64,000 nucleotides of DNA. It comes from an uncultured cyanobacterium. Its GTDB lineage: Bacteria > Cyanobacteriota > Cyanobacteriia > Thermostichales > Thermostichaceae. The notes below the pieces were generated by a model that had not been told where the DNA came from, ran no database searches, and saw nothing but the letters and a program-made list of their open reading frames with translations. Each line of letters begins with the position of its first letter. Within the stretch, counting starts at the first letter, position 1. This document shows, in pieces, positions 1-64,000 of the stretch. Location: positions 1 to 64,000 of the forward strand of contig CALFBB010000017.1 in assembly GCA_937944885.1 (NCBI GenBank). The letters run 5' to 3'. The position numbers and the translations under genes were made by a program.

Positions 1-3000
1 GGTGGAAAGCTGTTCCAAAGCAGGCATTGCCGATGAAGAACCAGAGGGATCCCAGAGGGCAAGGCTGTAGATAACATAGGCTCGTAGATCAGGGGAGAGG
101 GTTTGGGGTTGACCCAGTTGCTCCCTTAGGTAGTTTAAGGCTCGTTCCACCTGCCACCCTTTGGGGGAATAACCAGCGGCTTGGGCTAGAGAAAGTCCCT
201 GCAGGATGTAGCCGGTTAGATAAGGGTTACTGCTGTCGTAGGCCCACCAGCCCCAGCCACCGTCAAAGTTTTGGGATCCCTCAAGGCGTTGTAATCCCGC
301 CTGCAACACTCTGGGTAACCGTTCTAAGGTTGCAGATCCTAGGCTCAGTCCCAAGCGTTGGCCGGCCAGCTCCAGGGCCAGGGCGGGCAAAAAGCGGCTT
401 AAGGTCTGTTCGGTACAGCCATAGGGAAACTCCACCAGGTAATCCAGCGGCCCCAGCAGAGCTGCCAGGGGGCTAGCAGTCAATTCCAGACGAGCGTGTC
501 GGGATCCCGCTACCCAGGTCTGCGGCCATGGCAAGGGCAAGGTCAGAGGGGTGGATCCCGGCAGTTGTCCAGATTCCGAGAAGCGTTGCACTGCCCCAAA
601 AGGCCGGCTGGGGAGGGTGAGTTGCAGAGCATCCTGGAGCCTGCTTCCTTCCGCCCAGGCGCGCACCGTCGTCTCTCCGGCCCCCAGCACCTGCAGCGGC
701 CATTCCACCCGTTCGGCTCCCTGGGCTGCCACACTGATGCGTTGGCGAGGATTGCCTTGCAGCTGTAGGTTCCCCGGCACCTCTAGGCGCACCTCCACCT
801 GCTGGGGCTGATCGGTGCGGTTTTGCACAATGGCCGCCAAGGTCAGGGTATCCCCCACCTGCCAAAAGCGGGGGGCAGCCAGACGAAGCAGCAGATCTTT
901 GCTCACCAAGAGGTTGCTCAGGGCGGATCCCACTTGGGTGTCGGCGGTGGCAGCCCGAGCGGTTAGTCTCCAGGTGGTGAGATTATCCGGCCAGCGCACC
1001 TGCACCTGAGCTAAGCCATTGGCATCCGTCACCAGATCGGGGAACCAAGCGGCGGTATCCTGAAAATCCTGGCGGATTTGGTTGGCCAGCTTATCGGCCC
1101 CACCGGGGTACTGCCGGGGAAAAGAAGTGCTCGTGGTAACCTGGTTGTAGAGACGCCTATAGAAGAAGCGGCGGATATCCGGGGTGGGATCCGGGCGGAG
1201 CAGGTAAATGGCGCTGTCTACAATGCCCAAGCCCACTTCAGCACTGACGGGCCGGCCCTGGGCATCACGGGTGCGGATCTGGATTTGAGCGGTTTCCCCC
1301 GGTTGATAACTGGGTTTGTCGGTTTCAATCTCAACTTGCAAGAAACGATCCACAGGAGAAACCCGCAGCAGAGTTTCATTTTGGTACAGCCGTCGCTCCG
1401 GGCCGATGACGGTGGCCGTGGCGTAGATGTTGGGGCGGTACTCGGCGGTGATGGGGAGGGTCAAGGTGGCGGTATGGCCTTGTAAACGGAGCACCTGCAC
1501 CTGATGCAATCGGGATCCCTCAATGCCCACCAGTACAGTCACATCCGGCACCGGTGAGACAATCAACAGTTGCGCTTGTTCCCCCACCTCATAGATCTGC
1601 CGATCCGGGATAATCTCTAAGCTTGGGGTTGCTCCCCAGCTGTGCAGGGGGCTACCGGGCTCTACCACCCACAGGTAGCTGATGTCCTGGGCTCGCCTCC
1701 CTTGGGCATCCCGTGCTGTCAATTGAACTCGATAGTCTCCAGGCTCCAGGTCAACGGGCAAATTCAGCGTTACGGTCCCTGTGCCGTTGTCAACTGGAAA
1801 GGTCTGTTGCCGGAGAGTTGCCTGACGTTGGTAGCTGCTGCTGCGGGGATCCCAGCGCCAGCGCTCCAGACGCATTTCCCCCGAGACATTGACTGGTCTG
1901 CCGTCGTAATCCCGGGCTTGCAACCGATAGGTCACTGCCTCCCCTGGGGCAGGTAGATGGCGATCCGCTTCTGCAAAGAGAGCAAAGGGGGCAGCGGTGA
2001 CCCAGGCCCGAGCGGTTCCAGTAACCACCCGGCGACTGAGGTCAGTCACCTCCACCTCGATACGCAGCTGCTGCACCTCTTGGCCACCCCAGTAGCTGTC
2101 TTCTTCCCAGTCCAAATCCTGCAAAAGCCGGTTGAGGCGAAACTCGGCTCGGCCATGAGCATCGGTAAAGCCCTTTCCTTCGGCCACCAGCCGACCATAA
2201 CCGCCGTAATAACCTGTATCTGCTTCAAGGTCCTCAGCAAAAAAGTTCTCCGCCTCGGAGCGGGGTAAGAGGCTGTAGCGCAGGCTCCAATCGGGATGGC
2301 TAAAGACGCGATAGTGCAGCTGCGCATCGGCCACAGGCCCGCCAAAAAGATACTGGGCCTCCGTCTGTACCGTCAGGGATCCCCCGCGTAGCAACCAAGC
2401 TCGGCCAGGGGTGACCGTTACCTCAAACTCAGGTTTGCGATAGGCTTCCACCTGAAAGGAGGTGTGTTCGCGGCTGGTACTCTGTGGACCCAGCACCTGC
2501 CAATCCAGACCATAACTGCCTAAGGAGGCTTCTTCCGGCAGTTGGAACGACCCATGCACGCTTCCAAAGGCGGTGGTGGTCAGGGTTTGCTGGGCAAGGG
2601 GATCCCCATTGGGGGCAACTATAGAAAGAGTCACCTGGGTGCCGGCAGGGGGAGGAGTAAGGGTGGTTTGATCCCGAATCAGGGCGCGGAAATAGACCGT
2701 TTGCCCGGGCCGGTACAAGGGGCGGTCGGTGTAGGCGTAGATTCGCTCACCCTGATTCCAACCATAGGCATAGCTAGTAGACAAAGATTGCAGGCTAGGG
2801 TCGGATCCCTGGGCATAAATCATGACCGAAGGGTTATCTTCTGAGGGCAGGGTGAACCTAGCCAGGCCATCGGCATCGGTGGTGCCCGTCAAGGGATCCC
2901 CCTCCCAGGGAATGACCCGCACTTGGATCCCGGCCAGAGGCCGTAACTCCCGCAAATGCACCGCTTGCACCACCAGCTCGGTGGAGGTTTGCTTCTGGAT

Positions 3001-3726
3001 TAGCCCTAAATCACTGACTAAAAACCAATGGTCAGAACGCAGCAATGGACTTGAGGTATCAGGGCTCTCCAGTCCCTCGGCTTCCACCCAATAGGCGCCA
3101 GGGGGGAGCATCCCCAAATCCAAGGTTTGGGCCACCCATCCTTGCGGTTCCTGTCGCAGAGGTTGCTGCCAAGTGCGTAGGTGTTCCTGCCGCAGCAGAG
3201 GTTGGAGCGCAGAGTTGAGGGATCCATACCCCGAGTTAGCCAAATCCCACAAAAGCGGGGATCCCTGTATCTCCCGCAGAGAGAAGCGGTAGAGCTGTAT
3301 CTGGACCGAGTCCAGATTGGTGGCCCGCATCTGCAGTTGGGCTTTTTCTCCAGAGGTAAAAACCTGGCTGGTGCTGTAGAGAGTAAGACTGGGGGGTAAA
3401 AGTCGAGGCCTTAAGGTCGGCAGTGGCGCTATCACCCCTTCTCGTACCGTAGCTACTCCTTCACTGCGCAAAGTTTCCAGCCCACCCCCTTGCACCGTCA
3501 CCTGGTATTGGCCAAGGGGCAAGCGATCAAAGCGATATTGCCCCTCCTCCGTCAGGCTAACGCTGCGGCTGACCGGACCGGAGGCAATCACCTGCACCGC
3601 TGCCGGCGTGGATCCCGGCGGCAGCTCCACCTTTCCCACCAGGGAGCCGGTCGGTTGCTCCGACAGCAAAACTGCCAGCCCCACCCCCAAAAACACCACT
3701 AGAGCCATCAACCATCGCCGCAGCAT
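1..3726 (-). CDS. alpha-2-macroglobulin family protein (C-terminus beyond window)
   Basis: Partial gene of 1242 codons read in one open frame from the ATG at 3726 to the window edge; it is missing from the ORF track because its stop lies outside. It begins with a membrane-anchoring hydrophobic segment (MALVVFLGVGLAVLL) with no lipobox, followed by a carboxypeptidase-regulatory-like beta domain (about residues 28-75) and then repeated macroglobulin domains. A typical A2M stretch (GIVDSAIYLLRP, DIRRFFYRR) precedes the thioester region, where PYGCTEQT (Cys about 1104) matches the bacterial thioester signature CxEQ. Bacterial A2Ms trap attacking proteases in the periplasm by covalent thioester capture. 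A purine-rich GGGGAGGG just upstream supports the start. It follows pilC on the same strand with about 90 bases between. The usual partner PBP1C is not visible in the window. Confidence 0.93.
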   Translation of the reverse strand, partial: MLRRWLMALVVFLGVGLAVLLSEQPTGSLVGKVELPPGSTPAAVQVIASGPVSRSVSLTEEGQYRFDRLPLGQYQVTVQGGGLETLRSEGVATVREGVIAPLPTLRPRLLPPSLTLYSTSQVFTSGEKAQLQMRATNLDSVQIQLYRFSLREIQGSPLLWDLANSGYGSLNSALQPLLRQEHLRTWQQPLRQEPQGWVAQTLDLGMLPPGAYWVEAEGLESPDTSSPLLRSDHWFLVSDLGLIQKQTSTELVVQAVHLRELRPLAGIQVRVIPWEGDPLTGTTDADGLARFTLPSEDNPSVMIYAQGSDPSLQSLSTSYAYGWNQGERIYAYTDRPLYRPGQTVYFRALIRDQTTLTPPPAGTQVTLSIVAPNGDPLAQQTLTTTAFGSVHGSFQLPEEASLGSYGLDWQVLGPQSTSREHTSFQVEAYRKPEFEVTVTPGRAWLLRGGSLTVQTEAQYLFGGPVADAQLHYRVFSHPDWSLRYSLLPRSEAENFFAEDLEADTGYYGGYGRLVAEGKGFTDAHGRAEFRLNRLLQDLDWEEDSYWGGQEVQQLRIEVEVTDLSRRVVTGTARAWVTAAPFALFAEADRHLPAPGEAVTYRLQARDYDGRPVNVSGEMRLERWRWDPRSSSYQRQATLRQQTFPVDNGTGTVTLNLPVDLEPGDYRVQLTARDAQGRRAQDISYLWVVEPGSPLHSWGATPSLEIIPDRQIYEVGEQAQLLIVSPVPDVTVLVGIEGSRLHQVQVLRLQGHTATLTLPITAEYRPNIYATATVIGPERRLYQNETLLRVSPVDRFLQVEIETDKPSYQPGETAQIQIRTRDAQGRPVSAEVGLGIVDSAIYLLRPDPTPDIRRFFYRRLYNQVTTSTSFPRQYPGGADKLANQIRQDFQDTAAWFPDLVTDANGLAQVQVRWPDNLTTWRLTARAATADTQVGSALSNLLVSKDLLLRLAAPRFWQVGDTLTLAAIVQNRTDQPQQVEVRLEVPGNLQLQGNPRQRISVAAQGAERVEWPLQVLGAGETTVRAWAEGSRLQDALQLTLPSRPFGAVQRFSESGQLPGSTPLTLPLPWPQTWVAGSRHARLELTASPLAALLGPLDYLVEFPYGCTEQTLSRFLPALALELAGQRLGLSLGSATLERLPRVLQAGLQRLEGSQNFDGGWGWWAYDSSNPYLTGYILQGLSLAQAAGYSPKGWQVERALNYLREQLGQPQTLSPDLRAYVIYSLALWDPSGSSSAMPALEQLST

Positions 3727-3812
3727 TGCATCCCTCCCCTTGGTTGATTCCATGTTGCCCCGGCAGGGGGTTCTCCCCAAAACAAGCTGCGGATCTGAAT
3801 CTGGATAGGACT

Positions 3813-5042
3813 CTATTTCACCAGGTCAAAGACACCAAACATCGGCAGGTACATGGCCACAATGATGGATCCCACCATGCCCCCCAGAATCACAATCATC
3901 AACGGCTCAATCAAACTGGTCAGGGCCCGCACCGCTTCTTCTACTTCCAACTCGTAGAAATCTGCCGTCTTCATCAACATAGCATCCAGCTCACCGGTTT
4001 CTTCCCCGACACTGATCATCTGCACCGCCATAATCGGGAAAACTTTTGCCTTATCTAGAGCCGGGGCAATCTGACCCCCTTCAGAAATGGCCTGCCGAGA
4101 TGCGTCAATGGCATTGGCCACCACCTGGTTACCCGACGTATCGCGGACAATCTCCAAAGAGGTAAGCACCGGTACCCCTGAGCGAGTTAAGGCCCCAAAG
4201 GTACGACAAAAACGGGCAACTGCCGACTTCTGGATTAGATCCCCAAAAATGGGTAGCTTCAAGGCCAAAGCATCAATGGTTTCCCGACCTGCCGGGGTCC
4301 TGTAAAAACGTTGGTAGGCAAAAAACAGAACCACCAAAAAGACCACCAAAACCAAACTGTATTGGGGGGTGCGCAGGAACTTACTGATGTTGATAAAAAA
4401 CTGGGTAAAAGCAGGCAATTCTCCACCCAAATCATTGTAGATACTCTCAAAAGTAGGCAGAATAAACAGCACCATACCCAGGAAGATCAAGATGGCCAAA
4501 ATCGTAACCACAACCGGATAGGTCATGGCCGACTTGATTTGCTTCTGCAGCCGATCCATGTCTTCTAGCAGCTTAGCCAAACGATTCAGCACCTCATCCA
4601 GTACACCCCCCACCTCTCCCGCCTGCACCATGCTGCAGTAAAGACCATCAAAAGCATCTGGGAAAGGACGAATGGAATCAGAGAGGTTCTTGCCTGCTTC
4701 TACCTCAGAACGAATGATTTTCAGGTATTTCTTCAATTTAGGGTTGCCGGTCTGCTCCTCCATAATGGTTAGGGAGCGCACCATCGACACACCCGAGTTG
4801 ATCAAGGCAGCAAACTGTCGCGAGAAAACCGCCTTGTCACGGGTATCGATGGATCCCAGCATCGACAGATCAAAAGCAGACTTGTCGAAGGAGAACAGAG
4901 GCTTTTCCTCCTGAATGTCTTCAGGCTTAGCGAAAATACCCTCCTGACGTAGCCGCGCGCGGGCCTCGGCTAGGCTGTTGGCCACCACGGTTCGGCGTAC
5001 AGGTTGACCGGCTTGTAACCCGCGAACCTTAAAGCGAGGCAT
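3813..5042 (-). CDS. pilC: type IV pilus inner-membrane platform protein PilC
   Basis: This 409-residue protein is the polytopic platform that connects the PilB and PilT motors to pilin assembly in the cytoplasmic membrane. It has two GspF/PilC (T2SSF) domains, one at about residues 95-220 and one at about 300-400, each ending in hydrophobic segments (VVVTILAILIFLGMVLFIL; YSLVLVVFLVVLFFAYQ; PLMIVILGGMVGSIIVAMY). The track ORF starts 24 codons earlier. I chose the ATG at 5042 (MPRFKVRG) because PilC proteins start with such a strand and because AGGGG lies seven bases upstream. It is last in the pilB-pilT-pilC series, after a 182-base gap from pilT. Confidence 0.95.
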   Translation of the reverse strand: MPRFKVRGLQAGQPVRRTVVANSLAEARARLRQEGIFAKPEDIQEEKPLFSFDKSAFDLSMLGSIDTRDKAVFSRQFAALINSGVSMVRSLTIMEEQTGNPKLKKYLKIIRSEVEAGKNLSDSIRPFPDAFDGLYCSMVQAGEVGGVLDEVLNRLAKLLEDMDRLQKQIKSAMTYPVVVTILAILIFLGMVLFILPTFESIYNDLGGELPAFTQFFINISKFLRTPQYSLVLVVFLVVLFFAYQRFYRTPAGRETIDALALKLPIFGDLIQKSAVARFCRTFGALTRSGVPVLTSLEIVRDTSGNQVVANAIDASRQAISEGGQIAPALDKAKVFPIMAVQMISVGEETGELDAMLMKTADFYELEVEEAVRALTSLIEPLMIVILGGMVGSIIVAMYLPMFGVFDLVK

Positions 5043-5224
5043 GACTTGACCCCTGATAGATCCTTCAACTGCAGTTGAGCTGGAATGGAGTGGACCCCTT
5101 GGCTTGAGCTGCAAACTTAAGTCCTTAGCCTTTTGTCCCCTCTTAGCTAGAGCTTAGCCACAAAAGAGTTCTCTTGCTAGAGATTTGTGATCAACCTTTG
5201 CCCAGGGATCCCTTGCTTTGTAAT

Positions 5225-6367
5225 CTAGCGGCGGGCAGCTACGGAGGCCGGTCGCTGTTGGGCAGCAGCTCCAGCAGCAGAGGGAGCCCCGGCTGTGTTG
5301 CCCAAAAGCCGCTGCAGTTCTTCAGGTCGGGAAGTTTTGGACATTGCAGTATCGAAATCGATCTTGCCTTCTAAGTAAAGATCGGCCAGATCCCGCTCTA
5401 GAGTTTTCATGCCCTGCTTACCACCGGTTTGAATGGCAGAGTAAATCTGGGCTGTTTTCCCTTCCCGAATCAGGTTGGCAATCGCGGGAGTGACAACCAT
5501 GATCTCCTGCACCAGTACCCGTCCTGGTTCGCCTGGTTTGGGGTTGAGACGACGGGCCAGAGTCTGGCTAAAGACAGCTCGCAAGGAGTTAGACAACTGC
5601 ACCCGAATTTGCTGCTGTTGCTCAGGAGGGAACACATCTACCAAGCGGTCAACCGTTTGGGCAGCAGAACTGGTGTGAACGGTACCAAAGCAAAGGTGAC
5701 CGGTTTCAGCAGCGGTGATGGCCAACTGAATGGTTTCTAAGTCCCGCATCTCCCCGATCAGAATTACATCGGGATCCTCCCGCATGGCTGCTTTCAGAGC
5801 GTTGGCAAAACTCTTGGTGTCTTCCCCCAGCTGCCGCTGGTGGATGATGCTGCGAATCGGGGTGTAGATGTACTCAATCGGGTCTTCAATGGTGAGGATA
5901 TGCTCGGCCCGCTCGCGGTTGATCATGTCGATCATCGAGGCTAGGGTGGTAGATTTACCCGATCCGGTGGGACCTGTGACCAACACCAACCCCCGTGGCA
6001 AACGAGCCATCTCTTTGCACACATCGGGCAAACCCAGTTTGTCGATGTGGGGAATCTCAGCAGCTAGGGCGCGCATGGCACAGGCATAGGTGCCGCGATC
6101 CCGGTAAACGTTCACCCGGAAACGGCCAATCCCCCGCACCCCATAAGAACAGTCCAGCTCCCAGTTCTGCTCCAGATGCTTACGCTGGGTGTTGTTGAGC
6201 ATGCTAAAGATCAACCGCTGCACTTCCTCTGCTGAGAGGGGCTCGTGTTCTGTGGGCTCTAGGCGACCATTGATACGGAAGTAGGGGGGCAAGCCTGCGG
6301 AAATATGAATATCGGAGCCGCCCTTTTGGACGATTGCTTCCATCAGGTCTTCGATCATCAGTTGCAT
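5225..6367 (-). CDS. pilT: type IV pilus retraction ATPase PilT
   Basis: Hexameric ATPase that powers pilus retraction and twitching motility. In the 380-residue product I see Walker A (GPTGSGKST), the Asp box and Walker B (DPDVILIGEMRD), the His box (GHLCFGTVHTSSA) and an AIANLIREGKT segment, which matches the PilT-specific AIRNLIRE motif and separates it from PilB. The C-terminus carries an Ala/Gln-rich tail (about 20 residues) of low complexity. The track ORF begins 20 codons upstream; the ATG at 6367 (MQLMIEDLME) fits the family start, and GGAG lies about 11 bases before it. It lies 124 bases downstream of pilB, probably in the same transcript. Confidence 0.94.
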   Translation of the reverse strand: MQLMIEDLMEAIVQKGGSDIHISAGLPPYFRINGRLEPTEHEPLSAEEVQRLIFSMLNNTQRKHLEQNWELDCSYGVRGIGRFRVNVYRDRGTYACAMRALAAEIPHIDKLGLPDVCKEMARLPRGLVLVTGPTGSGKSTTLASMIDMINRERAEHILTIEDPIEYIYTPIRSIIHQRQLGEDTKSFANALKAAMREDPDVILIGEMRDLETIQLAITAAETGHLCFGTVHTSSAAQTVDRLVDVFPPEQQQQIRVQLSNSLRAVFSQTLARRLNPKPGEPGRVLVQEIMVVTPAIANLIREGKTAQIYSAIQTGGKQGMKTLERDLADLYLEGKIDFDTAMSKTSRPEELQRLLGNTAGAPSAAGAAAQQRPASVAARR

Positions 6368-6491
6368 AGGGTTGGGGTCTCCAGAAATGTGATGTGGTCT
6401 TGGCAATGGGCAGTGGCAGCAGGACAAGGTAGCAACTGTATAGGACTGTTATAGTCGACACCTCAGCATCGTCAAGCCTCCGGCTGTTTTT

Positions 6492-8549
6492 CTAGAACTT
6501 CGGCGTTAGGCAGTAGGGACAATCCATCCAATCAACCTGCAAGGCGGCCCCACAGTTGCGACAGGTGCTAAGGGCTTTGGCACGGGCTTTTAACTCGCTT
6601 TCTAGACCCTTGTCGGTGAGGGTAACCCGGTCAACCTCTTCGAGGGTAGTCAGTCCCTGCTTCACCAGCATCAAGCTGTAGGCCAGCAAGGTTTTCATCC
6701 CAGATTCTACAGCCGCTTCTTTAATCACCTCGGTGGGTGCCTCTTTGTTAATCAGGTCGGCAATACGGTCGTTCATACGCATGAACTCATAAACACCAAC
6801 CCGACCTTTGTAGCCGACTCCTCCGCAGTTTTCGCAAATGGGTTTGCCGGAGGCTTTGTGTTGCTCTACTTCTTTGGGTGACAACTTCTTGGCCTTGTAA
6901 AAAGTAAGTTGCTCGCCATCTCCACTGAGAGTAAGACCATAGCGGGCCAATTCTTCAGGGGTAGGATGGTACGGGATCCGACAGGCGCTACAGACACGAC
7001 GCATCAAACGCTGTGCCAGCACCCCCAGTAAGGAACTGGAGATCATAAAGGGCTCGATGCCCATCTCCGTCAGGCGGGCAATGGCTCCAGGGGCATCGTT
7101 GGTGTGGAGGGTGGTCAACACCAAGTGGCCGGTCAAAGAAGCTTCAATGGCGGTTTTGGCGGTTTCGTAGTCACGGGTTTCTCCCACCAGAATCACATCG
7201 GGATCCTGCCGTAGAAAGGCTCTCAGGATCATGGCAAAGTCCATACCCTTTTCACGGATCACCTGCACTTGGGTAATCCCCGGCAGCGAGTATTCAATCG
7301 GGTCTTCGGCGGTGCTGATGTTGATGCCCGGATCATTCACCTCAGCAAGGGCGGAATAGAGGGTGGTGGTTTTCCCAGATCCGGTTGGCCCAGTCACCAG
7401 GATTAAGCCGAAGGGCCGCTTGACAATTTCTTTGAAGCTGGCCAAAGTTTCCGGGTCGGTGATCAGCTTGTCAAGGCCCAGTTGGGTGGCGGAATTATCC
7501 AGGATCCGCATTACGATCTTCTCGCCATAGCGAGAGGGTAAGGTGCTGACCCGAAAGTCCACCTTGCGGCCCTTGAAGACGCGGCGAATCCGGCCATCCT
7601 GGGGCATACGCCGCTCAGCAATGTTCAGGTTGGAGATGATTTTGAAGCGGGCAGTGAGAGCGGGAACAATTTTTTTGGGGAAATTCTCAAAGGCCTGGCG
7701 CAACACCCCATCTTTACGGAATCGGACCCGCAGATACTCCTCTTGGGGCTCGATGTGAATGTCGGAAACCCCCTCCTGCAGGGCTTTAACGAGAATCTGG
7801 TTAGCTAGCTTAACAATGGGGGCATCGTCAGCGGATTTGACCTGCTGCTCCAGGGATCCCTCGCCGGTCTCATCGACAGTAACATCCTCGATGCTATCGA
7901 GGTCGATTTCGGCGGTATTGACCACCACTTCTTCTTCTTGTTGCGGCTGAGCAGCCGCCTCATGGATCCCCTTAATGGCCAGCAGATCCGCCTGTACATC
8001 CATGTAGCGGTTGATCAACGTCTCAAAGTCTCGCTGGGCAAAAACCCGCCGCTGCAATTTCAAGCCTTGAATGCGGAAACGCCGTTGGATATCATCCAAA
8101 GCCTGCAGGTTATCCGGCTTGACCATTGCCACCAGCACCTGCTTGTCTTGCTGGCGAATGGGCAGGAACTTATAGCGGTTACAAATATCCAATGGCAGAA
8201 CAGAGTCAATCAGGGCTGCAATCTCGGATATTTCCACCGGTTCCAAGTCGAGATCCAGCGAAGGGATCCCGTAAATAATCTTCAGCTCAAACAGTTGCTG
8301 CCGCTTATAAGCCCGCTCCAGATCGGGAGTAATTTCCTTGCCAATAATCTCCTTAACAATCAGAGCAAGAGCTTTGCCATCGCCATCTCGCTCCCCCTTA
8401 AAAGCATTTTGAATTTCCTGAATCTGGGCATCATTAGCTAGGCCCAGCTCCTTTAATTTCCGACCAAAGGGGGTGATGGCAGCATTGGCAATGGCTAGGG
8501 CTCTGCTGCTGGCAGGGGTGCGGCGGGAAGTCAGGGGAAGATCGTTCAT
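6492..8549 (-). CDS. pilB: type IV pilus extension ATPase PilB (GspE family)
   Basis: Cytoplasmic motor ATPase that drives pilin polymerisation; 685 residues. An N-terminal GspE-N/MshEN-like region (about 1-180) is followed by an acidic linker and the ATPase core with Walker A (GPTGSGKTTTLYS, about residue 385), Walker B (DPDVILVGETRD) and His box (GHLVLTTLHTND). The zinc-binding tetracysteine typical of PilB is present (CSAC ... CENC). The C-terminus adds a second CxxC...CxxC zinc ribbon (CRNCG ... CPYC) at about residues 664-681. First of the pil genes on this strand; the acetolactate synthase gene lies upstream with about 125 bases between. Confidence 0.95.
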   Translation of the reverse strand: MNDLPLTSRRTPASSRALAIANAAITPFGRKLKELGLANDAQIQEIQNAFKGERDGDGKALALIVKEIIGKEITPDLERAYKRQQLFELKIIYGIPSLDLDLEPVEISEIAALIDSVLPLDICNRYKFLPIRQQDKQVLVAMVKPDNLQALDDIQRRFRIQGLKLQRRVFAQRDFETLINRYMDVQADLLAIKGIHEAAAQPQQEEEVVVNTAEIDLDSIEDVTVDETGEGSLEQQVKSADDAPIVKLANQILVKALQEGVSDIHIEPQEEYLRVRFRKDGVLRQAFENFPKKIVPALTARFKIISNLNIAERRMPQDGRIRRVFKGRKVDFRVSTLPSRYGEKIVMRILDNSATQLGLDKLITDPETLASFKEIVKRPFGLILVTGPTGSGKTTTLYSALAEVNDPGINISTAEDPIEYSLPGITQVQVIREKGMDFAMILRAFLRQDPDVILVGETRDYETAKTAIEASLTGHLVLTTLHTNDAPGAIARLTEMGIEPFMISSSLLGVLAQRLMRRVCSACRIPYHPTPEELARYGLTLSGDGEQLTFYKAKKLSPKEVEQHKASGKPICENCGGVGYKGRVGVYEFMRMNDRIADLINKEAPTEVIKEAAVESGMKTLLAYSLMLVKQGLTTLEEVDRVTLTDKGLESELKARAKALSTCRNCGAALQVDWMDCPYCLTPKF

Positions 8550-8675
8550 GCTACCAGGCCAACAAGAATGTTTCTATATTCACTGCACTGAGCTAAAGGG
8601 GTCAACGGTAAGGACACGCAAGCTCGCCCTCCCTGGCTGGGAGTGACACTGAGCTTACTATGCCCCCCTGCAGCT

Positions 8676-10313
8676 TCAAATCTCGCAAACCAAGGTTTGG
8701 GAGCGCTGGCTAAAACAGAGATTCTCGCTGTAGTCAACAGGGCAGTCGATGATGCTGGGAACGGGCTGAGCTAGAGCCTGCTTGAGGATGGGAATCAGAT
8801 CGGCGGTGGATTCAACTCCGTAGCCTTTCAACCCCATACTTTCCGCTAGCTTGACGAAGTCGGGATTGCCAAACTTGACAAAGGTTGCCTCACCGTACTG
8901 GTTGTGCTGCTTCCACTCGATCAAGCCGTAGCCACCATCGTTGAAAATTAAAGTGACAAAGGGGGCACCGACCCTAAGGGCGGTTTCTAGCTCTTGGCAG
9001 TTCATCATAAAGCCGCCATCTCCGGTAACGGCAACCACGTGGCGGTCGGGATGTATCAACTTGGCGGCCAAGGCCCCTGGGATAGCAATACCCATGGCGG
9101 CAAAGCCGTTGGAAATGATGCAGGTATTGGGTTTGTCACAATGGTAGAGGCGGGCCATCCACATTTTGTGGGCTCCGACATCGCTGATGACGATATCGTC
9201 TGGTCCCAAGACTTGGCGTAGATCGTAGATCAGTTTCTGGGGTTTGACCGGGTAGCTCTGATCCTGGGCATAGCAGGTGTATTCACGGTAGATATTCCTC
9301 CGCAGGCTGATGCCATAGGGATCCGGTTTGCCGGAGCGATCGGAGCGGCGCAGCAGTTCGAGAAGGGAGTCGGAAATATCGCCGACCACTTCCACTTGCG
9401 GGATGTAGCTGCTGTCGATTTCTGCCGGCAGAGCGGCGATGTGGACAATGGGGATGTGGCCATCAGGGTTCCATTTCTTGGGGGAATACTCGATCAGGTC
9501 ATAGCCAATGGCAATCACCAGATCCGTTTTGTCGAAGCCACAACTGATCACATCCCGCTGCTGCAACCCGACCGCCCACAGGGAAAGGGGATGGGTATAG
9601 GGGATCACCCCTTTGCCCATGAAGGTATTGGCGACGGGGATATTGAGGCGGGTGGCAAACTCGGTCAGGGCATTGCTGGCTTGGGCACGGATGGCTCCAT
9701 TGCCCGCCAAGATCAGGGGGTTATGGGCACGGGAGATCAAGGAGGCAGCTTCGTTTAAGCTTTGGTAGGAGGCATAGGTTTTTTCTAGGCGATCCCGACG
9801 CAAGGGGCTGCCGCTGGCTTCCATGGCGGCAATGTTTTCCGGTAGGTCGATGTGAACGGCACCGGGTTTTTCGCTTTGGGCCAATTTGAAGGCTTTGCGG
9901 ACAATTTCCGGGGTGATGCTGGGGCGAACAATCTGAGCATTCCACTTGGTGACCGGCTGAAACATGGCCACCAGATCCAGATATTGATGGGACTCGATGT
10001 GCATGCGGTCGGTGCCCACTTGTCCGGTGATGGCTACGAGGGGTGCTCCATCCAGGTTGGCGTCTGCAACGCCGGTCATCAGGTTGGTGGCGCCCGGCCC
10101 CAGGGTGGATAGACATACCCCGGCTTTGCCGGTGAGGCGCCCATAGACATCGGCCATGAAGGCGGCTCCTTGCTCGTGGCGGGTGGTGATGAAGCGAATG
10201 GAGGAGTGACGCAGGGCTTGCAAGACCTCTAGGTTCTCTTCCCCGGGTAGGCCAAAAATGTACTCTACCCCCTCGTTTTCAAGGCAGCGGATCAACAGTT
10301 CGGCGGTATTCAT
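8676..10313 (-). CDS. acetolactate synthase large-subunit-like TPP enzyme (AlsS type)
   Basis: A ThDP-dependent enzyme of 545 residues that is expected to condense two pyruvates to acetolactate. The catalytic glutamate loop is GLPGEEN near residue 25, and the ThDP/Mg motif is GDGGFMMN followed by FNDGGYG. In the middle domain the sequence GYDLIEYSPKKWN resembles the catabolic AlsS class rather than the FAD-dependent IlvB class, which normally has RFDDR there. No regulatory small subunit lies next to it. The track ORF extends 17 codons upstream, but MNTAELLIRCLENEGVEYIFG is a typical start and was chosen. No clear ribosome-binding site precedes it. The exact role (branched-chain synthesis versus pyruvate overflow in the dark) is inference. 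Confidence 0.85.
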   Translation of the reverse strand: MNTAELLIRCLENEGVEYIFGLPGEENLEVLQALRHSSIRFITTRHEQGAAFMADVYGRLTGKAGVCLSTLGPGATNLMTGVADANLDGAPLVAITGQVGTDRMHIESHQYLDLVAMFQPVTKWNAQIVRPSITPEIVRKAFKLAQSEKPGAVHIDLPENIAAMEASGSPLRRDRLEKTYASYQSLNEAASLISRAHNPLILAGNGAIRAQASNALTEFATRLNIPVANTFMGKGVIPYTHPLSLWAVGLQQRDVISCGFDKTDLVIAIGYDLIEYSPKKWNPDGHIPIVHIAALPAEIDSSYIPQVEVVGDISDSLLELLRRSDRSGKPDPYGISLRRNIYREYTCYAQDQSYPVKPQKLIYDLRQVLGPDDIVISDVGAHKMWMARLYHCDKPNTCIISNGFAAMGIAIPGALAAKLIHPDRHVVAVTGDGGFMMNCQELETALRVGAPFVTLIFNDGGYGLIEWKQHNQYGEATFVKFGNPDFVKLAESMGLKGYGVESTADLIPILKQALAQPVPSIIDCPVDYSENLCFSQRSQTLVCEI

Positions 10314-10488
10314 GGGTATAGGGAAGGTGGGAAGGATGGCTCCATATCCCACCCTAGACGGCAAAGTGGGAGGGTGGGGAAACCGGTCACTTTTTTTCTG
10401 GGTTGTGAGGATCAGGATTGAGGAGAAAAGCTAAGCTCAGGGGAAACCGCTGGACAGGCTGCAGATGACTTTTTGAGGACTTTTGCCT

Positions 10489-11547
10489 ATGCAGGTTGAT
10501 GTGGAAACCTTCACCGTCCACAAGCGCTACCCTCTCACTCTCAGTCGAGGGACCCACACCGATACGAAGTTGGCCTGGGTCAGGATCGAGCAGGATGGCC
10601 TGGAGGGCTGGGGAGAGGCTTGTCCCTTCTCGGTGAGTGAGGATCAGCACCAATCTCTAGGGGAGATTTTGACGGGCTTGCAAGTGGCCAAGGGGCTGCT
10701 GAGGCGCTATTCCCCCTGGGAGCAACAACAAGTAGAGGAGCGGCTGTTGCAAGAAGGGATCCCTTCGGCGGCACGGGCAGCAGTGGATATGGCCTTGCAC
10801 GATTGGATGGGCAAAAAGCTAGGGATGCCCTTGTGGCGGTTGTGGGGGTTGGACCGGGGGCGCATTCAACCGACCACGATGACGATCGGGATTGCTTCCC
10901 CGCAGGAGGCGCAGCAGCGGGCCATAGCCTGGATGAAGGAGACGCAAACCCAGGCTTTCAAAATTAAGCTGGGTAGCGATCTGGGCCTAATGGCGGATCA
11001 AAATATGCTGATCGCGGTGCAGGAGGTGATCCCACTGGGATCCCTGATCACCGTGGATGCCAACGGTGCTTGGACGGTGGAACAAACTCTGAGCATGAGC
11101 AACTGGCTGGCGGGACAGGGGGTGAGTTACCTGGAGCAACCGCTGGATAGGGGACGAGAGGCGGGATTGATTACCCTCTGGCATGAGTCTAAGTTGCCGA
11201 TCTTTGTGGATGAAAGCTGCTTTGATAGCCGGGATATTCCCGGTCTGGTGGATCGGGTACATGGGATCAACATCAAGCTGATGAAGTGTGGCGGTCTGAG
11301 GGAGGCTCTGCGCATGATTCACACGGCCAAGGCCCATGGCTTGCAGGTGATGCTGGGCTGCTATAGCAACACTGCTTTGGGCAACACGGCGGCAGCCCAT
11401 TTGGCCCCTTTGGTGGATTATCTGGATTTGGATAGTCACCTCAATCTGGTGGATGATCCCTTTTGTGGCGCCCTCCTGGAGAAGGGCCGTCTGGTACCCA
11501 CAGATCGGCCGGGCTTGGGAGTCTCGCTAAGGGGTAGTTTGGGGTGA
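10489..11547 (+). CDS. enolase-superfamily dipeptide epimerase / N-acetyl-D-Glu racemase-like
   Basis: A 352-residue muconate-lactonizing-subgroup enzyme. The visible catalytic set is the KxK base (FKIKLG), metal ligands Asp (TVDANGAW), Glu (YLEQPLD) and Asp (FVDESCF), and the second lysine base (NIKLMKCGG). A DxD pair near the C-terminus (LDLDSHL) is the feature that binds the substrate ammonium in L-Ala-D/L-Glu epimerases. It uses the ATG at 10489; the track start is an upstream TTG. The stop overlaps the start of the DUF1611 gene, so the two are translationally coupled. The same gene pairing is known as DgcA (racemase) with DgcN in D-glutamate catabolism, so the substrate could be a dipeptide or N-acetyl-D-glutamate. 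Confidence 0.85.
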   Translation: MQVDVETFTVHKRYPLTLSRGTHTDTKLAWVRIEQDGLEGWGEACPFSVSEDQHQSLGEILTGLQVAKGLLRRYSPWEQQQVEERLLQEGIPSAARAAVDMALHDWMGKKLGMPLWRLWGLDRGRIQPTTMTIGIASPQEAQQRAIAWMKETQTQAFKIKLGSDLGLMADQNMLIAVQEVIPLGSLITVDANGAWTVEQTLSMSNWLAGQGVSYLEQPLDRGREAGLITLWHESKLPIFVDESCFDSRDIPGLVDRVHGINIKLMKCGGLREALRMIHTAKAHGLQVMLGCYSNTALGNTAAAHLAPLVDYLDLDSHLNLVDDPFCGALLEKGRLVPTDRPGLGVSLRGSLG

Positions 11548-12638
11548 TGGCTGGTGCTGCGGAAGAGAATGGGTTGATGTCAGGATTGGGATCCCTTTCC
11601 CCGCAAAGCCGAGTAGCCATCCTCTTGCATGGGGGCCTACTGCGGGAGCAAGGAAAGACAGGGGTATCGCTGCTGCGCTACGGCCAGTTTCAGGTGGTGG
11701 CGGTGATTGACCGGGAGCAGGCAGGGGGATCCCTGGCGGCACTGACGGGGATTCCCAAAGCCATTCCGATTGTGGCTTCGGTAGCAGAAGCTTTGAGCTA
11801 TCAACCGGAAATCCTGGTGATCGGGATTGCCCCTTCCGGTGGACAGCTACCCCAGGAGTGGCGGCAGGAGTTGGGACAAGCCTTGCGGGCCGGCCTGTCT
11901 TTGGTCAATGGGCTGCACACCCCTCTGGCTCAGGATCCGCAATTCCAACAGTGGCTACAGCCAGGGGCCTGGATTTGGGATATTCGCCGGGAGCCGCAGG
12001 GGTTATCGGTGGGTAAAGCCTTGGCGCGAACGCTCCCCTGCAAACGGGTGCTGACGGTAGGCACCGACATGAGTGTGGGCAAGATGTCCACCAGCCTAGA
12101 ACTGCACCGAGCCAGCCTCAAGCGGGGCCTGCGCTCTTGTTTTCTGGCTACCGGTCAAACCGGGATCATGCTCAGCGGGGATGGCATCCCTTTGGATGCG
12201 GTGCGGGTGGACTACGCCAGCGGCGCCGTAGAACAGCTGGTGCTGCGCTACGGATCGAATCACGACATTCTGCACATTGAGGGCCAAGGATCCCTGCTGA
12301 ACCCGGCCTCAACCGCTACCCTTCCCCTGATCCGGGGATCCCAGCCGACCCATCTGATTCTGGTGCACCGGGCCGGACAAACCCACATTAAGGGCATGGA
12401 GTATGTACCGATCCCGCCCTTGTCCAAAGTGATTGACCTGTACGAGCAGGTGGCAGCTGCTGCCGGAGCCTTTGCCCCGGTGCCGGTGGTAGGTGTTGCT
12501 CTCAATACCTTCGGCTGGGAAGAGGCAGCTGCGCGGGAACAGATCCGACAGCTAGAAGCGGAAACAGGACTGCCCTGTACCGATGTGGTGCGGTTGGGAG
12601 CAGATCCCTTGTTGGACAAGATTCTGGCAGAAGGCTAG
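11547..12638 (+). CDS. DUF1611 family P-loop protein (DgcN-like)
   Basis: This 363-residue protein has an N-terminal Rossmann-like half (about 1-150) and a C-terminal P-loop half with GTDMSVGKMSTSL as the nucleotide or acyl-CoA phosphate loop. Conserved DUF1611 stretches are visible (TGQTGIMLSG, DAVRVDYASGAVE, EGQGSLLNPAS). Members named DgcN were described as D-glutamate N-acetyltransferases working with a racemase of the enolase superfamily, which is exactly the neighbour here. The ATG at 11547 shares its A with the TGA of the upstream gene (TGATG); a GTG one codon earlier is the track start. The function is by family analogy and not shown by the sequence alone. Confidence 0.82.
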   Translation: MAGAAEENGLMSGLGSLSPQSRVAILLHGGLLREQGKTGVSLLRYGQFQVVAVIDREQAGGSLAALTGIPKAIPIVASVAEALSYQPEILVIGIAPSGGQLPQEWRQELGQALRAGLSLVNGLHTPLAQDPQFQQWLQPGAWIWDIRREPQGLSVGKALARTLPCKRVLTVGTDMSVGKMSTSLELHRASLKRGLRSCFLATGQTGIMLSGDGIPLDAVRVDYASGAVEQLVLRYGSNHDILHIEGQGSLLNPASTATLPLIRGSQPTHLILVHRAGQTHIKGMEYVPIPPLSKVIDLYEQVAAAAGAFAPVPVVGVALNTFGWEEAAAREQIRQLEAETGLPCTDVVRLGADPLLDKILAEG

Positions 12639-12766
12639 TCTCTGCCCAGGCAAGCCTCCTTGTCCGGCAAGAACCCCTCAAAAACTACTGAGCAAATCCG
12701 CAACAGGGGAAGTTTCCAAGGCCCCCTCAAAGGTGCAGGTGGATCCCACACAGGGATGGGTTAAGC

Positions 12767-14149
12767 CTAAGAGGCAGCCAAGCTGTGGGCCGCCCGCTTG
12801 TAAGCTTCATCCAAAGTTTCCGCCAAGGTGGGGTGCACATGCACCAAGGTGGCCAGCTCCCCCACAGTGGCACGGCGAGCAATGGCTTGGGCCGCTTCAT
12901 GGATCAAATCCGCTGCATGGGCACCCAAAATGTGGGATCCCAGCAACTGCCCAGTGACCTTGTCGAACACCAGCTTCACCATGCCCTCGGTTTCTCCAGA
13001 AGCAATGGCCTTGGAGTTCCCCCCGAAATAGGTGCGCACGGTGCCAACGCTGTAGCCCTCTTCTTTGGCCTGCGGTTCAGTTAGCCCGACAAAACCCATT
13101 TCGGGATGGGTAAACACAGCAGCCGGAATACTCAAGTAATCCATGTAGGTGGTGCGGCCACAGATGTTCTCGACAGCTACAATCCCCTGGGCTGCCGCCG
13201 TATGGGCCAGCATCATCTTGCCCGTCACATCTCCAATCGCCCACAGGTGAGATAGATCCGTAGCCATGCGGCTATCGACAGGGATAAAGCCACGTTTGTC
13301 GAGCTGAATACCCAGCTCCGCCAGACCCAGATCCTGTGCAACCGGGATCCGCCCAGCCGCCACCAGACAGCCATCTACTGTCAAGGTTTCTCCGGTAGAC
13401 AGATGGATGGTGACCGGCTTACCCGGGAGCACCTGTTTGGCCAGTACCCCCACCAGGGTTTGAATGTTGCGGGGTTTGATCAGCAGACGTTGTGCTAAGC
13501 GGGCAATATCTGGGTCAAAAGCAGGCATGAGCTTATCCAAGGCCTCGATCATGATCACCTCTGATCCCAGAGCTGTGTAGACATCAGCAAACTCCTGACC
13601 GATGTAGCCGCTGCCGATAATCGCCAACTTGGGCGGGATCCACTCCAGTCGCACCGCTTCATCGCTGGTGAAGACGGTCTTGCCGTCGGTTTGAATGCCA
13701 GGGGGAACAAAAGGACGGGATCCGGTAGCAATAATTACATCACGAGCGGTATAGGTTTGGGAGCCGGCAGCACTTGTTACCTCCACGGTTTGGTCGGAGC
13801 ACAGCCGCCCCTGTCCTCTTAAGAGAGTCACCCCCAACTTTTCCAACGAGCGGGTCATATCGGAGCGGATCTTCTCCACTACCCCTGCGGCATGGGCAGC
13901 AATTGCTCCCCGGTCAGCCTGGATGGATCCCACTCGAATACCCAGTTCAGAGCTGTGTTGCAGTTCCCGCAAACGACCGGAAGCCGCCAGCAGCGCCTTG
14001 GAGGGGATACACCCCCGATTGATGCAGGTACCGCCCATTTCCGCAGCTTCGACAAGAGCGGTTTTGAGGCCGGATTCAACCGCATGCAGGGCGGCGCCAT
14101 GTCCGCCAACACCGGCACCAATGATGATCAGGTCGTAATCAAAGTTCAT
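12767..14149 (-). CDS. lpdA: dihydrolipoyl dehydrogenase (E3)
   Basis: Flavoprotein disulfide reductase of 460 residues that reoxidises dihydrolipoamide in the pyruvate dehydrogenase and glycine cleavage complexes. It shows the FAD-binding GxGxxG (IIGAGVGGHGAALHA), the redox disulfide GGTCINRGCIPSK, the NAD-binding GSGYIGQEFADVY, and the C-terminal catalytic His-Glu pair in HVHPTLAETLDEAY. The ATG at 14149 is the natural start. It is convergent with the DUF1611 gene and lies downstream of the TVP38 gene on the same strand (about 80 bases apart). Confidence 0.95.
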   Translation of the reverse strand: MNFDYDLIIIGAGVGGHGAALHAVESGLKTALVEAAEMGGTCINRGCIPSKALLAASGRLRELQHSSELGIRVGSIQADRGAIAAHAAGVVEKIRSDMTRSLEKLGVTLLRGQGRLCSDQTVEVTSAAGSQTYTARDVIIATGSRPFVPPGIQTDGKTVFTSDEAVRLEWIPPKLAIIGSGYIGQEFADVYTALGSEVIMIEALDKLMPAFDPDIARLAQRLLIKPRNIQTLVGVLAKQVLPGKPVTIHLSTGETLTVDGCLVAAGRIPVAQDLGLAELGIQLDKRGFIPVDSRMATDLSHLWAIGDVTGKMMLAHTAAAQGIVAVENICGRTTYMDYLSIPAAVFTHPEMGFVGLTEPQAKEEGYSVGTVRTYFGGNSKAIASGETEGMVKLVFDKVTGQLLGSHILGAHAADLIHEAAQAIARRATVGELATLVHVHPTLAETLDEAYKRAAHSLAAS

Positions 14150-14232
14150 GGTAGAAAAGGGTGGACAGGTGCTCTATTGTCTCATCTCGCCAGCCCGCTA
14201 GCACCCTCTCAGGTTACCGGATCTTAGAACCC

Positions 14233-14892
14233 TCAAAGGAGGGGAGCCTTCTGGTTGGGCTCCACCACCTCTTGCAGAGCTTGGCGGGCAATGCGAGTGA
14301 TGTAGAGCGTCGCAACGATGGTGGCCACCAATCCAGCAACGCGAAGCACCCACCGGAGAGTTTCAGCTTGTGGAGTTAGCTCCGAACTGCCCACATTGGC
14401 CAGGGATCCGGCCAACGAGCCAATGTACACATACATAAATGTACCCGGTACAATGCCCAGGGTACCTAGCAGATTATCCCAAAAGGAGACTTGGGTGAGG
14501 CCAAGGGCATAGTTGAGCACGTTAAAAGGAAATGCCGGCGACAGACGAATTAATGCGACGATTTTCCAGCCTTCACACCCCACCGCCCGATCAATAGCCG
14601 CAAACTTGGCATGGCTGGCCACCCACTTGGCTACCCGTTCCCGCGCCAAGTAGCGCCCAATCCAAAAGGCCAGATTTGCTCCGATTGTTGCCCCGATCAC
14701 CACGTACAAAGCCCCCGGCAGCACCCCGAATATGGCCCCTGCCCCCAAAGTCAGCACCGAAGCCGGCAGAAGCAGTACCGTTGCCACAATGTAGATACCG
14801 ATGAAGAGGATCGGCCCTAGGGGTCCTAGTCCTTCAATCCAGGCTAGGGCATCGGTTAAAAAGCTCTGGATAGCTACGAAAAACAATGCCAA
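14233..14892 (-). CDS. TVP38/TMEM64 (VTT domain) membrane protein
   Basis: A 219-residue integral membrane protein with about five hydrophobic segments and the VTT/SNARE-associated domain. Characteristic pieces are LLPASVLTLGAGAIFG, GATIGANLAFWIGRYLAR and the second half RLSPAFPFNVLNYALGLTQV followed by GIVPGTFMYVYIGS. Eukaryotic and bacterial relatives (DedA superfamily) are implicated in lipid scrambling or transport; the substrate here is unknown. Upstream of lpdA on the same strand. Confidence 0.85.
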   Translation of the reverse strand: MALFFVAIQSFLTDALAWIEGLGPLGPILFIGIYIVATVLLLPASVLTLGAGAIFGVLPGALYVVIGATIGANLAFWIGRYLARERVAKWVASHAKFAAIDRAVGCEGWKIVALIRLSPAFPFNVLNYALGLTQVSFWDNLLGTLGIVPGTFMYVYIGSLAGSLANVGSSELTPQAETLRWVLRVAGLVATIVATLYITRIARQALQEVVEPNQKAPLL

Positions 14893-15089
14893 TGGTGTAC
14901 TGCCGAAAAGATAACTATAGCCAGGTTAGCAGCAAGCCCGGAGCAAAGCCGCTAGATGCTAGGGGTTGCCCTTAACTGAAGTAAAAATGAGAACTCTCTT
15001 GGCCGAAACGCCCTTGCCGGTGACCCCAGATGGATTTTGGAAAAATCACCTGAGCAATCAGAAATAACCTCCCTGTCCGGAGGGTACTC

Positions 15090-16859
15090 TCACCAAGTCA
15101 CTCGATCCCGCAACTGCTCTATACGGGTTGGACCGATACCCTTGACCCGCTGTAAGTCTTCTAGAGAGGTAAAGGGTCGGGCCTCGATGATACGCTGGGC
15201 AACAGTAGGGCCAATTCCCGGTAGTTGTTCCAGTTCGGCAGCAGTAGCCGTGTTGACATTGATGCGGGGGGCCGGTTGGGTGGGTGTGGTGGTAGGCGTC
15301 AGAACAGGGGGTGACTCTTGAATCTCCTCAATGATCTCCGCTTCCACCGTTTCTAGATCCGGTTCGGGTAAGGAAGCAGTGGCAGGAACTGGATTAGGAC
15401 AAAGACGGGCCGCCTCTTCCGCCCGTTGTTGCAGGCGGCGGCTAGGGCCAAAGCGAGCATCGGCAATCAGGCGTTCAAACTCCCGCACAAAGTGATCCAC
15501 CACTAAGCCGTTGCGGATGATCAACAGGTTCTCGTCGTTGGTGTAGTTAGCAGATACCGACCAATTGTGGGATCCAGTGATCACGGTGGCATTGGCAGTG
15601 CCAGGGTCGATAATGCCGAACTTGTGGTGGAGTTTATCGGTGCGGGCCAGGTTGGGTACCCCTACGGATTGGGCGGGTAATGTCCAGGGCAGACGGGCCG
15701 GATCCACCGTGCAGTTTTCCCCCGGCAGCAGCAGGCCCCACATCTCTAGCGTGCGGCTGTAATCCCGAAAGGCAAAACCCGGGTCGAATACGCCGCGAAT
15801 TTCCACATTGCGCTCCCGCCGCAGTTGCTTCATTTGGTTGGCAATGCCTTGATCCGTAAAGACAAACAGAGCCAGATCCACCCGTTGCTGAGCTTGCGCT
15901 AGGGCGGCGGCGATGATGCCGTTGGAGGTGGCTTCGTAGGGTAAGGAGCGGCTGGTGGGAGAAAAATGCACTCCCACGATCGCGTCGGCAATATAGACGG
16001 TTTCTAGAGGTCGTTTGGGCTTTTGTACCCCGAACACACTATCCGGCAGACCGCCAGGGCCATCTCCCCACATGAGGTCAAATTCATCGCTGTAGAGGCG
16101 GGCCAGCTCGGGACTGTCCAAAAGTAACAGGTGATTGGCATTGCCAACGCTGCCGGGAGAGTCAAAATCGCCGTGGATATCGGAGAGGGTGAAATTGGCG
16201 GATCCCGTCAGCACTTTTTGCCCGTCGATCACCACGAATTTGTGGTGCATCAGACCGCTTCCCTTAGAACCGTCAGCAGTATCATCCAGCCAGGGCACAT
16301 TGCCCCGTTCCAGCACGGCGTAGACATCCCTTGTGGCGATCTCCTCTGGAGAAAATCGGCCATCCCGATTCAAGTCCACCAGGTTGCGGTACTCCTCGAA
16401 CTTGCTGCGGCTGCGCTCATCTAGGGCTTGCACTTGCTCAGGGGTTAGCTGATGCCAAGCCCGCACGTAGGAGTTTTCTGTAATAAAACGCACCGGGATC
16501 CCTGCTTGCCGCCGCTCCACCAAAGCTTGGGCAATCAGGGGCAGGTTCAACTCCTGCACAGCAATGTCGATGGAGTGCTGGGCAGAGCGGATCTGCGACA
16601 CGATTAAATCTTCTAGGTTGTAGCCATAGCGGTAGATCCCTCGATAGGGATCCCGGTAGGTGCTCTCGCGGCTGTGGTTAAACTCTACCCGGAGGCGCGG
16701 ATGCTGGGGCAGAGGGGCAAGGGTGGGCAGAGGGGGCTCCTGTTGGTGCGGCCGCAGCCGCGGGCCAACCCAGTAGCCAATCACCACCAAGACGAACAGC
16801 AGTGCTACCCAAGGCAGCCAGCGGCGAATTTGCCGCACCCAGCGAGGGATCCCGTGCAT
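15090..16859 (-). CDS. phospholipase D-like protein with EF-hand loop and ComEA-type HhH tail
   Basis: A 589-residue protein with an N-terminal membrane anchor (LPWVALLFVLVVIGYWVG), two PLD phosphodiesterase motifs (HHKFVVIDGQKVLTGSANF at about 207-225 and HHKFGIID...GSHNW from about 413), and a C-terminal pair of helix-hairpin-helix motifs (LPGIGPTVAQRI, VKGIGPTRIEQL) as in the competence DNA receptor ComEA. Between the anchor and the first HKD motif there is a textbook EF-hand loop, DLNRDGRFSPEE (about 160-171), with Ca ligands at loop positions 1, 3, 5, 9 and 12. The layout suggests a surface or periplasmic nuclease or phospholipase that binds DNA and calcium. A Ser/Thr/Pro-rich linker precedes the HhH region. 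Substrate unknown. Confidence 0.88.
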   Translation of the reverse strand: MHGIPRWVRQIRRWLPWVALLFVLVVIGYWVGPRLRPHQQEPPLPTLAPLPQHPRLRVEFNHSRESTYRDPYRGIYRYGYNLEDLIVSQIRSAQHSIDIAVQELNLPLIAQALVERRQAGIPVRFITENSYVRAWHQLTPEQVQALDERSRSKFEEYRNLVDLNRDGRFSPEEIATRDVYAVLERGNVPWLDDTADGSKGSGLMHHKFVVIDGQKVLTGSANFTLSDIHGDFDSPGSVGNANHLLLLDSPELARLYSDEFDLMWGDGPGGLPDSVFGVQKPKRPLETVYIADAIVGVHFSPTSRSLPYEATSNGIIAAALAQAQQRVDLALFVFTDQGIANQMKQLRRERNVEIRGVFDPGFAFRDYSRTLEMWGLLLPGENCTVDPARLPWTLPAQSVGVPNLARTDKLHHKFGIIDPGTANATVITGSHNWSVSANYTNDENLLIIRNGLVVDHFVREFERLIADARFGPSRRLQQRAEEAARLCPNPVPATASLPEPDLETVEAEIIEEIQESPPVLTPTTTPTQPAPRINVNTATAAELEQLPGIGPTVAQRIIEARPFTSLEDLQRVKGIGPTRIEQLRDRVTW

Positions 16860-17043
16860 GATTCAACCTGCTCAGTCTGTTACATCACGACGTCTGCCAC
16901 ATCACTACGATAGTGTCTGATGGATGAGCTTTCGAGTAGTGGCGATTGCGGCAGCAACCCCCTGAGAGTTTCCGCCTGACTCTTTGTAACCCTTGACCAG
17001 ACTTCTCTAGGATAAGCAGAACTGTTTCATCTGGTTAAGTTTA

Positions 17044-17598
17044 ATGATGATTCGTAAACTGCCTGTGGTTGGACTGGCCCTCTTGGCTGCTGCCCTGCTG
17101 GCCGGCTGTGGAAGCTCCAGTAGCGAGACAGCTCTATCTCCCCCTTCTCCAACACCTCCGGTTTCTCCCAGTCCTAGCCCAGCCCCCGCCGATATTGTTA
17201 CCATTGCCGCTGGAAATCCCGACTTTAGTACCTTGGTTGCCGCTTTACAGGCGGCCGACCTAGTGGGTGCCCTGCAGGGTGAGGGGCCTTTTACCGTGTT
17301 TGCGCCCACCAATGCTGCCTTTGCAGCTTTACCTGCCGGAACAGTTGAGTCGCTGCTGTTGCCGGAAAATCAAGCGGAACTGGTGCGCATTCTCACCTAC
17401 CATGTGGCATCTGGCTTGGCCCCCTCCAGTGCCCTCAGCTCCGGTCAGCAGGTAACAACCTTACAGGGATCCCCTGTTACCGTCACCATTACGGGCGGAC
17501 AGATCCGGATTAACGACTCCAACGTGATTATTGCTGATATCGAAGCTTCCAACGGCATCATCCACGTTATCGATGCGGTGCTCATTCCACCCCAGTAA
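17044..17598 (+). CDS. fasciclin (FAS1) domain lipoprotein
   Basis: The 184-residue product has a type II signal peptide ending in the lipobox LLAGC (Cys about 22), a Ser/Pro-rich spacer (about 23-55) and one FAS1 domain with the conserved H1 box FAPTNAAFAALPAG and H2-like end GIIHVIDAVLIPP. FAS1 domains mediate adhesion; several cyanobacteria secrete such proteins. Two adjacent ATGs (17044, 17047) are possible starts. The small membrane peptide gene at 17644 follows after 45 bases and may be cotranscribed. Confidence 0.9.
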   Translation: MMIRKLPVVGLALLAAALLAGCGSSSSETALSPPSPTPPVSPSPSPAPADIVTIAAGNPDFSTLVAALQAADLVGALQGEGPFTVFAPTNAAFAALPAGTVESLLLPENQAELVRILTYHVASGLAPSSALSSGQQVTTLQGSPVTVTITGGQIRINDSNVIIADIEASNGIIHVIDAVLIPPQ

Positions 17599-17643
17599 TG
17601 GCGCATGATGGATTCAGGGGTTTAGACAAGGAAGACAGCCATC

Positions 17644-17799
17644 ATGGAACGGCCCAAATGGGTAGCTATTGCTACAGGGATCCTGGCCATTGCCCTAGGG
17701 GTGGGCTACCTCTTGTTGGTGCAGCTACTGGACTATCGCGGTGGGGAGTTCCTGCCGGCGCCCCTGGATACCCTTTCTGGGGTGGGGAAAAGTTTTTAA
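17644..17799 (+). CDS. 51-residue single-pass membrane peptide
   Basis: This small gene is too short for the ORF track, which lists a different frame here. The product begins MERPKWVAIATG, has one hydrophobic helix (about residues 7-27: VAIATGILAIALGVGYLLLVQ) and ends with a short polar tail (LDYRGGEFLPAPLDT). An AAGGAAG lies about ten bases before the ATG. The pattern of charged N-terminus, single helix and Arg-Gly plus Pro-containing tail resembles small conserved membrane proteins I recall from other cyanobacteria; function unknown. It follows the fasciclin gene on the same strand. Confidence 0.65.
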   Translation: MERPKWVAIATGILAIALGVGYLLLVQLLDYRGGEFLPAPLDTLSGVGKSF

Positions 17800-17805
17800 C
17801 CTGAG

Positions 17806-17840
17806 CAGGGCCAGAATGGGTTTGCAGGGATCCCTGGCCC
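17806..17840 (+). terminator. possible hairpin after the small membrane peptide gene
   Basis: A seven-pair stem GGGCCAG / CTGGCCC enclosing a loop that contains a GGGATCC sits just after the 17799 stop. It lacks a T-run, so it is only a weak terminator candidate. Confidence 0.3.
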
Positions 17841-18165
17841 CTTCTGAATCAGCTAAACACTCAGAGATACCGGGTTAGGTGTCGGCAGCCAAGGCCATAG
17901 TAGCCAGAGGCAAGCTCCACCTGATCAGACCCAGTTGGGTAAGTGCTGTGCCCCTAGGCAACCCCGTTCCTTGAAGTGTCAGAAATCGGCTGCTTTCGGT
18001 AGGTAGCAGTGCATTCTCCTGCCGAATCCCGAACAAAAGCGTGTACTCAGCTACAGCAGACCCTATGCTAGAGAAGCAAGCGCAGACGCGGTTGTAGCCG
18101 GTGCTGCTGATGGACCGGCTGTTTTATCTTCTTTTTTATCTTCTTTGGGCAAGCTGTGAGTTGGG
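17841..18165. other. non-coding gap upstream of the GTPase gene
   Basis: About 325 bases without a supportable ORF. No tRNA-like or clear RNA fold was recognised. Two closely spaced T-rich TTTTATCTTCTTT stretches sit at 18120-18147 just before the GTPase start, forming a short imperfect direct repeat. Confidence 0.4.
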
Positions 18166-19665
18166 ATGGTGGTGCGCTCCACTTGGGTATGGCTGTTGGC
18201 TGGGTTGGGGTTAGCGGCCTTAAGTCAATACATACAATTTGTCAGCGGAATCTACGGCGCAGTTGCCCCTTACTCTGTACCCTTAGCGGATCTGGTGGTG
18301 CTCGGGATCCTGGGGGGAACAGCAGCAACAGGATTTTCAGTACGAAAGTGGTGGCAACAGGTTCACCGGCAGCAGACCCTCCCAACCCAGGGCCGCAAAC
18401 CCCTGCGACGGCTCAAACTCACCCCGGATCAGGTGCAATCCGATCTGGAGGATGCCGATCGCCTGATCCAGAAGCTAGAGAATGACATCAACCGCCGTGC
18501 CCTGCAGGCCAAAATCCAAGACATCGATCGGCGGCTCAGCCAGGAAGAATTGCATTTGGTAGTGTTTGGTACAGGTTCTGCCGGCAAAACTTCCCTGATC
18601 AATGCCTTGCTGGGTGAACCGGTGGGGGTAACCGCCCCGACCTTAGGCACCACCCAACAGGGATCCATCCACACCTATCAGCTACCGGGGTTGAGCAGCC
18701 CCATTGCTCTTACGGACACCCCCGGCCTCCTGACCATTGGTGGAGCAGGAGAAACTGAGGCCCGCTCACTGGCCCAGAAAGCCGATCTGCTCATTGTCGT
18801 GGTGGCAGGGGATCTGCTGGCTTCTGAATATGCCGAGCTCATTGAACTGGCTCAGCTGGGCAAGCAGACCATCCTAGCCCTGAACAAAACAGATCAGATG
18901 TTGCCAGAAGATGTAGAAACCATTCTCACCCATCTGCGCCGGCGTACTGCCGGTGTGATTCCGCCTGAACAGGTAGTGGCCATTGCTGCTGCTCCTGGAC
19001 CTTTGAAGGTACGCTATTGCTTTGAGGATGGATCCTGCCGAGAAACTTGGGAACCCCAACCTCCTGATACTGCTAGCCTTATTCAGAAAATGGCTCGTCT
19101 GCTGCAGCAAAAGGGATCCCATCTGCGCCTGGCCAATGCTCTGCTGCAAACCCAAACCTTGACAGCAGCCGCCCAAAAAGCTCTCCAAGAAGAACGCAAC
19201 CAACGGGGACGGCAAATCATCGAACGCATGCAATGGGCTACTGCTGCTGCTTTGGCCGTAACTCCCATGCCAGCTTTGGATATGGTGGCAGGAGTGGCAA
19301 TTCAAGCGCGCATGATTGGGGAGCTGCACCAGGTGTTTGATCGGCGCATCACCCTGAGACAGGCCCAACAGGCAGCCCAAAGTTTAGCCCAGATCCTGGT
19401 GCAGTTGGGAGGCATGGAGTTGGCCACACAGGCCCTAGGATCTTTGCTCAAAGCCAGTCCACTAGCCCTCATGGGGATCCCTCTGCAGGCGGTGAGCGGC
19501 GCTTACCTCACACGGGTGGCTGGATTGAGTTACCTGGAATGGCTGCAGTCTGGGGATCCCTGGCAAGAAGAAGACATGCAACAACGGGTCAAGCAGCAGC
19601 TGCACAATCACCGCCCCCTGGCTTTCCTCACCCAACTGGCTCGCCAAGCGCGTTCTAGTGGTTAG
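18166..19665 (+). CDS. membrane-associated GTPase with DUF697 (YcjF-like) domain
   Basis: This 499-residue protein has two N-terminal hydrophobic segments (about 2-20 and 30-60), a coiled-coil stretch (about 85-125), a G domain and a C-terminal DUF697 region with further hydrophobic helices. G motifs are clear: G1 GTGSAGKTSLINALLG, G3 DTPGL and G4 NKTD. The DUF697 part includes ATAAALAVTPMPALDMVAGVAIQARMI, which is typical. Such GTPases are common in cyanobacteria and chloroplast ancestors; the target is unknown. The ATG at 18166 gives a start directly before the first membrane segment. Confidence 0.88.
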   Translation: MVVRSTWVWLLAGLGLAALSQYIQFVSGIYGAVAPYSVPLADLVVLGILGGTAATGFSVRKWWQQVHRQQTLPTQGRKPLRRLKLTPDQVQSDLEDADRLIQKLENDINRRALQAKIQDIDRRLSQEELHLVVFGTGSAGKTSLINALLGEPVGVTAPTLGTTQQGSIHTYQLPGLSSPIALTDTPGLLTIGGAGETEARSLAQKADLLIVVVAGDLLASEYAELIELAQLGKQTILALNKTDQMLPEDVETILTHLRRRTAGVIPPEQVVAIAAAPGPLKVRYCFEDGSCRETWEPQPPDTASLIQKMARLLQQKGSHLRLANALLQTQTLTAAAQKALQEERNQRGRQIIERMQWATAAALAVTPMPALDMVAGVAIQARMIGELHQVFDRRITLRQAQQAAQSLAQILVQLGGMELATQALGSLLKASPLALMGIPLQAVSGAYLTRVAGLSYLEWLQSGDPWQEEDMQQRVKQQLHNHRPLAFLTQLARQARSSG

Positions 19666-19706
19666 CAGAAGGGATCCCGGCGCCTGAAGTGGCTTTGGGT
19701 TTGTGG

Positions 19707-20399
19707 TCACTTTCCTTCAGCAAGAATCGCCAGCACCTGCGGCAGATACTCGATCAGATGGGTATGGGGCTCCTTGGCCAACTCTTGAGCAGTATGAGAA
19801 CCACTGGTAACACCCACCACATAACGACATCCAGCCCGGGATCCCTGTTGCAAATCAGCGGGCGTATCCCCTACTTTGGCCACTTGACTGACTTGGCTAA
19901 CCCCCGCACGACGCATGGCCTCAAAGATCAGGTCAGGACAAGGACGTCCATTGGCCACTTCATCGCTCGTCACACTGACATCCACCAAACCCTGCTCCAG
20001 CCAGCCCAGCCGTTGCAGCAAAACCTCCGCTGTGGCTCGGTCAAAACCTGTATCTAGAGCAACGCGGATCCCTTGTCTTTTCAAAGCCGCAAAAGTTTCT
20101 GCAGCCCCTGGAGCTTCTTGTAGGCCAGGATCCGTCTGGTAAAAATGAATCATGCTCCGCAAATAAAGGCTGTGAATTTTATCCACCAGTTCCGGAGTTG
20201 CTCGGAGAGCCTCAGGCTGGCATTTCTGAAGCAGCAAGCGCACAGCTACCGGCTTGGGATACCCCATGACAGAGTGGGTATCTGCCATCCCAACCGGGAT
20301 CCCCACCTGGGCAAAAGCAGCAATTAGAGCCTTACTGACATCGTTGTTGTCCTTAACCGTAGTGCCCGCCATATCAAACACCACCAGACGAATGCTCAT
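19707..20399 (-). CDS. HAD hydrolase, phosphonatase-like
   Basis: A 230-residue HAD-family phosphatase. The nucleophile motif is VVFDMAGTTV, motif II is ALDTGFDRA and the metal-binding motif is KVGDTPADLQQGSRAG. DMAGTT rather than DLDGTL, together with the helical cap, places it near phosphonoacetaldehyde hydrolase-like (PhnX-like) proteins. The lysine Schiff base of true phosphonatases is not obvious in the cap, so a phosphatase role on an unknown substrate is more likely. Convergent with the GTPase gene. Confidence 0.82.
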   Translation of the reverse strand: MSIRLVVFDMAGTTVKDNNDVSKALIAAFAQVGIPVGMADTHSVMGYPKPVAVRLLLQKCQPEALRATPELVDKIHSLYLRSMIHFYQTDPGLQEAPGAAETFAALKRQGIRVALDTGFDRATAEVLLQRLGWLEQGLVDVSVTSDEVANGRPCPDLIFEAMRRAGVSQVSQVAKVGDTPADLQQGSRAGCRYVVGVTSGSHTAQELAKEPHTHLIEYLPQVLAILAEGK

Positions 20400-20597
20400 A
20401 GCAGCCTCGCTCCCCTTCCCTTACTCTACAAGGGGTTTGGATCCCTTATTCAGCCTTGGCTCAGCTGCCTTGATAGGGGAAAAATCCTTCCGGATGGGCT
20501 CTAGATCCTCAACAGGATGGAGCAGCAACTTTAGAGACAGGTCTTGCAGGACAGTGGCAACCCTCCCCAAGAAACTGGCATCGGATCCCTAAGACTC

Positions 20598-20639
20598 CTT
20601 GCAATCATCTTGCAATCATGAAGAAATGCAAACTATAAT
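20598..20639 (+). promoter_or_regulatory. hli promoter with tandem 11-bp repeat (HLR1-like)
   Basis: Two exact adjacent copies of CTTGCAATCAT (20598-20608, 20609-20619) precede a perfect TATAAT at 20634. TTGCAA inside the second copy (20610-20615) is 18 bases from it and could be the -35 element. The repeat resembles the paired direct elements bound by RpaB (HLR1, two TTACA-type boxes), though with G for A and an 11-base period instead of ten. Confidence 0.6.
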
Positions 20640-20706
20640 GCCAATTAAGCAGCGTTCTCCCTTGGGATTCTTCACACATTCTTTTTCACTCAGAGCGGAG
20701 GTTCTT

Positions 20707-20859
20707 ATGTCCAACCCTAATCTATCTGAACCCAAGTTTGGCTTTAATGAGTACGCAGAGCGACTCAACGGTCGTGCTGCAATGATTGGTTTTGTGTTGG
20801 CAATTGTTATCGAAGCAGTCACGGGTCAGGGGGTCGCCTCTTGGCTAGGTTTGCTCTAG
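20707..20859 (+). CDS. high-light-inducible one-helix protein (Hlip)
   Basis: A 50-residue single-helix member of the chlorophyll a/b-binding family. The signature ERLNGRAAMIGF (ExxNxRxAMxGF) binds chlorophyll and carotenoid, and one membrane helix follows (AMIGFVLAIVIEAVTG). Hlips protect chlorophyll-synthesis and photosystem assembly intermediates under light stress. The track ORF begins at 20599, but a strong GGAGG six bases before the ATG at 20707 and the family length decide the start. A monocistronic unit with its own promoter and terminator. Confidence 0.93.
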   Translation: MSNPNLSEPKFGFNEYAERLNGRAAMIGFVLAIVIEAVTGQGVASWLGLL

Positions 20860-20964
20860 GCCAAATGTCTCTTACAGCTGGATTTGCATATCGACAAACT
20901 TCCTCTTAGGGCAGCCTTCTAGGAGTATCTCTGAGTTAAAGGTCAATTAAGAGTCAATTTTTTT

Positions 20965-20990
20965 AGGGATGCCTCCTTGGCATCCCTTTT
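20965..20990 (+). terminator. intrinsic terminator of hli
   Basis: An eight-pair stem GGGATGCC / GGCATCCC with a five-base loop is followed by TTTT. It lies about 105 bases after the hli stop. Confidence 0.75.
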
Positions 20991-21171
20991 GACATCAACG
21001 GGCTAAGCTTGGCTGTCCCAGATAAGGGTGCAGCTTCTTTCAGGGCATCCTGTGGTAGAAAGAGTCTTCGGGCTTTGTGCAGCTAGCCTAAACAACTCCA
21101 GCGTCCCAGATCAACCCCTAGCTGACCTCATGTTTTCCATGAAGTCAACTGGAAAAGCTGCTGGCCAGCAG

Positions 21172-21228
21172 TCCTTTAAGATAAGATAATTTAAGATAAG
21201 AATAAGATTAAGAAAGGACTCCTTAAAA
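21172..21228. repeat. AT-rich AAGATAAGA iterations flanked by an inverted repeat
   Basis: Three related units (TTAAGATAAGA, TTTAAGATAAGAA, TAAGATTAAG) lie between the arms GTCCTTT and AAAGGAC. The AT-rich block contrasts with its GC-rich surroundings. It lies in the 3' space between hli and the minus-strand gene ending at 21231, so it could act as the 3' stem of that transcript; there is no T-run. Confidence 0.5.
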
Positions 21229-21230
21229 GA

Positions 21231-21656
21231 CTATTTCCGCTTTAGGCTACGGGCCATGTTACGAAAGGTGTCCATATCAGAGCCTGCTTGACGTCGAGTA
21301 CCGCTTTGCTTAAGGGTACTGCTTGTTGTGCTGTCGGAACCTTGACTAGCTTGACTAGAGGGAGTTGCCGAAGGCTTAGCCTCCTCCTTGACAACTCTTA
21401 CCTTGCCAAGGGCAGAAACCTGCTCTATAATTTCCACTTTCTCGGTGGCACCAAAGTCTAGGAAGGTATGCCTCACCGTTTTTGGGGTGCGCATGTACTC
21501 GATGTTGCCAAGGGTTTTTGCCTCATCAGGATCTAGGAAGAAAGATTTGTCCTTGGGTTTATCTTTTGGCTTAGCGGGTTTAGAGGTAGGCTCTGTAGAA
21601 AGTACAGGATCTGACTTACCGCGAAAACCCAAAAAGCGTCTGAGAATGCCTACCAT
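21231..21656 (-). CDS. cyanobacterial conserved hypothetical protein
   Basis: A 141-residue soluble protein, basic at both ends. The N-terminus is an amphipathic LRRFLGFRGK stretch and a Lys/Pro-rich linker (KPAKPKDKPKDK). A compact core, FFLDPDEAKTLGNIEYMRTPKTVRHTF with the following EIIEQVSA, resembles a family I recall from other cyanobacteria. A Ser/Thr/Gln-rich linker and a basic helix (FRNMARSLKRK) complete it. No catalytic motif is visible. I considered SepF, but the beta-sandwich core of SepF is not recognisable. Function unknown. Confidence 0.75.
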   Translation of the reverse strand: MVGILRRFLGFRGKSDPVLSTEPTSKPAKPKDKPKDKSFFLDPDEAKTLGNIEYMRTPKTVRHTFLDFGATEKVEIIEQVSALGKVRVVKEEAKPSATPSSQASQGSDSTTSSTLKQSGTRRQAGSDMDTFRNMARSLKRK

Positions 21657-22018
21657 AGTTGTTCTGCCTGCGATGCGAAGGTTGGATGGAACTAGCCGAG
21701 AACAGGGTCTAACTTTCCTCGGTCAGATGTCCGGAGGCTGTGCCCGGTCATAAAATGATGTTAAGTCAATTTAGGATGATACGTCCCCTGCCTGGCTGAG
21801 GATTTGCTGGCCTAGCCCTCATGTCTTGCTGGGTTAGCGGCCAGCCCTAGACCGCCCCCGATGAAGTAGATTGATAAGCCCTCTCAGGGAATTCAGGGAT
21901 CCTGTTTGCCCGACACCACACCAGCTATCTGCTCAAATATCCGTGCTGATCCGCTTCTCTAAGTGTAGTTTGGTACTCCATAATCAGTATCAAAGCGGGA
22001 TCTGGCTGAGGAGCAACC
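21657..22018. other. divergent intergenic region
   Basis: About 360 bases between two divergent small genes. It presumably holds both promoters, but I see no convincing -10/-35 pair and no RNA gene. Confidence 0.4.
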
Positions 22019-22207
22019 ATGACTATTCAATCCATCGTTGAGGAAATACTGCGAACCCGCTGCTTCACCTCACAACATGAAACCCTGATCCATCGCTTAC
22101 TGTACGACCGTTGTTTTGATGACAGGGACTTGCTCGCATTGACAAAACTGACAGAAGCAATGATTCAAGGCGTTGTTCTCCGGCGAGAGGCTAGCACTTC
22201 TGCCTAG
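22019..22207 (+). CDS. small cyanobacterial conserved hypothetical protein
   Basis: A 62-residue mostly helical acidic/basic protein (MTIQSIVEEILRT...). It begins with ATG preceded by TGAGGAGCAACC, a good ribosome-binding site. The pattern of a first helix, RLLYDR, and DLLALTKLTEAMIQGVV resembles a family of 55-65 residue proteins I recall from cyanobacteria. It contains two cysteines but no metal motif. Function unknown. Confidence 0.72.
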   Translation: MTIQSIVEEILRTRCFTSQHETLIHRLLYDRCFDDRDLLALTKLTEAMIQGVVLRREASTSA

Positions 22208-22399
22208 CCTCAACACAAAAATATACATAACGCTACATAATGCAACCTAATACCAAACGATCCAGATACAGCTCGAAGAACTTAGCTAGGTCTGGGTAAA
22301 AAGTTAAGTTCAGCTGCTATCAACTGCCTAAGTGACCTGCTAAACCAGTCCGGTAGGCCAAGAGCACATTCAGGTGCAGGCAAAGTTGAGCAAAATTAG

Positions 22400-22615
22400 C
22401 TAGTGAGAAGCCGTCGGGACGTAGTACACAGCAATTTTTAGAGGGCTGCCAAGGTTGAGAGCTGTGCCAATGCAGCGAGCTAAAATACGAAGCTCTAAGC
22501 GATGATCAGCAGGTTCTGCAGTTTTCCCATTTGAATTACTGGGAGCAAGCGTCTTTTCACTCATCACAATCATCATCACAATCAAAAGTCCTAAACTCGA
22601 CTCAGTTAGCTGCAT
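22400..22615 (-). CDS. doubtful small ORF
   Basis: A 71-residue frame, or 54 residues from an internal ATG at 22564 (MSEKTLAPSN). The second half (RLELRILARCIGTALNLGSPLKIAVYYV) has an amphipathic pattern that looks protein-like. No ribosome-binding site precedes either start, and I do not recognise the family. Confidence 0.3.
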   Translation of the reverse strand: MQLTESSLGLLIVMMIVMSEKTLAPSNSNGKTAEPADHRLELRILARCIGTALNLGSPLKIAVYYVPTASH

Positions 22616-22923
22616 CTAAAAAGCCTTGATGACAGATTAAAGCCTTTTACCTCTCCCTCGCGTCGGTAGTCTCACCGATTTATTCTGAAAAAGGCTGGGG
22701 TTTTTCAAAAGCTGTAGAGTCACTTTCTCAGGGATCCCACTGAAGAGCGGATCTCACCTTGGGAATTTCTTGGCAGTACCCTAAACTCTGCTGCAGGGAA
22801 AAGCCTACGCTATCTGGGTGTTCTGGTGGGTCTGCAGCACCCTAAAAAAGGGAGGTCCCAAGCTGCTGTTTGCGGGATATCCCCCAAGGGTGAGGTTCCT
22901 AGGCCTCTTTTCTCCCTCTAGTT

Positions 22924-22929
22924 TATAAT
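22924..22929 (+). promoter_or_regulatory. petE -10 element
   Basis: A perfect TATAAT within an AT-rich segment, about 138 bases before the plastocyanin ATG, implies a 5' leader of about 130 bases. No good -35 box is present at the standard distance, so an activator may be needed. Confidence 0.5.
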
Positions 22930-23066
22930 TCGTATAGATTAAGTTCCCTTATCGCCCACTGCCGAACTGGGCAATCCCGCTCGGTGCTTCCCACGGTGTA
23001 CTGAGTGGCAACCAGGTCAAAGCTTCGGGGATAGCTGTTGTCGAGTTTTGATTTTGAGAGGAATCC

Positions 23067-23477
23067 ATGTTGTCAGTTTCAAGTCTCGTAAAGCGCCTTC
23101 AGCTTGTTCTCCTCAGTCTTCTGATAGGGCTGGGGGTTTTGGCGTTCCTGCCCCATCCGGCTGCTGCGGAAACCTACACCGTCAAAATGGGATCCGACAA
23201 GGCGCAGCTAATTTTTGATCCGCCCTCCCTCACCATCAATCAGGGGGACACCGTCCAATGGGTAAACAACAAGGTATATCCACATAACGTTGTTTTTGAT
23301 AAAGTGCCCGGTGGGGATGCAGCTTTGGCTGCCAAGCTTTCCCACAAGGCTCTGCTGACTGCTCCTAAGCAAGTGGTGGAATCTGCCTTTGTAGATGTTC
23401 CTGCGGGTGAGTACACCTACTATTGCACACCTCACCGGGGTGCCGGCATGGTTGGTAAGATCATCGTGAATGGCTAA
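23067..23477 (+). CDS. petE: plastocyanin
   Basis: Copper protein of the thylakoid lumen that carries electrons from cytochrome b6f to photosystem I. The 136-residue precursor has a Sec signal peptide (about 1-34, [15 protein letters not shown] then HPAAA-E). All four copper ligands are visible: His in VYPHNV, and Cys, His and Met in [13 protein letters not shown]. The mature length of about 102 residues fits the family. It is monocistronic with a clear terminator downstream. The long leader and its own promoter would allow copper or redox control, but no known operator was recognised. Confidence 0.96.
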
Positions 23478-23577
23478 TCGCCTGAGCAGAGGACTGAGGT
23501 TGGTGAATCTCCGGTGCTCAACCTACGGGATACCAGTGCCTTGATACCTGTGGACCCCTCCCCTTAGGATGAAAGGT

Positions 23578-23605
23578 AGCCCTCTCAGCGGTGGGAGGGC
23601 TTTTT
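23578..23605 (+). terminator. intrinsic terminator of petE
   Basis: A stem AGCCCTC / GAGGGCT, extendable by two pairs to nine, with a short loop and a TTTTT run, about 100 bases after the petE stop. Confidence 0.8.
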
Positions 23606-23657
23606 GGCGAATAGACTTTGATTGCTCTCCACCTGTAGTATCTAAAACGAGTAACTC

Positions 23658-23885
23658 ATGACCACTAGCATTAAAGGCTACCTGCTCCTGGCCGTTTCTT
23701 GCCTCAGTGCCATTGCCGCCGTTGGTTCTATCTTTGAACTGGCCTCAGGTGAACCGGATTTTGGTGTCGGTACCACCAGTATTATCCTGGTTGTTGCAGC
23801 ACCATTGGCGGTCTGGTTGTTTCAAGTTGCGGTTGGGGTAGCGCGGGCTGGTAACCTTCCTGGCAAGGGGAGCAAAAAGAGATAA
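23658..23885 (+). CDS. small two-helix membrane protein, conserved hypothetical
   Basis: This 75-residue protein has two hydrophobic helices (about 5-27 and 40-63) joined by a short acidic loop (SGEPDFGVG), and a basic C-terminal tail ending in KKR. No motif suggests a function; the layout resembles small thylakoid or plasma-membrane proteins of cyanobacteria. It is flanked by ATCTAAAAC sequences on both sides (see repeat 23934-23963). Confidence 0.7.
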   Translation: MTTSIKGYLLLAVSCLSAIAAVGSIFELASGEPDFGVGTTSIILVVAAPLAVWLFQVAVGVARAGNLPGKGSKKR

Positions 23886-23933
23886 TCCAGATAACTCAAT
23901 TCGGGAGCACTGCTTTTGCTGACATACTAAGGT

Positions 23934-23963
23934 TAGATGATCTAAAACTAGATGATCTAAAAC
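23934..23963. repeat. tandem 15-bp near-palindromic repeat
   Basis: Two exact copies of TAGATGATCTAAAAC. Each contains TAGAT-G-ATCTA, palindromic around the centre base. The end of the unit (ATCTAAAAC) also occurs at 23640-23648, just before the start of the 75-residue protein gene. It looks like an operator or a slipped-strand duplication. Confidence 0.6.
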
Positions 23964-24017
23964 ACCGGGCTCTGCTCTCGCGGGGGGAATCAGTGTTGCT
24001 GGGGATGATTTTGCCCT

Positions 24018-24230
24018 CTAACAGGATGGCTTGAGGGGGATTTCTACCTCTGTCTCCGCTTGGGTTAGGTGATGGTACTCCGGCAATAACTCTCGCTTCT
24101 GTACGCTTCCTAGAGCCGACTCTAGTTCTGCAGTGGCCAGTGTACAGTTGGAGCCGGAGCCATTCAACACCGTCTCTGTAATCTGGCCATTTTTATCGAT
24201 TTGGTATTCCACTTTCACGTATTCTGACAT
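24018..24230 (-). CDS. DUF2997 domain protein
   Basis: A 70-residue cyanobacterial/plastid protein of the DUF2997 family. The family pattern is visible: EYQIDKNGQITETVLNGSGSNC, then TAELESALG and LLPEYH. It is a compact alpha/beta fold with no known activity. It begins at the ATG at 24230 (MSEYVKVEY) and is monocistronic by position. Confidence 0.82.
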   Translation of the reverse strand: MSEYVKVEYQIDKNGQITETVLNGSGSNCTLATAELESALGSVQKRELLPEYHHLTQAETEVEIPLKPSC

Positions 24231-24898
24231 CCTGTTTCCTGCCTCGATTGCTCAACCCTTGAATGGATTTGTTCTCATTTTAGCCAATCGCCGAGAGGCC
24301 CCACGTGTAGGGAGGCTTCAGGAGGAAGGCAAGTCCAGTAGAGGATATCTTCTCAGGAGAGGGAATGGAGCTACGACAAACAGAAGCATCGCCAGCGATT
24401 AAGGTCGGCTATGCCGCTGCCATTGCCTTTTCTTCTTCCCAAACAAGCACTTGCTCATAACCCTTGCAGAGGTTTCCCTAGATATGGGTAAGCGGAAGGG
24501 GTCTCAGCCGAAGGTGGCGGGACTGGGTAAAGCGTCGCCAGCAAGAACCACAACCCCAAAGGTAAAGATGTTCCGAGGTGGGGACTGCGGGTGGACAGGA
24601 GAGGTGGATGGCACGAAAACCATTACTGCAAAGGGGCTATTGGTCATCGAGGGCTACTGAGGGTTGAGAGAAAGTCTCTGCTGTACTGCCTAGGCAGTCA
24701 GTATGGGGAAGGGGTTACTCAAAGGGGGTCATTGTTTGTTAAGGTGACTTTGGATCTAGGCTCACTTTGGGTAATTGGATATTAATTGGATTCTGAGTAA
24801 AAGTAAGTAGATTCAATGAGATCCGAGCTGATCCAACGGATTCAAATGGAGCTGTCCGATGATTTCATTTAGGATCCCGGCTTTTGCTTATTTTCCTT
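24231..24898. other. unassigned spacer with open but unrecognised frames
   Basis: About 670 bases. Plus-strand ORFs of 64-89 residues cross it (24451-24660, 24591-24785) but show no family pattern, no ribosome-binding site and odd composition (SQPKVAGLGKASPARTTTPK). I treat it as non-coding or as decayed sequence. A short GAGGAAGGCAAGTCC recalls RNase P RNA but the surrounding fold does not follow. Confidence 0.35.
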
Positions 24899-25594
24899 AT
24901 GGCTGAGTATTTCAAACTCCATCCTCAATATCCCCAGGCGCGCTCCATTCAGCGGATTACATCAGCTTTGCGAGAGGGAGCGGTGATGCTTTATCCCACC
25001 GATACTGTCTATGCCATCGGTTGTGATGTGACCCACAAGCAGGCAGTTGAACGGGTGCGCCGCATTAAGCAACTTTCTAACGACAAACCCCTTACTTTTT
25101 TGTGCCCTTCTCTATCTCGAATTGCCCACTATGCTCAGGTGACGGATCCGGCCTATCGGTTGATGCGCCGGTTGATCCCTGGCCCGTTTACGTTCCTGCT
25201 GCCTGCCACCAAGTTGGTTCCCAAGCTGGTGATGGATCCGAAACGGAAAACTACGGGTATTCGTGTACCGAATTCCACCATTTGTCAGGCTTTGTTGGGG
25301 GAGTTGGGCAATCCGATTGTTTCTACCTCCGCTAAGGTAAGGGGGGATACAGTCGGAGCTTTGGATTTCGGTTTTGGTCTAGAAGAGGAAGATGAAGATG
25401 GGTTGGAGAGTCTAGCGGCTGAGGAAATGCAGCATCTAGAAAAACAGGTGGATCTGGTGTTGGAGGATGAGGCCCCTTATCGAGGTCAAGTTTCGACGGT
25501 AATTGATTTGACGGGGCCAGAGCCGGTGGTGGTGCGGGCCGGTTTGGGGTACGAGCAAGTGGCGGATTTACAGTTGGCCAAATTGGAGGTTTGA
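24899..25594 (+). CDS. YrdC/Sua5-family threonylcarbamoyl-AMP synthase-like (YciO type)
   Basis: This 231-residue protein carries the YrdC fold. Visible motifs are YPTDTVYAIGCDV, KPLTFLCPSLSRIAHYA, IPGPFTFLLPAT, GIRVPNSTICQALLGELG and PIVSTSAKVRG. The family makes threonylcarbamoyl-AMP for tRNA t6A modification. The KRKTTGIRVP pattern and the overall length suggest the YciO branch, whose role is less certain. An acidic insert (LEEEDEDGLESL) at about 160-180 is unusual. The ATG at 24899 is preferred over the TTG five codons upstream used in the track. Confidence 0.82.
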   Translation: MAEYFKLHPQYPQARSIQRITSALREGAVMLYPTDTVYAIGCDVTHKQAVERVRRIKQLSNDKPLTFLCPSLSRIAHYAQVTDPAYRLMRRLIPGPFTFLLPATKLVPKLVMDPKRKTTGIRVPNSTICQALLGELGNPIVSTSAKVRGDTVGALDFGFGLEEEDEDGLESLAAEEMQHLEKQVDLVLEDEAPYRGQVSTVIDLTGPEPVVVRAGLGYEQVADLQLAKLEV

Positions 25595-25652
25595 AGATCG
25601 GTGTAGGGTTCGGCTGACCCTAAAATGGAAGGGGTGCCTGGGTGGTTTGCCT

Positions 25653-26270
25653 ATGTCTGATGCTCTGGCTCAGCAAAAATTGGTGCTGTTGCGCAGCCTG
25701 GAGGCAACCCATCGGGGCCGTAGCCTTTTGCCTGAGCAAAAGTCCGAGATTTTGACACAAATTGCTGTTCTGGAGGAGCATAACCCCACTCCTAGCCCTA
25801 CCTCCGCTCCTGAGTTGCTAGAGGGCAACTGGCTCACCCTCTTCACCACCAGTGCCGATCTGTTACGCTTGGCCAATAGCCTGCCTATTTTAACCACTGG
25901 AGAAATTTACCAATGCATTCGCACTCAAACCAAGCAGGTTTTTAATGTGGCGGAGATACAGGGATCCGGTTGGCTAAGGGATTGGGTGCCGCGGGGAGTT
26001 CTTGCTGTGTCAGCTCGGTTTGAACCAACCTCAGAGCGGCGGGTACAAGTGATCTTTGAGCGCTTTGTGCTGGGATCCCAAGCCCTGATGAATTATCAAA
26101 TTGACAGCTTTCTGGACTTGCTAGAACACGCTCCGGCACGGATCCCGGCTTTTAAGATCGACATTCGCCAACAAAGGGGGTGGCTGGATATTACTTACCT
26201 GGATGAAGATCTGCGCATCGGTCGGGGTAGCGAAGGGAGTTTATTCGTTCTACAAAAGGTTTCTCCGTGA
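25653..26270 (+). CDS. PAP/fibrillin family protein
   Basis: A 205-residue member of the plastid lipid-associated (fibrillin) family, which is found in cyanobacteria and plastids and linked to plastoglobule or thylakoid lipid. The N-terminal helix (LVLLRSLEATHRG) is followed by the core LEGNWLTLFTTSADLL and the family end motif WLDITYLDEDLRIGRGSEGSLFVLQK. Its lipid-binding beta barrel is about residues 45-205. Start at the ATG 25653; it lies about 60 bases after the YrdC gene and may share its transcript. Confidence 0.88.
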   Translation: MSDALAQQKLVLLRSLEATHRGRSLLPEQKSEILTQIAVLEEHNPTPSPTSAPELLEGNWLTLFTTSADLLRLANSLPILTTGEIYQCIRTQTKQVFNVAEIQGSGWLRDWVPRGVLAVSARFEPTSERRVQVIFERFVLGSQALMNYQIDSFLDLLEHAPARIPAFKIDIRQQRGWLDITYLDEDLRIGRGSEGSLFVLQKVSP

Positions 26271-26435
26271 AGGGAAGGAAAAACATTGGAACTTGGGTGC
26301 GGCCTGTCAACTGCCCTAAGAGCTCTGAGTTAATGTTCTAAGTTAATCTTCTGATCTTTGCAGAATGTTATCTTGAGAGCCAGAGGAAACTGGCTCTGTA
26401 CTGGTGGGAGTTAAGTAGTTGAGTTGCCCAACCCT

Positions 26436-27617
26436 GTGTACCTGCGTTCCCTTCACCTGCGGCACTTTCGCAACTACAGCGATCAAGGGATCCAGTTTGA
26501 TTCCCCCAAGACGATCCTAGTGGGGGATAACGCCCAGGGGAAAACCAACCTGCTGGAGGCCGTGGAGCTTCTGGCTACGTTGCGCTCGCGGCGGGCTAGT
26601 CGGGATCGGGAGTTGGTTAGGAAGGATTCCTCGCAGGCTCAAATTGCCGCCACTGTTGAACGACGGGGTGTGGGGCACGAATTGGTGGTGGATCTGCGCA
26701 GCAATGGTAGGCGCACCCTCAAGGTGAACGGGCAACTGCTACGCCGCCAAGCGGAGTTTCTCGGCCAGCTCAATGCGGTTTTGTTCTCCAGCCTGGATCT
26801 GGATTTGGTGCGGGGGGGGCCAGAGTCGCGGCGGAACTGGTTGGATGGGGTATTAATTCAACTGGAGCCTCTCTACACCGGCTTGCTGGAGCACTACCGC
26901 AGGGTGCTAAAACAGCGCAATGCTCTGCTGAAGGCGCAGCGGGAGCCAACAGGGCAAACAGGGCATTCTTTTAGGGATTCCGAGATGGCTTTTTGGAATC
27001 GTGAGCTGGCCACCGTAGGCAGTCGTATCGTACGCCGACGTGCCCGATTGCTACAGCGCCTAGAGCCTTTGGCGGATCACTGGCATCGTGCCATCAGCGA
27101 TGGGCAGGAAACCCTGAGGTTGAGCTACCGCCCGCAGGTGCCTTTGCCGGATCCTGAGGCTACTGCTGAGGTGGTGCAAGCTCAGTTTTTGCAGGAAATG
27201 AAGACAAAAGCTACTGCTGAGCTGGCGCTGGGTAGCTCTTTGGTGGGGCCACACCGGGATGAGGTGGAGATGAGCATTAATGGTACTGCCGCCCGTGCCT
27301 ACGGATCCCAGGGGCAACAGCGCACTTTGGTACTGGCTTTGAAATTGGCGGAGCTGGAGCTGATCGAACAGGTGATCGGGGAGCCGCCCTTATTGCTCCT
27401 TGACGACGTGTTGGCGGAGCTGGATCTGCATCGCCAAAATCAATTGTTGGATGCTATTCAAACCCGCGTACAAACTCTGGTGACCACCACCCATTTGGGA
27501 TCCTTTGATGCCCACTGGCTGAGTGAGGCACAAATTCTTCAGGTTCACGCTGGCCGGTTGTGCTTGTACAAAGCGGATCAGCAAGATTCCCATTTATCCA
27601 AGCTCCCTCTGATGTAG
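26436..27617 (+). CDS. recF: DNA replication/repair protein RecF
   Basis: SMC-like ATPase of about 393 residues that helps load RecA at gapped DNA. It shows Walker A (GDNAQGKTNLLEAVELL), the signature motif (GSQGQQRTLVLALKLAELELI) and Walker B (PLLLLDDVLAELD), with the arm helices between. The start is ambiguous. The track uses a TTG at 26424 with GGGAG about 13 bases upstream; the GTG at 26436 (MYLRSLHLRHFRNY) matches the usual RecF N-terminus and was chosen. Convergent with the PATAN regulator gene, with only eight bases between stops. Confidence 0.92.
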   Translation: MYLRSLHLRHFRNYSDQGIQFDSPKTILVGDNAQGKTNLLEAVELLATLRSRRASRDRELVRKDSSQAQIAATVERRGVGHELVVDLRSNGRRTLKVNGQLLRRQAEFLGQLNAVLFSSLDLDLVRGGPESRRNWLDGVLIQLEPLYTGLLEHYRRVLKQRNALLKAQREPTGQTGHSFRDSEMAFWNRELATVGSRIVRRRARLLQRLEPLADHWHRAISDGQETLRLSYRPQVPLPDPEATAEVVQAQFLQEMKTKATAELALGSSLVGPHRDEVEMSINGTAARAYGSQGQQRTLVLALKLAELELIEQVIGEPPLLLLDDVLAELDLHRQNQLLDAIQTRVQTLVTTTHLGSFDAHWLSEAQILQVHAGRLCLYKADQQDSHLSKLPLM

Positions 27618-27625
27618 GGATTCGA

Positions 27626-28876
27626 TTAGGCGTTGTGGGGACCCTCCAGAGCCGGATCCGCAAGGGAGGAGTGGGATCCCTTGAACAAGGGGGCCGGATT
27701 GACTGTGATTCCCTGCCCGGCCAGACGCTCCCGCAAATGGGGCTGTTGGGCGAGAAGGCGTTCCACCTCGGCATTCAGCTGGCTTTCGGTAAAGGGCTTG
27801 GTCAGGTAGGCGGTGGCTCCCGACCATTTGCCGCGGATGCGATCCAACAGGCCATCCCGCGAGGTAACCATAACAATGGGAATAGACTTGAACTCCTCTA
27901 AGTTGCGCACAATTCGGCACAGCTCCAACCCATCGATGCCCGGCATGGTTACATCCATCAGCAGCAGATCCGGCCGATACCGAAACAGCAAATGGAGCAC
28001 CTCCGCAGAGTTGCCGGTTGTGATCACTCGATAGTTGGGCAAAGATTGTCGGATGATCTCCTGCATCACCACGCTGTCATCCACCGCCAAAATGGTCAGC
28101 GGGTTGTGGCGTTTAGCTTGAACCAGTTCTGGCGGTGTTTGGAGGCTGATCAGCCCTTTTTTCAGCCAGCCGGCAAAGAAGGTGGCTACCTCCAGCCGGT
28201 CCCGGCCAAGCTGCTTGGCAATGCTCTCCAACGACTGCCCATCTTTGGTGAGATGGTGCAGCTTTTGGCGTTGCTCCTCCGTGATGCGATAGCGATTGAC
28301 CCGTTCCCAGTTCACCACCGGTACTGCCAGCATCGTTGGGATTGCCACCTTTAAGGCCATCCACTGATCCCAACGTCGGGCAGCCTCCTGGAGCAGCGGC
28401 TCCAGCTCAAAACCCCCAATGGGGGTATCTTGGGCTACCCGCTCCTGCACCTCAAAGCGACAGGTGCCAGCCCGCTCAAACAGATAGCGGTCAAAATCCG
28501 TCAACAGGTTTAACCACAACGCATCTTCCACTTCTCCCGGCTTGAGCAGAGCCAGTTGGGTCATGCCCTCGATCAGCTCCTGCAGCGAGTTCTCTTTCAT
28601 CAAACGCTCCTGCACCACCCGAATGGCCCGCTGTGACCAACTTAAGTGGAGGCGGGGAACAAAGCGGCACAGACGTTTGAGAAAGATTTGGGTCTCTAAG
28701 GGTTGATCGGCAGAGAAGACCAACCTGCCGTGGTAATAGGTGAGTACCCAAGGCTCAGTCCCTTCAGCGGCCTCTGCTCCCCTAAGATGGATGTGCAAAT
28801 ATCCGGTTGTGAACTGTCGGCTTTGCTGCCTCAGGAGTGAGGCTAGCTCCTCAGATCCGAACACGAAACGAGACAT
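27626..28876 (-). CDS. PatA-like response regulator (PATAN domain plus REC)
   Basis: This 416-residue cyanobacterial-type regulator has an N-terminal DUF4388/PATAN-type region (about 1-170), a middle winged-helix-like segment (about 195-245; LTKDGQSLESIAKQLGRDRLEVATFFAGWLKKGLI) and a C-terminal receiver (about 262-385). The receiver shows ILAVDDS, phospho-acceptor LLLMDVTMPGIDG, conserved Thr VMVTS and Lys YLTKPF. Relatives work in phototaxis (PixG/TaxP1-like) and heterocyst control (PatA). No CheA, CheW or MCP gene lies nearby, so its partner kinase is not visible. Confidence 0.88.
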   Translation of the reverse strand: MSRFVFGSEELASLLRQQSRQFTTGYLHIHLRGAEAAEGTEPWVLTYYHGRLVFSADQPLETQIFLKRLCRFVPRLHLSWSQRAIRVVQERLMKENSLQELIEGMTQLALLKPGEVEDALWLNLLTDFDRYLFERAGTCRFEVQERVAQDTPIGGFELEPLLQEAARRWDQWMALKVAIPTMLAVPVVNWERVNRYRITEEQRQKLHHLTKDGQSLESIAKQLGRDRLEVATFFAGWLKKGLISLQTPPELVQAKRHNPLTILAVDDSVVMQEIIRQSLPNYRVITTGNSAEVLHLLFRYRPDLLLMDVTMPGIDGLELCRIVRNLEEFKSIPIVMVTSRDGLLDRIRGKWSGATAYLTKPFTESQLNAEVERLLAQQPHLRERLAGQGITVNPAPLFKGSHSSLADPALEGPHNA

Positions 28877-29043
28877 GGGGTTTTCTCCGATTCAACTGGG
28901 GCTGCATCACCTCACCTCCACATTCCAACCCTTGACAGGGGAAACTTTACAATCCGTTCATCCTAACGCTCTTCTTTACTTTTTCTACAGCAAGGAAACC
29001 CCTGTTCTTAGGCAGTTGCTCTAACACAGGTGCAAAACTTTCG

Positions 29044-29784
29044 CTAAGCAGAAGGATTTAGATGGAGCGCCTGTTGCTGGGCCTGGAGCAATTCTTGGAT
29101 GCCGCTGTGGGCCATATCCAGCATCTGCAGCAGTTGGGGACGACTGAAGCAGGTTTGTTCGGCGGTGCCCTGAATCTCGACAAAGGCTCCCTGTTCATTC
29201 ATGACGATGTTCATGTCCACCTGCGCCTGGCTATCTTCCTCATAACAGAGATCGACAATCACTTCTCCCTGCACAATTCCTACCGACAGAGCTGCTACCT
29301 GCTGCCGGAGAGGGGATCCCTGGGCTGGATCAAGCAGGCCCTGTTGGTATAACCAGGTGACGGCGTCGTGGAGGGCTACATAGCCTCCGGTAATGGCTGC
29401 GGTGCGGGTGCCTCCATCCGCCTGCAACACGTCGGCATCAAGGGTAATGGTGCGGGATCCCAGCTTTTGAAAATCCAGAACACTGCGCAGGCTCCGCCCG
29501 ATTAACCGTTGGATCTCAGCGGTACGACCCGACAGTTTCATCAGTTCGCGCGGTTGGCGTTGTTGGGTGGCTCCGGGTAGCATACGGTACTCAGCCGTCA
29601 GCCAACCTTGCCCTTTATCCCGCAAAAAGGGGGGGACTTCCTCGGCCACACTGGCGGTACAGAGGACGTGGGTATGGCCGAATTTGACCAAAACCGATCC
29701 GGGTGCATAGCGGGTGAAGTGTCGCTCAAAGGAGACCGGACGCAATTGGGCAGGGGTCCGACCATCTGGGCGTTGCCAGCTCAT
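29044..29784 (-). CDS. rph: ribonuclease PH
   Basis: Phosphorolytic 3'-5' exoribonuclease of 246 residues that trims tRNA 3' ends. Family motifs include [29 protein letters not shown], the basic [14 protein letters not shown] and [20 protein letters not shown], with the C-terminal [15 protein letters not shown]. Full length for the family. Divergent from the transporter gene at 29942. Confidence 0.95.
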
Positions 29785-29941
29785 GAGAAATTCAAAAAGG
29801 GATCCCTCGCATTGTCGGCCATGTCAGCCCAACCCGAGACAGGGCTTGGGATCTTTACAGAAGTGCAGAGTAGAACAACGGCCGGCAGGGATCCCTAAGC
29901 AAACAGGCTACAGTAAAAAGACCATTAACATTCCTTCACGT

Positions 29942-31372
29942 ATGATTCCACTGCTGCTGCAACGGTTGCGTCAACTCACTCTCAGTCAGCTGCAAGGTAT
30001 TCACTGGACACCGGAGCTGTTGGGGATCCTGCTGGTGTACTTTGTGCAGGGAGCAGTGGGGTTGGCACGGCTGGCCACCAGTTTTTACCTCAAAGACCGC
30101 TTAGGGTTGAGTCCGGCGCAGGTAGCAGCCCTCACGGGGATTGCGGTGATCCCCTGGACCCTCAAACCCCTGTACGGCTTGCTGTCGGATACCCTACCGA
30201 TTGGCGGTTATCGGCGTAAACCCTACCTGCTGCTCTCTGGCCTGTTGGGGTGCGGGGCATGGCTGGGCATGGCTTTCTGGGCACCAACGGCGGAGCTCGC
30301 AACGATGTGGATGGTGCTGGGATCCCTGGCGGTGGCGGTGGGGGATGTGATTGTGGATTCGCTGGTGGTGGAACGGGTGCGGGAGAGTGATTGGGCCGGC
30401 ACAGGGACGTTGCAATCCTTGAGCTGGGGGGCAACGGCCTTGGGATCCCTGTTAACCGCCTACTGGGGTGGTGCCTTGTTGGCCCACTATCCGCCCCAGG
30501 TGGTGTTTGCCGTGACGGCCCTTTTGCCTCTGCTAATTGCCTTGGCGGCGCTGGTGATTGGGGAGCAGCCGGTGGCCCTACCTCAGGGTTGGGATCCCTT
30601 GCAGCAGCAGGTGGGGGAAGTATGGCGGGCGGTGCGGCAGCCCAGTATCTTTCTGCCGGTGCTGTTTGTGTTTGTTTGGCAGGCAACCCCCAGCTCAGAG
30701 GTAGCTCTTTTTTACTTCGTAACCAATGATTTGGGGTTTGGGCCGGAATTTTTGGGCCAAGTGCGACTGGTCACCAGCGTGGCCAGCTTGATCGGGGTGG
30801 GTATTTTTCAGGCCTATCTGCGGCGGATGCCGTTGCGCCCCTTGTTCGGCTGGATGACGGTGATTTCGGCGGGATTGGGCCTAACCAGCCTGATTTTGGT
30901 CTATCACTGGAACCGCGCCTGGGGTATTGATGACCACTGGTTCAGCTTGGGGGACAGCTTGGTACTAACGGTGGCCGGGCAAATTGCCTTTATGCCGGTG
31001 TTGGTGCTGGCGGCCCGCCTTTGTCCACCGGGGATCGAGGCGACTCTGTTTGCTTTACTGATGTCGGTCTTTAACTTGGCAGGCTTTCTCTCCCAAGAGT
31101 TGGGCTCTCTGCTCATGCAGAGCCTGGGGGTAACAGAAACCGATTTCAGTGCCTTGGGTCCGCTGTTGATTTTGACCAATCTCTCTACCCTGTTGCCACT
31201 GGCGTTTTTGGCTTGGCTGCCAGAAGGGATCCCTCTAGGAGGGGCCGACCTAGAAGCAGCAGCCCACACTTCTTTAGAGAATTTGTTGCGGGATGTGCGC
31301 CCAGAAGAGGTGGAGGCAGCCTTGACGGTAGAAGGGATCCCTCTGAGAGAAACGGATCCGACCTGTTCTTGA
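29942..31372 (+). CDS. folate/biopterin transporter family (FBT) membrane protein
   Basis: This 476-residue MFS-related protein has about twelve hydrophobic segments. Family motifs are visible at the N-terminus (TPELLGILLVYFVQGAVGLARLA) and in loop 2-3 (PWTLKPLYGLLSDTLPIGGYRRKPYLLLSGL), and further at VGDVIVDSLVVERVR. The family carries folates or pterins in cyanobacteria, plants and trypanosomatids; the substrate here is inferred. The track ORF starts 76 codons earlier inside rph; the ATG at 29942 gives the normal N-terminus. No strong ribosome-binding site. Confidence 0.88.
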   Translation: MIPLLLQRLRQLTLSQLQGIHWTPELLGILLVYFVQGAVGLARLATSFYLKDRLGLSPAQVAALTGIAVIPWTLKPLYGLLSDTLPIGGYRRKPYLLLSGLLGCGAWLGMAFWAPTAELATMWMVLGSLAVAVGDVIVDSLVVERVRESDWAGTGTLQSLSWGATALGSLLTAYWGGALLAHYPPQVVFAVTALLPLLIALAALVIGEQPVALPQGWDPLQQQVGEVWRAVRQPSIFLPVLFVFVWQATPSSEVALFYFVTNDLGFGPEFLGQVRLVTSVASLIGVGIFQAYLRRMPLRPLFGWMTVISAGLGLTSLILVYHWNRAWGIDDHWFSLGDSLVLTVAGQIAFMPVLVLAARLCPPGIEATLFALLMSVFNLAGFLSQELGSLLMQSLGVTETDFSALGPLLILTNLSTLLPLAFLAWLPEGIPLGGADLEAAAHTSLENLLRDVRPEEVEAALTVEGIPLRETDPTCS

Positions 31373-31390
31373 GGGATCGGCCCCCAGTAT

Positions 31391-31408
31391 AGAGTTCTGA
31401 AACTCTTT
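31391..31408 (+). terminator. weak terminator after the transporter gene
   Basis: A small AGAGTT / AACTCT stem with a four-base loop followed by TTTAT, just after the 31372 stop. Confidence 0.4.
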
Positions 31409-31548
31409 ATCAGAGTCGCTGTAAGACCCCAATCAGGAACGACCTGCGGTCTACAGCTGATGTTTGTCTTCACATTGCTACTGCCTCTGCCCCTGAAGCC
31501 CTCGGCGGAGGAGGGTGAAGAGTACCTTCGGGTGTCAATCCCAGTACC

Positions 31549-32223
31549 CTAAATGTACTGGCTGGTATCTTCCCCTAATTCAGCCAAGAGCGACAAGGCC
31601 CGTAAGCGCAGCCCCACCACCTGATCATAAAGGGGGTTGAGCTTGCAGAGGGGGGGAATGTGCATGACCTTATGGCCAAACAGCACTACATCCCGCTCAA
31701 AGGGGCACTGGGAGGGGATCATGCGGCATAAGAACCGTGCCACCTTGGGGTTATGGATTTGGATCCCGTCCATCCAGTGGCGCAAGGGATCCAACAGATC
31801 ACTGTGACCAGTCTCCACCTGGGCGGGGACAAGGGTTTGTCGGGATCCCGCTTCTGAAGTAGCAAGGGTAGTTTTCAAGAGGTTGAGCTGGGGTAGCTCC
31901 AGGTTGAGGGCGGCAGCAAATTGGTGTAGTAACCGATCTTCTGCCTCGGAGTATACCCCGTCGGCCACGGCTGTCATCACCGCTGTTCGCAAGAAGTCCT
32001 CCCGAAATTCTGGCTGCAACTGATCGGCCAATGCCTGCGGTGAGAGGGGATCCAGTCTTTTCCCCTCCTCCTGGGGAGAACAGATTAGATCTGCAATCAG
32101 GGCTTGCTCTTTGGGGTCATACTCTCCATCCGCCCAGGCAATGCTGAGCAATCCGCGCAACCACAGCTCAGCTTGTTCCGGCGAGCACCTTTGCTGGAGG
32201 GAGGTCATGGAATCAGTTTGCAT
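31549..32223 (-). CDS. TerB-like protein fused to Mo-dependent nitrogenase C-terminal domain
   Basis: This 224-residue protein joins a TerB-like helical domain (about 15-125; GLLSIAWADGEYDPKEQALI and TAVADGVYSEAEDRLLH, each with the Asp-Gly metal loop typical of TerB) to a Mo-nitrogenase C-terminal domain (about 145-224; WMDGIQIHNPKVARFLCRMIPSQCPFERD, IPPLCKLNPLYDQVVGLRLRAL). The second domain has three conserved cysteines. Despite its name the domain also occurs as a free-standing cyanobacterial module and need not mean nitrogen fixation. No nif gene lies in the window. Convergent with the transporter gene and downstream of the sigma factor gene on the same strand. Confidence 0.85.
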   Translation of the reverse strand: MQTDSMTSLQQRCSPEQAELWLRGLLSIAWADGEYDPKEQALIADLICSPQEEGKRLDPLSPQALADQLQPEFREDFLRTAVMTAVADGVYSEAEDRLLHQFAAALNLELPQLNLLKTTLATSEAGSRQTLVPAQVETGHSDLLDPLRHWMDGIQIHNPKVARFLCRMIPSQCPFERDVVLFGHKVMHIPPLCKLNPLYDQVVGLRLRALSLLAELGEDTSQYI

Positions 32224-32375
32224 GGAGGATCCCCATCAAGCCGACTTCACTGCCATTTTAGGGGGCTACAGCCAACCTCGACAGCTCAAGACAGAGAAAG
32301 TTTCGACTCAACTCTGACTCAAGCTGCAACCGGGGACCCAAGCTCTGAGCCGGTCTTCGGGGTTTGCATCTGGCT

Positions 32376-33491
32376 TTAGCGAATGTACTGGGCCAGAGCC
32401 CGTGAAGGATGACCCAACCGCAACTTACGCAAGGCATCCCGCTCGATCTGGCGAATTCGCTCCCGTGTCAGGTTAAAGTGCTCCCCCACTTCCCGCAGGG
32501 TCTTCGCCTGTTGCCCGTCCAATCCATAGCGCAACTCCAGGACTTGCCGCTCGATCGGTTTTAGGGCTTGCATGGCAGAACGGACATCCTGCTGCATCGA
32601 TTGCATGAGGATCCCTTGAAAGGGCTGTTCCTGGCGCTCGTCTTGCAACAAATCCCCAAGGCGGCTTTCCCCCTCCTGCCCAACCGGCACATCCAAAGAT
32701 AAGGGCAAAGCAGCCGCCTGCTGGATCATGCGCAATTTTTTGACCTTGATGCCTAGAGCCTCCGCCAGCTCTACTTCGGTGGGTCGTCGCCCTTGGGCTT
32801 TCATCAGCTCACGACTGGTGCGCTTGAGCAGGCGCACCTTATCCACCATATGTACCGGTAGCCGAATCGTGCGAGCTTGGTTAGCAATGCAGCGGGTAAT
32901 GCCCTGGCGAATCCACCAGTGGGCATAAGTACTAAAGCGAAAGCCCCGCTCGGCATTAAACTTTTCGGTGGCCCGAATCAATCCCATGTTACCCTCCTGG
33001 ATTAAATCCAAAAAAGGCACCCCCCGGTTGAGATACTTCTTGGCAACACTGACCACAAGACGCAAGTTGGCGTTGATCAGCTTGCGTTGGGCCTTTTCTC
33101 CCTGTCGAATGCGGGAGCGTAAAGTGAGCAGTGGAATCTGCAAAGCTTCCGCCAACTCGGCATCACTGGGATCTACCCCCTTTTGCTCTCGCCATTGCTG
33201 TCGAGCTTGATCGATGAGCAATTTTTGCTGAATTTTGCGGGACAGCTCGATTTCTTCTGTGTGATCGATGCGGGGCACACGACCGATCTCGTTCAGATAA
33301 TGGTCGACAGAGTCTTCGTTCAGCCGGGATCCATAAGGGCCAGGCTCTAGTTCAGCCTCTGCAGAGAGCTCTTGCTCATCTGAAGTAGCCTCGGATTCAG
33401 GCCAGAGCTCGTCAAGTTCCTGAGAAGAGGAGGCCGATAGTTTAGGGTGAGGACGCAAGAAAGCCACAGTCAGGACAGAAAAGAACTTCAC
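32376..33491 (-). CDS. group 2 sigma-70 family RNA polymerase sigma factor
   Basis: A 371-residue primary-like sigma factor. Region 1.2 (SVDHYLNEIGRVPRI), region 2 (NLRLVVSVAKKYLNRG, DLIQEGNMGLIRATEKF, YAHWWIRQGI), region 3 and region 4 with the HTH (LREVGEHFNLTRERIRQIERDALRKLR) are all intact. The short, acidic N-terminal region (about 1-55) and size suggest a non-essential group 2 factor rather than RpoD1. It starts with GTG at 33491. Which stress it serves cannot be told from the sequence. Confidence 0.92.
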   Translation of the reverse strand: MKFFSVLTVAFLRPHPKLSASSSQELDELWPESEATSDEQELSAEAELEPGPYGSRLNEDSVDHYLNEIGRVPRIDHTEEIELSRKIQQKLLIDQARQQWREQKGVDPSDAELAEALQIPLLTLRSRIRQGEKAQRKLINANLRLVVSVAKKYLNRGVPFLDLIQEGNMGLIRATEKFNAERGFRFSTYAHWWIRQGITRCIANQARTIRLPVHMVDKVRLLKRTSRELMKAQGRRPTEVELAEALGIKVKKLRMIQQAAALPLSLDVPVGQEGESRLGDLLQDERQEQPFQGILMQSMQQDVRSAMQALKPIERQVLELRYGLDGQQAKTLREVGEHFNLTRERIRQIERDALRKLRLGHPSRALAQYIR

Positions 33492-33831
33492 CCATCAGTC
33501 TAGAAAAGTTTTTTCCACTGTCGCGAGCGAAAATCGATCATGCCTCTCTTTTACCCGGAGATTTTTTGACCCCAGACAGAGGCTCAGGCGAGAGCCAACC
33601 CTAGAGGTTAGCCGTTGAAAGGTGGTTATCCGGCCAAAAACCTGTAAGCGATTTTCGATCAAGTCTTGCTGTAGGATTAGAAACTAGGAGAGCAAATGCC
33701 CCAACTGCAGAGCAGGTTCACATCAACCTAGGGCCTAGGTTTTTGCTAGCCCAGGTTATCATGCAGAGTTTGACAAGCCGCCGATCCTCTCAGCCGAGCT
33801 AAAGAATCTTTATAACTCTCTCTTCTGTCCC
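33492..33831. other. divergent promoter region sigma factor / XRE regulator
   Basis: 340 bases with no ORF or RNA gene recognised; it must contain the promoters of both flanking genes. An ATTTTTTGACC stretch near 33562 could be a promoter element, without a clear partner. Confidence 0.35.
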
Positions 33832-34092
33832 ATGGCGTTCAATCCCGACCAGCATTCTCCTGCGGCCAATTTGATTGGGGAACGGGTACGTTGGGTACGC
33901 GAGCGATTGCAACTGACACAAGATCAACTGGCGGGGCGCTTGGCCAAGTACGGAGTGCAGTTGGATTATGTCAAGATTGGCCAGGTGGAGAAAGGCAAAC
34001 GGCGGGTGATTGACAAGGAATTGGTGGCCTTTGCTAAAGCACTGGGGGTTTCGGTGACCTGGCTACTCAGTGGAGATGAGTCCAACCTGTAA
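33832..34092 (+). CDS. XRE-family helix-turn-helix regulator
   Basis: An 86-residue protein that is almost only a Cro/CI-type HTH domain (about 18-75: RVRWVRERLQLTQDQLAGRLAKYG, VKIGQVEKGKRRVIDKELVAFAKALGVSVTWLL). It lacks a sensing domain. ATG at 33832. It could be a housekeeping regulator or an orphan antitoxin-like protein; no toxin partner is adjacent. Confidence 0.85.
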   Translation: MAFNPDQHSPAANLIGERVRWVRERLQLTQDQLAGRLAKYGVQLDYVKIGQVEKGKRRVIDKELVAFAKALGVSVTWLLSGDESNL

Positions 34093-34241
34093 CCTTCCTC
34101 AGTCTACCCAGAAGCCTCCCTGCGATCTGCCTAGGCTCATCCCAAAAGTGGGTAAACCCTAACAAAAGGCAAGCTTCAGCAGGGGATTCCCAGTAAAAAT
34201 ACGTAAATACTTTATGAAATTCTGGGTACACCGGCAGTGAC

Positions 34242-34284
34242 GTACGTGTTTGTACGGTAGGCCAAGCTTGTCCCCGGTTAGTCT
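34242..34284 (+). promoter_or_regulatory. candidate NtcA-activated promoter
   Basis: GTACGTGTTTGTAC at 34242-34255 fits GTA-N8-TAC, the consensus of the nitrogen regulator NtcA. A TAGTCT (TAN3T) -10 element lies 23 bases downstream at 34279-34284, the spacing expected for class II activation. It points toward the 34467 gene with a leader of about 175 bases, or toward a small RNA in that leader. Confidence 0.5.
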
Positions 34285-34466
34285 TTGCTTTGCTCTGCCC
34301 TTCCCCGGTAAGCAGAGGAAAGTCAAGACAGTCCGGCCCCTAAGTACAGAAATTTTCCAGAAGCGATCCCGATCACAGGCTTCTTCATTTAATCTTGATA
34401 CTGTTGACTTACCATGAAGATGCTGTCAGGGTTACTCCATTCCAACTGTCCGTGAGAGGTTTACTC

Positions 34467-34820
34467 ATGTTCTTTTTCTTTAGAGGTGCCAACAACTCTG
34501 GTGAGCGACAAGCAGGAACCAATCGTGTTTCTACTTCTACCAAGACCACGGGCACGCAGCGGATCCCCAATTGTCTCTCTGCTGAGGTACTCAAGCAGGA
34601 AAGGCAAATCAAGCGAGAGCAAGAGTTTGCCGAGATGGAGCGCTCCATTAACCGCATCCACTACTTTTACCAAAAGGCGGATATGCCTCTGCAGATGCGG
34701 CAAGTGATGACCTACCGTAAGCTGATGGAGCTGGATTATTTCACTCCGCAAGCGGCTAAGGAGTTGATTCGCCAGTGGCAGCAGCAAGAGGAGCAGGAAC
34801 AGAAACGCCATCGGGCTTAG
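34467..34820 (+). CDS. small helical conserved hypothetical protein
   Basis: A 117-residue protein starting MFFFFRGANNSGERQ. The first 45 residues are polar and Ser/Thr-rich; the rest is highly charged and helical, possibly coiled coil (LKQERQIKREQEFAEMERS, then a Gln/Glu-rich end). The track starts 24 codons upstream; GAGAGG seven bases before the ATG at 34467 supports the later start. A candidate NtcA promoter lies upstream, hinting at nitrogen control. No known motif. Confidence 0.65.
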   Translation: MFFFFRGANNSGERQAGTNRVSTSTKTTGTQRIPNCLSAEVLKQERQIKREQEFAEMERSINRIHYFYQKADMPLQMRQVMTYRKLMELDYFTPQAAKELIRQWQQQEEQEQKRHRA

Positions 34821-34953
34821 GCTCCTCGGATCTCCTAAGCGGTCAGAGAAGAGGTTACTGGCGATTGTCTGGCGCAGATTGAGGGTTGGAGGCACGTCAG
34901 GAAGGCACTCGACGTAAGCTAGAGAAGAACTTCGGTCGAGGGGATTATCGCTT

Positions 34954-35934
34954 ATGCCCGTTTCTGAAACTGGATCCCAGGGACTGGCCCATTCGGCAAG
35001 TTCTCGCCGTCTTCTCAAGGGATCCATCATTGGGGCCGGACAGGTAGGTATGGCCTGTGCCTACTCGATGTTGATTCAAAATACCTTAGACGAACTGGTG
35101 CTCTATGACATTGCCCGCGACAAGGTAGAGGGGGAGGTGATGGATCTCGTCCATGGGATCCCTTTTGTGGAACCGACGCGGGTACGGGCAGGTGAGCTGG
35201 CGGACTGTGCCGGGTCGGATGTAGTGATTTTAACGGCGGGGGCCAAGCAACGCCCCGGGGAAACCCGTTTGGATTTGGTGCAGCGCAACGTCGAGATTTT
35301 CAAGAGTTTGATCCCGGCTTTGATGGAGCACTGTCCCGACGCCATTCTGTTGGTGGTCAGTAATCCCGTCGATATCATGACCTACGTATCTTTGAAGTTG
35401 TCCGGTTTGCCGATGGGGCAGGTGCTCGGCTCAGGGACCGTTTTGGATACGGCCCGCTTCCGTTACCTCTTGGCAGAGCGCTTAGGCGTGGATCCGCGCA
35501 GCCTCCATGCCTACATCATTGGTGAACACGGGGATAGCGAAGTAGCCGCTTGGAGCAGGGTAAACATCGCCGGTACTCCCATCGGGGAACTCTCGCCAAA
35601 ATGGGATCCCGTCCATCTAGGAGATATCTTCGAACAGGTGCGTAATGCTGCCTACGAGATTATTCGCCGCAAAGGGGCTACCAGCTACGCGATTGGGTTG
35701 GGGGTGACCCAGATTGTGCAAGCGCTGCTGCGGGATCAACGCCGTGTTTTGACCGTCAGCAGCCTCACCCAGGGAGAATACGACCTACCGGAAGTGTGCC
35801 TGAGTTTACCTAGAATCATTGGCCGACATGGGGTAGAGCGTACCCTCAGTATGTCCCTTTCAGAAGTGGAGCAAAAGCAACTGCACCGATCTGCTCAAAT
35901 CCTGCGACAAATTATCGACGATATTCAGGGGTAG
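34954..35934 (+). CDS. ldh: L-lactate dehydrogenase
   Basis: NAD-dependent reduction of pyruvate to L-lactate; 326 residues. The Rossmann glycine motif is [11 protein letters not shown]. The mobile-loop specificity residue is Gln (GAKQRPGE), as in LDH and unlike the Arg of malate dehydrogenase. The catalytic Asp/Arg helix is [12 protein letters not shown] and the catalytic His is in GEHGDSE. An N-terminal extension of about 20 polar residues is present. It fits dark fermentation in a mat-dwelling cyanobacterium, alongside the acetolactate synthase of this window. Confidence 0.94.
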
Positions 35935-36109
35935 GCTGAACTCTCCACAGCAACTTGGACTGAACCGAACCGTGGGCAATGCTCTTGTTTGGCCGACAGG
36001 GAGATTCTGATGAATTGTTAGCTCCAGACTGGATGGCCATGGCTTTTAATTGAACTGCTGGGTGTCATGCCCCACTTACCCGAACCGGCGGCAGGGTAGC
36101 TAATTTTTT

Positions 36110-36811
36110 ATGGAACCGGAAGTGCAAAGCAAAGCAGGACGCTTATTTTCAACTCCTACTCAGGCTCGTTCGCTCCCGTTACAGCGGGGGCTAGGCCAGC
36201 GGGTACGCCAACACGTTAACCCGTTACAGGTGCAGTATCAGCAGCCTGCTTCTCCACCCCACTGGGAGGGGGTGTACCGACGTTTGGGGCAGCCCTTTCA
36301 CCTGGATATCGGCAGCGGTAGCGGTCGGTTTTTGCTGCGCATCGCCCAAGAACAACCGGATTGGAACTTTTTGGGGGTAGAAATTCGGCAGGCACTGGTA
36401 GAGCGAGCCAATGCCTGGCGGGATGAGCTGGGGCTGGATAATGTCCATTTTCTTTTTGCCAATATCAACGTCTCTCTACGGCACCTGTTTGCCCCTGGGG
36501 ATCTCAGCCGAGTTACCATCCAGTTTCCGGATCCCTGGTTCAAAAAGCGCCATCACAAACGGCGGATTGTGCAGCCTCAGCTGGTAGCGGATCTAGCCCT
36601 CCTGCTGCAGCCGGGTAGCCCTGTGTTTCTACAGTCGGATATTCAAGCGGTAGCTGAAGAGATGGTAGCTCGGTTTCTAGAGCATCCTCGGTTTTGGGAT
36701 CCCTACGCAGGCCCGCTGGATCACAACCCCCTGGGTATCCCGACAGATCGGGAGTGGCGCTGCCAGCAACTGGGCTTGCCGATTTTTCGTTACTGGCTGG
36801 AGCGACGATAA
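36110..36811 (+). CDS. trmB: tRNA (guanine-N7-)-methyltransferase
   Basis: SAM-dependent enzyme that methylates G46 of tRNAs; 233 residues. The SAM motif is DIGSGSGRFLLRIA, followed by GVEIRQALVERAN. The family signature is QFPDPWFKKRHHKRRIVQP. The N-terminal 60 residues are basic and variable. The start at 36110 follows an AT-rich stretch (AATTTTTT) without a ribosome-binding site. Confidence 0.94.
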   Translation: MEPEVQSKAGRLFSTPTQARSLPLQRGLGQRVRQHVNPLQVQYQQPASPPHWEGVYRRLGQPFHLDIGSGSGRFLLRIAQEQPDWNFLGVEIRQALVERANAWRDELGLDNVHFLFANINVSLRHLFAPGDLSRVTIQFPDPWFKKRHHKRRIVQPQLVADLALLLQPGSPVFLQSDIQAVAEEMVARFLEHPRFWDPYAGPLDHNPLGIPTDREWRCQQLGLPIFRYWLERR

Positions 36812-36856
36812 TCAGGGGATAAGATATAACCCGCTTGAGTTGGATCCTTTGCAGCG

Positions 36857-38470
36857 ATGTCTCACCCTGAAGCCGGCGCCTCCCCCAACCCCTCCCCTGC
36901 CCAGAACAAGGACGACCAAGCCGCCGGGTTTTCTCTGCGACGCGGGATCCTCAACCTATTGAGCTTCTTGGCCCTTTTGATTGTTGGCCTTTCTTTATCC
37001 AGCAGCTGGTTCCAGCCCCCTCCTCAGACCCAGCTGGATCTGTTGCAAACCAATCTCTCCTTGCAGGCTGCCCGCACCCTTGATGATCCCCGCTACCAAG
37101 ATTTGGCACGGGCTCTCCTGGGTCAGGATGTGTTTCAGCTGGCCCTGAATCGCTACCAACAAACTGCAGAAAACTACGAGGAACGTCTCAAACGCCTGAA
37201 ACGCATGACTCAACTGGCTTCCACTCCGGAAACGGAGGCAGGGGTGACTGCTCCTGAGCCAATGGAACCACCGCCTGTGGATCCTGTGCTCTTGGCCGCT
37301 ATGCAGGATCTGCAGGCAGAATTGGATGGCCTATGGCTGCGCATCGGTTTGCTTCATGTTCATCAAGAAGACCTAGAGGCAGCAGAACGGCAGTGGCAAC
37401 AGGTGGTCGACCCGGAGCGCCCAATGGAGCTGGAGTCCAGCCAGAAGGGGGTGGCGCGGGTTTTGCGGGGACTGTGGGCAACACCCCGGCGGATTTTGCC
37501 GGAGGCGGAGGTGCAAATTCGCAACCATCTGGATGGTTGGTTTGAGGCGGTTGCCTTGCAACAGCTGTACCGGCTGCAACAGCGCAGCGACAGCTTGAAT
37601 CTGCTCAATCAACAACAGGAAAAGCTGGCCTTGGCAGCTCTGTTCCGGCTGGCGCTGGTGGCCGGGATCCCGACGTTGGGGGCGTTGCTAGGTCTGGTGT
37701 TGCTGGTGGGCTGGGTGGGTTGGAGTCTCTGGCGTGGTCAATCCCTTTTGGGGCCAGCTTGGGATCCCCCTTGGCCGGGAATTGGGGTGCAGGCAGTGTT
37801 GACAGGGTGGTTTTTGGGGTTCCTTCTCCTCAACAGCTTGGTACCCCGTCTCTATGTCATTATTCTCGGTTTGCAGGCACAGCAGCTCAGCCCTTGGCAC
37901 CAGGCAGTGGCTTTGTTTTTGACCTACAACTCCGGTGCTTTGCTGGGGGCAGCTTTGCTGTATCGCCTTTTGCACCGCTATCCGGCCTCACCCAGGGTGC
38001 TGCGGGTGCGGCTATTCGGCTCCTGGTTGCTCTGGGGCTTGGGTGGTTACCTGGTGGCCTTACCCTTGGTGGTGCTGGCAGCAGCTTTCTCCCAACTGCT
38101 CCTACCTCAAGCAGGGGGAGGCAACCCCATTTTGCCCCTGTTGCTGGATAGCCAGGGTTGGGGAACACGGCTGATGCTTTTCTTGGTGGTCTCTTTGTGT
38201 GCCCCGATTTTTGAGGAGGTGCTGTTTCGGGGTTTTTGGCTACCGGCTTTGAGTCGTTATTTGCCTATGTCGGGAGCCGTGTTGATCAGCGCCTTTACCT
38301 TTGCCCTAGCCCACCTCAATCTTTCGGATCTGCTGCCCTTGACCATGTTGGGGATTGTACTGGGGGTGATCTACAGCCACAGCCGTAATCTCCTCGCCCC
38401 CATCCTGCTGCATAGCCTCTGGAATACGGGATCCCTGCTCACTTTGCTGGTGCTGGCAGGGGCACGCTAG
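36857..38470 (+). CDS. CPBP family intramembrane glutamic/metal protease
   Basis: A 537-residue protein. An N-terminal membrane helix (about 30-50) is followed by about 200 soluble residues with helical/coiled segments (about 55-240), then some eight hydrophobic segments. The CPBP (Abi) motifs are present near the C-terminus: FEEVLFRGF (EExxxR), FALAHLN (FxxxH) and LLHSLWN. Cyanobacterial and plastid members are linked to light acclimation and protein turnover. It starts 45 bases after trmB, so the two may be cotranscribed. Confidence 0.9.
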   Translation: MSHPEAGASPNPSPAQNKDDQAAGFSLRRGILNLLSFLALLIVGLSLSSSWFQPPPQTQLDLLQTNLSLQAARTLDDPRYQDLARALLGQDVFQLALNRYQQTAENYEERLKRLKRMTQLASTPETEAGVTAPEPMEPPPVDPVLLAAMQDLQAELDGLWLRIGLLHVHQEDLEAAERQWQQVVDPERPMELESSQKGVARVLRGLWATPRRILPEAEVQIRNHLDGWFEAVALQQLYRLQQRSDSLNLLNQQQEKLALAALFRLALVAGIPTLGALLGLVLLVGWVGWSLWRGQSLLGPAWDPPWPGIGVQAVLTGWFLGFLLLNSLVPRLYVIILGLQAQQLSPWHQAVALFLTYNSGALLGAALLYRLLHRYPASPRVLRVRLFGSWLLWGLGGYLVALPLVVLAAAFSQLLLPQAGGGNPILPLLLDSQGWGTRLMLFLVVSLCAPIFEEVLFRGFWLPALSRYLPMSGAVLISAFTFALAHLNLSDLLPLTMLGIVLGVIYSHSRNLLAPILLHSLWNTGSLLTLLVLAGAR

Positions 38471-38536
38471 AGTACTCCTTACCCAACCAAAATCCGTCGC
38501 CCTGCTCCGCTTGTCTGCGGTGGGGCGCAGCGTGGA

Positions 38537-38560
38537 GGTTCGATCAAAGGTTCGATCAAA
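38537..38560. repeat. tandem 12-bp repeat
   Basis: Two exact copies of GGTTCGATCAAA in the convergent space between the CPBP protease and DnaJ-like genes. Confidence 0.6.
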
Positions 38561-38664
38561 ATGCCTGCGGAGACGGTCTGACGGGGGTTGGGGCAACCCA
38601 ACCGAGTTCAGAGTCTGTGAAACAGGAATCTCTGACCCTACCCGTTAGGGTTGGGAGGAGAGCG

Positions 38665-39708
38665 TCAATGTTTCTTGCCAAAGAGGCGACTGAAAAATCC
38701 CCCTTCCTTCTCCTTCTTGGGAGGAGGTGTCACCACTTTTTGGGCTTGGGTGGTTTGACGACCGCCAGCTGCTCCCACAACCGGCTGTTGTGGCCCGGTT
38801 TGTTGCATCCAACGGCGTACCTCGCTCATCAACTCAGCATTGCCGGGATCCAAGCGGGTCACCTGGACAAAGTCTGCCCTGGCCATACCGGTATTCCCCT
38901 GCTTCAGGTGAGCAATACCGCGGTGTAGATAATAACGGGCCACGTTCGGCTCAGCGCCAATGGCAAAGTTCAAGTACTGTACCGCATCCCGGTATTGCTT
39001 GCGCTCGATCATATCCAGAGCCTGAAGGAAGCGAGTTTCGGCAGGGCTGAGCTTAGAGGTAGGAGGTTGGGGAGGCGCAGTGGGCACGGAGGGGGCGGCA
39101 ACCGGAGTTGGGGCGCTTTGTCGAGAGGCTGCAGCAGGGCTAACAGCGGCTGGGGTGGAGATGGGAGTAGGGGTAGCGGTGACGCGGGCAGGGGTAGGGA
39201 TCCCTTTGTAACCGGCTTTAAGCAACAGATAGGCCAGGTTCAATTCGCTCAGTTGCTCGGTTTTGCTGAGCATCGAATCCATGGAGCTGTATTGCTCAGC
39301 CGAGAGCCGGTTCACCCGTCTGACATACTCCTCCTGCCAATCGGGGGACTCGGCCAGCCCTTTCACGGCTTCTCCATCGGGCCAGAGATCAGCAGGGGGT
39401 GACTCCAACAGCCGCTTGATCCGCATGCGGAGGATGGCTTCGTATTCCCCTCGTTCCCGCTCTTTGGACAGCACCTCGTTGGCAGGGCTGACCAGTTTGG
39501 CAAAGAGCAGATTGGCGCGTTCTGCTGCCTCGGGGTTGCTGACAAATCGATCCGGGTGCAAGGATTTGGCGGCCTGTAAGTAGCTGCGTCGGATCCCTTT
39601 GGAGTCAGCCGTCAGGGGCACTCCCAGGATGGCATAGTAGTCGGATTCGTACCTGGCTAACCCTCGGTTGATGCGGGGGACATCACTGCTGGCTCCCATA
39701 ATTGCCAT
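38665..39708 (-). CDS. J-domain protein with TPR repeats
   Basis: This 347-residue protein has a J domain near the N-terminus (about 20-85, DYYAILGVPLTADSKGIRRSYLQAAKSLHPDRF, with the intact HPD), a middle helical region, a Pro/Thr/Ala-rich linker (about 175-225) and two TPR-like motifs (about 235-310, AVQYLNFAIGAEPNVARYYLHRGIAHLKQGN). The tail is Lys/Phe-rich (GGFFSRLFGKKH). It probably recruits an Hsp70 to particular clients. Its start overlaps the end of the upstream solute-binding protein gene by 52 bases. Confidence 0.88.
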   Translation of the reverse strand: MAIMGASSDVPRINRGLARYESDYYAILGVPLTADSKGIRRSYLQAAKSLHPDRFVSNPEAAERANLLFAKLVSPANEVLSKERERGEYEAILRMRIKRLLESPPADLWPDGEAVKGLAESPDWQEEYVRRVNRLSAEQYSSMDSMLSKTEQLSELNLAYLLLKAGYKGIPTPARVTATPTPISTPAAVSPAAASRQSAPTPVAAPSVPTAPPQPPTSKLSPAETRFLQALDMIERKQYRDAVQYLNFAIGAEPNVARYYLHRGIAHLKQGNTGMARADFVQVTRLDPGNAELMSEVRRWMQQTGPQQPVVGAAGGRQTTQAQKVVTPPPKKEKEGGFFSRLFGKKH

Positions 39709-40595
39709 TTCTCCAAGATGTGTTGCAAAGTGCCGTTCTCAAGTAGAGCCGAGATGGCTTGATCCAAAGCCTGCTTCAAAGAAGGATGTTGAGAGGATAC
39801 CACTCCCACCAGGGGAATGGGAGACAAGGGAGGCCCCGCTAGACGCAGCCGGGATCCCGGCTGACGTAGATTCATGGCAGCAACCGGTTGATCGATGAGC
39901 ACAGCATCCAACTGGCCAGCCTGTAACTGAGCAAACAAGCGCTCAGGGTTACTGGTGGCAAACAGACGGATAGCATTGCCCCTTCTCTCGTTGTATGCCT
40001 CCAACAAAGCTGCCCCTGTACTGTTAACTACAATGCCCACTTTCCGACCAAATAATTGCGATAGCTCCTTAATCAAGGGCTCCTCTGGCAAGTTCCTGGA
40101 AGCCGGATCCCGGACCACCAGGCGCTGCGGGCTGAGGTAGTAGGGCCGGGTAGCAAGAAAGAGTTGCGAGTCCAACCCCAGCGGTTCTCTCGCCCCGAGA
40201 ATCAAATCCACCTCATCCGCTTGCAAAGCTGCCAACTGCTCGCTCCAGGCAATAACCACCGGATTAACCTGTACCTGAAGCGTTTGGGCTATCGCCTTTA
40301 GAATATCCCACTCAAAGCCAGCGTAGGTTTCCTGCTCCAAGTCGGTGTAGAGATAAGCAGGACCCAGGCTGGGATCCAAACCAACACGGATCCATCCCCG
40401 CTTTTGAATTTCCGCCCAACGGGAATCGCTGACCGGATCGGCTGCAGCTACTGCTACAGATAAATCCGGCAAGGGAGAGGTGGATTGCGAATAGGCAGCT
40501 TGGCTTGCCGCGGTGACTACCGGCAGCAACGACACAAGTAAGACAAGGGTCGCCGGTCCGAAGCGGTAGGCATTGGCCCCTTTCTTGTTGTCCAT
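39657..40595 (-). CDS. periplasmic amino-acid-type solute-binding protein
   Basis: This 312-residue SBP_bac_3-like protein has a signal peptide (about 10-35, GPATLVLLVSLLPVVTAA). The domain begins at GWIRVGLDPSLGPAYLY and contains YAGFEWDILKAIAQTL, DLILGA and QAGQLDAVLIDQPVAA. No permease or ATPase gene is adjacent, so the ligand and partners are unknown. I chose the ATG at 40595 because AGGAGG lies five bases upstream; the track ORF starts 14 codons earlier. Confidence 0.86.
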   Translation of the reverse strand: MDNKKGANAYRFGPATLVLLVSLLPVVTAASQAAYSQSTSPLPDLSVAVAAADPVSDSRWAEIQKRGWIRVGLDPSLGPAYLYTDLEQETYAGFEWDILKAIAQTLQVQVNPVVIAWSEQLAALQADEVDLILGAREPLGLDSQLFLATRPYYLSPQRLVVRDPASRNLPEEPLIKELSQLFGRKVGIVVNSTGAALLEAYNERRGNAIRLFATSNPERLFAQLQAGQLDAVLIDQPVAAMNLRQPGSRLRLAGPPLSPIPLVGVVSSQHPSLKQALDQAISALLENGTLQHILEKWQLWEPAVMSPASTEG

Positions 40596-40695
40596 GCTCC
40601 TCCTCTGACCTGGTAGACTACGCAGCAAATAACCCATTTCCAGTTACAAGTGGGGCAGTTAGTTGTACTGACAGGATCCCCAATTCATCCCTAGT

Positions 40696-41538
40696 TCATG
40701 TTCGGGCTCCCATGGGAAAGGAAACCGACAAAGGCCGTACCTGAGCCAGTTCCTGCTGCATGGCGCTGTGCAACTCGCCATTACTGGCCAAGAGCTTACC
40801 ACTGTAGACATCCACCGGGCTCCCATCATAGGCCGTCACCTTGCCTCCAGCTTCCCGCACCAAGACAATCCCGGCAGTGATATCCCAGGGAGAGAGGCCC
40901 CGCTCCCAGTAGCCATCCAATTGCCCTGTGGCCACATAGGCCAAATCCAGAGCAGCGGATCCCCCTCGCCGCACCCCTTGAGTGAGGTGAGTAAAGTGGC
41001 AGAACTCTGCATAATTGTTGTCTAGGGTTTCCCGGCGATCATAGGCAAAACCGGTTACCAGCAGGCTGCGGGATAGCTCACGGGTGGTGGAAACTCGGAT
41101 GGGGCTGTGGTTACGGGTAGCTCCCATTCCCTGTGCAGCCCGAAACAGATCCCCGCGGAAAACATCACAAACCACTCCCAAAACGGGCTCTCGACCCTGC
41201 AACAATCCAATTGAGACAGCCGCAAAAGGGTAGCCATGGGCAAAGTTGGTGGTCCCATCCAACGGGTCGATCATCCAAGCGTAGAGACCTTGAGTAGCTC
41301 CCTGCAGACCGGATTCCTCGGTTAGGATTGTATCCTCTGGAAAGTGCCGCTTGAGCATCTCTAGGATCAACTCTTCAGAGGCTCGGTCCGCTACGGTGAC
41401 CAGATCCCCCGGTCGCTTCTCTTCAATATCTAGGGAATCTAGGGAACTACCCCTGTAGCTGCGCAACAGAGCTGCCGCCTCGAGAGCAGCCTGCGAAGCA
41501 ACATCCAAACGGCGGAGCAAGGCATCCGTCACTTCCAT
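40696..41538 (-). CDS. inositol monophosphatase family protein (SuhB-like)
   Basis: Mg-dependent phosphatase of 280 residues. Metal-binding motifs are complete: ILTEESG, WMIDPLDGTTNFAHG and SPWDITAGIVLVREAGG. The family includes myo-inositol-1-phosphatase, histidinol phosphatase and other sugar-phosphate phosphatases; the exact substrate cannot be told here. Same strand as the downstream solute-binding protein gene with about 100 bases between. Confidence 0.9.
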   Translation of the reverse strand: MEVTDALLRRLDVASQAALEAAALLRSYRGSSLDSLDIEEKRPGDLVTVADRASEELILEMLKRHFPEDTILTEESGLQGATQGLYAWMIDPLDGTTNFAHGYPFAAVSIGLLQGREPVLGVVCDVFRGDLFRAAQGMGATRNHSPIRVSTTRELSRSLLVTGFAYDRRETLDNNYAEFCHFTHLTQGVRRGGSAALDLAYVATGQLDGYWERGLSPWDITAGIVLVREAGGKVTAYDGSPVDVYSGKLLASNGELHSAMQQELAQVRPLSVSFPMGART

Positions 41539-41832
41539 ATCTCTAGTAAGAGCTTTAGGTATCGAGAGCTTTGAGAGCCTGTTACTTTAGGATAACCTTG
41601 CGGGGTTCATCATCTGGATCCCAGACACCCTACACACTGGACAATCCTTTTGCTCGGTTAATGGTTAATGATTGAGAAAACATCACCCTCCCCTTAGACT
41701 TTCTTGTTCATGGGTCCTCTGTTAATCCACCGGAGATAATTCTGGGCTATCTATGAGCCGTCCGGAGGTCGCTTTGCCCCTCTTGAATGTGGCTAAATGT
41801 AGGCATTACGCAGCGTTGAGGGATCCAAGCCG

Positions 41833-42324
41833 TTGTCACATGACGTTTTCACTTCAATTACCGAGATTGATAGGGTAGCTCTCCCAGCCGAGGATAACTC
41901 CAATGTCGCTGAAGAGTTATTTGATCAGGTGCCTGAGCAGCCGCTGACCTACCCGGAGTTTACCCTGTCGATTTGTCACCCCCTGCGCCCCTGTAGCTAC
42001 ATTCTGCGAGGGGATGCCTACGCCATTGGACGGGATCCCTCTAACGCCATCCAAATCGTCAATCGTTTCGTTTCCCGTCGCCATGCCTACCTGGTGCGGG
42101 TACCGACCAAGTCCAGTCGCAGCGGCTTTACCTATTGCTTAATCGATGGCAACCGGCACGGCCAATCGAGCACCAACGGGGTGTTTGTCAACGGCACGCG
42201 GGTGGCCACCCATTACCTCAAAAGTGGGGATGTTATCTACTTTGGCCCAGAGATCCGAGCCTATTTCTTCGAAGTAGCTCGAATTCCCCATCTTCCCAAT
42301 CCCTTCATCTCCAGCACTATCTAA
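41833..42324 (+). CDS. FHA domain protein
   Basis: A 163-residue protein. The FHA domain (about 65-145) has the phosphothreonine-binding residues in AIGRDPSNAIQIVNRFVSRRHAYLVR and SSTNGVFVNGTRV. The first 45 residues are acidic. The start is a TTG at 41833 with GAGGG 11 bases upstream; no in-frame ATG is available. It probably reads Ser/Thr phosphorylation of partner proteins. Next downstream is chlD after 430 bases. Confidence 0.82.
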   Translation: MSHDVFTSITEIDRVALPAEDNSNVAEELFDQVPEQPLTYPEFTLSICHPLRPCSYILRGDAYAIGRDPSNAIQIVNRFVSRRHAYLVRVPTKSSRSGFTYCLIDGNRHGQSSTNGVFVNGTRVATHYLKSGDVIYFGPEIRAYFFEVARIPHLPNPFISSTI

Positions 42325-42755
42325 AGATCCTCACCGGGAATCCATGCCCACAGGGCTTGATGGTTAAAATTCTCCTACACCCTACCGTTCCATCTCCCGA
42401 TTGAGATGAGCAACGGCAGGCCACTCCAAGACCCACAGAGAACCTCTGGGCAGTTGGCTCCAAACCTCTGGAGAGAGGCTTGTCTCAACGATTTTTTATC
42501 CCTACTGAATGATGGGGTAGTCCTAAGAAGGAAAATCAGGACCAGGTCAGCTTGAGCGACTTACCGGCTTGTGCGGATTACACACTGTATCTGGCTGTAT
42601 CTGGTGAAACACTGGGGCGCGCTCAAAGATACCTGGCCTAAGGTTGATATCCGGTGCTTGTGGGAAAATGGTTCAAGACAACGGAAAAACGGTTGTCTGA
42701 TGTCGTCCATTGAGTCTCCGGCTCTGGGCAGATCTGAGCAGCTATAGGTCAATTC
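42325..42755. other. chlD upstream region with short repeats
   Basis: 430 bases without a gene. It contains an exact tandem copy of CTGTATCTGG (42585-42604) and a small hairpin-forming GACAAC ... GTTGTC near 42680. It presumably carries the chlD promoter. Confidence 0.4.
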
Positions 42756-44771
42756 ATGGGATCCGCAGTCCTTTCTCCAACCCTCAAACCTCAGCCCACC
42801 TTTCCCCTCACTGCCGTGGTTGGGCAGCAACCGGTTAAGCTGGCGCTGCTTCTGGCCGCTGTGGATCCCGGTTTGGCAGGAGTGGTCATCGTTGGGCCAC
42901 GCGGCACAGCCAAGTCTGTTTTGGCCAGAGGGATCCATGCCCTGCTGCCCCCGATTGAAGTGATTGCCGGCTCCTTTTGCAACGATGATCCGGCCCAGCC
43001 GGGTACCTGGTCTGACTGGGCCCAAGCCCACTGGGATCCCACGGCAGTGCCGCCCAAACAGGTGATCCCAGCACCTTTTGTGCAAATCCCCTTGGGCGTA
43101 ACCGAGGATCGCCTCCTGGGAGCCGTGGATGTGGGGGCTTCCGTTGAGCGGGGGGAACCTGTCTTTCAACCTGGCTTGCTGGCGGCGGCCCATCGGGGTG
43201 TATTGTATGTAGACGATATCAACCTCTTGGACGACCAGATTGCTAATCTGCTCTTGACAGTGGTAGGGGATGGCGTCAACCGTCTCGAGCGGGAAGGGAT
43301 CAGCCTGCAACATCCCTGCCGACCTCTGCTGGTGGCCACCTACAACCCCGAAGAAGGCCCTCTGCGGCAACATCTGTTGGATCGCATGGCCATGGTGCTC
43401 CCTGCCGATTTGGATCTTACCCTAGAGGAGCGGCGGGAAATTGCCCAACGGGCCAACCGTTTTAGCGACAGCCCCGAAACCTTCTTAGCCGAGCATGAGG
43501 CTGAGCTAGAGGATTTACGCACCCGTATTCTTCTGGCACGGGAATGGCTGCCCCAGGTCAAACCGCAACGGCAGCAAATTCATTACCTAGTGCAAGAAGC
43601 CCTGCGCGGCAATGTTCAAGGTCATCGCGGCGAATATTTTGCTTTGCGGGCTGCCTGTGCCTTGGCCGCTTTAGAAGGACGGGATTGCCTTTTGGCAGAG
43701 GATTTGCAGCAGGCGGTGCAGTTGGTGCTTCTGCCTCGGGCCAACTACGATCCCAGCCAGCCGCCCCCACCTCCGCCACCGTCCCCACCTGAACCGGAGT
43801 CTGGACCGTCGGATCCCGAAGAGGAACCGGAGGACAACAACCCAGAACCCCAACCGGAAAACACCAGCCTACCGGAAGAATTTTTATTTGACCCGGAAAG
43901 TGTTGCCCTGGATCCGCGCCTGTTGGCCTTTGCTCAATCTCTCCATCAGCAAGGCAAAACGGGATCCCGCAGTTTGGTCTTCAGTGCCGACCGAGGTCGC
44001 TACATCAAGCCTATCCTGCCCAAAGGCCCCAACCCACGCATTGCCGTCGATGCCACCTTGCGCACTGCTGCTCCTTACCAGCAAAGCCGCCGCCAACGGC
44101 AACCGGGCCGAACCGTGGTCGTGGAGCAAAGCGATATTCGCGCCAAGAAGCTGGCTCGCAAAGCTGGGGCCTTGGTGATCTTCGTGGTGGATGCCTCCGG
44201 TTCGATGGCCCTCAATCGCATGCAATCGGCCAAAGGAGCAGCTCTACGACTGCTCACAGAAGCCTACCAAAACCGCGACAAAGTGGCCTTGATTGCCTTT
44301 CGCGGCGAAACCGCCGAGGTGCTGTTGCCTCCTACCCGCTCAATTGAGTTGGCCCGTCGCCGCCTAGAATCTTTGCCCTGTGGCGGCGGATCCCCCCTGG
44401 CCCATGCCCTAACCCAAGCCATCCGAATGGGGGTGAATGCCCGTACGGCTGGAGATGTAGGCCAAGTCATGTTGGTAGCCCTGACCGATGGGCGCGGCAA
44501 CATTCCCCTCAGTCGCTCTTTGGGCCAAAACCACTCTTCTGCTGAACCGACCGACCTGAAACAGGAGCTGCGCGACATTGCTCTACGGATTCGCGCCCTG
44601 GGGTTAAAACTTTTGGTCATCGATTCCCAAAGCCGCTTTGTTACCACCGGTTTTAGCCAGGAGCTAGCCGAGCTAGCGGGAGGACGATATTTTCATTTGC
44701 CCCGTGCCAACGACCAAGGAATTGCCGCAGTAGCCCGCTCGGCTATTCAGGAAAGTCGGGGATCCCTTTAA
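42756..44771 (+). CDS. chlD: magnesium chelatase subunit D
   Basis: Subunit of the ATP-dependent Mg-chelatase that inserts Mg into protoporphyrin IX, the first step of chlorophyll synthesis. The 671-residue protein has an N-terminal AAA+ domain (about 20-330; [18 protein letters not shown]) and a proline-rich and acidic linker (about 335-375; [15 protein letters not shown]). The C-terminal integrin-I/VWA domain (about 470-660) has the MIDAS motif VDASGSMAL. Full length for ChlD. Starts at ATG 42756 (ATGGGATCC, itself overlapping the genome palindrome). Confidence 0.96.
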
Positions 44772-44860
44772 CAGCTCGCTGATAGGACTCCCTCTCAGGT
44801 GCGTTGAAACCTTTCTTAACAATTCGCTATCATTGAGGAGAAACGATATCCTCCTGTTTT

Positions 44861-45628
44861 ATGACCACAGGCTTGCTGCCGGAACTGTCCTTGCCGAATC
44901 AAACGGCTGTTGATTGGGTCAGCCGGGGTGTGGGTGCTGCTATCCGCGCCCTGTTTAAGCACTCAGAAAAACTGGAAGCCCGTGTGCGGGTGGAACCGGT
45001 TACCAAGCTATTGCAGGGACGTATAGACAGCTTTGAGCTGCTCGGCCAGCACCTGCAGATGTACAACGGCCTCAGGCTTACTACTTTAGAGTTGTTTTCT
45101 AACTCGGTTGCTATCGATTTCAGTCAAATTTGGCAGGGCCGGGTCAGATTGCAGCAGCCGGTGGAGGCCACCATGCGTGTGGTCCTGACAGAGGCTGACT
45201 TGGCTGCATCTTTCAACACTCCCTTTGTATTGGGCAAGTTGGCTCAGGTCCAAGCGGAAGGTCAACCCTTATCCTTTCAAAACGTGCAAGTTCACATTAC
45301 TCCGGAGCAGCGCTTGCAACTGCAAGCAGAGGTGCAGCAGGGGGCCAAGAATACTCTGGCAGTCGGGTTCTCCAGTCGAATTGAGGTACTTGAGCGTCGC
45401 CGCATTCGTTTTGAGGAGCCTGTGTTTGAGGGGGATACGAATGGATTGCCCCTCAGCCGTGCCTTGGTGGATCACTTGAATGGACTCTTGGACTTGGATC
45501 GGCTGGCTTTGCAGGGTACCCAGTTGCGGGTAGACCAGGTGCGTCTACAGCAGCAGAGAATGATTTTTTACGGCAGTGCCACCATTCAGCGTTTTCCAAC
45601 TCGGCAGCCTCAACGGGCCGGTGCTTGA
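44861..45628 (+). CDS. DUF2993 (LmeA-like) protein
   Basis: A 255-residue protein of the DUF2993 family, whose actinobacterial member LmeA binds phospholipids in the envelope. Conserved parts are the VEPVTKLLQGRIDSFELLGQHLQM stretch, the amphipathic strands and VVLTEADLAASFNTPFV. No signal peptide is obvious, so a cytoplasmic or peripheral membrane place is likely in this organism. Follows chlD by 90 bases and ends in a good terminator. Confidence 0.82.
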   Translation: MTTGLLPELSLPNQTAVDWVSRGVGAAIRALFKHSEKLEARVRVEPVTKLLQGRIDSFELLGQHLQMYNGLRLTTLELFSNSVAIDFSQIWQGRVRLQQPVEATMRVVLTEADLAASFNTPFVLGKLAQVQAEGQPLSFQNVQVHITPEQRLQLQAEVQQGAKNTLAVGFSSRIEVLERRRIRFEEPVFEGDTNGLPLSRALVDHLNGLLDLDRLALQGTQLRVDQVRLQQQRMIFYGSATIQRFPTRQPQRAGA

Positions 45629-45682
45629 CACGCCTTGCCGGAGCTGATACATTTACTCACGGTGAGGAGTGAAGAGAAGAAG

Positions 45683-45724
45683 CCTCTGGGGTCGAAACAC
45701 GGACAGACTCCCAGAGGTTTTTTC
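45683..45724 (+). terminator. intrinsic terminator after the DUF2993 gene
   Basis: An eight-pair stem CCTCTGGG / CCCAGAGG with an 18-20 base loop, followed directly by a T-run (TTTTTT). Confidence 0.8.
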
Positions 45725-45765
45725 ATAGTTTCAATCTTCATAATTTCAACCTTTGAATGAGGGTT

Positions 45766-45810
45766 CTTGATCACTTGATCAAAATTACTTGATCAAAGGA
45801 TGATCAAAGG
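45766..45810. repeat. cluster of four TGATCA palindromes
   Basis: TGATCA occurs at 45768, 45776, 45790 and 45801, three of them as TTGATCA. The cluster sits between the terminator and the start of the histidine kinase gene, so it could be a regulatory site for that gene. Confidence 0.5.
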
Positions 45811-45836
45811 AACTGTCCGGATCACAATCTTGATTT

Positions 45837-46904
45837 TTGAGCGAGTGCCCCAGTTTGCGAGTACGCCTGCTAGAACTCTGGCACAAGCGGTTTCCCCACA
45901 GCCTGCGCACCCAAGTGGCGCTGGTTATTGCCAGCCTGTCTTTTGTGCCCAACCTGGTTTTTATTCTATCGGTGCGTTGGATTCTACCTGATACTCAGAT
46001 CAGCAGTGAGGGAGTGGTGCTGTTGTTGCTGTGGATCCCTCTGTTGGCAGGTCTGTCGGCCGCTGTAGGGTATGGGTTATCTTCTCTGATTTTGCGACCT
46101 CTAACCCTGCTGGCGCGGGAGTTGACCCATTTGGAGACGCTGCTCAACCAACCGGCACGGTGGAACCTGTTGCTGCGGCCTGAGGATCCCCAAGAATCTC
46201 TGATCCTGAGGAGAGCCTTTGCCCATTTGCTGCGCCAGATTCAAACCGATCAAATGCGGCGGGAAGCCTTTACGGCCACCCTGGTCCACGATCTGAAAAC
46301 CCCGCTGATTGCCTTTGGACATTTACTCAGTGCTCTCAAGCAAGATGATCTGGAACCAGAACAACGTTATGCCCTCATCGATCGCATCTTGCAAGAGAAT
46401 CAACGCAATCTCTCCCTGGTGCAAAGAATGGTGGAAGCCCACCGCCTAGAGCGGGGGGAAATCCATCTCAACCCACAACCGTGCGATCTGGGAGCTCTGG
46501 CTAGAAAGGTGGTAGAACGCATGGCCTCCCTCGCCCAAGATCGCAACATTCAACTGCAAGTAGAGGGCCAAGGATGGGCCAAGGCGGATGAGGCAGAGTT
46601 GGAACGAGCTTTGCTGAACTTAATTGACAATGCCTTGCGCTATGCCCGCCATATCGTTGTGCTGACGGTGATGCCCAAACAAATACAGGTCCGGGATGAT
46701 GGCCCGGGATTACCGGCCCCGCTCGAGGAATTGGCCCAGCCCTATGTGACTCAGCCGATTCATATTGCCGGACAGCACTACCCAACTGGGTCGGGAGGGC
46801 TGGGGTTATACATTGCCAAGCGTATCCTCCAAGCCCACCAAGGGGATTTGCAGCTGATCGAGACGGGATCCCAAGGGACCATCCTAGCCCTAGTGTTGCC
46901 ATGA
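45837..46904 (+). CDS. sensor histidine kinase
   Basis: A 355-residue membrane kinase. Two hydrophobic segments (about 24-45 and 57-82) enclose a very short extracytoplasmic loop, so sensing is likely within or near the membrane. A HAMP-like linker, the H box (TLVHDLKTPLIAFGHLL), N box (LLNLIDNALRYA) and G boxes (VRDDGPGLP, GSGGLGLYIAKRIL) are intact. It starts at TTG 45837 or possibly TTG 45855; no ATG fits. No response regulator is adjacent; the nearest is at 49.4 kb on the other strand. The Fur-family gene follows after about 110 bases. Confidence 0.88.
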   Translation: MSECPSLRVRLLELWHKRFPHSLRTQVALVIASLSFVPNLVFILSVRWILPDTQISSEGVVLLLLWIPLLAGLSAAVGYGLSSLILRPLTLLARELTHLETLLNQPARWNLLLRPEDPQESLILRRAFAHLLRQIQTDQMRREAFTATLVHDLKTPLIAFGHLLSALKQDDLEPEQRYALIDRILQENQRNLSLVQRMVEAHRLERGEIHLNPQPCDLGALARKVVERMASLAQDRNIQLQVEGQGWAKADEAELERALLNLIDNALRYARHIVVLTVMPKQIQVRDDGPGLPAPLEELAQPYVTQPIHIAGQHYPTGSGGLGLYIAKRILQAHQGDLQLIETGSQGTILALVLP

Positions 46905-47013
46905 TCGAGGATCCCTTGGGCAACCGAAGCAAGTGGAGTTACCATCAAGTTATTAGCAACTAATCCACTTATTGACTTGTATAGCGAAGTTGCCCAACAG
47001 CGGAGGGGGCACG

Positions 47014-47460
47014 ATGGTTTACACAGAGGAAGCCTTCAAGGCAGAGCTGAATGCCAGAGGTTGGCGCTCGACTCGTCAGCGGGAGATTATCCTCCAAACC
47101 TTCCAAAACCTACCGGAGGGCACTCACCTAAGCGCCGAGGAACTTCACGAAACTCTCCAGAAGGCGGGACACAACATCAGCTTGTCCACCATCTACCGGA
47201 CTGTTAAATTGATGGCGCGTATGGGCATTCTCCGGGAGTTGGAACTGACAGAAGGCCACAAGCACTACGAGATCAATCAACCCGCCCCCCACCACCATCA
47301 CCACCTAGTCTGTGTAAAAACCAATCGGGTGATTGAGTTCAAAAACAGTGCCATCCTCAACATTACCCAGAAGGTGGCCGAAAAGTACGGCTTCAAGGTA
47401 CTTGACTGTCAGCTCACCATCATCGGTATCAGTCCAGAAGGGCAACGCTCCATCCTTTGA
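47014..47460 (+). CDS. Fur-family regulator (PerR-like) lacking the CxxC zinc sites
   Basis: A 148-residue regulator with an N-terminal winged helix (about 5-80; GWRSTRQREIILQTFQNLPEGTHLSAEEL, SLSTIYRTVKLMARMGIL) and a dimerisation/metal domain with the His run PHHHHHLVCV. The sequence is closest by eye to cyanobacterial PerR/FurC-type proteins. The structural zinc pairs are missing: where relatives have CVxCNRxIEF this has CVKTNRVIEF, and only a single further Cys (VLDCQLT) remains. The track starts 14 codons earlier; GGAGGG before the ATG at 47014 decides the start. Target genes not visible. Confidence 0.88.
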   Translation: MVYTEEAFKAELNARGWRSTRQREIILQTFQNLPEGTHLSAEELHETLQKAGHNISLSTIYRTVKLMARMGILRELELTEGHKHYEINQPAPHHHHHLVCVKTNRVIEFKNSAILNITQKVAEKYGFKVLDCQLTIIGISPEGQRSIL

Positions 47461-47620
47461 CACTTTTCTTCTCACTACCTGATGGCCTACTTTGGAAGAA
47501 TCTGCCCTGAATCCTGGGTAAGCTTGAGTATCCTAGGCTACGCTGTTTTTTAATGTCCACAGTGCATCCTACCCAAGAGAAGACAAAAAACGGAGCAATA
47601 TCCTCTTGACGTTTACCCTC

Positions 47621-48754
47621 TCAGGCCGGCTCTTCTCCAACGGGATCCCGCCCTTCTAGCCGACAGAACAATTGCCTCATGATCAGCTCCCGCTGGCCAA
47701 TCGAGAGGGAGGGAGCAAGGGTACTGGGGAAGTGGGGCATAGCCAACGTGACACGATCCAGTAGGTCGGCACGACGGTGTTTTTGTTGAATAGACCAGGC
47801 CCGTTCCAGGATATTCTGGGCCACCTCCGTTTCTAGCCCTGTTTGTTTCGATAGCCAAACCGCCAACTGCTCCAGGTCCGGGTCAAAGCGCAGCCGGTAC
47901 ATGTAGATCAGCATGCCAACCCCAATCACAAGACCCAAGCCGCTGGCCACGTAAGCTGCCTTGATGTCGGTCCCGGGCAGATAGGCGACAGCCGAAACCC
48001 GCAACAGTTCGTAGGGGATCCGTATTAAGCTATAGCCGACCACATAGGTCCACACCCAGGTGCCATCCTTTAGTTTGGGGGCACGCCAGAACATGCCCAT
48101 CAATAGGGCAAACAACACTAGATTGAGGACACTTTCGTAAAAGAAGATGGGGTGGAAAAACTCAAACTGGCTGTACTGCGGCTCGCGGGCTTGGGGAGGG
48201 ATATACACCCGCAGGGGCCAAGTGCTATCCGGAGGGATGGGAGCGCCATAGGCTTCTGAGTTGAAAAAATTGCCCCAGCGCCCGATGGCTTGGCCCAAAA
48301 TTAAGCCAGGGGTGAGGATATCGGCATATTTCCAGCCATTGATACCGGTAGCACGGCAGTAGAAGTAGAGGGCCAAAGCTCCGGCCAGCACCCCGCCGTG
48401 GATGATGATCCCCCCCCGCCAAATGGCAAAGGCAGAGAGGGGATTATCGCTAAACTCTGACCAATGGGTGAGGACGTAGTAGAGCCTGGCCCCCAAAAAC
48501 CCGGATACCACCAGCCACAGAGCCAACATTTCTACCCGTTCACCGGCCTGTCCCGGTTCTTTTTCCAGATGTCTTGCTTCTGCCAAGGCTTTGGTCAAGA
48601 TCAAACCGATTAACACGGCTAGGGCCATCAACAGGCCGTACCAGCGCAAGCCCAGACCCCCCACTCCCGGTGTATCGACAGGAAAGCGGAAGACAAATTC
48701 CCCCGGAGAACTGAAGGTGAGTCCCAACAGACCCGATGAGTTCATCCACGCCAT
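47621..48754 (-). CDS. lgt: prolipoprotein diacylglyceryl transferase with C-terminal extension
   Basis: Membrane enzyme that attaches diacylglyceryl to the lipobox cysteine of lipoproteins, such as the fasciclin lipoprotein here. Motifs are the His in IIHGGVLAGALA and the signature GQAIGRWGNFFNSEAYG. The core of about 285 residues has seven membrane segments. A further 85 residues (from LEQLAVWLSKQTGLETEV to the end) are soluble and helical and are not part of the usual enzyme. The start is taken as ATG 48754. GAGGAAGG upstream would fit the in-frame GTG at 48763 better, and the track uses a TTG at 48778. Confidence 0.9.
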   Translation of the reverse strand: MAWMNSSGLLGLTFSSPGEFVFRFPVDTPGVGGLGLRWYGLLMALAVLIGLILTKALAEARHLEKEPGQAGERVEMLALWLVVSGFLGARLYYVLTHWSEFSDNPLSAFAIWRGGIIIHGGVLAGALALYFYCRATGINGWKYADILTPGLILGQAIGRWGNFFNSEAYGAPIPPDSTWPLRVYIPPQAREPQYSQFEFFHPIFFYESVLNLVLFALLMGMFWRAPKLKDGTWVWTYVVGYSLIRIPYELLRVSAVAYLPGTDIKAAYVASGLGLVIGVGMLIYMYRLRFDPDLEQLAVWLSKQTGLETEVAQNILERAWSIQQKHRRADLLDRVTLAMPHFPSTLAPSLSIGQRELIMRQLFCRLEGRDPVGEEPA

Positions 48755-48822
48755 GCTTTGCACTTCAGCCTTCCTCAACTTAGCTCGACAGCTTCAGATC
48801 CAACGCTCATTTGGATCCTGCC

Positions 48823-49380
48823 CTACTTATCCCACAACTCCACATCACCTGACGGAGGCAACTTAGCCAACAGGGCTTGAAATTGTTTGTTTTTGCACAG
48901 GCAATCCAAGTCGGGAGCGATGCAGGCAGCAGAGCCCCATACTTCTGGGGGTTGAGCCGGATCGCATCAGCAATACAGTCTATCGCTACAGTCTATCGCT
49001 TCACGGGTATGTCCCATCAGGGCATAGCAATAGCCTCTGTTGTAAATGCCGTTGGCATGCTTGGGATTAACTTGCAAAGATTGTTCAATGCTGGCCAGTG
49101 CCTCTGTGAGCCGGCCTAACTTAATGAGGGCATAGCCACGGTTATCCCACGCTTCGAAGTTATTGGGATCACACTCCACTGCCCGTTCATAGGAGCTGAT
49201 TGCTTCCTCGACCCGCCCCATGTGCCGCAAGATCAAGCCGCGATTATTCCAAGCATGGGTGACTTCTTGTGAGCAAGCTCCGGGTTTGGTGGCCAAAATC
49301 TACAAGATATGGTCGTAGATAGCCAGTGATTCTGGACCTTTCGGCAGTAGGCAATACTCCACCTCAAAGGGTTCTGGCAT
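48823..49380 (-). pseudogene. TPR protein gene interrupted by two in-frame stops
   Basis: The frame from the ATG at 49380 to the TAG at 48823 (186 codons) reads as one TPR protein but has a TAG at codon 27 (49300-49302) and a TGA at 48967-48969. The N-terminal piece is MPEPFEVEYCLLPKGPESL. Three TPR-like units follow (HAWNNRGLILRHMGRVEEAI, EAWDNRGYALIKLGRLTEAL, GIYNRGYCYALMGHTREAI). The TGA falls at a 13-bp tandem duplication (TACAGTCTATCGC, 48974-48999) that shifts the frame. A downstream run of Cs shifts it back, after which a plausible end (QFQALLAKLPPSGDVELWDK) follows. The track ORF 48967-49296 is only the middle part. Confidence 0.82.
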
Positions 49381-49397
49381 AGGAAAGGCATCCTCCC

Positions 49398-50090
49398 TCA
49401 CTCCCGCAGGACGTAACCTACGCCGCGCACAGTCTGGATGAGGCGCTTTTCCCCTCGGTCCTCAATTTTAAGACGCAGATAGCGGATGTAGACCTCAATG
49501 ATGTTGGAGTCGCCTATAAAGTCGAACCCCCAGACATGCTCCAGGATTTGTTGGCGGGTGAGCACCTGGCGGGGATGCTCCATCAGGTAGCGCAGCAGAT
49601 CGTATTCTTTGGCCGTTAATTCCACCCGCCGCTCTCCTCGCTTGACCTCTCGTGTTAAGGGATCCAAGGTCAAATCCATAAAAGTCAGATGGCCCTCATG
49701 GGATCCCTTTGGGTGGCGCAAATGGGCCCGTACGCGAGTGAGGAGTTCCTGAATGCTAAAGGGTTTCACCACATAGTCATCAGCCCCTGCATCCAACCCT
49801 GCTACCCGGTCGGACACATCATCTCCGGCGGTCATCAACACCACCGGTACCCGATTGCCGGTGGAGCGCAGTTGCCGACAGATTTCCAAGCCCGATATAC
49901 CGGGCAACATCCAATCCAGGAGCACTAGGTCGGGTTTTTGGTCGCGGGCCGCCATCAACCCAGTCATGCCATCACTGGCCACACTGACTCGATACCCTTC
50001 GTGGGTCAGCTCTGTTTCCACAAAACGGGCTAGCTTTGCTTCATCTTCGATTACCAGGATGTGGGCAGAGGATGGATCGGTTTCTGACAT
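49398..50090 (-). CDS. OmpR/PhoB-family response regulator
   Basis: A 230-residue two-domain regulator. The receiver (about 9-125) shows ILVIEDE, phospho-acceptor LVLLDWMLPGISG, LMTAGDD and DYVVKPF. The winged-helix output domain (about 135-230) ends in the typical SNIIEVYIRYLRLKIE...LIQTVRGVGYVLRE. The ATG at 50090 is chosen because AGGAGAG lies just upstream; the track ORF starts 17 codons before. The sequence belongs with cyanobacterial ManR/NblR-like regulators, but I cannot assign one. Its kinase might be the orphan histidine kinase at 45.8 kb. Confidence 0.9.
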   Translation of the reverse strand: MSETDPSSAHILVIEDEAKLARFVETELTHEGYRVSVASDGMTGLMAARDQKPDLVLLDWMLPGISGLEICRQLRSTGNRVPVVLMTAGDDVSDRVAGLDAGADDYVVKPFSIQELLTRVRAHLRHPKGSHEGHLTFMDLTLDPLTREVKRGERRVELTAKEYDLLRYLMEHPRQVLTRQQILEHVWGFDFIGDSNIIEVYIRYLRLKIEDRGEKRLIQTVRGVGYVLRE

Positions 50091-50771
50091 ACTCTCTCCT
50101 GAGGGGAAGAGACAGAAAACTTGTCTATTGGCCACAAGCATAGCTTAGACCCATCAGTTGAGTGGCGATGTACTCCCCATACCGTTGGCATAGCTCACCG
50201 CAGGCATTCTAAGCAGAGGATATGTACTTCTCCAGGCTTACTCAAGACTTCGCGTTTCGTACTATGTAAAATCTCTATCGATGCCTCAACAAATGTTATC
50301 GAACAAGCCAGGCAGAAAGAGAAAATCAAGGTTAAAACCCTAACCAATACCTACAGAAGCTACACAGGAGTTCCACCGGTGAGCCTACTCTTGGAGATGT
50401 ATTGAGTGCAATCGAAGGGATCCGACAGGATGTTTCCAAGACAAACGCTCAGCTGGAAACTGTAGTGGAAGAAGCACAACGATAGACTGAGTAAAAGACA
50501 GAGAACCAAGTGATATTGGATTGAATTGACTTCTATCAGATCTATCAGAACGCCAGCACCCAGGTGGTTAATCTTGCTTTTGCCCCGATTGGCACTGCCA
50601 CCGAACCTTCGACATGCTCCCTACACCTAGAAAGAGATCTGTCTCTAAACCCAGATCCTGAGGCCAATGCTGCTCTGGATACCTGGGAAAAACTGCACCA
50701 TGCAAAGCAAATGGCCGAAGTTAATTACAGACAAGGACGTCATCGACCCGAGTCTATCTAAATCTCTAAAT
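50091..50771. other. decayed intergenic region with a coiled-coil gene remnant
   Basis: About 680 bases. At 50370-50485 a frame without a start codon reads TGEPTLGDVLSAIEGIR followed by DVSKTNAQLETVVEEAQR and a stop, which looks like the start of a coiled-coil protein. A second open piece (50564-50761, GTG start, 65 residues, NLAFAPIGTATEPSTCSLHL) has no recognised family. Both look like remnants of broken genes. Confidence 0.45.
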
Positions 50772-51986
50772 CTAACGATCGGTCAGAGCCGATAGAGAAG
50801 GTAGGATATCCTCCCGAAAGGGAACCTCATTTTGATTCACGTTCTCTAACTCGGCCAACATGAGAGGATTGACGCGATTTAGGTAAGGTACTAGCACCTG
50901 CCGTAGTCGTGGGCGGTAGAAACGGTGATAGCTGTAAACAGGAGTAGCTGGGAAGCCACGGCGAATTTTATGGGATCCCCCGGCACCAGGGTCAAAATTG
51001 CGGATCCCTTCTTGAATGGCCAGTGCAATTGGTTCGTAGTAGCAGACATTAAAGTGTAGAAACTTGACTTCCTCCCGGCAACCCCAGTAGCGGCCAAATA
51101 GGCGATCCCCCTTGCGGATACAGAAGGACATTCCCACTATATCCTCTCCCCGTTCCCCAGCCACCAGCACCACCCGCTCCCGATAGTGGGGGTGTAAGGA
51201 TTCAAAAAAACGCCGATTCAGATATTTGCTCCAGTTCCAGAATTGGGCACAAGTATTGCTGTAAAAGTCGTACATCAAGGAGAAGAGTCGTGGTGAGATG
51301 CGCTCCCCGGTGTAAATGTTCAGTTGCAGGCCGCTCTTTTCCATAGCAGCCCGTTCTCGTTTGATGTTGCGCCGCTGATTGGCATTAAATTGGCTTAGGA
51401 ACTCTTCATAGGATCGATAGCCTGGGTTGTGCCACTGGTAGTTGTGGGTAATGCGAGGAACAAATCCATCGGCTTCTAGTTGGGCGCGCCAGTCTAGATC
51501 CACATAAAGTAAGCTGAAGACAGAAATATCATTCTCCTGACAAAAGCGATCAATGGCCATCAGCATGAGCGGCCACAGTTCTGCCTCCGAACTTTGGGGA
51601 TGGGTGAGAATGCGGTAGCCTGTGGCTGGGGTGAAGGGGGCCATACCGATTAGTTTTGGGTAGTAACGTTCCCCCAACTGGCCAGCAACAGCAGCCCATT
51701 CTTGGTCAAAAACAAATTCCCCCTGGCTGTGACTTTTTAAGTACAGCGGTGCAGCTGCGATCAACTGACCTTCGGATTCCACCAAGAGATGACAGGGCAT
51801 CCAGCCGGTTTTGCGACTGGCGCATCCAGAGCTTTCTAGGCTGTGCAACCATTCGTATTCCAAGAAAGGAGAAGTGCGCTCCGTTTCCAGCGCTTTCCAA
51901 GCAGCTGCCGGGATCTCACGGATATCGTGGCACCAACGTAGCTTCAAACGGGTTGACATTGGCCTGCTCAGATCAAGCCGACTCAT
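50772..51986 (-). CDS. FemAB-like GNAT acyltransferase (DUF482 / peptidoglycan-type)
   Basis: A protein of 404 residues (395 if the second Met at 51959 is the start) with the tandem-GNAT FemAB-like fold. The features seen are SPFLEYEWLHSLESSG near the N-terminus, LVESEGQLIAAAPLYLKSHSQGEFVFDQEWA, LSQFNANQRRNIKRER and the C-terminal FDPGAGGSHKIRRGFPATPVYSYHRF. Proteins of this family are predicted to make amide bonds with amino acids carried by tRNA or CoA; the acceptor is not known. First downstream gene of a minus-strand group that includes an ATP-grasp ligase and an esterase; spacing to the ATP-grasp gene is about 180 bases. Confidence 0.85.
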   Translation of the reverse strand: MSRLDLSRPMSTRLKLRWCHDIREIPAAAWKALETERTSPFLEYEWLHSLESSGCASRKTGWMPCHLLVESEGQLIAAAPLYLKSHSQGEFVFDQEWAAVAGQLGERYYPKLIGMAPFTPATGYRILTHPQSSEAELWPLMLMAIDRFCQENDISVFSLLYVDLDWRAQLEADGFVPRITHNYQWHNPGYRSYEEFLSQFNANQRRNIKRERAAMEKSGLQLNIYTGERISPRLFSLMYDFYSNTCAQFWNWSKYLNRRFFESLHPHYRERVVLVAGERGEDIVGMSFCIRKGDRLFGRYWGCREEVKFLHFNVCYYEPIALAIQEGIRNFDPGAGGSHKIRRGFPATPVYSYHRFYRPRLRQVLVPYLNRVNPLMLAELENVNQNEVPFREDILPSLSALTDR

Positions 51987-52169
51987 CGTGCCAGCCTTGG
52001 CTGCAGAAGGATCCCCCCTGCTCCTGTTGCCCTAACAGGGGATCCTCAGCGCTGAGGGACAGTACCTGGTAGGATCCCTGGGGCTGCTTGAGCACGTACC
52101 GATGGACAGCAGAAACCCTCCTTTTGTCCAACTCACCTACTCCCAGTCGATCCTTGAGCTACTTTAATT

Positions 52170-53228
52170 TTAGTCGGGATCCCGCGGCTCATAGTAGCGG
52201 TTGGCCAGTTCTAGAGCTGCCTGAAACTTTTGCTCACGGCTGAGATCAGAACGACGGGCAATGCAAGCGAAGGTATTGATATCTGGGGGGAGAAAGTCAA
52301 AAGAGCGTTGTTCCTGAACAATTTCCACCACCAAATCACAAAGGGCCTGTTGGTAGTCATTGTAAAAGATTTCTCCCAAGGCTTTGAGGCGACCATCAGG
52401 CACAGGGTTATTAAAATCAATCGCTTGCAACTCCCCCTGCTCATCGATAAACAGTTCTACCGAGTTCATCTCATAGCCCAAAACGCGGTTAATCACTCGA
52501 CAGGTGTCGATAACCTTACGACCTAGCTCTGGAGTGAGAAACTCAGGATCAAAAATATATTCACTAGCATCAAACTTACGAAAGATATATTTAATTGGGA
52601 TGATTTTACGACCAATACATAAGGCCCGGATTTGCCAGGGATAAGGACTTTTCACCTTTTCTTGCAGCATCATCACCTGGGAGCCGGAGTGGTCGTAAAG
52701 ATACAGCAGCTGTTCAAAGTTGTAGGCCAGCTCTACCCCGATTGCCTCTCGTCCCTCAGCAGGCTTAACCACAATCGGCCAGCCCAGTTCATTGATCATG
52801 CCTTGCCAATCAAAGAATTTGTGGTACTTAAAATCATCTCCTCGCAGAGCTGGGGCTTCCTTAGGAGGTAGGATATAGGTTTTCGGGATGGAAATCCCCA
52901 GCTCCTTAACGACCATGTAGGCAGCATCTTTATTGCGCAGATAGTAGTAGAAGCTGAAGGGATTGTTAATAATATAAACCCCTTGGAAGGCAAAGCCCAT
53001 AAATAGGCCAATCGCCTGTGGATACAGATAACTAAATCGATCCAGGATGAGGCGATATTTGGTACGGTAATCGAGATTCACCTCGTGAACGGTGACATGT
53101 TCGGCTCGGATTTTATAGGTTTGACCATTCTTGGCCAAGATGGGGGGGAGAGCATTGAGCCGCGCCAAGGTATCATCCCCAAAGGGCTCACTAAAGTGTA
53201 GACTGCCAATCCAGTAGTCTTCCGTCAT
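52170..53228 (-). CDS. ATP-grasp ligase (RimK-like)
   Basis: A 352-residue protein. A pre-ATP-grasp region (about 1-110) is followed by the ATP-grasp core: Lys-containing strand WPIVVKPAEGREAIGVEL, glycine-poor loop and nucleotide strand MMLQEKVKSPYPWQIRALCIG, and metal-binding end NSVELFIDEQGELQAIDFNNPVP. Such enzymes ligate a carboxylate to an amine or thiol through an acyl phosphate. The track start is five codons upstream; MTEDYWIGSLHFSE was preferred. The esterase gene is 30 bases upstream on the same strand, so the two are surely cotranscribed. Substrate unknown. Confidence 0.85.
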   Translation of the reverse strand: MTEDYWIGSLHFSEPFGDDTLARLNALPPILAKNGQTYKIRAEHVTVHEVNLDYRTKYRLILDRFSYLYPQAIGLFMGFAFQGVYIINNPFSFYYYLRNKDAAYMVVKELGISIPKTYILPPKEAPALRGDDFKYHKFFDWQGMINELGWPIVVKPAEGREAIGVELAYNFEQLLYLYDHSGSQVMMLQEKVKSPYPWQIRALCIGRKIIPIKYIFRKFDASEYIFDPEFLTPELGRKVIDTCRVINRVLGYEMNSVELFIDEQGELQAIDFNNPVPDGRLKALGEIFYNDYQQALCDLVVEIVQEQRSFDFLPPDINTFACIARRSDLSREQKFQAALELANRYYEPRDPD

Positions 53229-53258
53229 CGATCTTCCCCTCACTCCTCAGATGGGATC

Positions 53259-53990
53259 CTACGCAAAAGCACGGATTTGCGCTTGCCAAGTAGGCCAGTC
53301 GTGATTCCCTTCCCAGACTTCCAGTTGATGGGGAATGCCGTTGCGGTTGAGAACTTCCGACAGACGCAGATTATCGCTGAGGCAGTGGTCATGGTGGGCG
53401 GTCAGCAATTTGAGGTCAGTATTGCGCCCTCCCAGTTGATCCCACAGTTGCCGGCTCATGTTGGACATGTAGGCGAGTGGATTGATGAAATACAGCTCTT
53501 GCTCCGCCTGTTGGGGATCCCAGCCGGTGATTGACCCAAGGGCTGCCACGTCATAGGGTCCACCTAAGGCCAAACAACGGCGCACCAAGCCCGGATGGCG
53601 ACAGGTGAGATTCACCGCATGGGTTGCACCCAAGGAAAAGCCTGCCACAACCAGAAAATCATTGTGGGCTTTCTCCTTGACGTAGGGAATCAGCTCCTCC
53701 ACCCAGTGTTGCTCAAGCAAAAGCCATCGATCCCGCCGTTGGGGCAGTTCCAGTGCCTGGTTGAAAAAGGTTTCCCAGTCGAGGGTTTCTACACAAAAAG
53801 CTTGGAGGTAACCCTGCTCCAGATGGTGGCTAAGGCTGGCGATAATCCCCCGATCTTCGATATCGAAGAAGCGGCCATTGCTGGTGGGCAGGCAGATCAA
53901 TGGGTAACCCTGCTGCCCAAAGTGAAGCATTTCCATATCCCGGTCCAAAATCCGAGAAGGGAAGCGAAGATACTGACGGGAGTAGGACAT
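53259..53990 (-). CDS. alpha/beta-hydrolase esterase
   Basis: A 243-residue esterase-D-like hydrolase. The nucleophile elbow is VAGFSLGATHAVNL (GxSxG), a candidate acid lies in LLTAHHDHCLSDN, and the catalytic His is in WEGNHDWPTW. The active fold spans nearly the whole protein; no signal peptide. It immediately precedes the ATP-grasp gene, a pairing that suggests hydrolysis or transfer of the ligase product or its ester precursor. Confidence 0.85.
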   Translation of the reverse strand: MSYSRQYLRFPSRILDRDMEMLHFGQQGYPLICLPTSNGRFFDIEDRGIIASLSHHLEQGYLQAFCVETLDWETFFNQALELPQRRDRWLLLEQHWVEELIPYVKEKAHNDFLVVAGFSLGATHAVNLTCRHPGLVRRCLALGGPYDVAALGSITGWDPQQAEQELYFINPLAYMSNMSRQLWDQLGGRNTDLKLLTAHHDHCLSDNLRLSEVLNRNGIPHQLEVWEGNHDWPTWQAQIRAFA

Positions 53991-54102
53991 GGGAACCAGA
54001 GGAGGGATCCTCTGAACAGATATATCAGGCTTTGTCCATCAAAGGCAGACAAGGGTTTGCCGGCCGAACCCTTTCACGCAGGTCCAGGGCAGCGCGGCAG
54101 GC

Positions 54103-54750
54103 TCAGGAAATTTCTGTAAACAGGTCTTTGAGGGCGGTGCGAGCCGCCAAGTGCTTACGGGTGGATTCGAGAATTTCTGCTTCCCGTTTTAGCCGGTTTT
54201 CCGTGCTCAGCATTTCCAGCAGAGCCTGTTGCTCCTGAGGAGCCCCATGAAAGTGACCGGCAATCCAGTAGGACAACTCCGTCGGAGTAGTGGGCAGTTG
54301 CTCTGGCAGCTCGGTATCCCGCTCCATCAGTTTGCCGGAGAGGCGTACCACATCTTCCAGTAGGGTAGAGACTTGCCGCACTAGGCCTTGCAGATCGGCA
54401 CCGGTTGGCTCATCTTCGATCCATTGAACCAATCCTACCCGGAAGGGCTTTTCGCGTACATAGTCCAGAAGGCGAAAGCGCTGCTGTCCAAGGGTCAAAA
54501 TATCCATGCGATCATCCGGTAAGCGCTGTACCTGCAACACTTCGGCACAACAGCCCACCCGCACCGGGGATCCCTTTTGAGGATCAAACATCAGCACCCC
54601 GAAGCGCCGATCCGTCTCCAAGACGGTGTTGATCATCATGCGGTAGCGGGGCTCGAAAATGTGCAGCGGTAGAGGGCGGCCCGGAAACAGCACCACCTCT
54701 GGTAGAGGAAACAAAGGTAGCTCACGAACATCCAGTGAAGAGGAAGGCAT
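54103..54750 (-). CDS. LON substrate-binding domain protein
   Basis: A 215-residue stand-alone N-terminal domain of Lon protease (LPLFPLPEVVLFPGRPLPLHIFEPRYRMM, then GVLMF and CAEVLQVQRLPDDRMDILTLGQQRFRLL) followed by a helical bundle (about 120-215). It has no ATPase or protease domain. Such proteins are common in cyanobacteria; the role is unknown, perhaps binding damaged proteins. Lies between the esterase and ruvC genes on the same strand. Confidence 0.88.
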   Translation of the reverse strand: MPSSSLDVRELPLFPLPEVVLFPGRPLPLHIFEPRYRMMINTVLETDRRFGVLMFDPQKGSPVRVGCCAEVLQVQRLPDDRMDILTLGQQRFRLLDYVREKPFRVGLVQWIEDEPTGADLQGLVRQVSTLLEDVVRLSGKLMERDTELPEQLPTTPTELSYWIAGHFHGAPQEQQALLEMLSTENRLKREAEILESTRKHLAARTALKDLFTEIS

Positions 54751-54832
54751 AGCGTCTGTGCTTGTCTTTGTATTGAGTCTAGCCCATCTCCTTTACCGAA
54801 CTTTACCCGCAAAAGGGAGGATTCTGGTATCT

Positions 54833-55390
54833 CTAGAGAAAACGGTGGTGCCAAACGGTGAGGGCAATGGCCAAGGCATCGGCAGCATCATCCGGGCGAG
54901 GCAAGCGGGGTAAGCGGAGTTCCCGGGCTACAGCGGTTTGCACAGCAAGTTTGTCGGCGCGTCCATACCCGGTTAGGCTTTGTTTGACCTGGGCCGGGGT
55001 AAACTCCACCGGTAGTAGATGGTGTTGGGCTAAGGTGAGCAGGATTACCCCACGCGCCTGAGCCACGGCGATGGTGTTGCCCATTTTGTAGAAAAACAGT
55101 TTTTCCAGCCCCACCTGGTGGGGACGCAGTTGGTCCAGTAGCTGATGCAAGTCTTCATGCAAGGTTTGTAGGCGTTCCGGCATCGATTGTTGGCTGGAGG
55201 TAGTAATCACGCCGTAATCGACCGATTTTAAGCCGCCAGATCCGGCCCGAATGCAGCCAAAGCCCAGGGTACCAAGACCTGGGTCGATACCTAGAATCAC
55301 CTGATCTGCCTCCGACCGGTTTTCCGGATCGGGCACCTCAGACGGAACTGCCCTCTTTATTGGGTTGGGAGAGGGGATCCCCATGGGCAT
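54833..55390 (-). CDS. ruvC: Holliday junction resolvase RuvC
   Basis: A 185-residue endodeoxyribonuclease that resolves Holliday junctions. The four acidic catalytic residues are present: [20 protein letters not shown] and the C-terminal [11 protein letters not shown]. It has an N-terminal extension of about 29 residues before the core; starts at 55390 or 55384 are possible. The gene begins inside the last 50 bases of pgsA in another frame. Confidence 0.93.
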
Positions 55391-55937
55391 CGTCGTAACA
55401 CAGATACATCAACCCCGAAAGCAAGGTTAAACCCACCGCCAGCCAGAAACAGACGATCCCCACCGGCCATCCTAGGATCAGCAGCGCCACAGCTAGGATT
55501 TGGGTTACCGTTTTTGCTTTACCCCAGAGGTTGGCTCCCCGAATCTGGGTTTGGTTCACCCGCCAACTGGCAATCGCCAGTTCCCGTCCCACAATCAGAA
55601 ACACTCCCCAAGCGGGGATCCGGCTCAATTCCAGCAAACTGAGTAGCGGCGCCAACACCAGTAGCTTATCTACCAGTGGATCCAACACTTTGCCTACATC
55701 CGTTACCCATCCATGGCGCCGTGCCAGGTAGCCATCTAGCCAGTCGGTTGCTGCTGCCAACAGAAAAGTCCAGAAGGCCAATCCCTTTCCCAGCGGGGAT
55801 CCCCAACTCAATCCCAGCAAAATGAACGGGATCCCGCCCAAACGCAGGAGGGTAATGGCAGTGGGCAGGTTCACCCAAGCTGGCCTCAGTTTCTGGCTTG
55901 GAATCCCATTCTCCACGTTGGCTTCGCTCAAGTTCAT
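55338..55937 (-). CDS. pgsA: CDP-diacylglycerol-glycerol-3-phosphate 3-phosphatidyltransferase
   Basis: Membrane enzyme that makes phosphatidylglycerol phosphate, the precursor of phosphatidylglycerol in thylakoids. The 199-residue protein has the CDP-alcohol transferase motif [27 protein letters not shown] (DGxxARx8GxxxDxxxD) and several membrane helices. It overlaps the start of ruvC by about 50 bases. Confidence 0.94.
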
Positions 55938-55995
55938 TGGTTTTCTTCCAAAAGCTCCGCTGTAGGAACGATCTGCGGTCTACAGGGAGAGTCAT

Positions 55996-56931
55996 TTACT
56001 TATAACAGCTCAATCGCTCGGTGAGCAGATCATAAAAGCCTTGGGCATCGACTTCAAAAGCCACTTGGGCATTGGCGGGCCGGTGACTGGTTCCCCAGCG
56101 ATCCACCACGGTGCGGCCCAGGTTGAGGGCACTGGTGGTCTCCACCTCCACGTAGCAGGGTTGAGTCTGAAACAACTGCGGCTCCAGCAGATAAGCGATC
56201 ACACAGGGATCATGCAATGGTCCACCGGGCAGTCCATAGCGCTCAAGATCGAACTTGCCATAAAAGGTGAGCATCCCGGCCACCACCTCTCCCACCCTTG
56301 TCTTGAGGGCACGAATCCGCTCAATCCGTTCGGGGGTGCTGATCACCTGCTGGGTTACATTCAACCCCAGCATCACCACCTCGCGGATGCCAGCACTGAG
56401 CACCACCTGGGCCGCATGGGGATCCGTGAGGATATTGAACTCGGCTGCCGGGGTGACATTGCCCTCAAAAGCGGATCCGCCCATAAAGACCAACCGGTCG
56501 ATGTGCTCCACAATCTGGGGCTGCTGCACCAGGGCCACCGCCAAGTTGGTCATCGGCCCCAACAAAGCTAATGTAACCGGCTGGGGGGCAGCCATCAAAG
56601 TCTCAATCAAGTATTGCACCGCATGGATAGGTTGCAGTGGCATCTGGGGTTCTGGCAAATCCGCCCCATCGATCCCGGTTTTGCCATGCACGTGCTCTGC
56701 AGTTTGCAGAGGACGGAGCAAAGGACGTGGACAACCCGCATAAACCCTCATCTCGGGATGACCGGCTAACTCACAAATGCGCCGGGCATTGTCGCTGGTT
56801 TGCTGCACAGTTACATTCCCGGCCACCGTTGTAATGCCGAGTAGCTGCAGTTCCGGTGAAGCCAAAGCCAACAACAGCGCCACTGCATCATCTTGGCCAG
56901 GGTCACAATCCACAATCAGGGGGCGTGCCAT
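55996..56931 (-). CDS. inosine-uridine preferring nucleoside hydrolase family protein
   Basis: A 311-residue nucleoside hydrolase. The Ca-binding Asp cluster is VDCDPGQDDAVALLLAL; TTVAGNVTVQQTSDNA, VTLALLGPMTNLAVAL and the FMGGSAFEGNVTPAAEFNILTDPHAA region are conserved. It cleaves ribonucleosides to base and ribose. About 150 bases separate it from the kaiA start on the opposite strand, so the promoters face away from each other. Confidence 0.92.
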   Translation of the reverse strand: MARPLIVDCDPGQDDAVALLLALASPELQLLGITTVAGNVTVQQTSDNARRICELAGHPEMRVYAGCPRPLLRPLQTAEHVHGKTGIDGADLPEPQMPLQPIHAVQYLIETLMAAPQPVTLALLGPMTNLAVALVQQPQIVEHIDRLVFMGGSAFEGNVTPAAEFNILTDPHAAQVVLSAGIREVVMLGLNVTQQVISTPERIERIRALKTRVGEVVAGMLTFYGKFDLERYGLPGGPLHDPCVIAYLLEPQLFQTQPCYVEVETTSALNLGRTVVDRWGTSHRPANAQVAFEVDAQGFYDLLTERLSCYK

Positions 56932-57039
56932 AGGGATCCCAGCAGCAGTTCAAACCCTAGTGTAGGCGCAGTTATCTCAAGGGATCCCGATTGCTGCTAG
57001 GGCAGCTTTCCCAACCTCAATCCAGGGATCGCCCGGATT

Positions 57040-57045
57040 TACAAT
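57040..57045 (+). promoter_or_regulatory. possible -10 element of the kaiABC operon
   Basis: TACAAT in an otherwise GC-rich spacer, about 40 bases before the kaiA TTG. No convincing -35 box. Confidence 0.35.
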
Positions 57046-57081
57046 AGAAGGAGTCGACCCTTTATTTTTCTTTGCTCCCGC

Positions 57082-58086
57082 TTGAACCCCAGTACACAGC
57101 CACTGCGTATTTGTCTGCTGCAGGCTTGGGATCCAGCAGGGGGGGAGCTCCTAGCTTGGGAGTTGCTTCTGCCGGCGGAGCATTTTGAAACCGCAATCTT
57201 CCGCGATCCGGAGCTTTTCCTAGAGCACCTACACCGGCAAGATGGCAACATCGACTGTCTGCTGCTTTTGGTCGATCCCGTGCGGATGGATCAGCTGGAG
57301 TACATCGGCAATCAACTGTGCCAATGGGGATTGCTGCTACCCACCGTATTAGCCCTGATCTCAGAGCCGTCGGGATCTGAACCTGCTCCAGAAGAACCCT
57401 GTTCCGCCCGGGAACCTGCCCCAGCATCGGAGACATCCTCCTACGCGGCTGCTCTTCTGAAGCGAGAGCAATTTTTCTACCACAACGCCACCTTGGTACG
57501 CTGCCTGCCCCCCTCAGCTCTGCTCAAGGATACCCACTGCAACGGCATCTCCACCCTAGAGTTGTTGATCAAGCGGGCCATCGCTCTGTTTTTGCAGATT
57601 TCCCCCACCTGTGGTCTGCCCCAAGGACAGGTTCGCCCAAAGGGGCAAGCTTACCTGACCTACAGCAACCAACAGCAGCAGCGCCTGGCGGAAAAACTCC
57701 GGGAACGACTGGGCTATGCCGGCGTGTACTATCACCGGGATCCCAATTTGTTCTATCGGCGTCTACCTGAACCGGAGCGGCAAGCCTTGATGCAACGACT
57801 ACGCGGCCTGTACCAAACCATTGTTCTAGAATACTTCCAATCCCCGGAAACCGCTAATGCCCGCATTGATGAACTGGTGGCCCTAGCCTTTTTTGCCGAT
57901 ATCGGCGCCGCCCAGCTGCTGGAGCTGCACATGAGCCTGATGGAGGATTTTGCCAAGCAACTGAAACTGGAAGGCCGCAGCGAAGAGATCCTGCTGGACT
58001 ATCGCATTACCTTAATCGATGTCATGGCCCACCTGAGCGAAATGTACCGCCGCTCCATTCCCAAGTCTGCGCCGAGGGATCCCTGA
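57082..58086 (+). CDS. kaiA: circadian clock protein KaiA
   Basis: Clock protein that stimulates KaiC autophosphorylation by binding its C-terminal tail. The 334-residue protein has the pseudo-receiver domain (about 1-110) and the C-terminal helical KaiC-binding domain (about 205-325; KLRERLGYAGVYYHRDPNLFYRRL, YRITLIDVMAHLSEMYRRSIP). The linker (about 100-140) is Pro/Ser/Ala-rich. It has to begin at TTG 57082, since no other start lies upstream in frame and the next Met is far inside; the initiation site is weak, which may keep KaiA low. First of a tight kaiABC operon. Confidence 0.95.
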   Translation: MNPSTQPLRICLLQAWDPAGGELLAWELLLPAEHFETAIFRDPELFLEHLHRQDGNIDCLLLLVDPVRMDQLEYIGNQLCQWGLLLPTVLALISEPSGSEPAPEEPCSAREPAPASETSSYAAALLKREQFFYHNATLVRCLPPSALLKDTHCNGISTLELLIKRAIALFLQISPTCGLPQGQVRPKGQAYLTYSNQQQQRLAEKLRERLGYAGVYYHRDPNLFYRRLPEPERQALMQRLRGLYQTIVLEYFQSPETANARIDELVALAFFADIGAAQLLELHMSLMEDFAKQLKLEGRSEEILLDYRITLIDVMAHLSEMYRRSIPKSAPRDP

Positions 58087-58089
58087 ATC

Positions 58090-58398
58090 ATGTCTAGCGA
58101 AACTCGCAGAGCCTATGTTCTCAAGCTTTACGTGGCAGGCAACACCCCCAACTCCCTGCGTGCCCTCAGTACCCTGCAAGACATCTTGGAAAAAGAGTTT
58201 TGCGGCGTCTACAGCCTCAAGGTCATTGACGTCTTGAAAAATCCGCAATTGGCGGAAGAGGATAAGATCTTGGCAACACCGACCTTGGCCAAAATCCTGC
58301 CGCCACCGGTACGGAAGATTATTGGGGATCTCTCCAACCGGGAGAAGGTGCTAATCGGTTTGGATCTGCTCTACGAGGAACTCGACGAAGAGGCATAA
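58090..58398 (+). CDS. kaiB: circadian clock protein KaiB
   Basis: The 102-residue fold-switching protein that binds KaiC at night and sequesters KaiA. Typical residues are [43 protein letters not shown] and [26 protein letters not shown]. The ATG lies three bases after the kaiA stop, so kaiB is coupled to kaiA. The acidic C-terminus (YEELDEEA) matches the family. Confidence 0.96.
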
Positions 58399-58429
58399 AA
58401 TGCGACGCTAGGTGAGTGAGGAGAATGGA

Positions 58430-60052
58430 ATGAGTCAATCCTTGGGGCCATCTGCCAAAAAACCAGAGGACCAGCCCTCAGAAGTAGCCACTGAGCCAAC
58501 CCAACCAAGCCGCCGCAGGGGACTTACGGAGCCGCATGGGATCCCGAAAAAACCGACCGGCATCGAGGGCTTTGATGACATTAGCCACAATGGCCTCCCC
58601 TTGGGGCGCACCACCCTAGTCAGTGGCACCTCCGGTACCGGCAAGACCCTGTTTGCCATTCAATTTCTCTACAACGGCATCGTTCGCTATCAGGAACCGG
58701 GCATTTTCGTCACCTTTGAAGAAACCCCCGCCGATATCATCCGCAATGCCTCTAGCTTCGGCTGGGATTTACAGTCTCTCATTGACAAAGGGCAGCTGTT
58801 TATTCTCGACGCCTCCCCTGACCCAGAAGGCTACGAAGTCAGCGGCAATTTTGATCTGTCGGCACTGATCGAGCGTATTCAGTACGCCATTCGCAAGTAC
58901 AAAGCCAAACGAGTCTCCATCGACTCCGTCACTGCCATCTTCCAGCAATACGACCCGTCTGGAATTGTGCGCCGGGAACTGTTTCGCCTCACCGCCCGCC
59001 TCAAGCAGACCAATGTCACCACTGTCATGACCACAGAGCGCACCGACGAATACGGCCCGATTGCTCGCTTTGGGGTGGAAGAATTCGTCTCCGACAATGT
59101 TGTGGTCTTGCGCAACATTTTGGAAGGGGAAAAACGGCGGCGCACCATCGAGATTCTCAAACTGCGGGGCACCACCCACATGAAGGGAGAATATCCCTTC
59201 ACCATCACCAACGATGGCATCAACATTTTCCCTCTCGGGGCGATGCAACTGACACAGCGCTCCTCCAATGTGCGGGTGTCTTCCGGTATTGAAAAGCTAG
59301 ATGAGATGTGTGGCGGTGGCTTCTTCAAAGATTCGATTATCTTGGCTACAGGTGCCACCGGCACCGGCAAGACTTCTCTGGTGAGCAAGTTTCTGGAGCG
59401 GGGCTGCCTGGATGGGGAACGCTGCATTCTTTTTGCCTATGAGGAATCCCGCGCTCAGCTGTCCCGCAATGCCTCCTCCTGGGGAATTGACCTAGAAGAA
59501 TTCGAGCGGCAGGGCTTACTGAAAATCATCTGCGCTTACCCGGAGTCCGCCGGATTAGAAGATCACTTGCAGAAGATCAAAATGGAGATGATGAGCTTCA
59601 AGCCCTCCCGTATGGCCATCGACTCCCTCTCGGCTCTGGCACGCGGGGTGAGCCAAAATGCCTTTCGACAGTTTGTAATTGGGGTTACCGGTCTGGCCAA
59701 GCAAGAGGAAATTACCGGCTTTTTCACCAACACCACCGACCAGTTTATGGGATCCCATTCCATCACCGAATCCCATATTTCTACCATCACTGACACGATT
59801 ATCCTGCTGCAATACGTGGAGATCCGCGGGGAGATGGCCCGTGCCCTGAATGTCTTCAAAATGCGCGGTTCCTGGCATGACAAAGGCATCCGTGAGTATC
59901 TGATCTCTGATGCCGGTATCCAAATCCGCGACTCCTTCCGCGGCTACGAGCGCATCATCAGTGGATCCCCAACCCGCATTAACGTGGATGAGAAAAATGA
60001 GCTCTCCCGCATTGTGCAAAATGTGCAAGCTCTTGATGAAGAGCGGTTTTGA
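58430..60052 (+). CDS. kaiC: circadian clock ATPase/kinase KaiC
   Basis: A 540-residue double-domain RecA-like protein. CI has Walker A GTSGTGKTLFAIQFL, and CII has GATGTGKTSLVSKFLERG. Catalytic glutamates (TFEETP; YEESRAQLSRNASSWGID) are present. The phosphorylated Ser-Thr pair is in SHISTITDTI, and the preceding SITESH has Glu where the S. elongatus protein has Asp427. The C-terminal tail that KaiA grips is intact (SGSPTRINVDEKNELSRIV). The track start is a GTG six codons earlier; GAGGAG upstream of the ATG at 58430 favours that Met. N-terminal extension of about 40 residues is Pro/Ser/Glu-rich. Confidence 0.97.
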   Translation: MSQSLGPSAKKPEDQPSEVATEPTQPSRRRGLTEPHGIPKKPTGIEGFDDISHNGLPLGRTTLVSGTSGTGKTLFAIQFLYNGIVRYQEPGIFVTFEETPADIIRNASSFGWDLQSLIDKGQLFILDASPDPEGYEVSGNFDLSALIERIQYAIRKYKAKRVSIDSVTAIFQQYDPSGIVRRELFRLTARLKQTNVTTVMTTERTDEYGPIARFGVEEFVSDNVVVLRNILEGEKRRRTIEILKLRGTTHMKGEYPFTITNDGINIFPLGAMQLTQRSSNVRVSSGIEKLDEMCGGGFFKDSIILATGATGTGKTSLVSKFLERGCLDGERCILFAYEESRAQLSRNASSWGIDLEEFERQGLLKIICAYPESAGLEDHLQKIKMEMMSFKPSRMAIDSLSALARGVSQNAFRQFVIGVTGLAKQEEITGFFTNTTDQFMGSHSITESHISTITDTIILLQYVEIRGEMARALNVFKMRGSWHDKGIREYLISDAGIQIRDSFRGYERIISGSPTRINVDEKNELSRIVQNVQALDEERF

Positions 60053-60283
60053 AGAGCCGAAGCCCTTTGTCTAGCTGTTCCCCCTGTTTCTAGATTACGG
60101 GCTCTAGGAGTGCTTGCCCAGGGGGTGAACCCGCAGAGCTGCCGGCTTGAGGGAAGGAACCTCTGGGTAACCTCTGTCGGCTACTGTTGCTTCTGCTAGG
60201 TACAGGGATCCCGACAGAGATCGGAACGTTGGGATGCACAGAGTCCTGCGGAAGCAGGTAGCCAGGGAACCGTCCAGGCTCAG

Positions 60284-60363
60284 TGGGCAAGGTCGGATTC
60301 GAACCGACACGGTTTCCCGCCGCATTTTGAGTGCGGTGCGTCTACCAGTTTCGCCACTCGCCC
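60284..60363 (-). tRNA. tRNA-Leu (anticodon CAA)
   Basis: The minus-strand sequence folds into a full cloverleaf. The acceptor arms GGGCGAG / CTTGCCC pair, the anticodon stem is CCGCA / TGCGG with loop CTCAAAA (anticodon CAA, reads UUG), and the T arm is GTCGG-TTCGAAT-CCGAC. The long variable arm CGGGAAACCG is as expected for Leu. CCA is not encoded. Confidence 0.93.
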
Positions 60364-60423
60364 AAGCAAGATCTTTATCCTACAGAAGCGTCAGAATCTC
60401 GTCAACTGGCCAAAAGGGATCCC

Positions 60424-61941
60424 TCAAGCCCAATCCCCGCGGGCTTTCTCCAGTTGTTGGGCCTTTTGCCGCAACTGACGGGTTTGCTCCATCACCTCTT
60501 CTAGATCTTCGTGAGACAGGCGCTCCACGTAATTAATTTTAATCTCCTCCAGCAGATCCCGAAGCAGGGAACGAATCTCATCTAGAGCATGCTGCTCGGT
60601 TAGCTCTCTGACCAGGGCCTCGCCGAAGTGTTGGGTCAGTTGGGCGGTTAGCTTGGAACCAACAGGATCCTCGAAACTACCGGTCAAGGTTTGGTAGGTG
60701 GTGCTGGTGAGTTCACTGGCCAGACGCTGGGTTAATTGGCTGGGCACAGATGCCAGGCCAGGTAACCGCTCCAGAGTTTGAATGGGGGGCAGCTGCTTGA
60801 GGAGGTTATTGAGGTTGTAGTGGAGCAGTTGTTCCACATCCGGCTGTACCTGCGGTAGGACACGGTAGAGAATCGTCCGCAGCAGCAGATGGGTGATGGC
60901 CTCTAACTCATTGATATTGTTGATATCGATGTAGTCGCGGGAGCGATTGCCTCTCGAAAGCAAGGGTAGGGATCCCCGTTGGATGGATCCCTGAATTTGG
61001 TTGATCACCCGCACTACCACCACTTCCGTCAGATCCTCAGCAAAATTAGTTACAAAGCCCTGGCTGACTTGGGCCCGCACCCGCTCTAGATCCAGCAATT
61101 TTGCCTGCCCTAGCCGAATGGTTACCGGGATCACCCGTAGCCAGCGCCAAAAGGGAATGAGCAACAGGACATCGTACCAGCGCCAGAGCATGGCATCCAG
61201 CCAGTTCACACCGGTGTAGCGGCGGCTAATGGCTACCGTCCGCACCAGAAATTCCAGCCCAAACAAAAGCACAAAGGGAAAATCCAGTGCCGGGAAAAAG
61301 TCAACGGGGTTACCGCTTTCTCCAATGGGGCGGGAGTAATTGGTCTCAAACAGGGGCCGCAGCCGTGTCTGAAAGAATTCGATGCCATCTTCCGGATCGG
61401 CACTGGCTAGATACTCGGCAGTCCAGAAGCGGGAAAAGGCAACGCGAGCCGAGTCAGCAGCCATGTGTTCGCGCATCAGGTTGAGAATGCGAGCTAACTG
61501 TCCGGTTTTGCCTGCGGCTTGGAAAGGATTCGTATCGATGATTTCATCGCTGCGGGCCCGCAACTCCGACAAAATCCGACGGGCCGGTTCCGATTCCACC
61601 CCAAAACGCAAGGTCACCTGGCGCAATTCATCCACCAATTCCAAGTAGCGCTGGGTATCGGGGTTGGGTTCAATCCCTTTCACCCGGTCATAGAGATCCG
61701 TAACCGGGGAACGACTGGTTTCGCTGGAAAGAATCGGCAGAGGAATGGGTGGACCAAAGCCGCCAAAAATTTGCACCCGTCCCTGTAACCAAAAGTCCCG
61801 CCCAGGCACGTAGCTAAGGTCGAACAACACCAGACATAAGTTGCTCAGGGCAATCAGAGCCATTCCCTTCTCGTACAGGAGCAGCCAGCGGCTGCGCCCT
61901 TTGAGGGTAGAGCGCCTGATGATACGTTGAGCAGAGTTCAT
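60424..61941 (-). CDS. large membrane-anchored protein with helical C-terminal half (unknown)
   Basis: I do not recognise this 505-residue protein. The N-terminus has a hydrophobic segment (about 27-47, MALIALSNLCLVLFDLSYVP). A long loop (about 50-215) follows. The next segments are FPFVLLFGLEFLVRTVAI and an Arg-containing stretch (YDVLLLIPFWRWLRVIPVTIRL), which recalls a channel-like S3-S4 unit though the arginine spacing is irregular. The C-terminal 240 residues are soluble and helical (LEAITHLLLRTILYRVLPQVQPDVEQLLHYNLNNLLKQL) and end in a likely coiled coil. It may be a mechanosensitive or voltage-sensor-like relative. Monocistronic by position. Confidence 0.7.
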   Translation of the reverse strand: MNSAQRIIRRSTLKGRSRWLLLYEKGMALIALSNLCLVLFDLSYVPGRDFWLQGRVQIFGGFGPPIPLPILSSETSRSPVTDLYDRVKGIEPNPDTQRYLELVDELRQVTLRFGVESEPARRILSELRARSDEIIDTNPFQAAGKTGQLARILNLMREHMAADSARVAFSRFWTAEYLASADPEDGIEFFQTRLRPLFETNYSRPIGESGNPVDFFPALDFPFVLLFGLEFLVRTVAISRRYTGVNWLDAMLWRWYDVLLLIPFWRWLRVIPVTIRLGQAKLLDLERVRAQVSQGFVTNFAEDLTEVVVVRVINQIQGSIQRGSLPLLSRGNRSRDYIDINNINELEAITHLLLRTILYRVLPQVQPDVEQLLHYNLNNLLKQLPPIQTLERLPGLASVPSQLTQRLASELTSTTYQTLTGSFEDPVGSKLTAQLTQHFGEALVRELTEQHALDEIRSLLRDLLEEIKINYVERLSHEDLEEVMEQTRQLRQKAQQLEKARGDWA

Positions 61942-62000
61942 GGCTAGGTCTTAAATTCTCTCCGGATCCAGCCCAGATTATCATCCCTTAGTTTGTAGTC

Positions 62001-62786
62001 TCAGGCCCATCCAATTTTCAGGGATCCCAGCCGTTGAAAGTTTTGCCAAATGGCTTCTGCACACTGGCCAACTTGGCGGAGAACCCACCCCTTACAGACA
62101 GGATGGGGTGACTGCACCAGCCAGTGTTCTGCATCGGTGGGCCAATCGGGCGTGGGCCAATCCCCCAGCAAATAGAGGGATCCCCAGCAGGTATAGGATC
62201 CCAGGATCGACGGGGAACTAACCTGCAAATGAGGAAAGCGCAGGTCCATCTGTTCTTGGAGCAACAGGTGTTTGGGGGGTTGAGGGGGAGCGGCGGGGGT
62301 TACAGGGCAATCCGTTATCCATACCTGCAACCGCGTCTGCAGCCGCTGAAACTGCCACCGTTCACCCATGGCCAATCGTCCGGCGGTCCAGATCTCCGCG
62401 TAGGCCAGACGGGCACTAGGGGCCAGGTGAATCTGCACCTGTTGACGGAAATCGGCCCCTGCACCGGGGATGGTCGGGTGGGCAATCCAGATCAATTGGC
62501 TTGCAGGAGCCAAATCAACTTGTATCTGTTGCTCAATCCCTCCTGGGTGTAGGCGGGTGGCCCCTTGGGTGCGAATTTCTACAGCCGAGCCTGTCCCCAG
62601 TGCAATTTGAATCTGGTGCTGATCGCCACCTAGCAGACCGCCATTGGGGTTGCGCAAATAGTAAACCGGTGGATCCCCAAAGCCTGGCCCACCCAGCCAT
62701 TGCAGCGGGGCTTGAGAATACTGCCAGGCTCGGATGCGCCCATCCGGCTGCCGAGCTGCTTTCAGGATGGCACTACCATGGTTCAC
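62001..62786 (-). CDS. ureD: urease accessory protein UreD
   Basis: UreD (UreH) binds apo-urease during nickel insertion; 261 residues. The family core is seen in [70 protein letters not shown]. Its ATG at 62786 overlaps the UreG stop by four bases, so the two are coupled. The urease structural genes are not in the window. Confidence 0.9.
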
Positions 62787-63454
62787 GGGCGGCTCAGTGA
62801 TGGGGAGGCGGCAGCGATGGGACGAAACAACACCTCTCGTTCCAGCCAGCTTAAAATCTGCTCTAACCCTTCGCCGCTGCGCAGATTGGTAAAGACAAAG
62901 GGTTTTTCCCCGCGCATGCGCCGGGCATCCCGCTCCATAACGTCCAAGTCTGCCCCTACGTAAGGCGCCAGATCAATTTTGTTGATCACCAGCAGATCAG
63001 AGCGGGTAATCCCTGGCCCTCCCTTGCGGGGAATTTTGTCCCCTTCTGCTACGTCGATAACATAGATGCAGGCATCCACCAGCTCCGGGCTAAAGGTGGC
63101 CGCCAAGTTATCCCCTCCCGATTCCACCAGGATCAAGTCCAATGGCAAAAAGCGCCGCTCCAACTCCTGAATGGCATCCAAGTTGAGAGAGGCATCTTCC
63201 CGAATTGCCGTGTGGGGACAACCACCGGTTTCCACACCGATGATCCGCTCCGGTTCTAGCGCTTGCGCCCGTACCAAAAACTCGGCATCTTCACGGGTGT
63301 AAATATCGTTGGTGACCACTGCCAGTGACAGGTGCTGCCGCAGCGCCAAACAGAGCTTCTCTACCAAGGCGGTTTTCCCAGACCCCACTGGCCCGCCAAT
63401 ACCCACCCGCACAGGTTGCGCCTGCATATTTCTATCCAACATCTGACATCCCAT
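62783..63454 (-). CDS. ureG: urease accessory GTPase UreG
   Basis: GTPase that delivers nickel to urease; 223 residues. The P-loop is [17 protein letters not shown], metal-binding [16 protein letters not shown] (CPH) is present, and the G motifs include [19 protein letters not shown] and [13 protein letters not shown]. Three close Met codons are possible starts (63454, 63442, 63427); the first follows AAAAGG. In a two-gene unit with ureD, apart from other ure genes. Confidence 0.95.
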
Positions 63455-63502
63455 GCCTTTTCAGGGCATTCTAGAACTAAACAATGGCAAAGGATCCCCA
63501 CT

Positions 63503-63757
63503 ATGGTCAGACTTTTGGTGGCAACAGCAGTCGTCCTGATTGGCTTTTTGGTCGTCAATCGCCTCTATCGCAACCCCTTCAGTTCTGAGCCCAGACCTGA
63601 ACAAGCCAACCCAGAAGCGGCTCAGCAAGGGATCCCTCAGGGTGGGCCAATGCAGGTGTACTCATCCCGTGAACAACTGCAGCAAACCTTGAACCAGAGT
63701 GCCACCAACACGCAACGGCAGGTGGAGGCCATTGAGGGATCCCTAGGTAATCCTTGA
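63503..63757 (+). CDS. small single-pass membrane protein, hypothetical
   Basis: An 84-residue protein with one N-terminal hydrophobic helix (about 2-20, VRLLVATAVVLIGFLVVN) and a polar, Gln/Pro-rich tail (PRPEQANPEAAQQG, QLQQTLNQSATNTQRQV). The tail may be periplasmic and coil-like. The track ORF begins much earlier, inside ureG on the other strand; the ATG at 63503 has AGGA about nine bases upstream. Function unknown. Confidence 0.62.
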   Translation: MVRLLVATAVVLIGFLVVNRLYRNPFSSEPRPEQANPEAAQQGIPQGGPMQVYSSREQLQQTLNQSATNTQRQVEAIEGSLGNP

Positions 63758-63775
63758 GGGTTTCTTGACAAAGTT

Positions 63776-63895
63776 ATGGAGAATCTCTGGAGAACCTTGG
63801 GACTGGTTGCCAAGTGGGGAGCAACAATAGGTTCAACTCTCAGGCAAGAAGGCTTGGGCGGATCCCGCAAACGCGCTAAAGTCAAGAATGCTTAA
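63776..63895 (+). CDS. doubtful 39-residue ORF
   Basis: MENLWRTLGLVAKWGATIG ... KRAKVKNA: a short amphipathic helix with a basic end. It lies between two convincing genes in a 150-base gap. No ribosome-binding site was seen, so coding is uncertain. Confidence 0.3.
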   Translation: MENLWRTLGLVAKWGATIGSTLRQEGLGGSRKRAKVKNA

Positions 63896-63909
63896 ATCCA
63901 CTTTCTTGA

Positions 63910-64000
63910 ATGCCCATGCGCATCCCTCCTATTACACCGGAAAACGCCGATAAGCAGCTGCAAAAAGTCTACGAAAGCCTGGAGAAAGTCTACGGCACAG
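63910..64000 (+). CDS. carboxymuconolactone decarboxylase / AhpD-like protein (N-terminus only)
   Basis: Only 30 codons lie in the window. MRIPPITPENADKQLQKVY and SLEKVYGT match the N-terminal helix of peroxidase-related CMD (AhpD-like) proteins. The CxxxH redox centre would be downstream, outside the window. Starts at ATG 63910 or the second Met two codons later. Confidence 0.65.
   Translation, partial: MPMRIPPITPENADKQLQKVYESLEKVYGT

Follow-up and report, generated by a model that had tools for sequence, protein, structure and literature searches.

The closest described counterparts of the locus analyzed here are the cyanophycin synthetase-cyanophycinase systems, the RimK, LysX and ArgX ligases, the PF00756 esterases and predicted amidoligase gene clusters. 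In cyanophycin systems, synthesis by an ATP-grasp enzyme that is fused to a Mur-ligase-like domain is combined with S51-type hydrolysis. The ligases of the RimK, LysX and ArgX type usually contain an E-x-N metal motif, and the PF00756 esterases include Fes, esterase D and the feruloyl and CE1 esterases. Iyer and colleagues are said to have predicted, in 2009, amidoligase networks that join ATP-grasp and GCS2 ligases, peptidases and hydrolases in conserved gene neighborhoods.

The window, that is, the entire 64,000-nucleotide stretch of cyanobacterial DNA that was analyzed, encodes an esterase (hereafter EST) and a divergent ATP-grasp ligase in adjacent genes. Unlike cyanophycin synthetase, the ligase is a single ATP-grasp protein of 352 aa that lacks the Mur-ligase-like domain, and, unlike in the cyanophycin systems, the S51 gene of the same genome is located on another contig. 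The ligase resembles RimK, LysX and ArgX in its fold and sub-threshold profile matches but is only 14-17% identical to the best LysX/ArgX and RimK structures, contains a D-F-N-N metal motif where these enzymes usually have E-x-N, and is encoded in a context without a LysW-like carrier or S6. EST shares with the PF00756 esterases the catalytic Ser and His motifs and the overall family but represents a separate, cytoplasmic-looking family that is tied to ATP-grasp genes. As in the predicted amidoligase clusters, members of the wider family of the window's ligase adjoin GCS2, M29 and S51 genes, whereas the window contains a two-gene form only and lacks the combination of a second amide ligase and a peptidase; the full set is found in the Planctomycetota relatives.

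Locus organization and selection

The following features are encoded in the relevant part of the window:

54103-54750, minus strand: LON substrate-binding-domain protein, upstream; a neighbor kept within the genus only, outside the unit
53259-53990, minus strand: esterase (EST), 243 aa, alpha/beta hydrolase of PF00756
52170-53228, minus strand: divergent ATP-grasp ligase, 352 aa, ATG start
51947-52098, minus strand: remnant of a 62-aa gene, with a 7-base deletion and a stop
50772-51959, minus strand: FemAB-like (PF04339, DUF482) GNAT-type acyltransferase, 395 aa, judged to lie outside the esterase/ATP-grasp unit

An earlier note on this DNA placed the EST, ATP-grasp and FemAB genes consecutively on the minus strand at positions 50,772 to 53,990, with a gap of 30 bases between the first two. 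This arrangement was confirmed, the spacing between the EST stop and the ATP-grasp ATG being exactly 30 bases; femAB follows more than 200 bases after the ATP-grasp stop, with the remains of the small gene in between. The location of femAB given in that note holds as well, but translation probably starts at the ATG at 51959 and not at 51986: the ATG at 51986 is unique to the window's genome, and a start at 51959 yields a protein of 395 aa, as in the other Thermostichus genomes. Compared with the other genomes of the genus, the EST, ATP-grasp and FemAB genes show dN/dS values of about 0.02-0.06, that is, strong purifying selection, and hence are real, functional genes. Scans for promoters and terminators at the locus yielded nothing beyond chance and do not settle the operon structure, and a search for plasmids by protein produced zero matches.

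The ATP-grasp ligase and the esterase

The ATP-grasp protein does not score above the cut-off of any Pfam or NCBIfam family. The best NCBIfam matches are TIGR00768 (rimK_fam; 36.1 bits, with a cut-off of 143.4) and LysX_arch, which is below its cut-off as well, and PF08443 yields 14 bits against a cut-off of 21. The earlier designation of this protein as RimK-like is therefore apt at the level of the fold but not at that of the family. Judged by its AlphaFold2 model (pLDDT 88, pTM 0.89), the protein has the ATP-grasp superfamily fold: in a Foldseek comparison with PDB, the model matches LysX, RimK and Ddl with E of about 1e-12 and a probability of 1.00; the best fold matches are LysX/ArgX, MdnB, RimK and Ddl (D-Ala ligases), and the graspetide ligases 7m4s and 7mgv also rank among the top ones. 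Residues K100, K155, R201, E258, D271 and N274 are invariant among 15 ATP-grasp relatives, and in the alignment with biotin carboxylase, E258 and D271 fall on its acidic metal-ligand positions, D271 being an Asp where the second Glu is usual. The two ATP-binding lysines and the acidic metal ligands characteristic of ATP-grasp enzymes are present, and the protein is predicted to be catalytically active. Many phylum-wide profile matches in Cyanobacteriota with E of about 1e-4 to 1e-7 were set aside; they cover little more than the ATP-binding region, consistent with ordinary ATP-grasp enzymes.

EST belongs to PF00756 (E 7e-11, 42.8 bits versus a cut-off of 22), and its profile is nearest to esterase D and to CE1-type carbohydrate and feruloyl esterases. 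The nucleophile Ser119, within the motif GFSLG, and the likely catalytic His230, within GNHDWPTW, are invariant in all 12 aligned relatives, and no obvious signal peptide was found in the sequence. In the phylogenetic tree of EST, the copies from photosynthetic cyanobacteria form a single clade with a long stem; outside these cyanobacteria, identity within the family across phyla is 22-36%.

Association of the two genes across genomes

Six genomes, from G000, the window's own, to G005, are denoted here as Thermostichus-type, a label for cyanobacteria of the hot-spring type; G052 is a cyanobacterium outside this genus. In all six Thermostichus-type genomes and in G052, the EST and ATP-grasp genes lie side by side in the same orientation; the G052 proteins are 71% (ATP-grasp) and 61% (EST) identical to those of the window. 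Among 59 related genomes, the ATP-grasp gene is present in seven, G052 being the sole carrier outside the genus in that search.

The association extends to other phyla. In two Wallbacteria loci (L120 and L122), a relative of EST adjoins a relative of the ATP-grasp gene. Using profiles built in this work, and counting ATP-grasp matches with E up to 1e-20, we found relatives of the ATP-grasp protein in 52 and relatives of EST in 49 of 199 Planctomycetota genomes, with both present in 45; the hypergeometric p-value of 2e-32 overstates this association because the genomes are related and not independent. Of these 45 genomes, 29 have the two genes within 5 kb of each other, 28 of them within 2 kb, and the remaining 16 have them on different contigs. 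Either gene also occurs in other company. Many relatives of the ATP-grasp gene from the window's subfamily have no neighboring esterase (L009, L010, L011, L050, L095 and L096), and EST is present without a window-type ATP-grasp gene in two cyanobacteria of another family (L181 and L182). In some non-photosynthetic Cyanobacteriota (L180, L184 and L185), EST immediately follows an ATP-grasp enzyme of another type, which is COG0439-like. As a separate observation, at L181:7388-8762, in a genome without the ATP-grasp gene, the EST-family gene follows a gene for a protein of 186 aa that appears GNAT-like by eye.

FemAB and its small partner gene

The assignment of the third gene to the FemAB/DUF482 type was correct (PF04339, E 1e-142, 475.7 bits versus a cut-off of 27, residues 22-392). 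FemAB-like proteins are encoded in 58 of the 59 related cyanobacterial genomes, nearly always in a single copy, so that femAB is a cyanobacterial core gene; we regard it as an unrelated neighbor of the EST/ATP-grasp pair. None of the window's other neighbors accompanies FemAB in sister genera devoid of the pair, and wherever an EST/ATP-grasp pair was seen outside the genus, FemAB was not next to it. The earlier note had stated that its three-gene reading would be refuted if the genes were not neighbors in related genomes, and for FemAB this is what was observed: in G052, femAB and the pair are located at 2.216 Mb and 3.787 Mb of one contig, 1.57 Mb apart.

In two sister genera (G008 and G006), FemAB is directly preceded by a small gene whose product of ~50-60 aa has the pattern WY[VI]...WGPF...ARRVGLIR[AS]G.C.PV, and in the other Thermostichus genomes, this gene (~62 codons) overlaps the FemAB start with its stop, which suggests that the small gene is the ancestral partner of FemAB. 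It may be an unrecognized partner of cyanobacterial FemAB. The small gene is intact at loci L115, L116, L169, L170, L165 and L167 but broken in the window by the 7-base deletion and stop; it is absent from the EST/ATP-grasp locus of G052. Within the genus, the EST/ATP-grasp pair is located just upstream of the small gene/femAB unit. Given that femAB is a core gene, distant from the pair in G052 and positioned behind its own small gene in sister genera, the proposed triplet is a genus-level neighborhood, and FemAB was rejected as a member of the system. Thus, of the three-gene cluster initially suggested, the EST/ATP-grasp unit stands, with the two genes co-occurring and adjoining across phyla, but FemAB does not belong to it, and a peptide-tag system combining the ATP-grasp enzyme with FemAB is unsupported.

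Larger clusters in other phyla

In Planctomycetota (L103, L104, L107, L109 and others), the clusters in which the EST/ATP-grasp pair is embedded also encode a peptidase of the S51 (cyanophycinase) family, another esterase that is Fes-like, and as many as three COG0439-like ATP-grasp paralogs. The same combination of COG0439-like paralogs, S51, Fes-like esterase, window-type ATP-grasp and EST was also noticed at L111, L112, L190 and L192, and this large conserved cluster, as found at these eight loci, outweighs the window pair as a candidate pathway. In Gemmatimonadetes (L015 and L018, the same as loci L128 and L127, respectively), the gene order is ATP-grasp, S51, Fes-like esterase. Elsewhere, relatives of the ATP-grasp gene adjoin GCS2/YbdK carboxylate-amine ligases and M29 metallopeptidases (L057, L113 and L114) or an M61 peptidase (L011). 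The larger clusters show the neighborhood style of amide-bond ligases with matching hydrolases, and, as in the cyanophycin systems, those of Planctomycetota and Gemmatimonadota contain S51-family peptidases.

Two further gene families were noticed. A family of 405-416 aa proteins is encoded beside ATP-grasp relatives, M29 and GCS2 (L113:9996-11210 and L114:9798-11045); the two copies tested have no Pfam match, and the L114 copy has no NCBIfam match. In Cloacimonadota/UBP17 (L012, L013, L014 and L017), two divergently oriented ATP-grasp paralogs of this superfamily flank a conserved protein of ~318 aa for which no significant Pfam match was found.

Proposed function and alternatives

The explanation that we favor, and to which we would give an even chance of being correct, is that EST and the ATP-grasp ligase form an uncharacterized cytoplasmic module for the synthesis and hydrolysis of an amide- or ester-linked small molecule. 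Directly in hand are the gene pairing, the cross-phylum co-occurrence, the intact motifs, the fold and the purifying selection; a ligase/trimming module is favored because the pairing recurs, the motifs are intact and the larger clusters bring hydrolases and ligases together. Counting against it are the subfamily members that lack a neighboring esterase, the two cyanobacteria with EST alone and the 16 Planctomycetota genomes in which the genes are on different contigs. Under this scheme, the two proteins would work as one two-enzyme module, in which the ATP-grasp enzyme would activate a carboxylate with ATP, yielding an acyl phosphate, and join it to the amine (or hydroxyl) of a small acceptor, and EST, a putative serine esterase, would hydrolyze or trim the product or an ester-protected precursor. 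Catalysis and the direction of both reactions are predictions, and the one pointer to a cytoplasmic location is the lack of an obvious signal peptide in EST. The logic of such a synthesis/cleavage pair would be comparable to that of cyanophycin synthetase and cyanophycinase, and the window pair could be a mobile minimal version of the larger amide-ligase clusters of Planctomycetota and Gemmatimonadota.

The nearest folds, LysX/ArgX and RimK, and the sub-threshold matches to rimK_fam and LysX_arch would also fit modification of a protein or a carrier to which the ATP-grasp enzyme adds amino acids, with the esterase deconjugating them or being accessory. We regard such modification as unlikely, given that no carrier protein or obvious target gene accompanies the pair in both Thermostichus and G052, and that the Planctomycetota clusters, with several ligases, S51 and Fes-like hydrolases, resemble small-molecule metabolism more. 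Somewhat less probable still is a catabolic or salvage unit, in which the esterase would cleave a plant- or mat-derived ester and the ATP-grasp enzyme would reconjugate the carboxylic acid that is released: the EST profile does match feruloyl and CE1-type carbohydrate esterases, but the protein has no obvious signal peptide, and the recurring partners are ligases and peptidases, not genes for sugar or aromatic catabolism.

Maturation of a graspetide, a RiPP whose precursor peptide would receive lactone or lactam rings from the ATP-grasp enzyme, with the esterase opening or maturing these rings, is very improbable and close to refuted. Graspetide ligases are among the top fold matches, and alpha/beta hydrolases have been reported close to some graspetide loci (PMC8939145), but the pair is not accompanied by any conserved precursor ORF. 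The small ORF between the ATP-grasp gene and femAB was rejected as a precursor: it is kept with femAB, including in sister genera from which the pair is missing, and in the window it is disrupted while the two enzymes remain under selection. Joint action of the FemAB-type aminoacyl transferase, the ATP-grasp ligase and the esterase is hardly credible and largely refuted; the conserved gene order in all six Thermostichus-type genomes speaks for it, but nearly all cyanobacteria with FemAB lack the ATP-grasp gene, and FemAB lies far from the pair in G052, is coupled to a small gene of its own in sister genera and was not seen beside the pair outside the genus.

Returning to the synthesis/hydrolysis module, it is possible, albeit doubtful, that an undescribed cross-phylum pathway, with the window pair as its minimal form, assembles and degrades an amide- or ester-linked oligomer or cofactor; the Planctomycetota version of this pathway would include up to four ATP-grasp ligases, one S51 peptidase and two PF00756 esterases.

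Implications

In the searched literature on ATP-grasp enzymes with esterases, S51 or GCS2, we found neither a description of the pair nor experimental work on it. The enzyme classes and the cluster style are already known or predicted; what we did not find described there is a ligase of this subfamily paired with an esterase of this family. Given the tight association of EST with the ATP-grasp gene over several phyla, and with the ligase below every family cut-off, the product can be sought directly. Removal of FemAB narrows the hypothesis to two genes, a size that suits a knockout combined with metabolomics. If the pathway reading is true, the pair would be the smallest version of a cross-phylum oligomer or cofactor metabolism.
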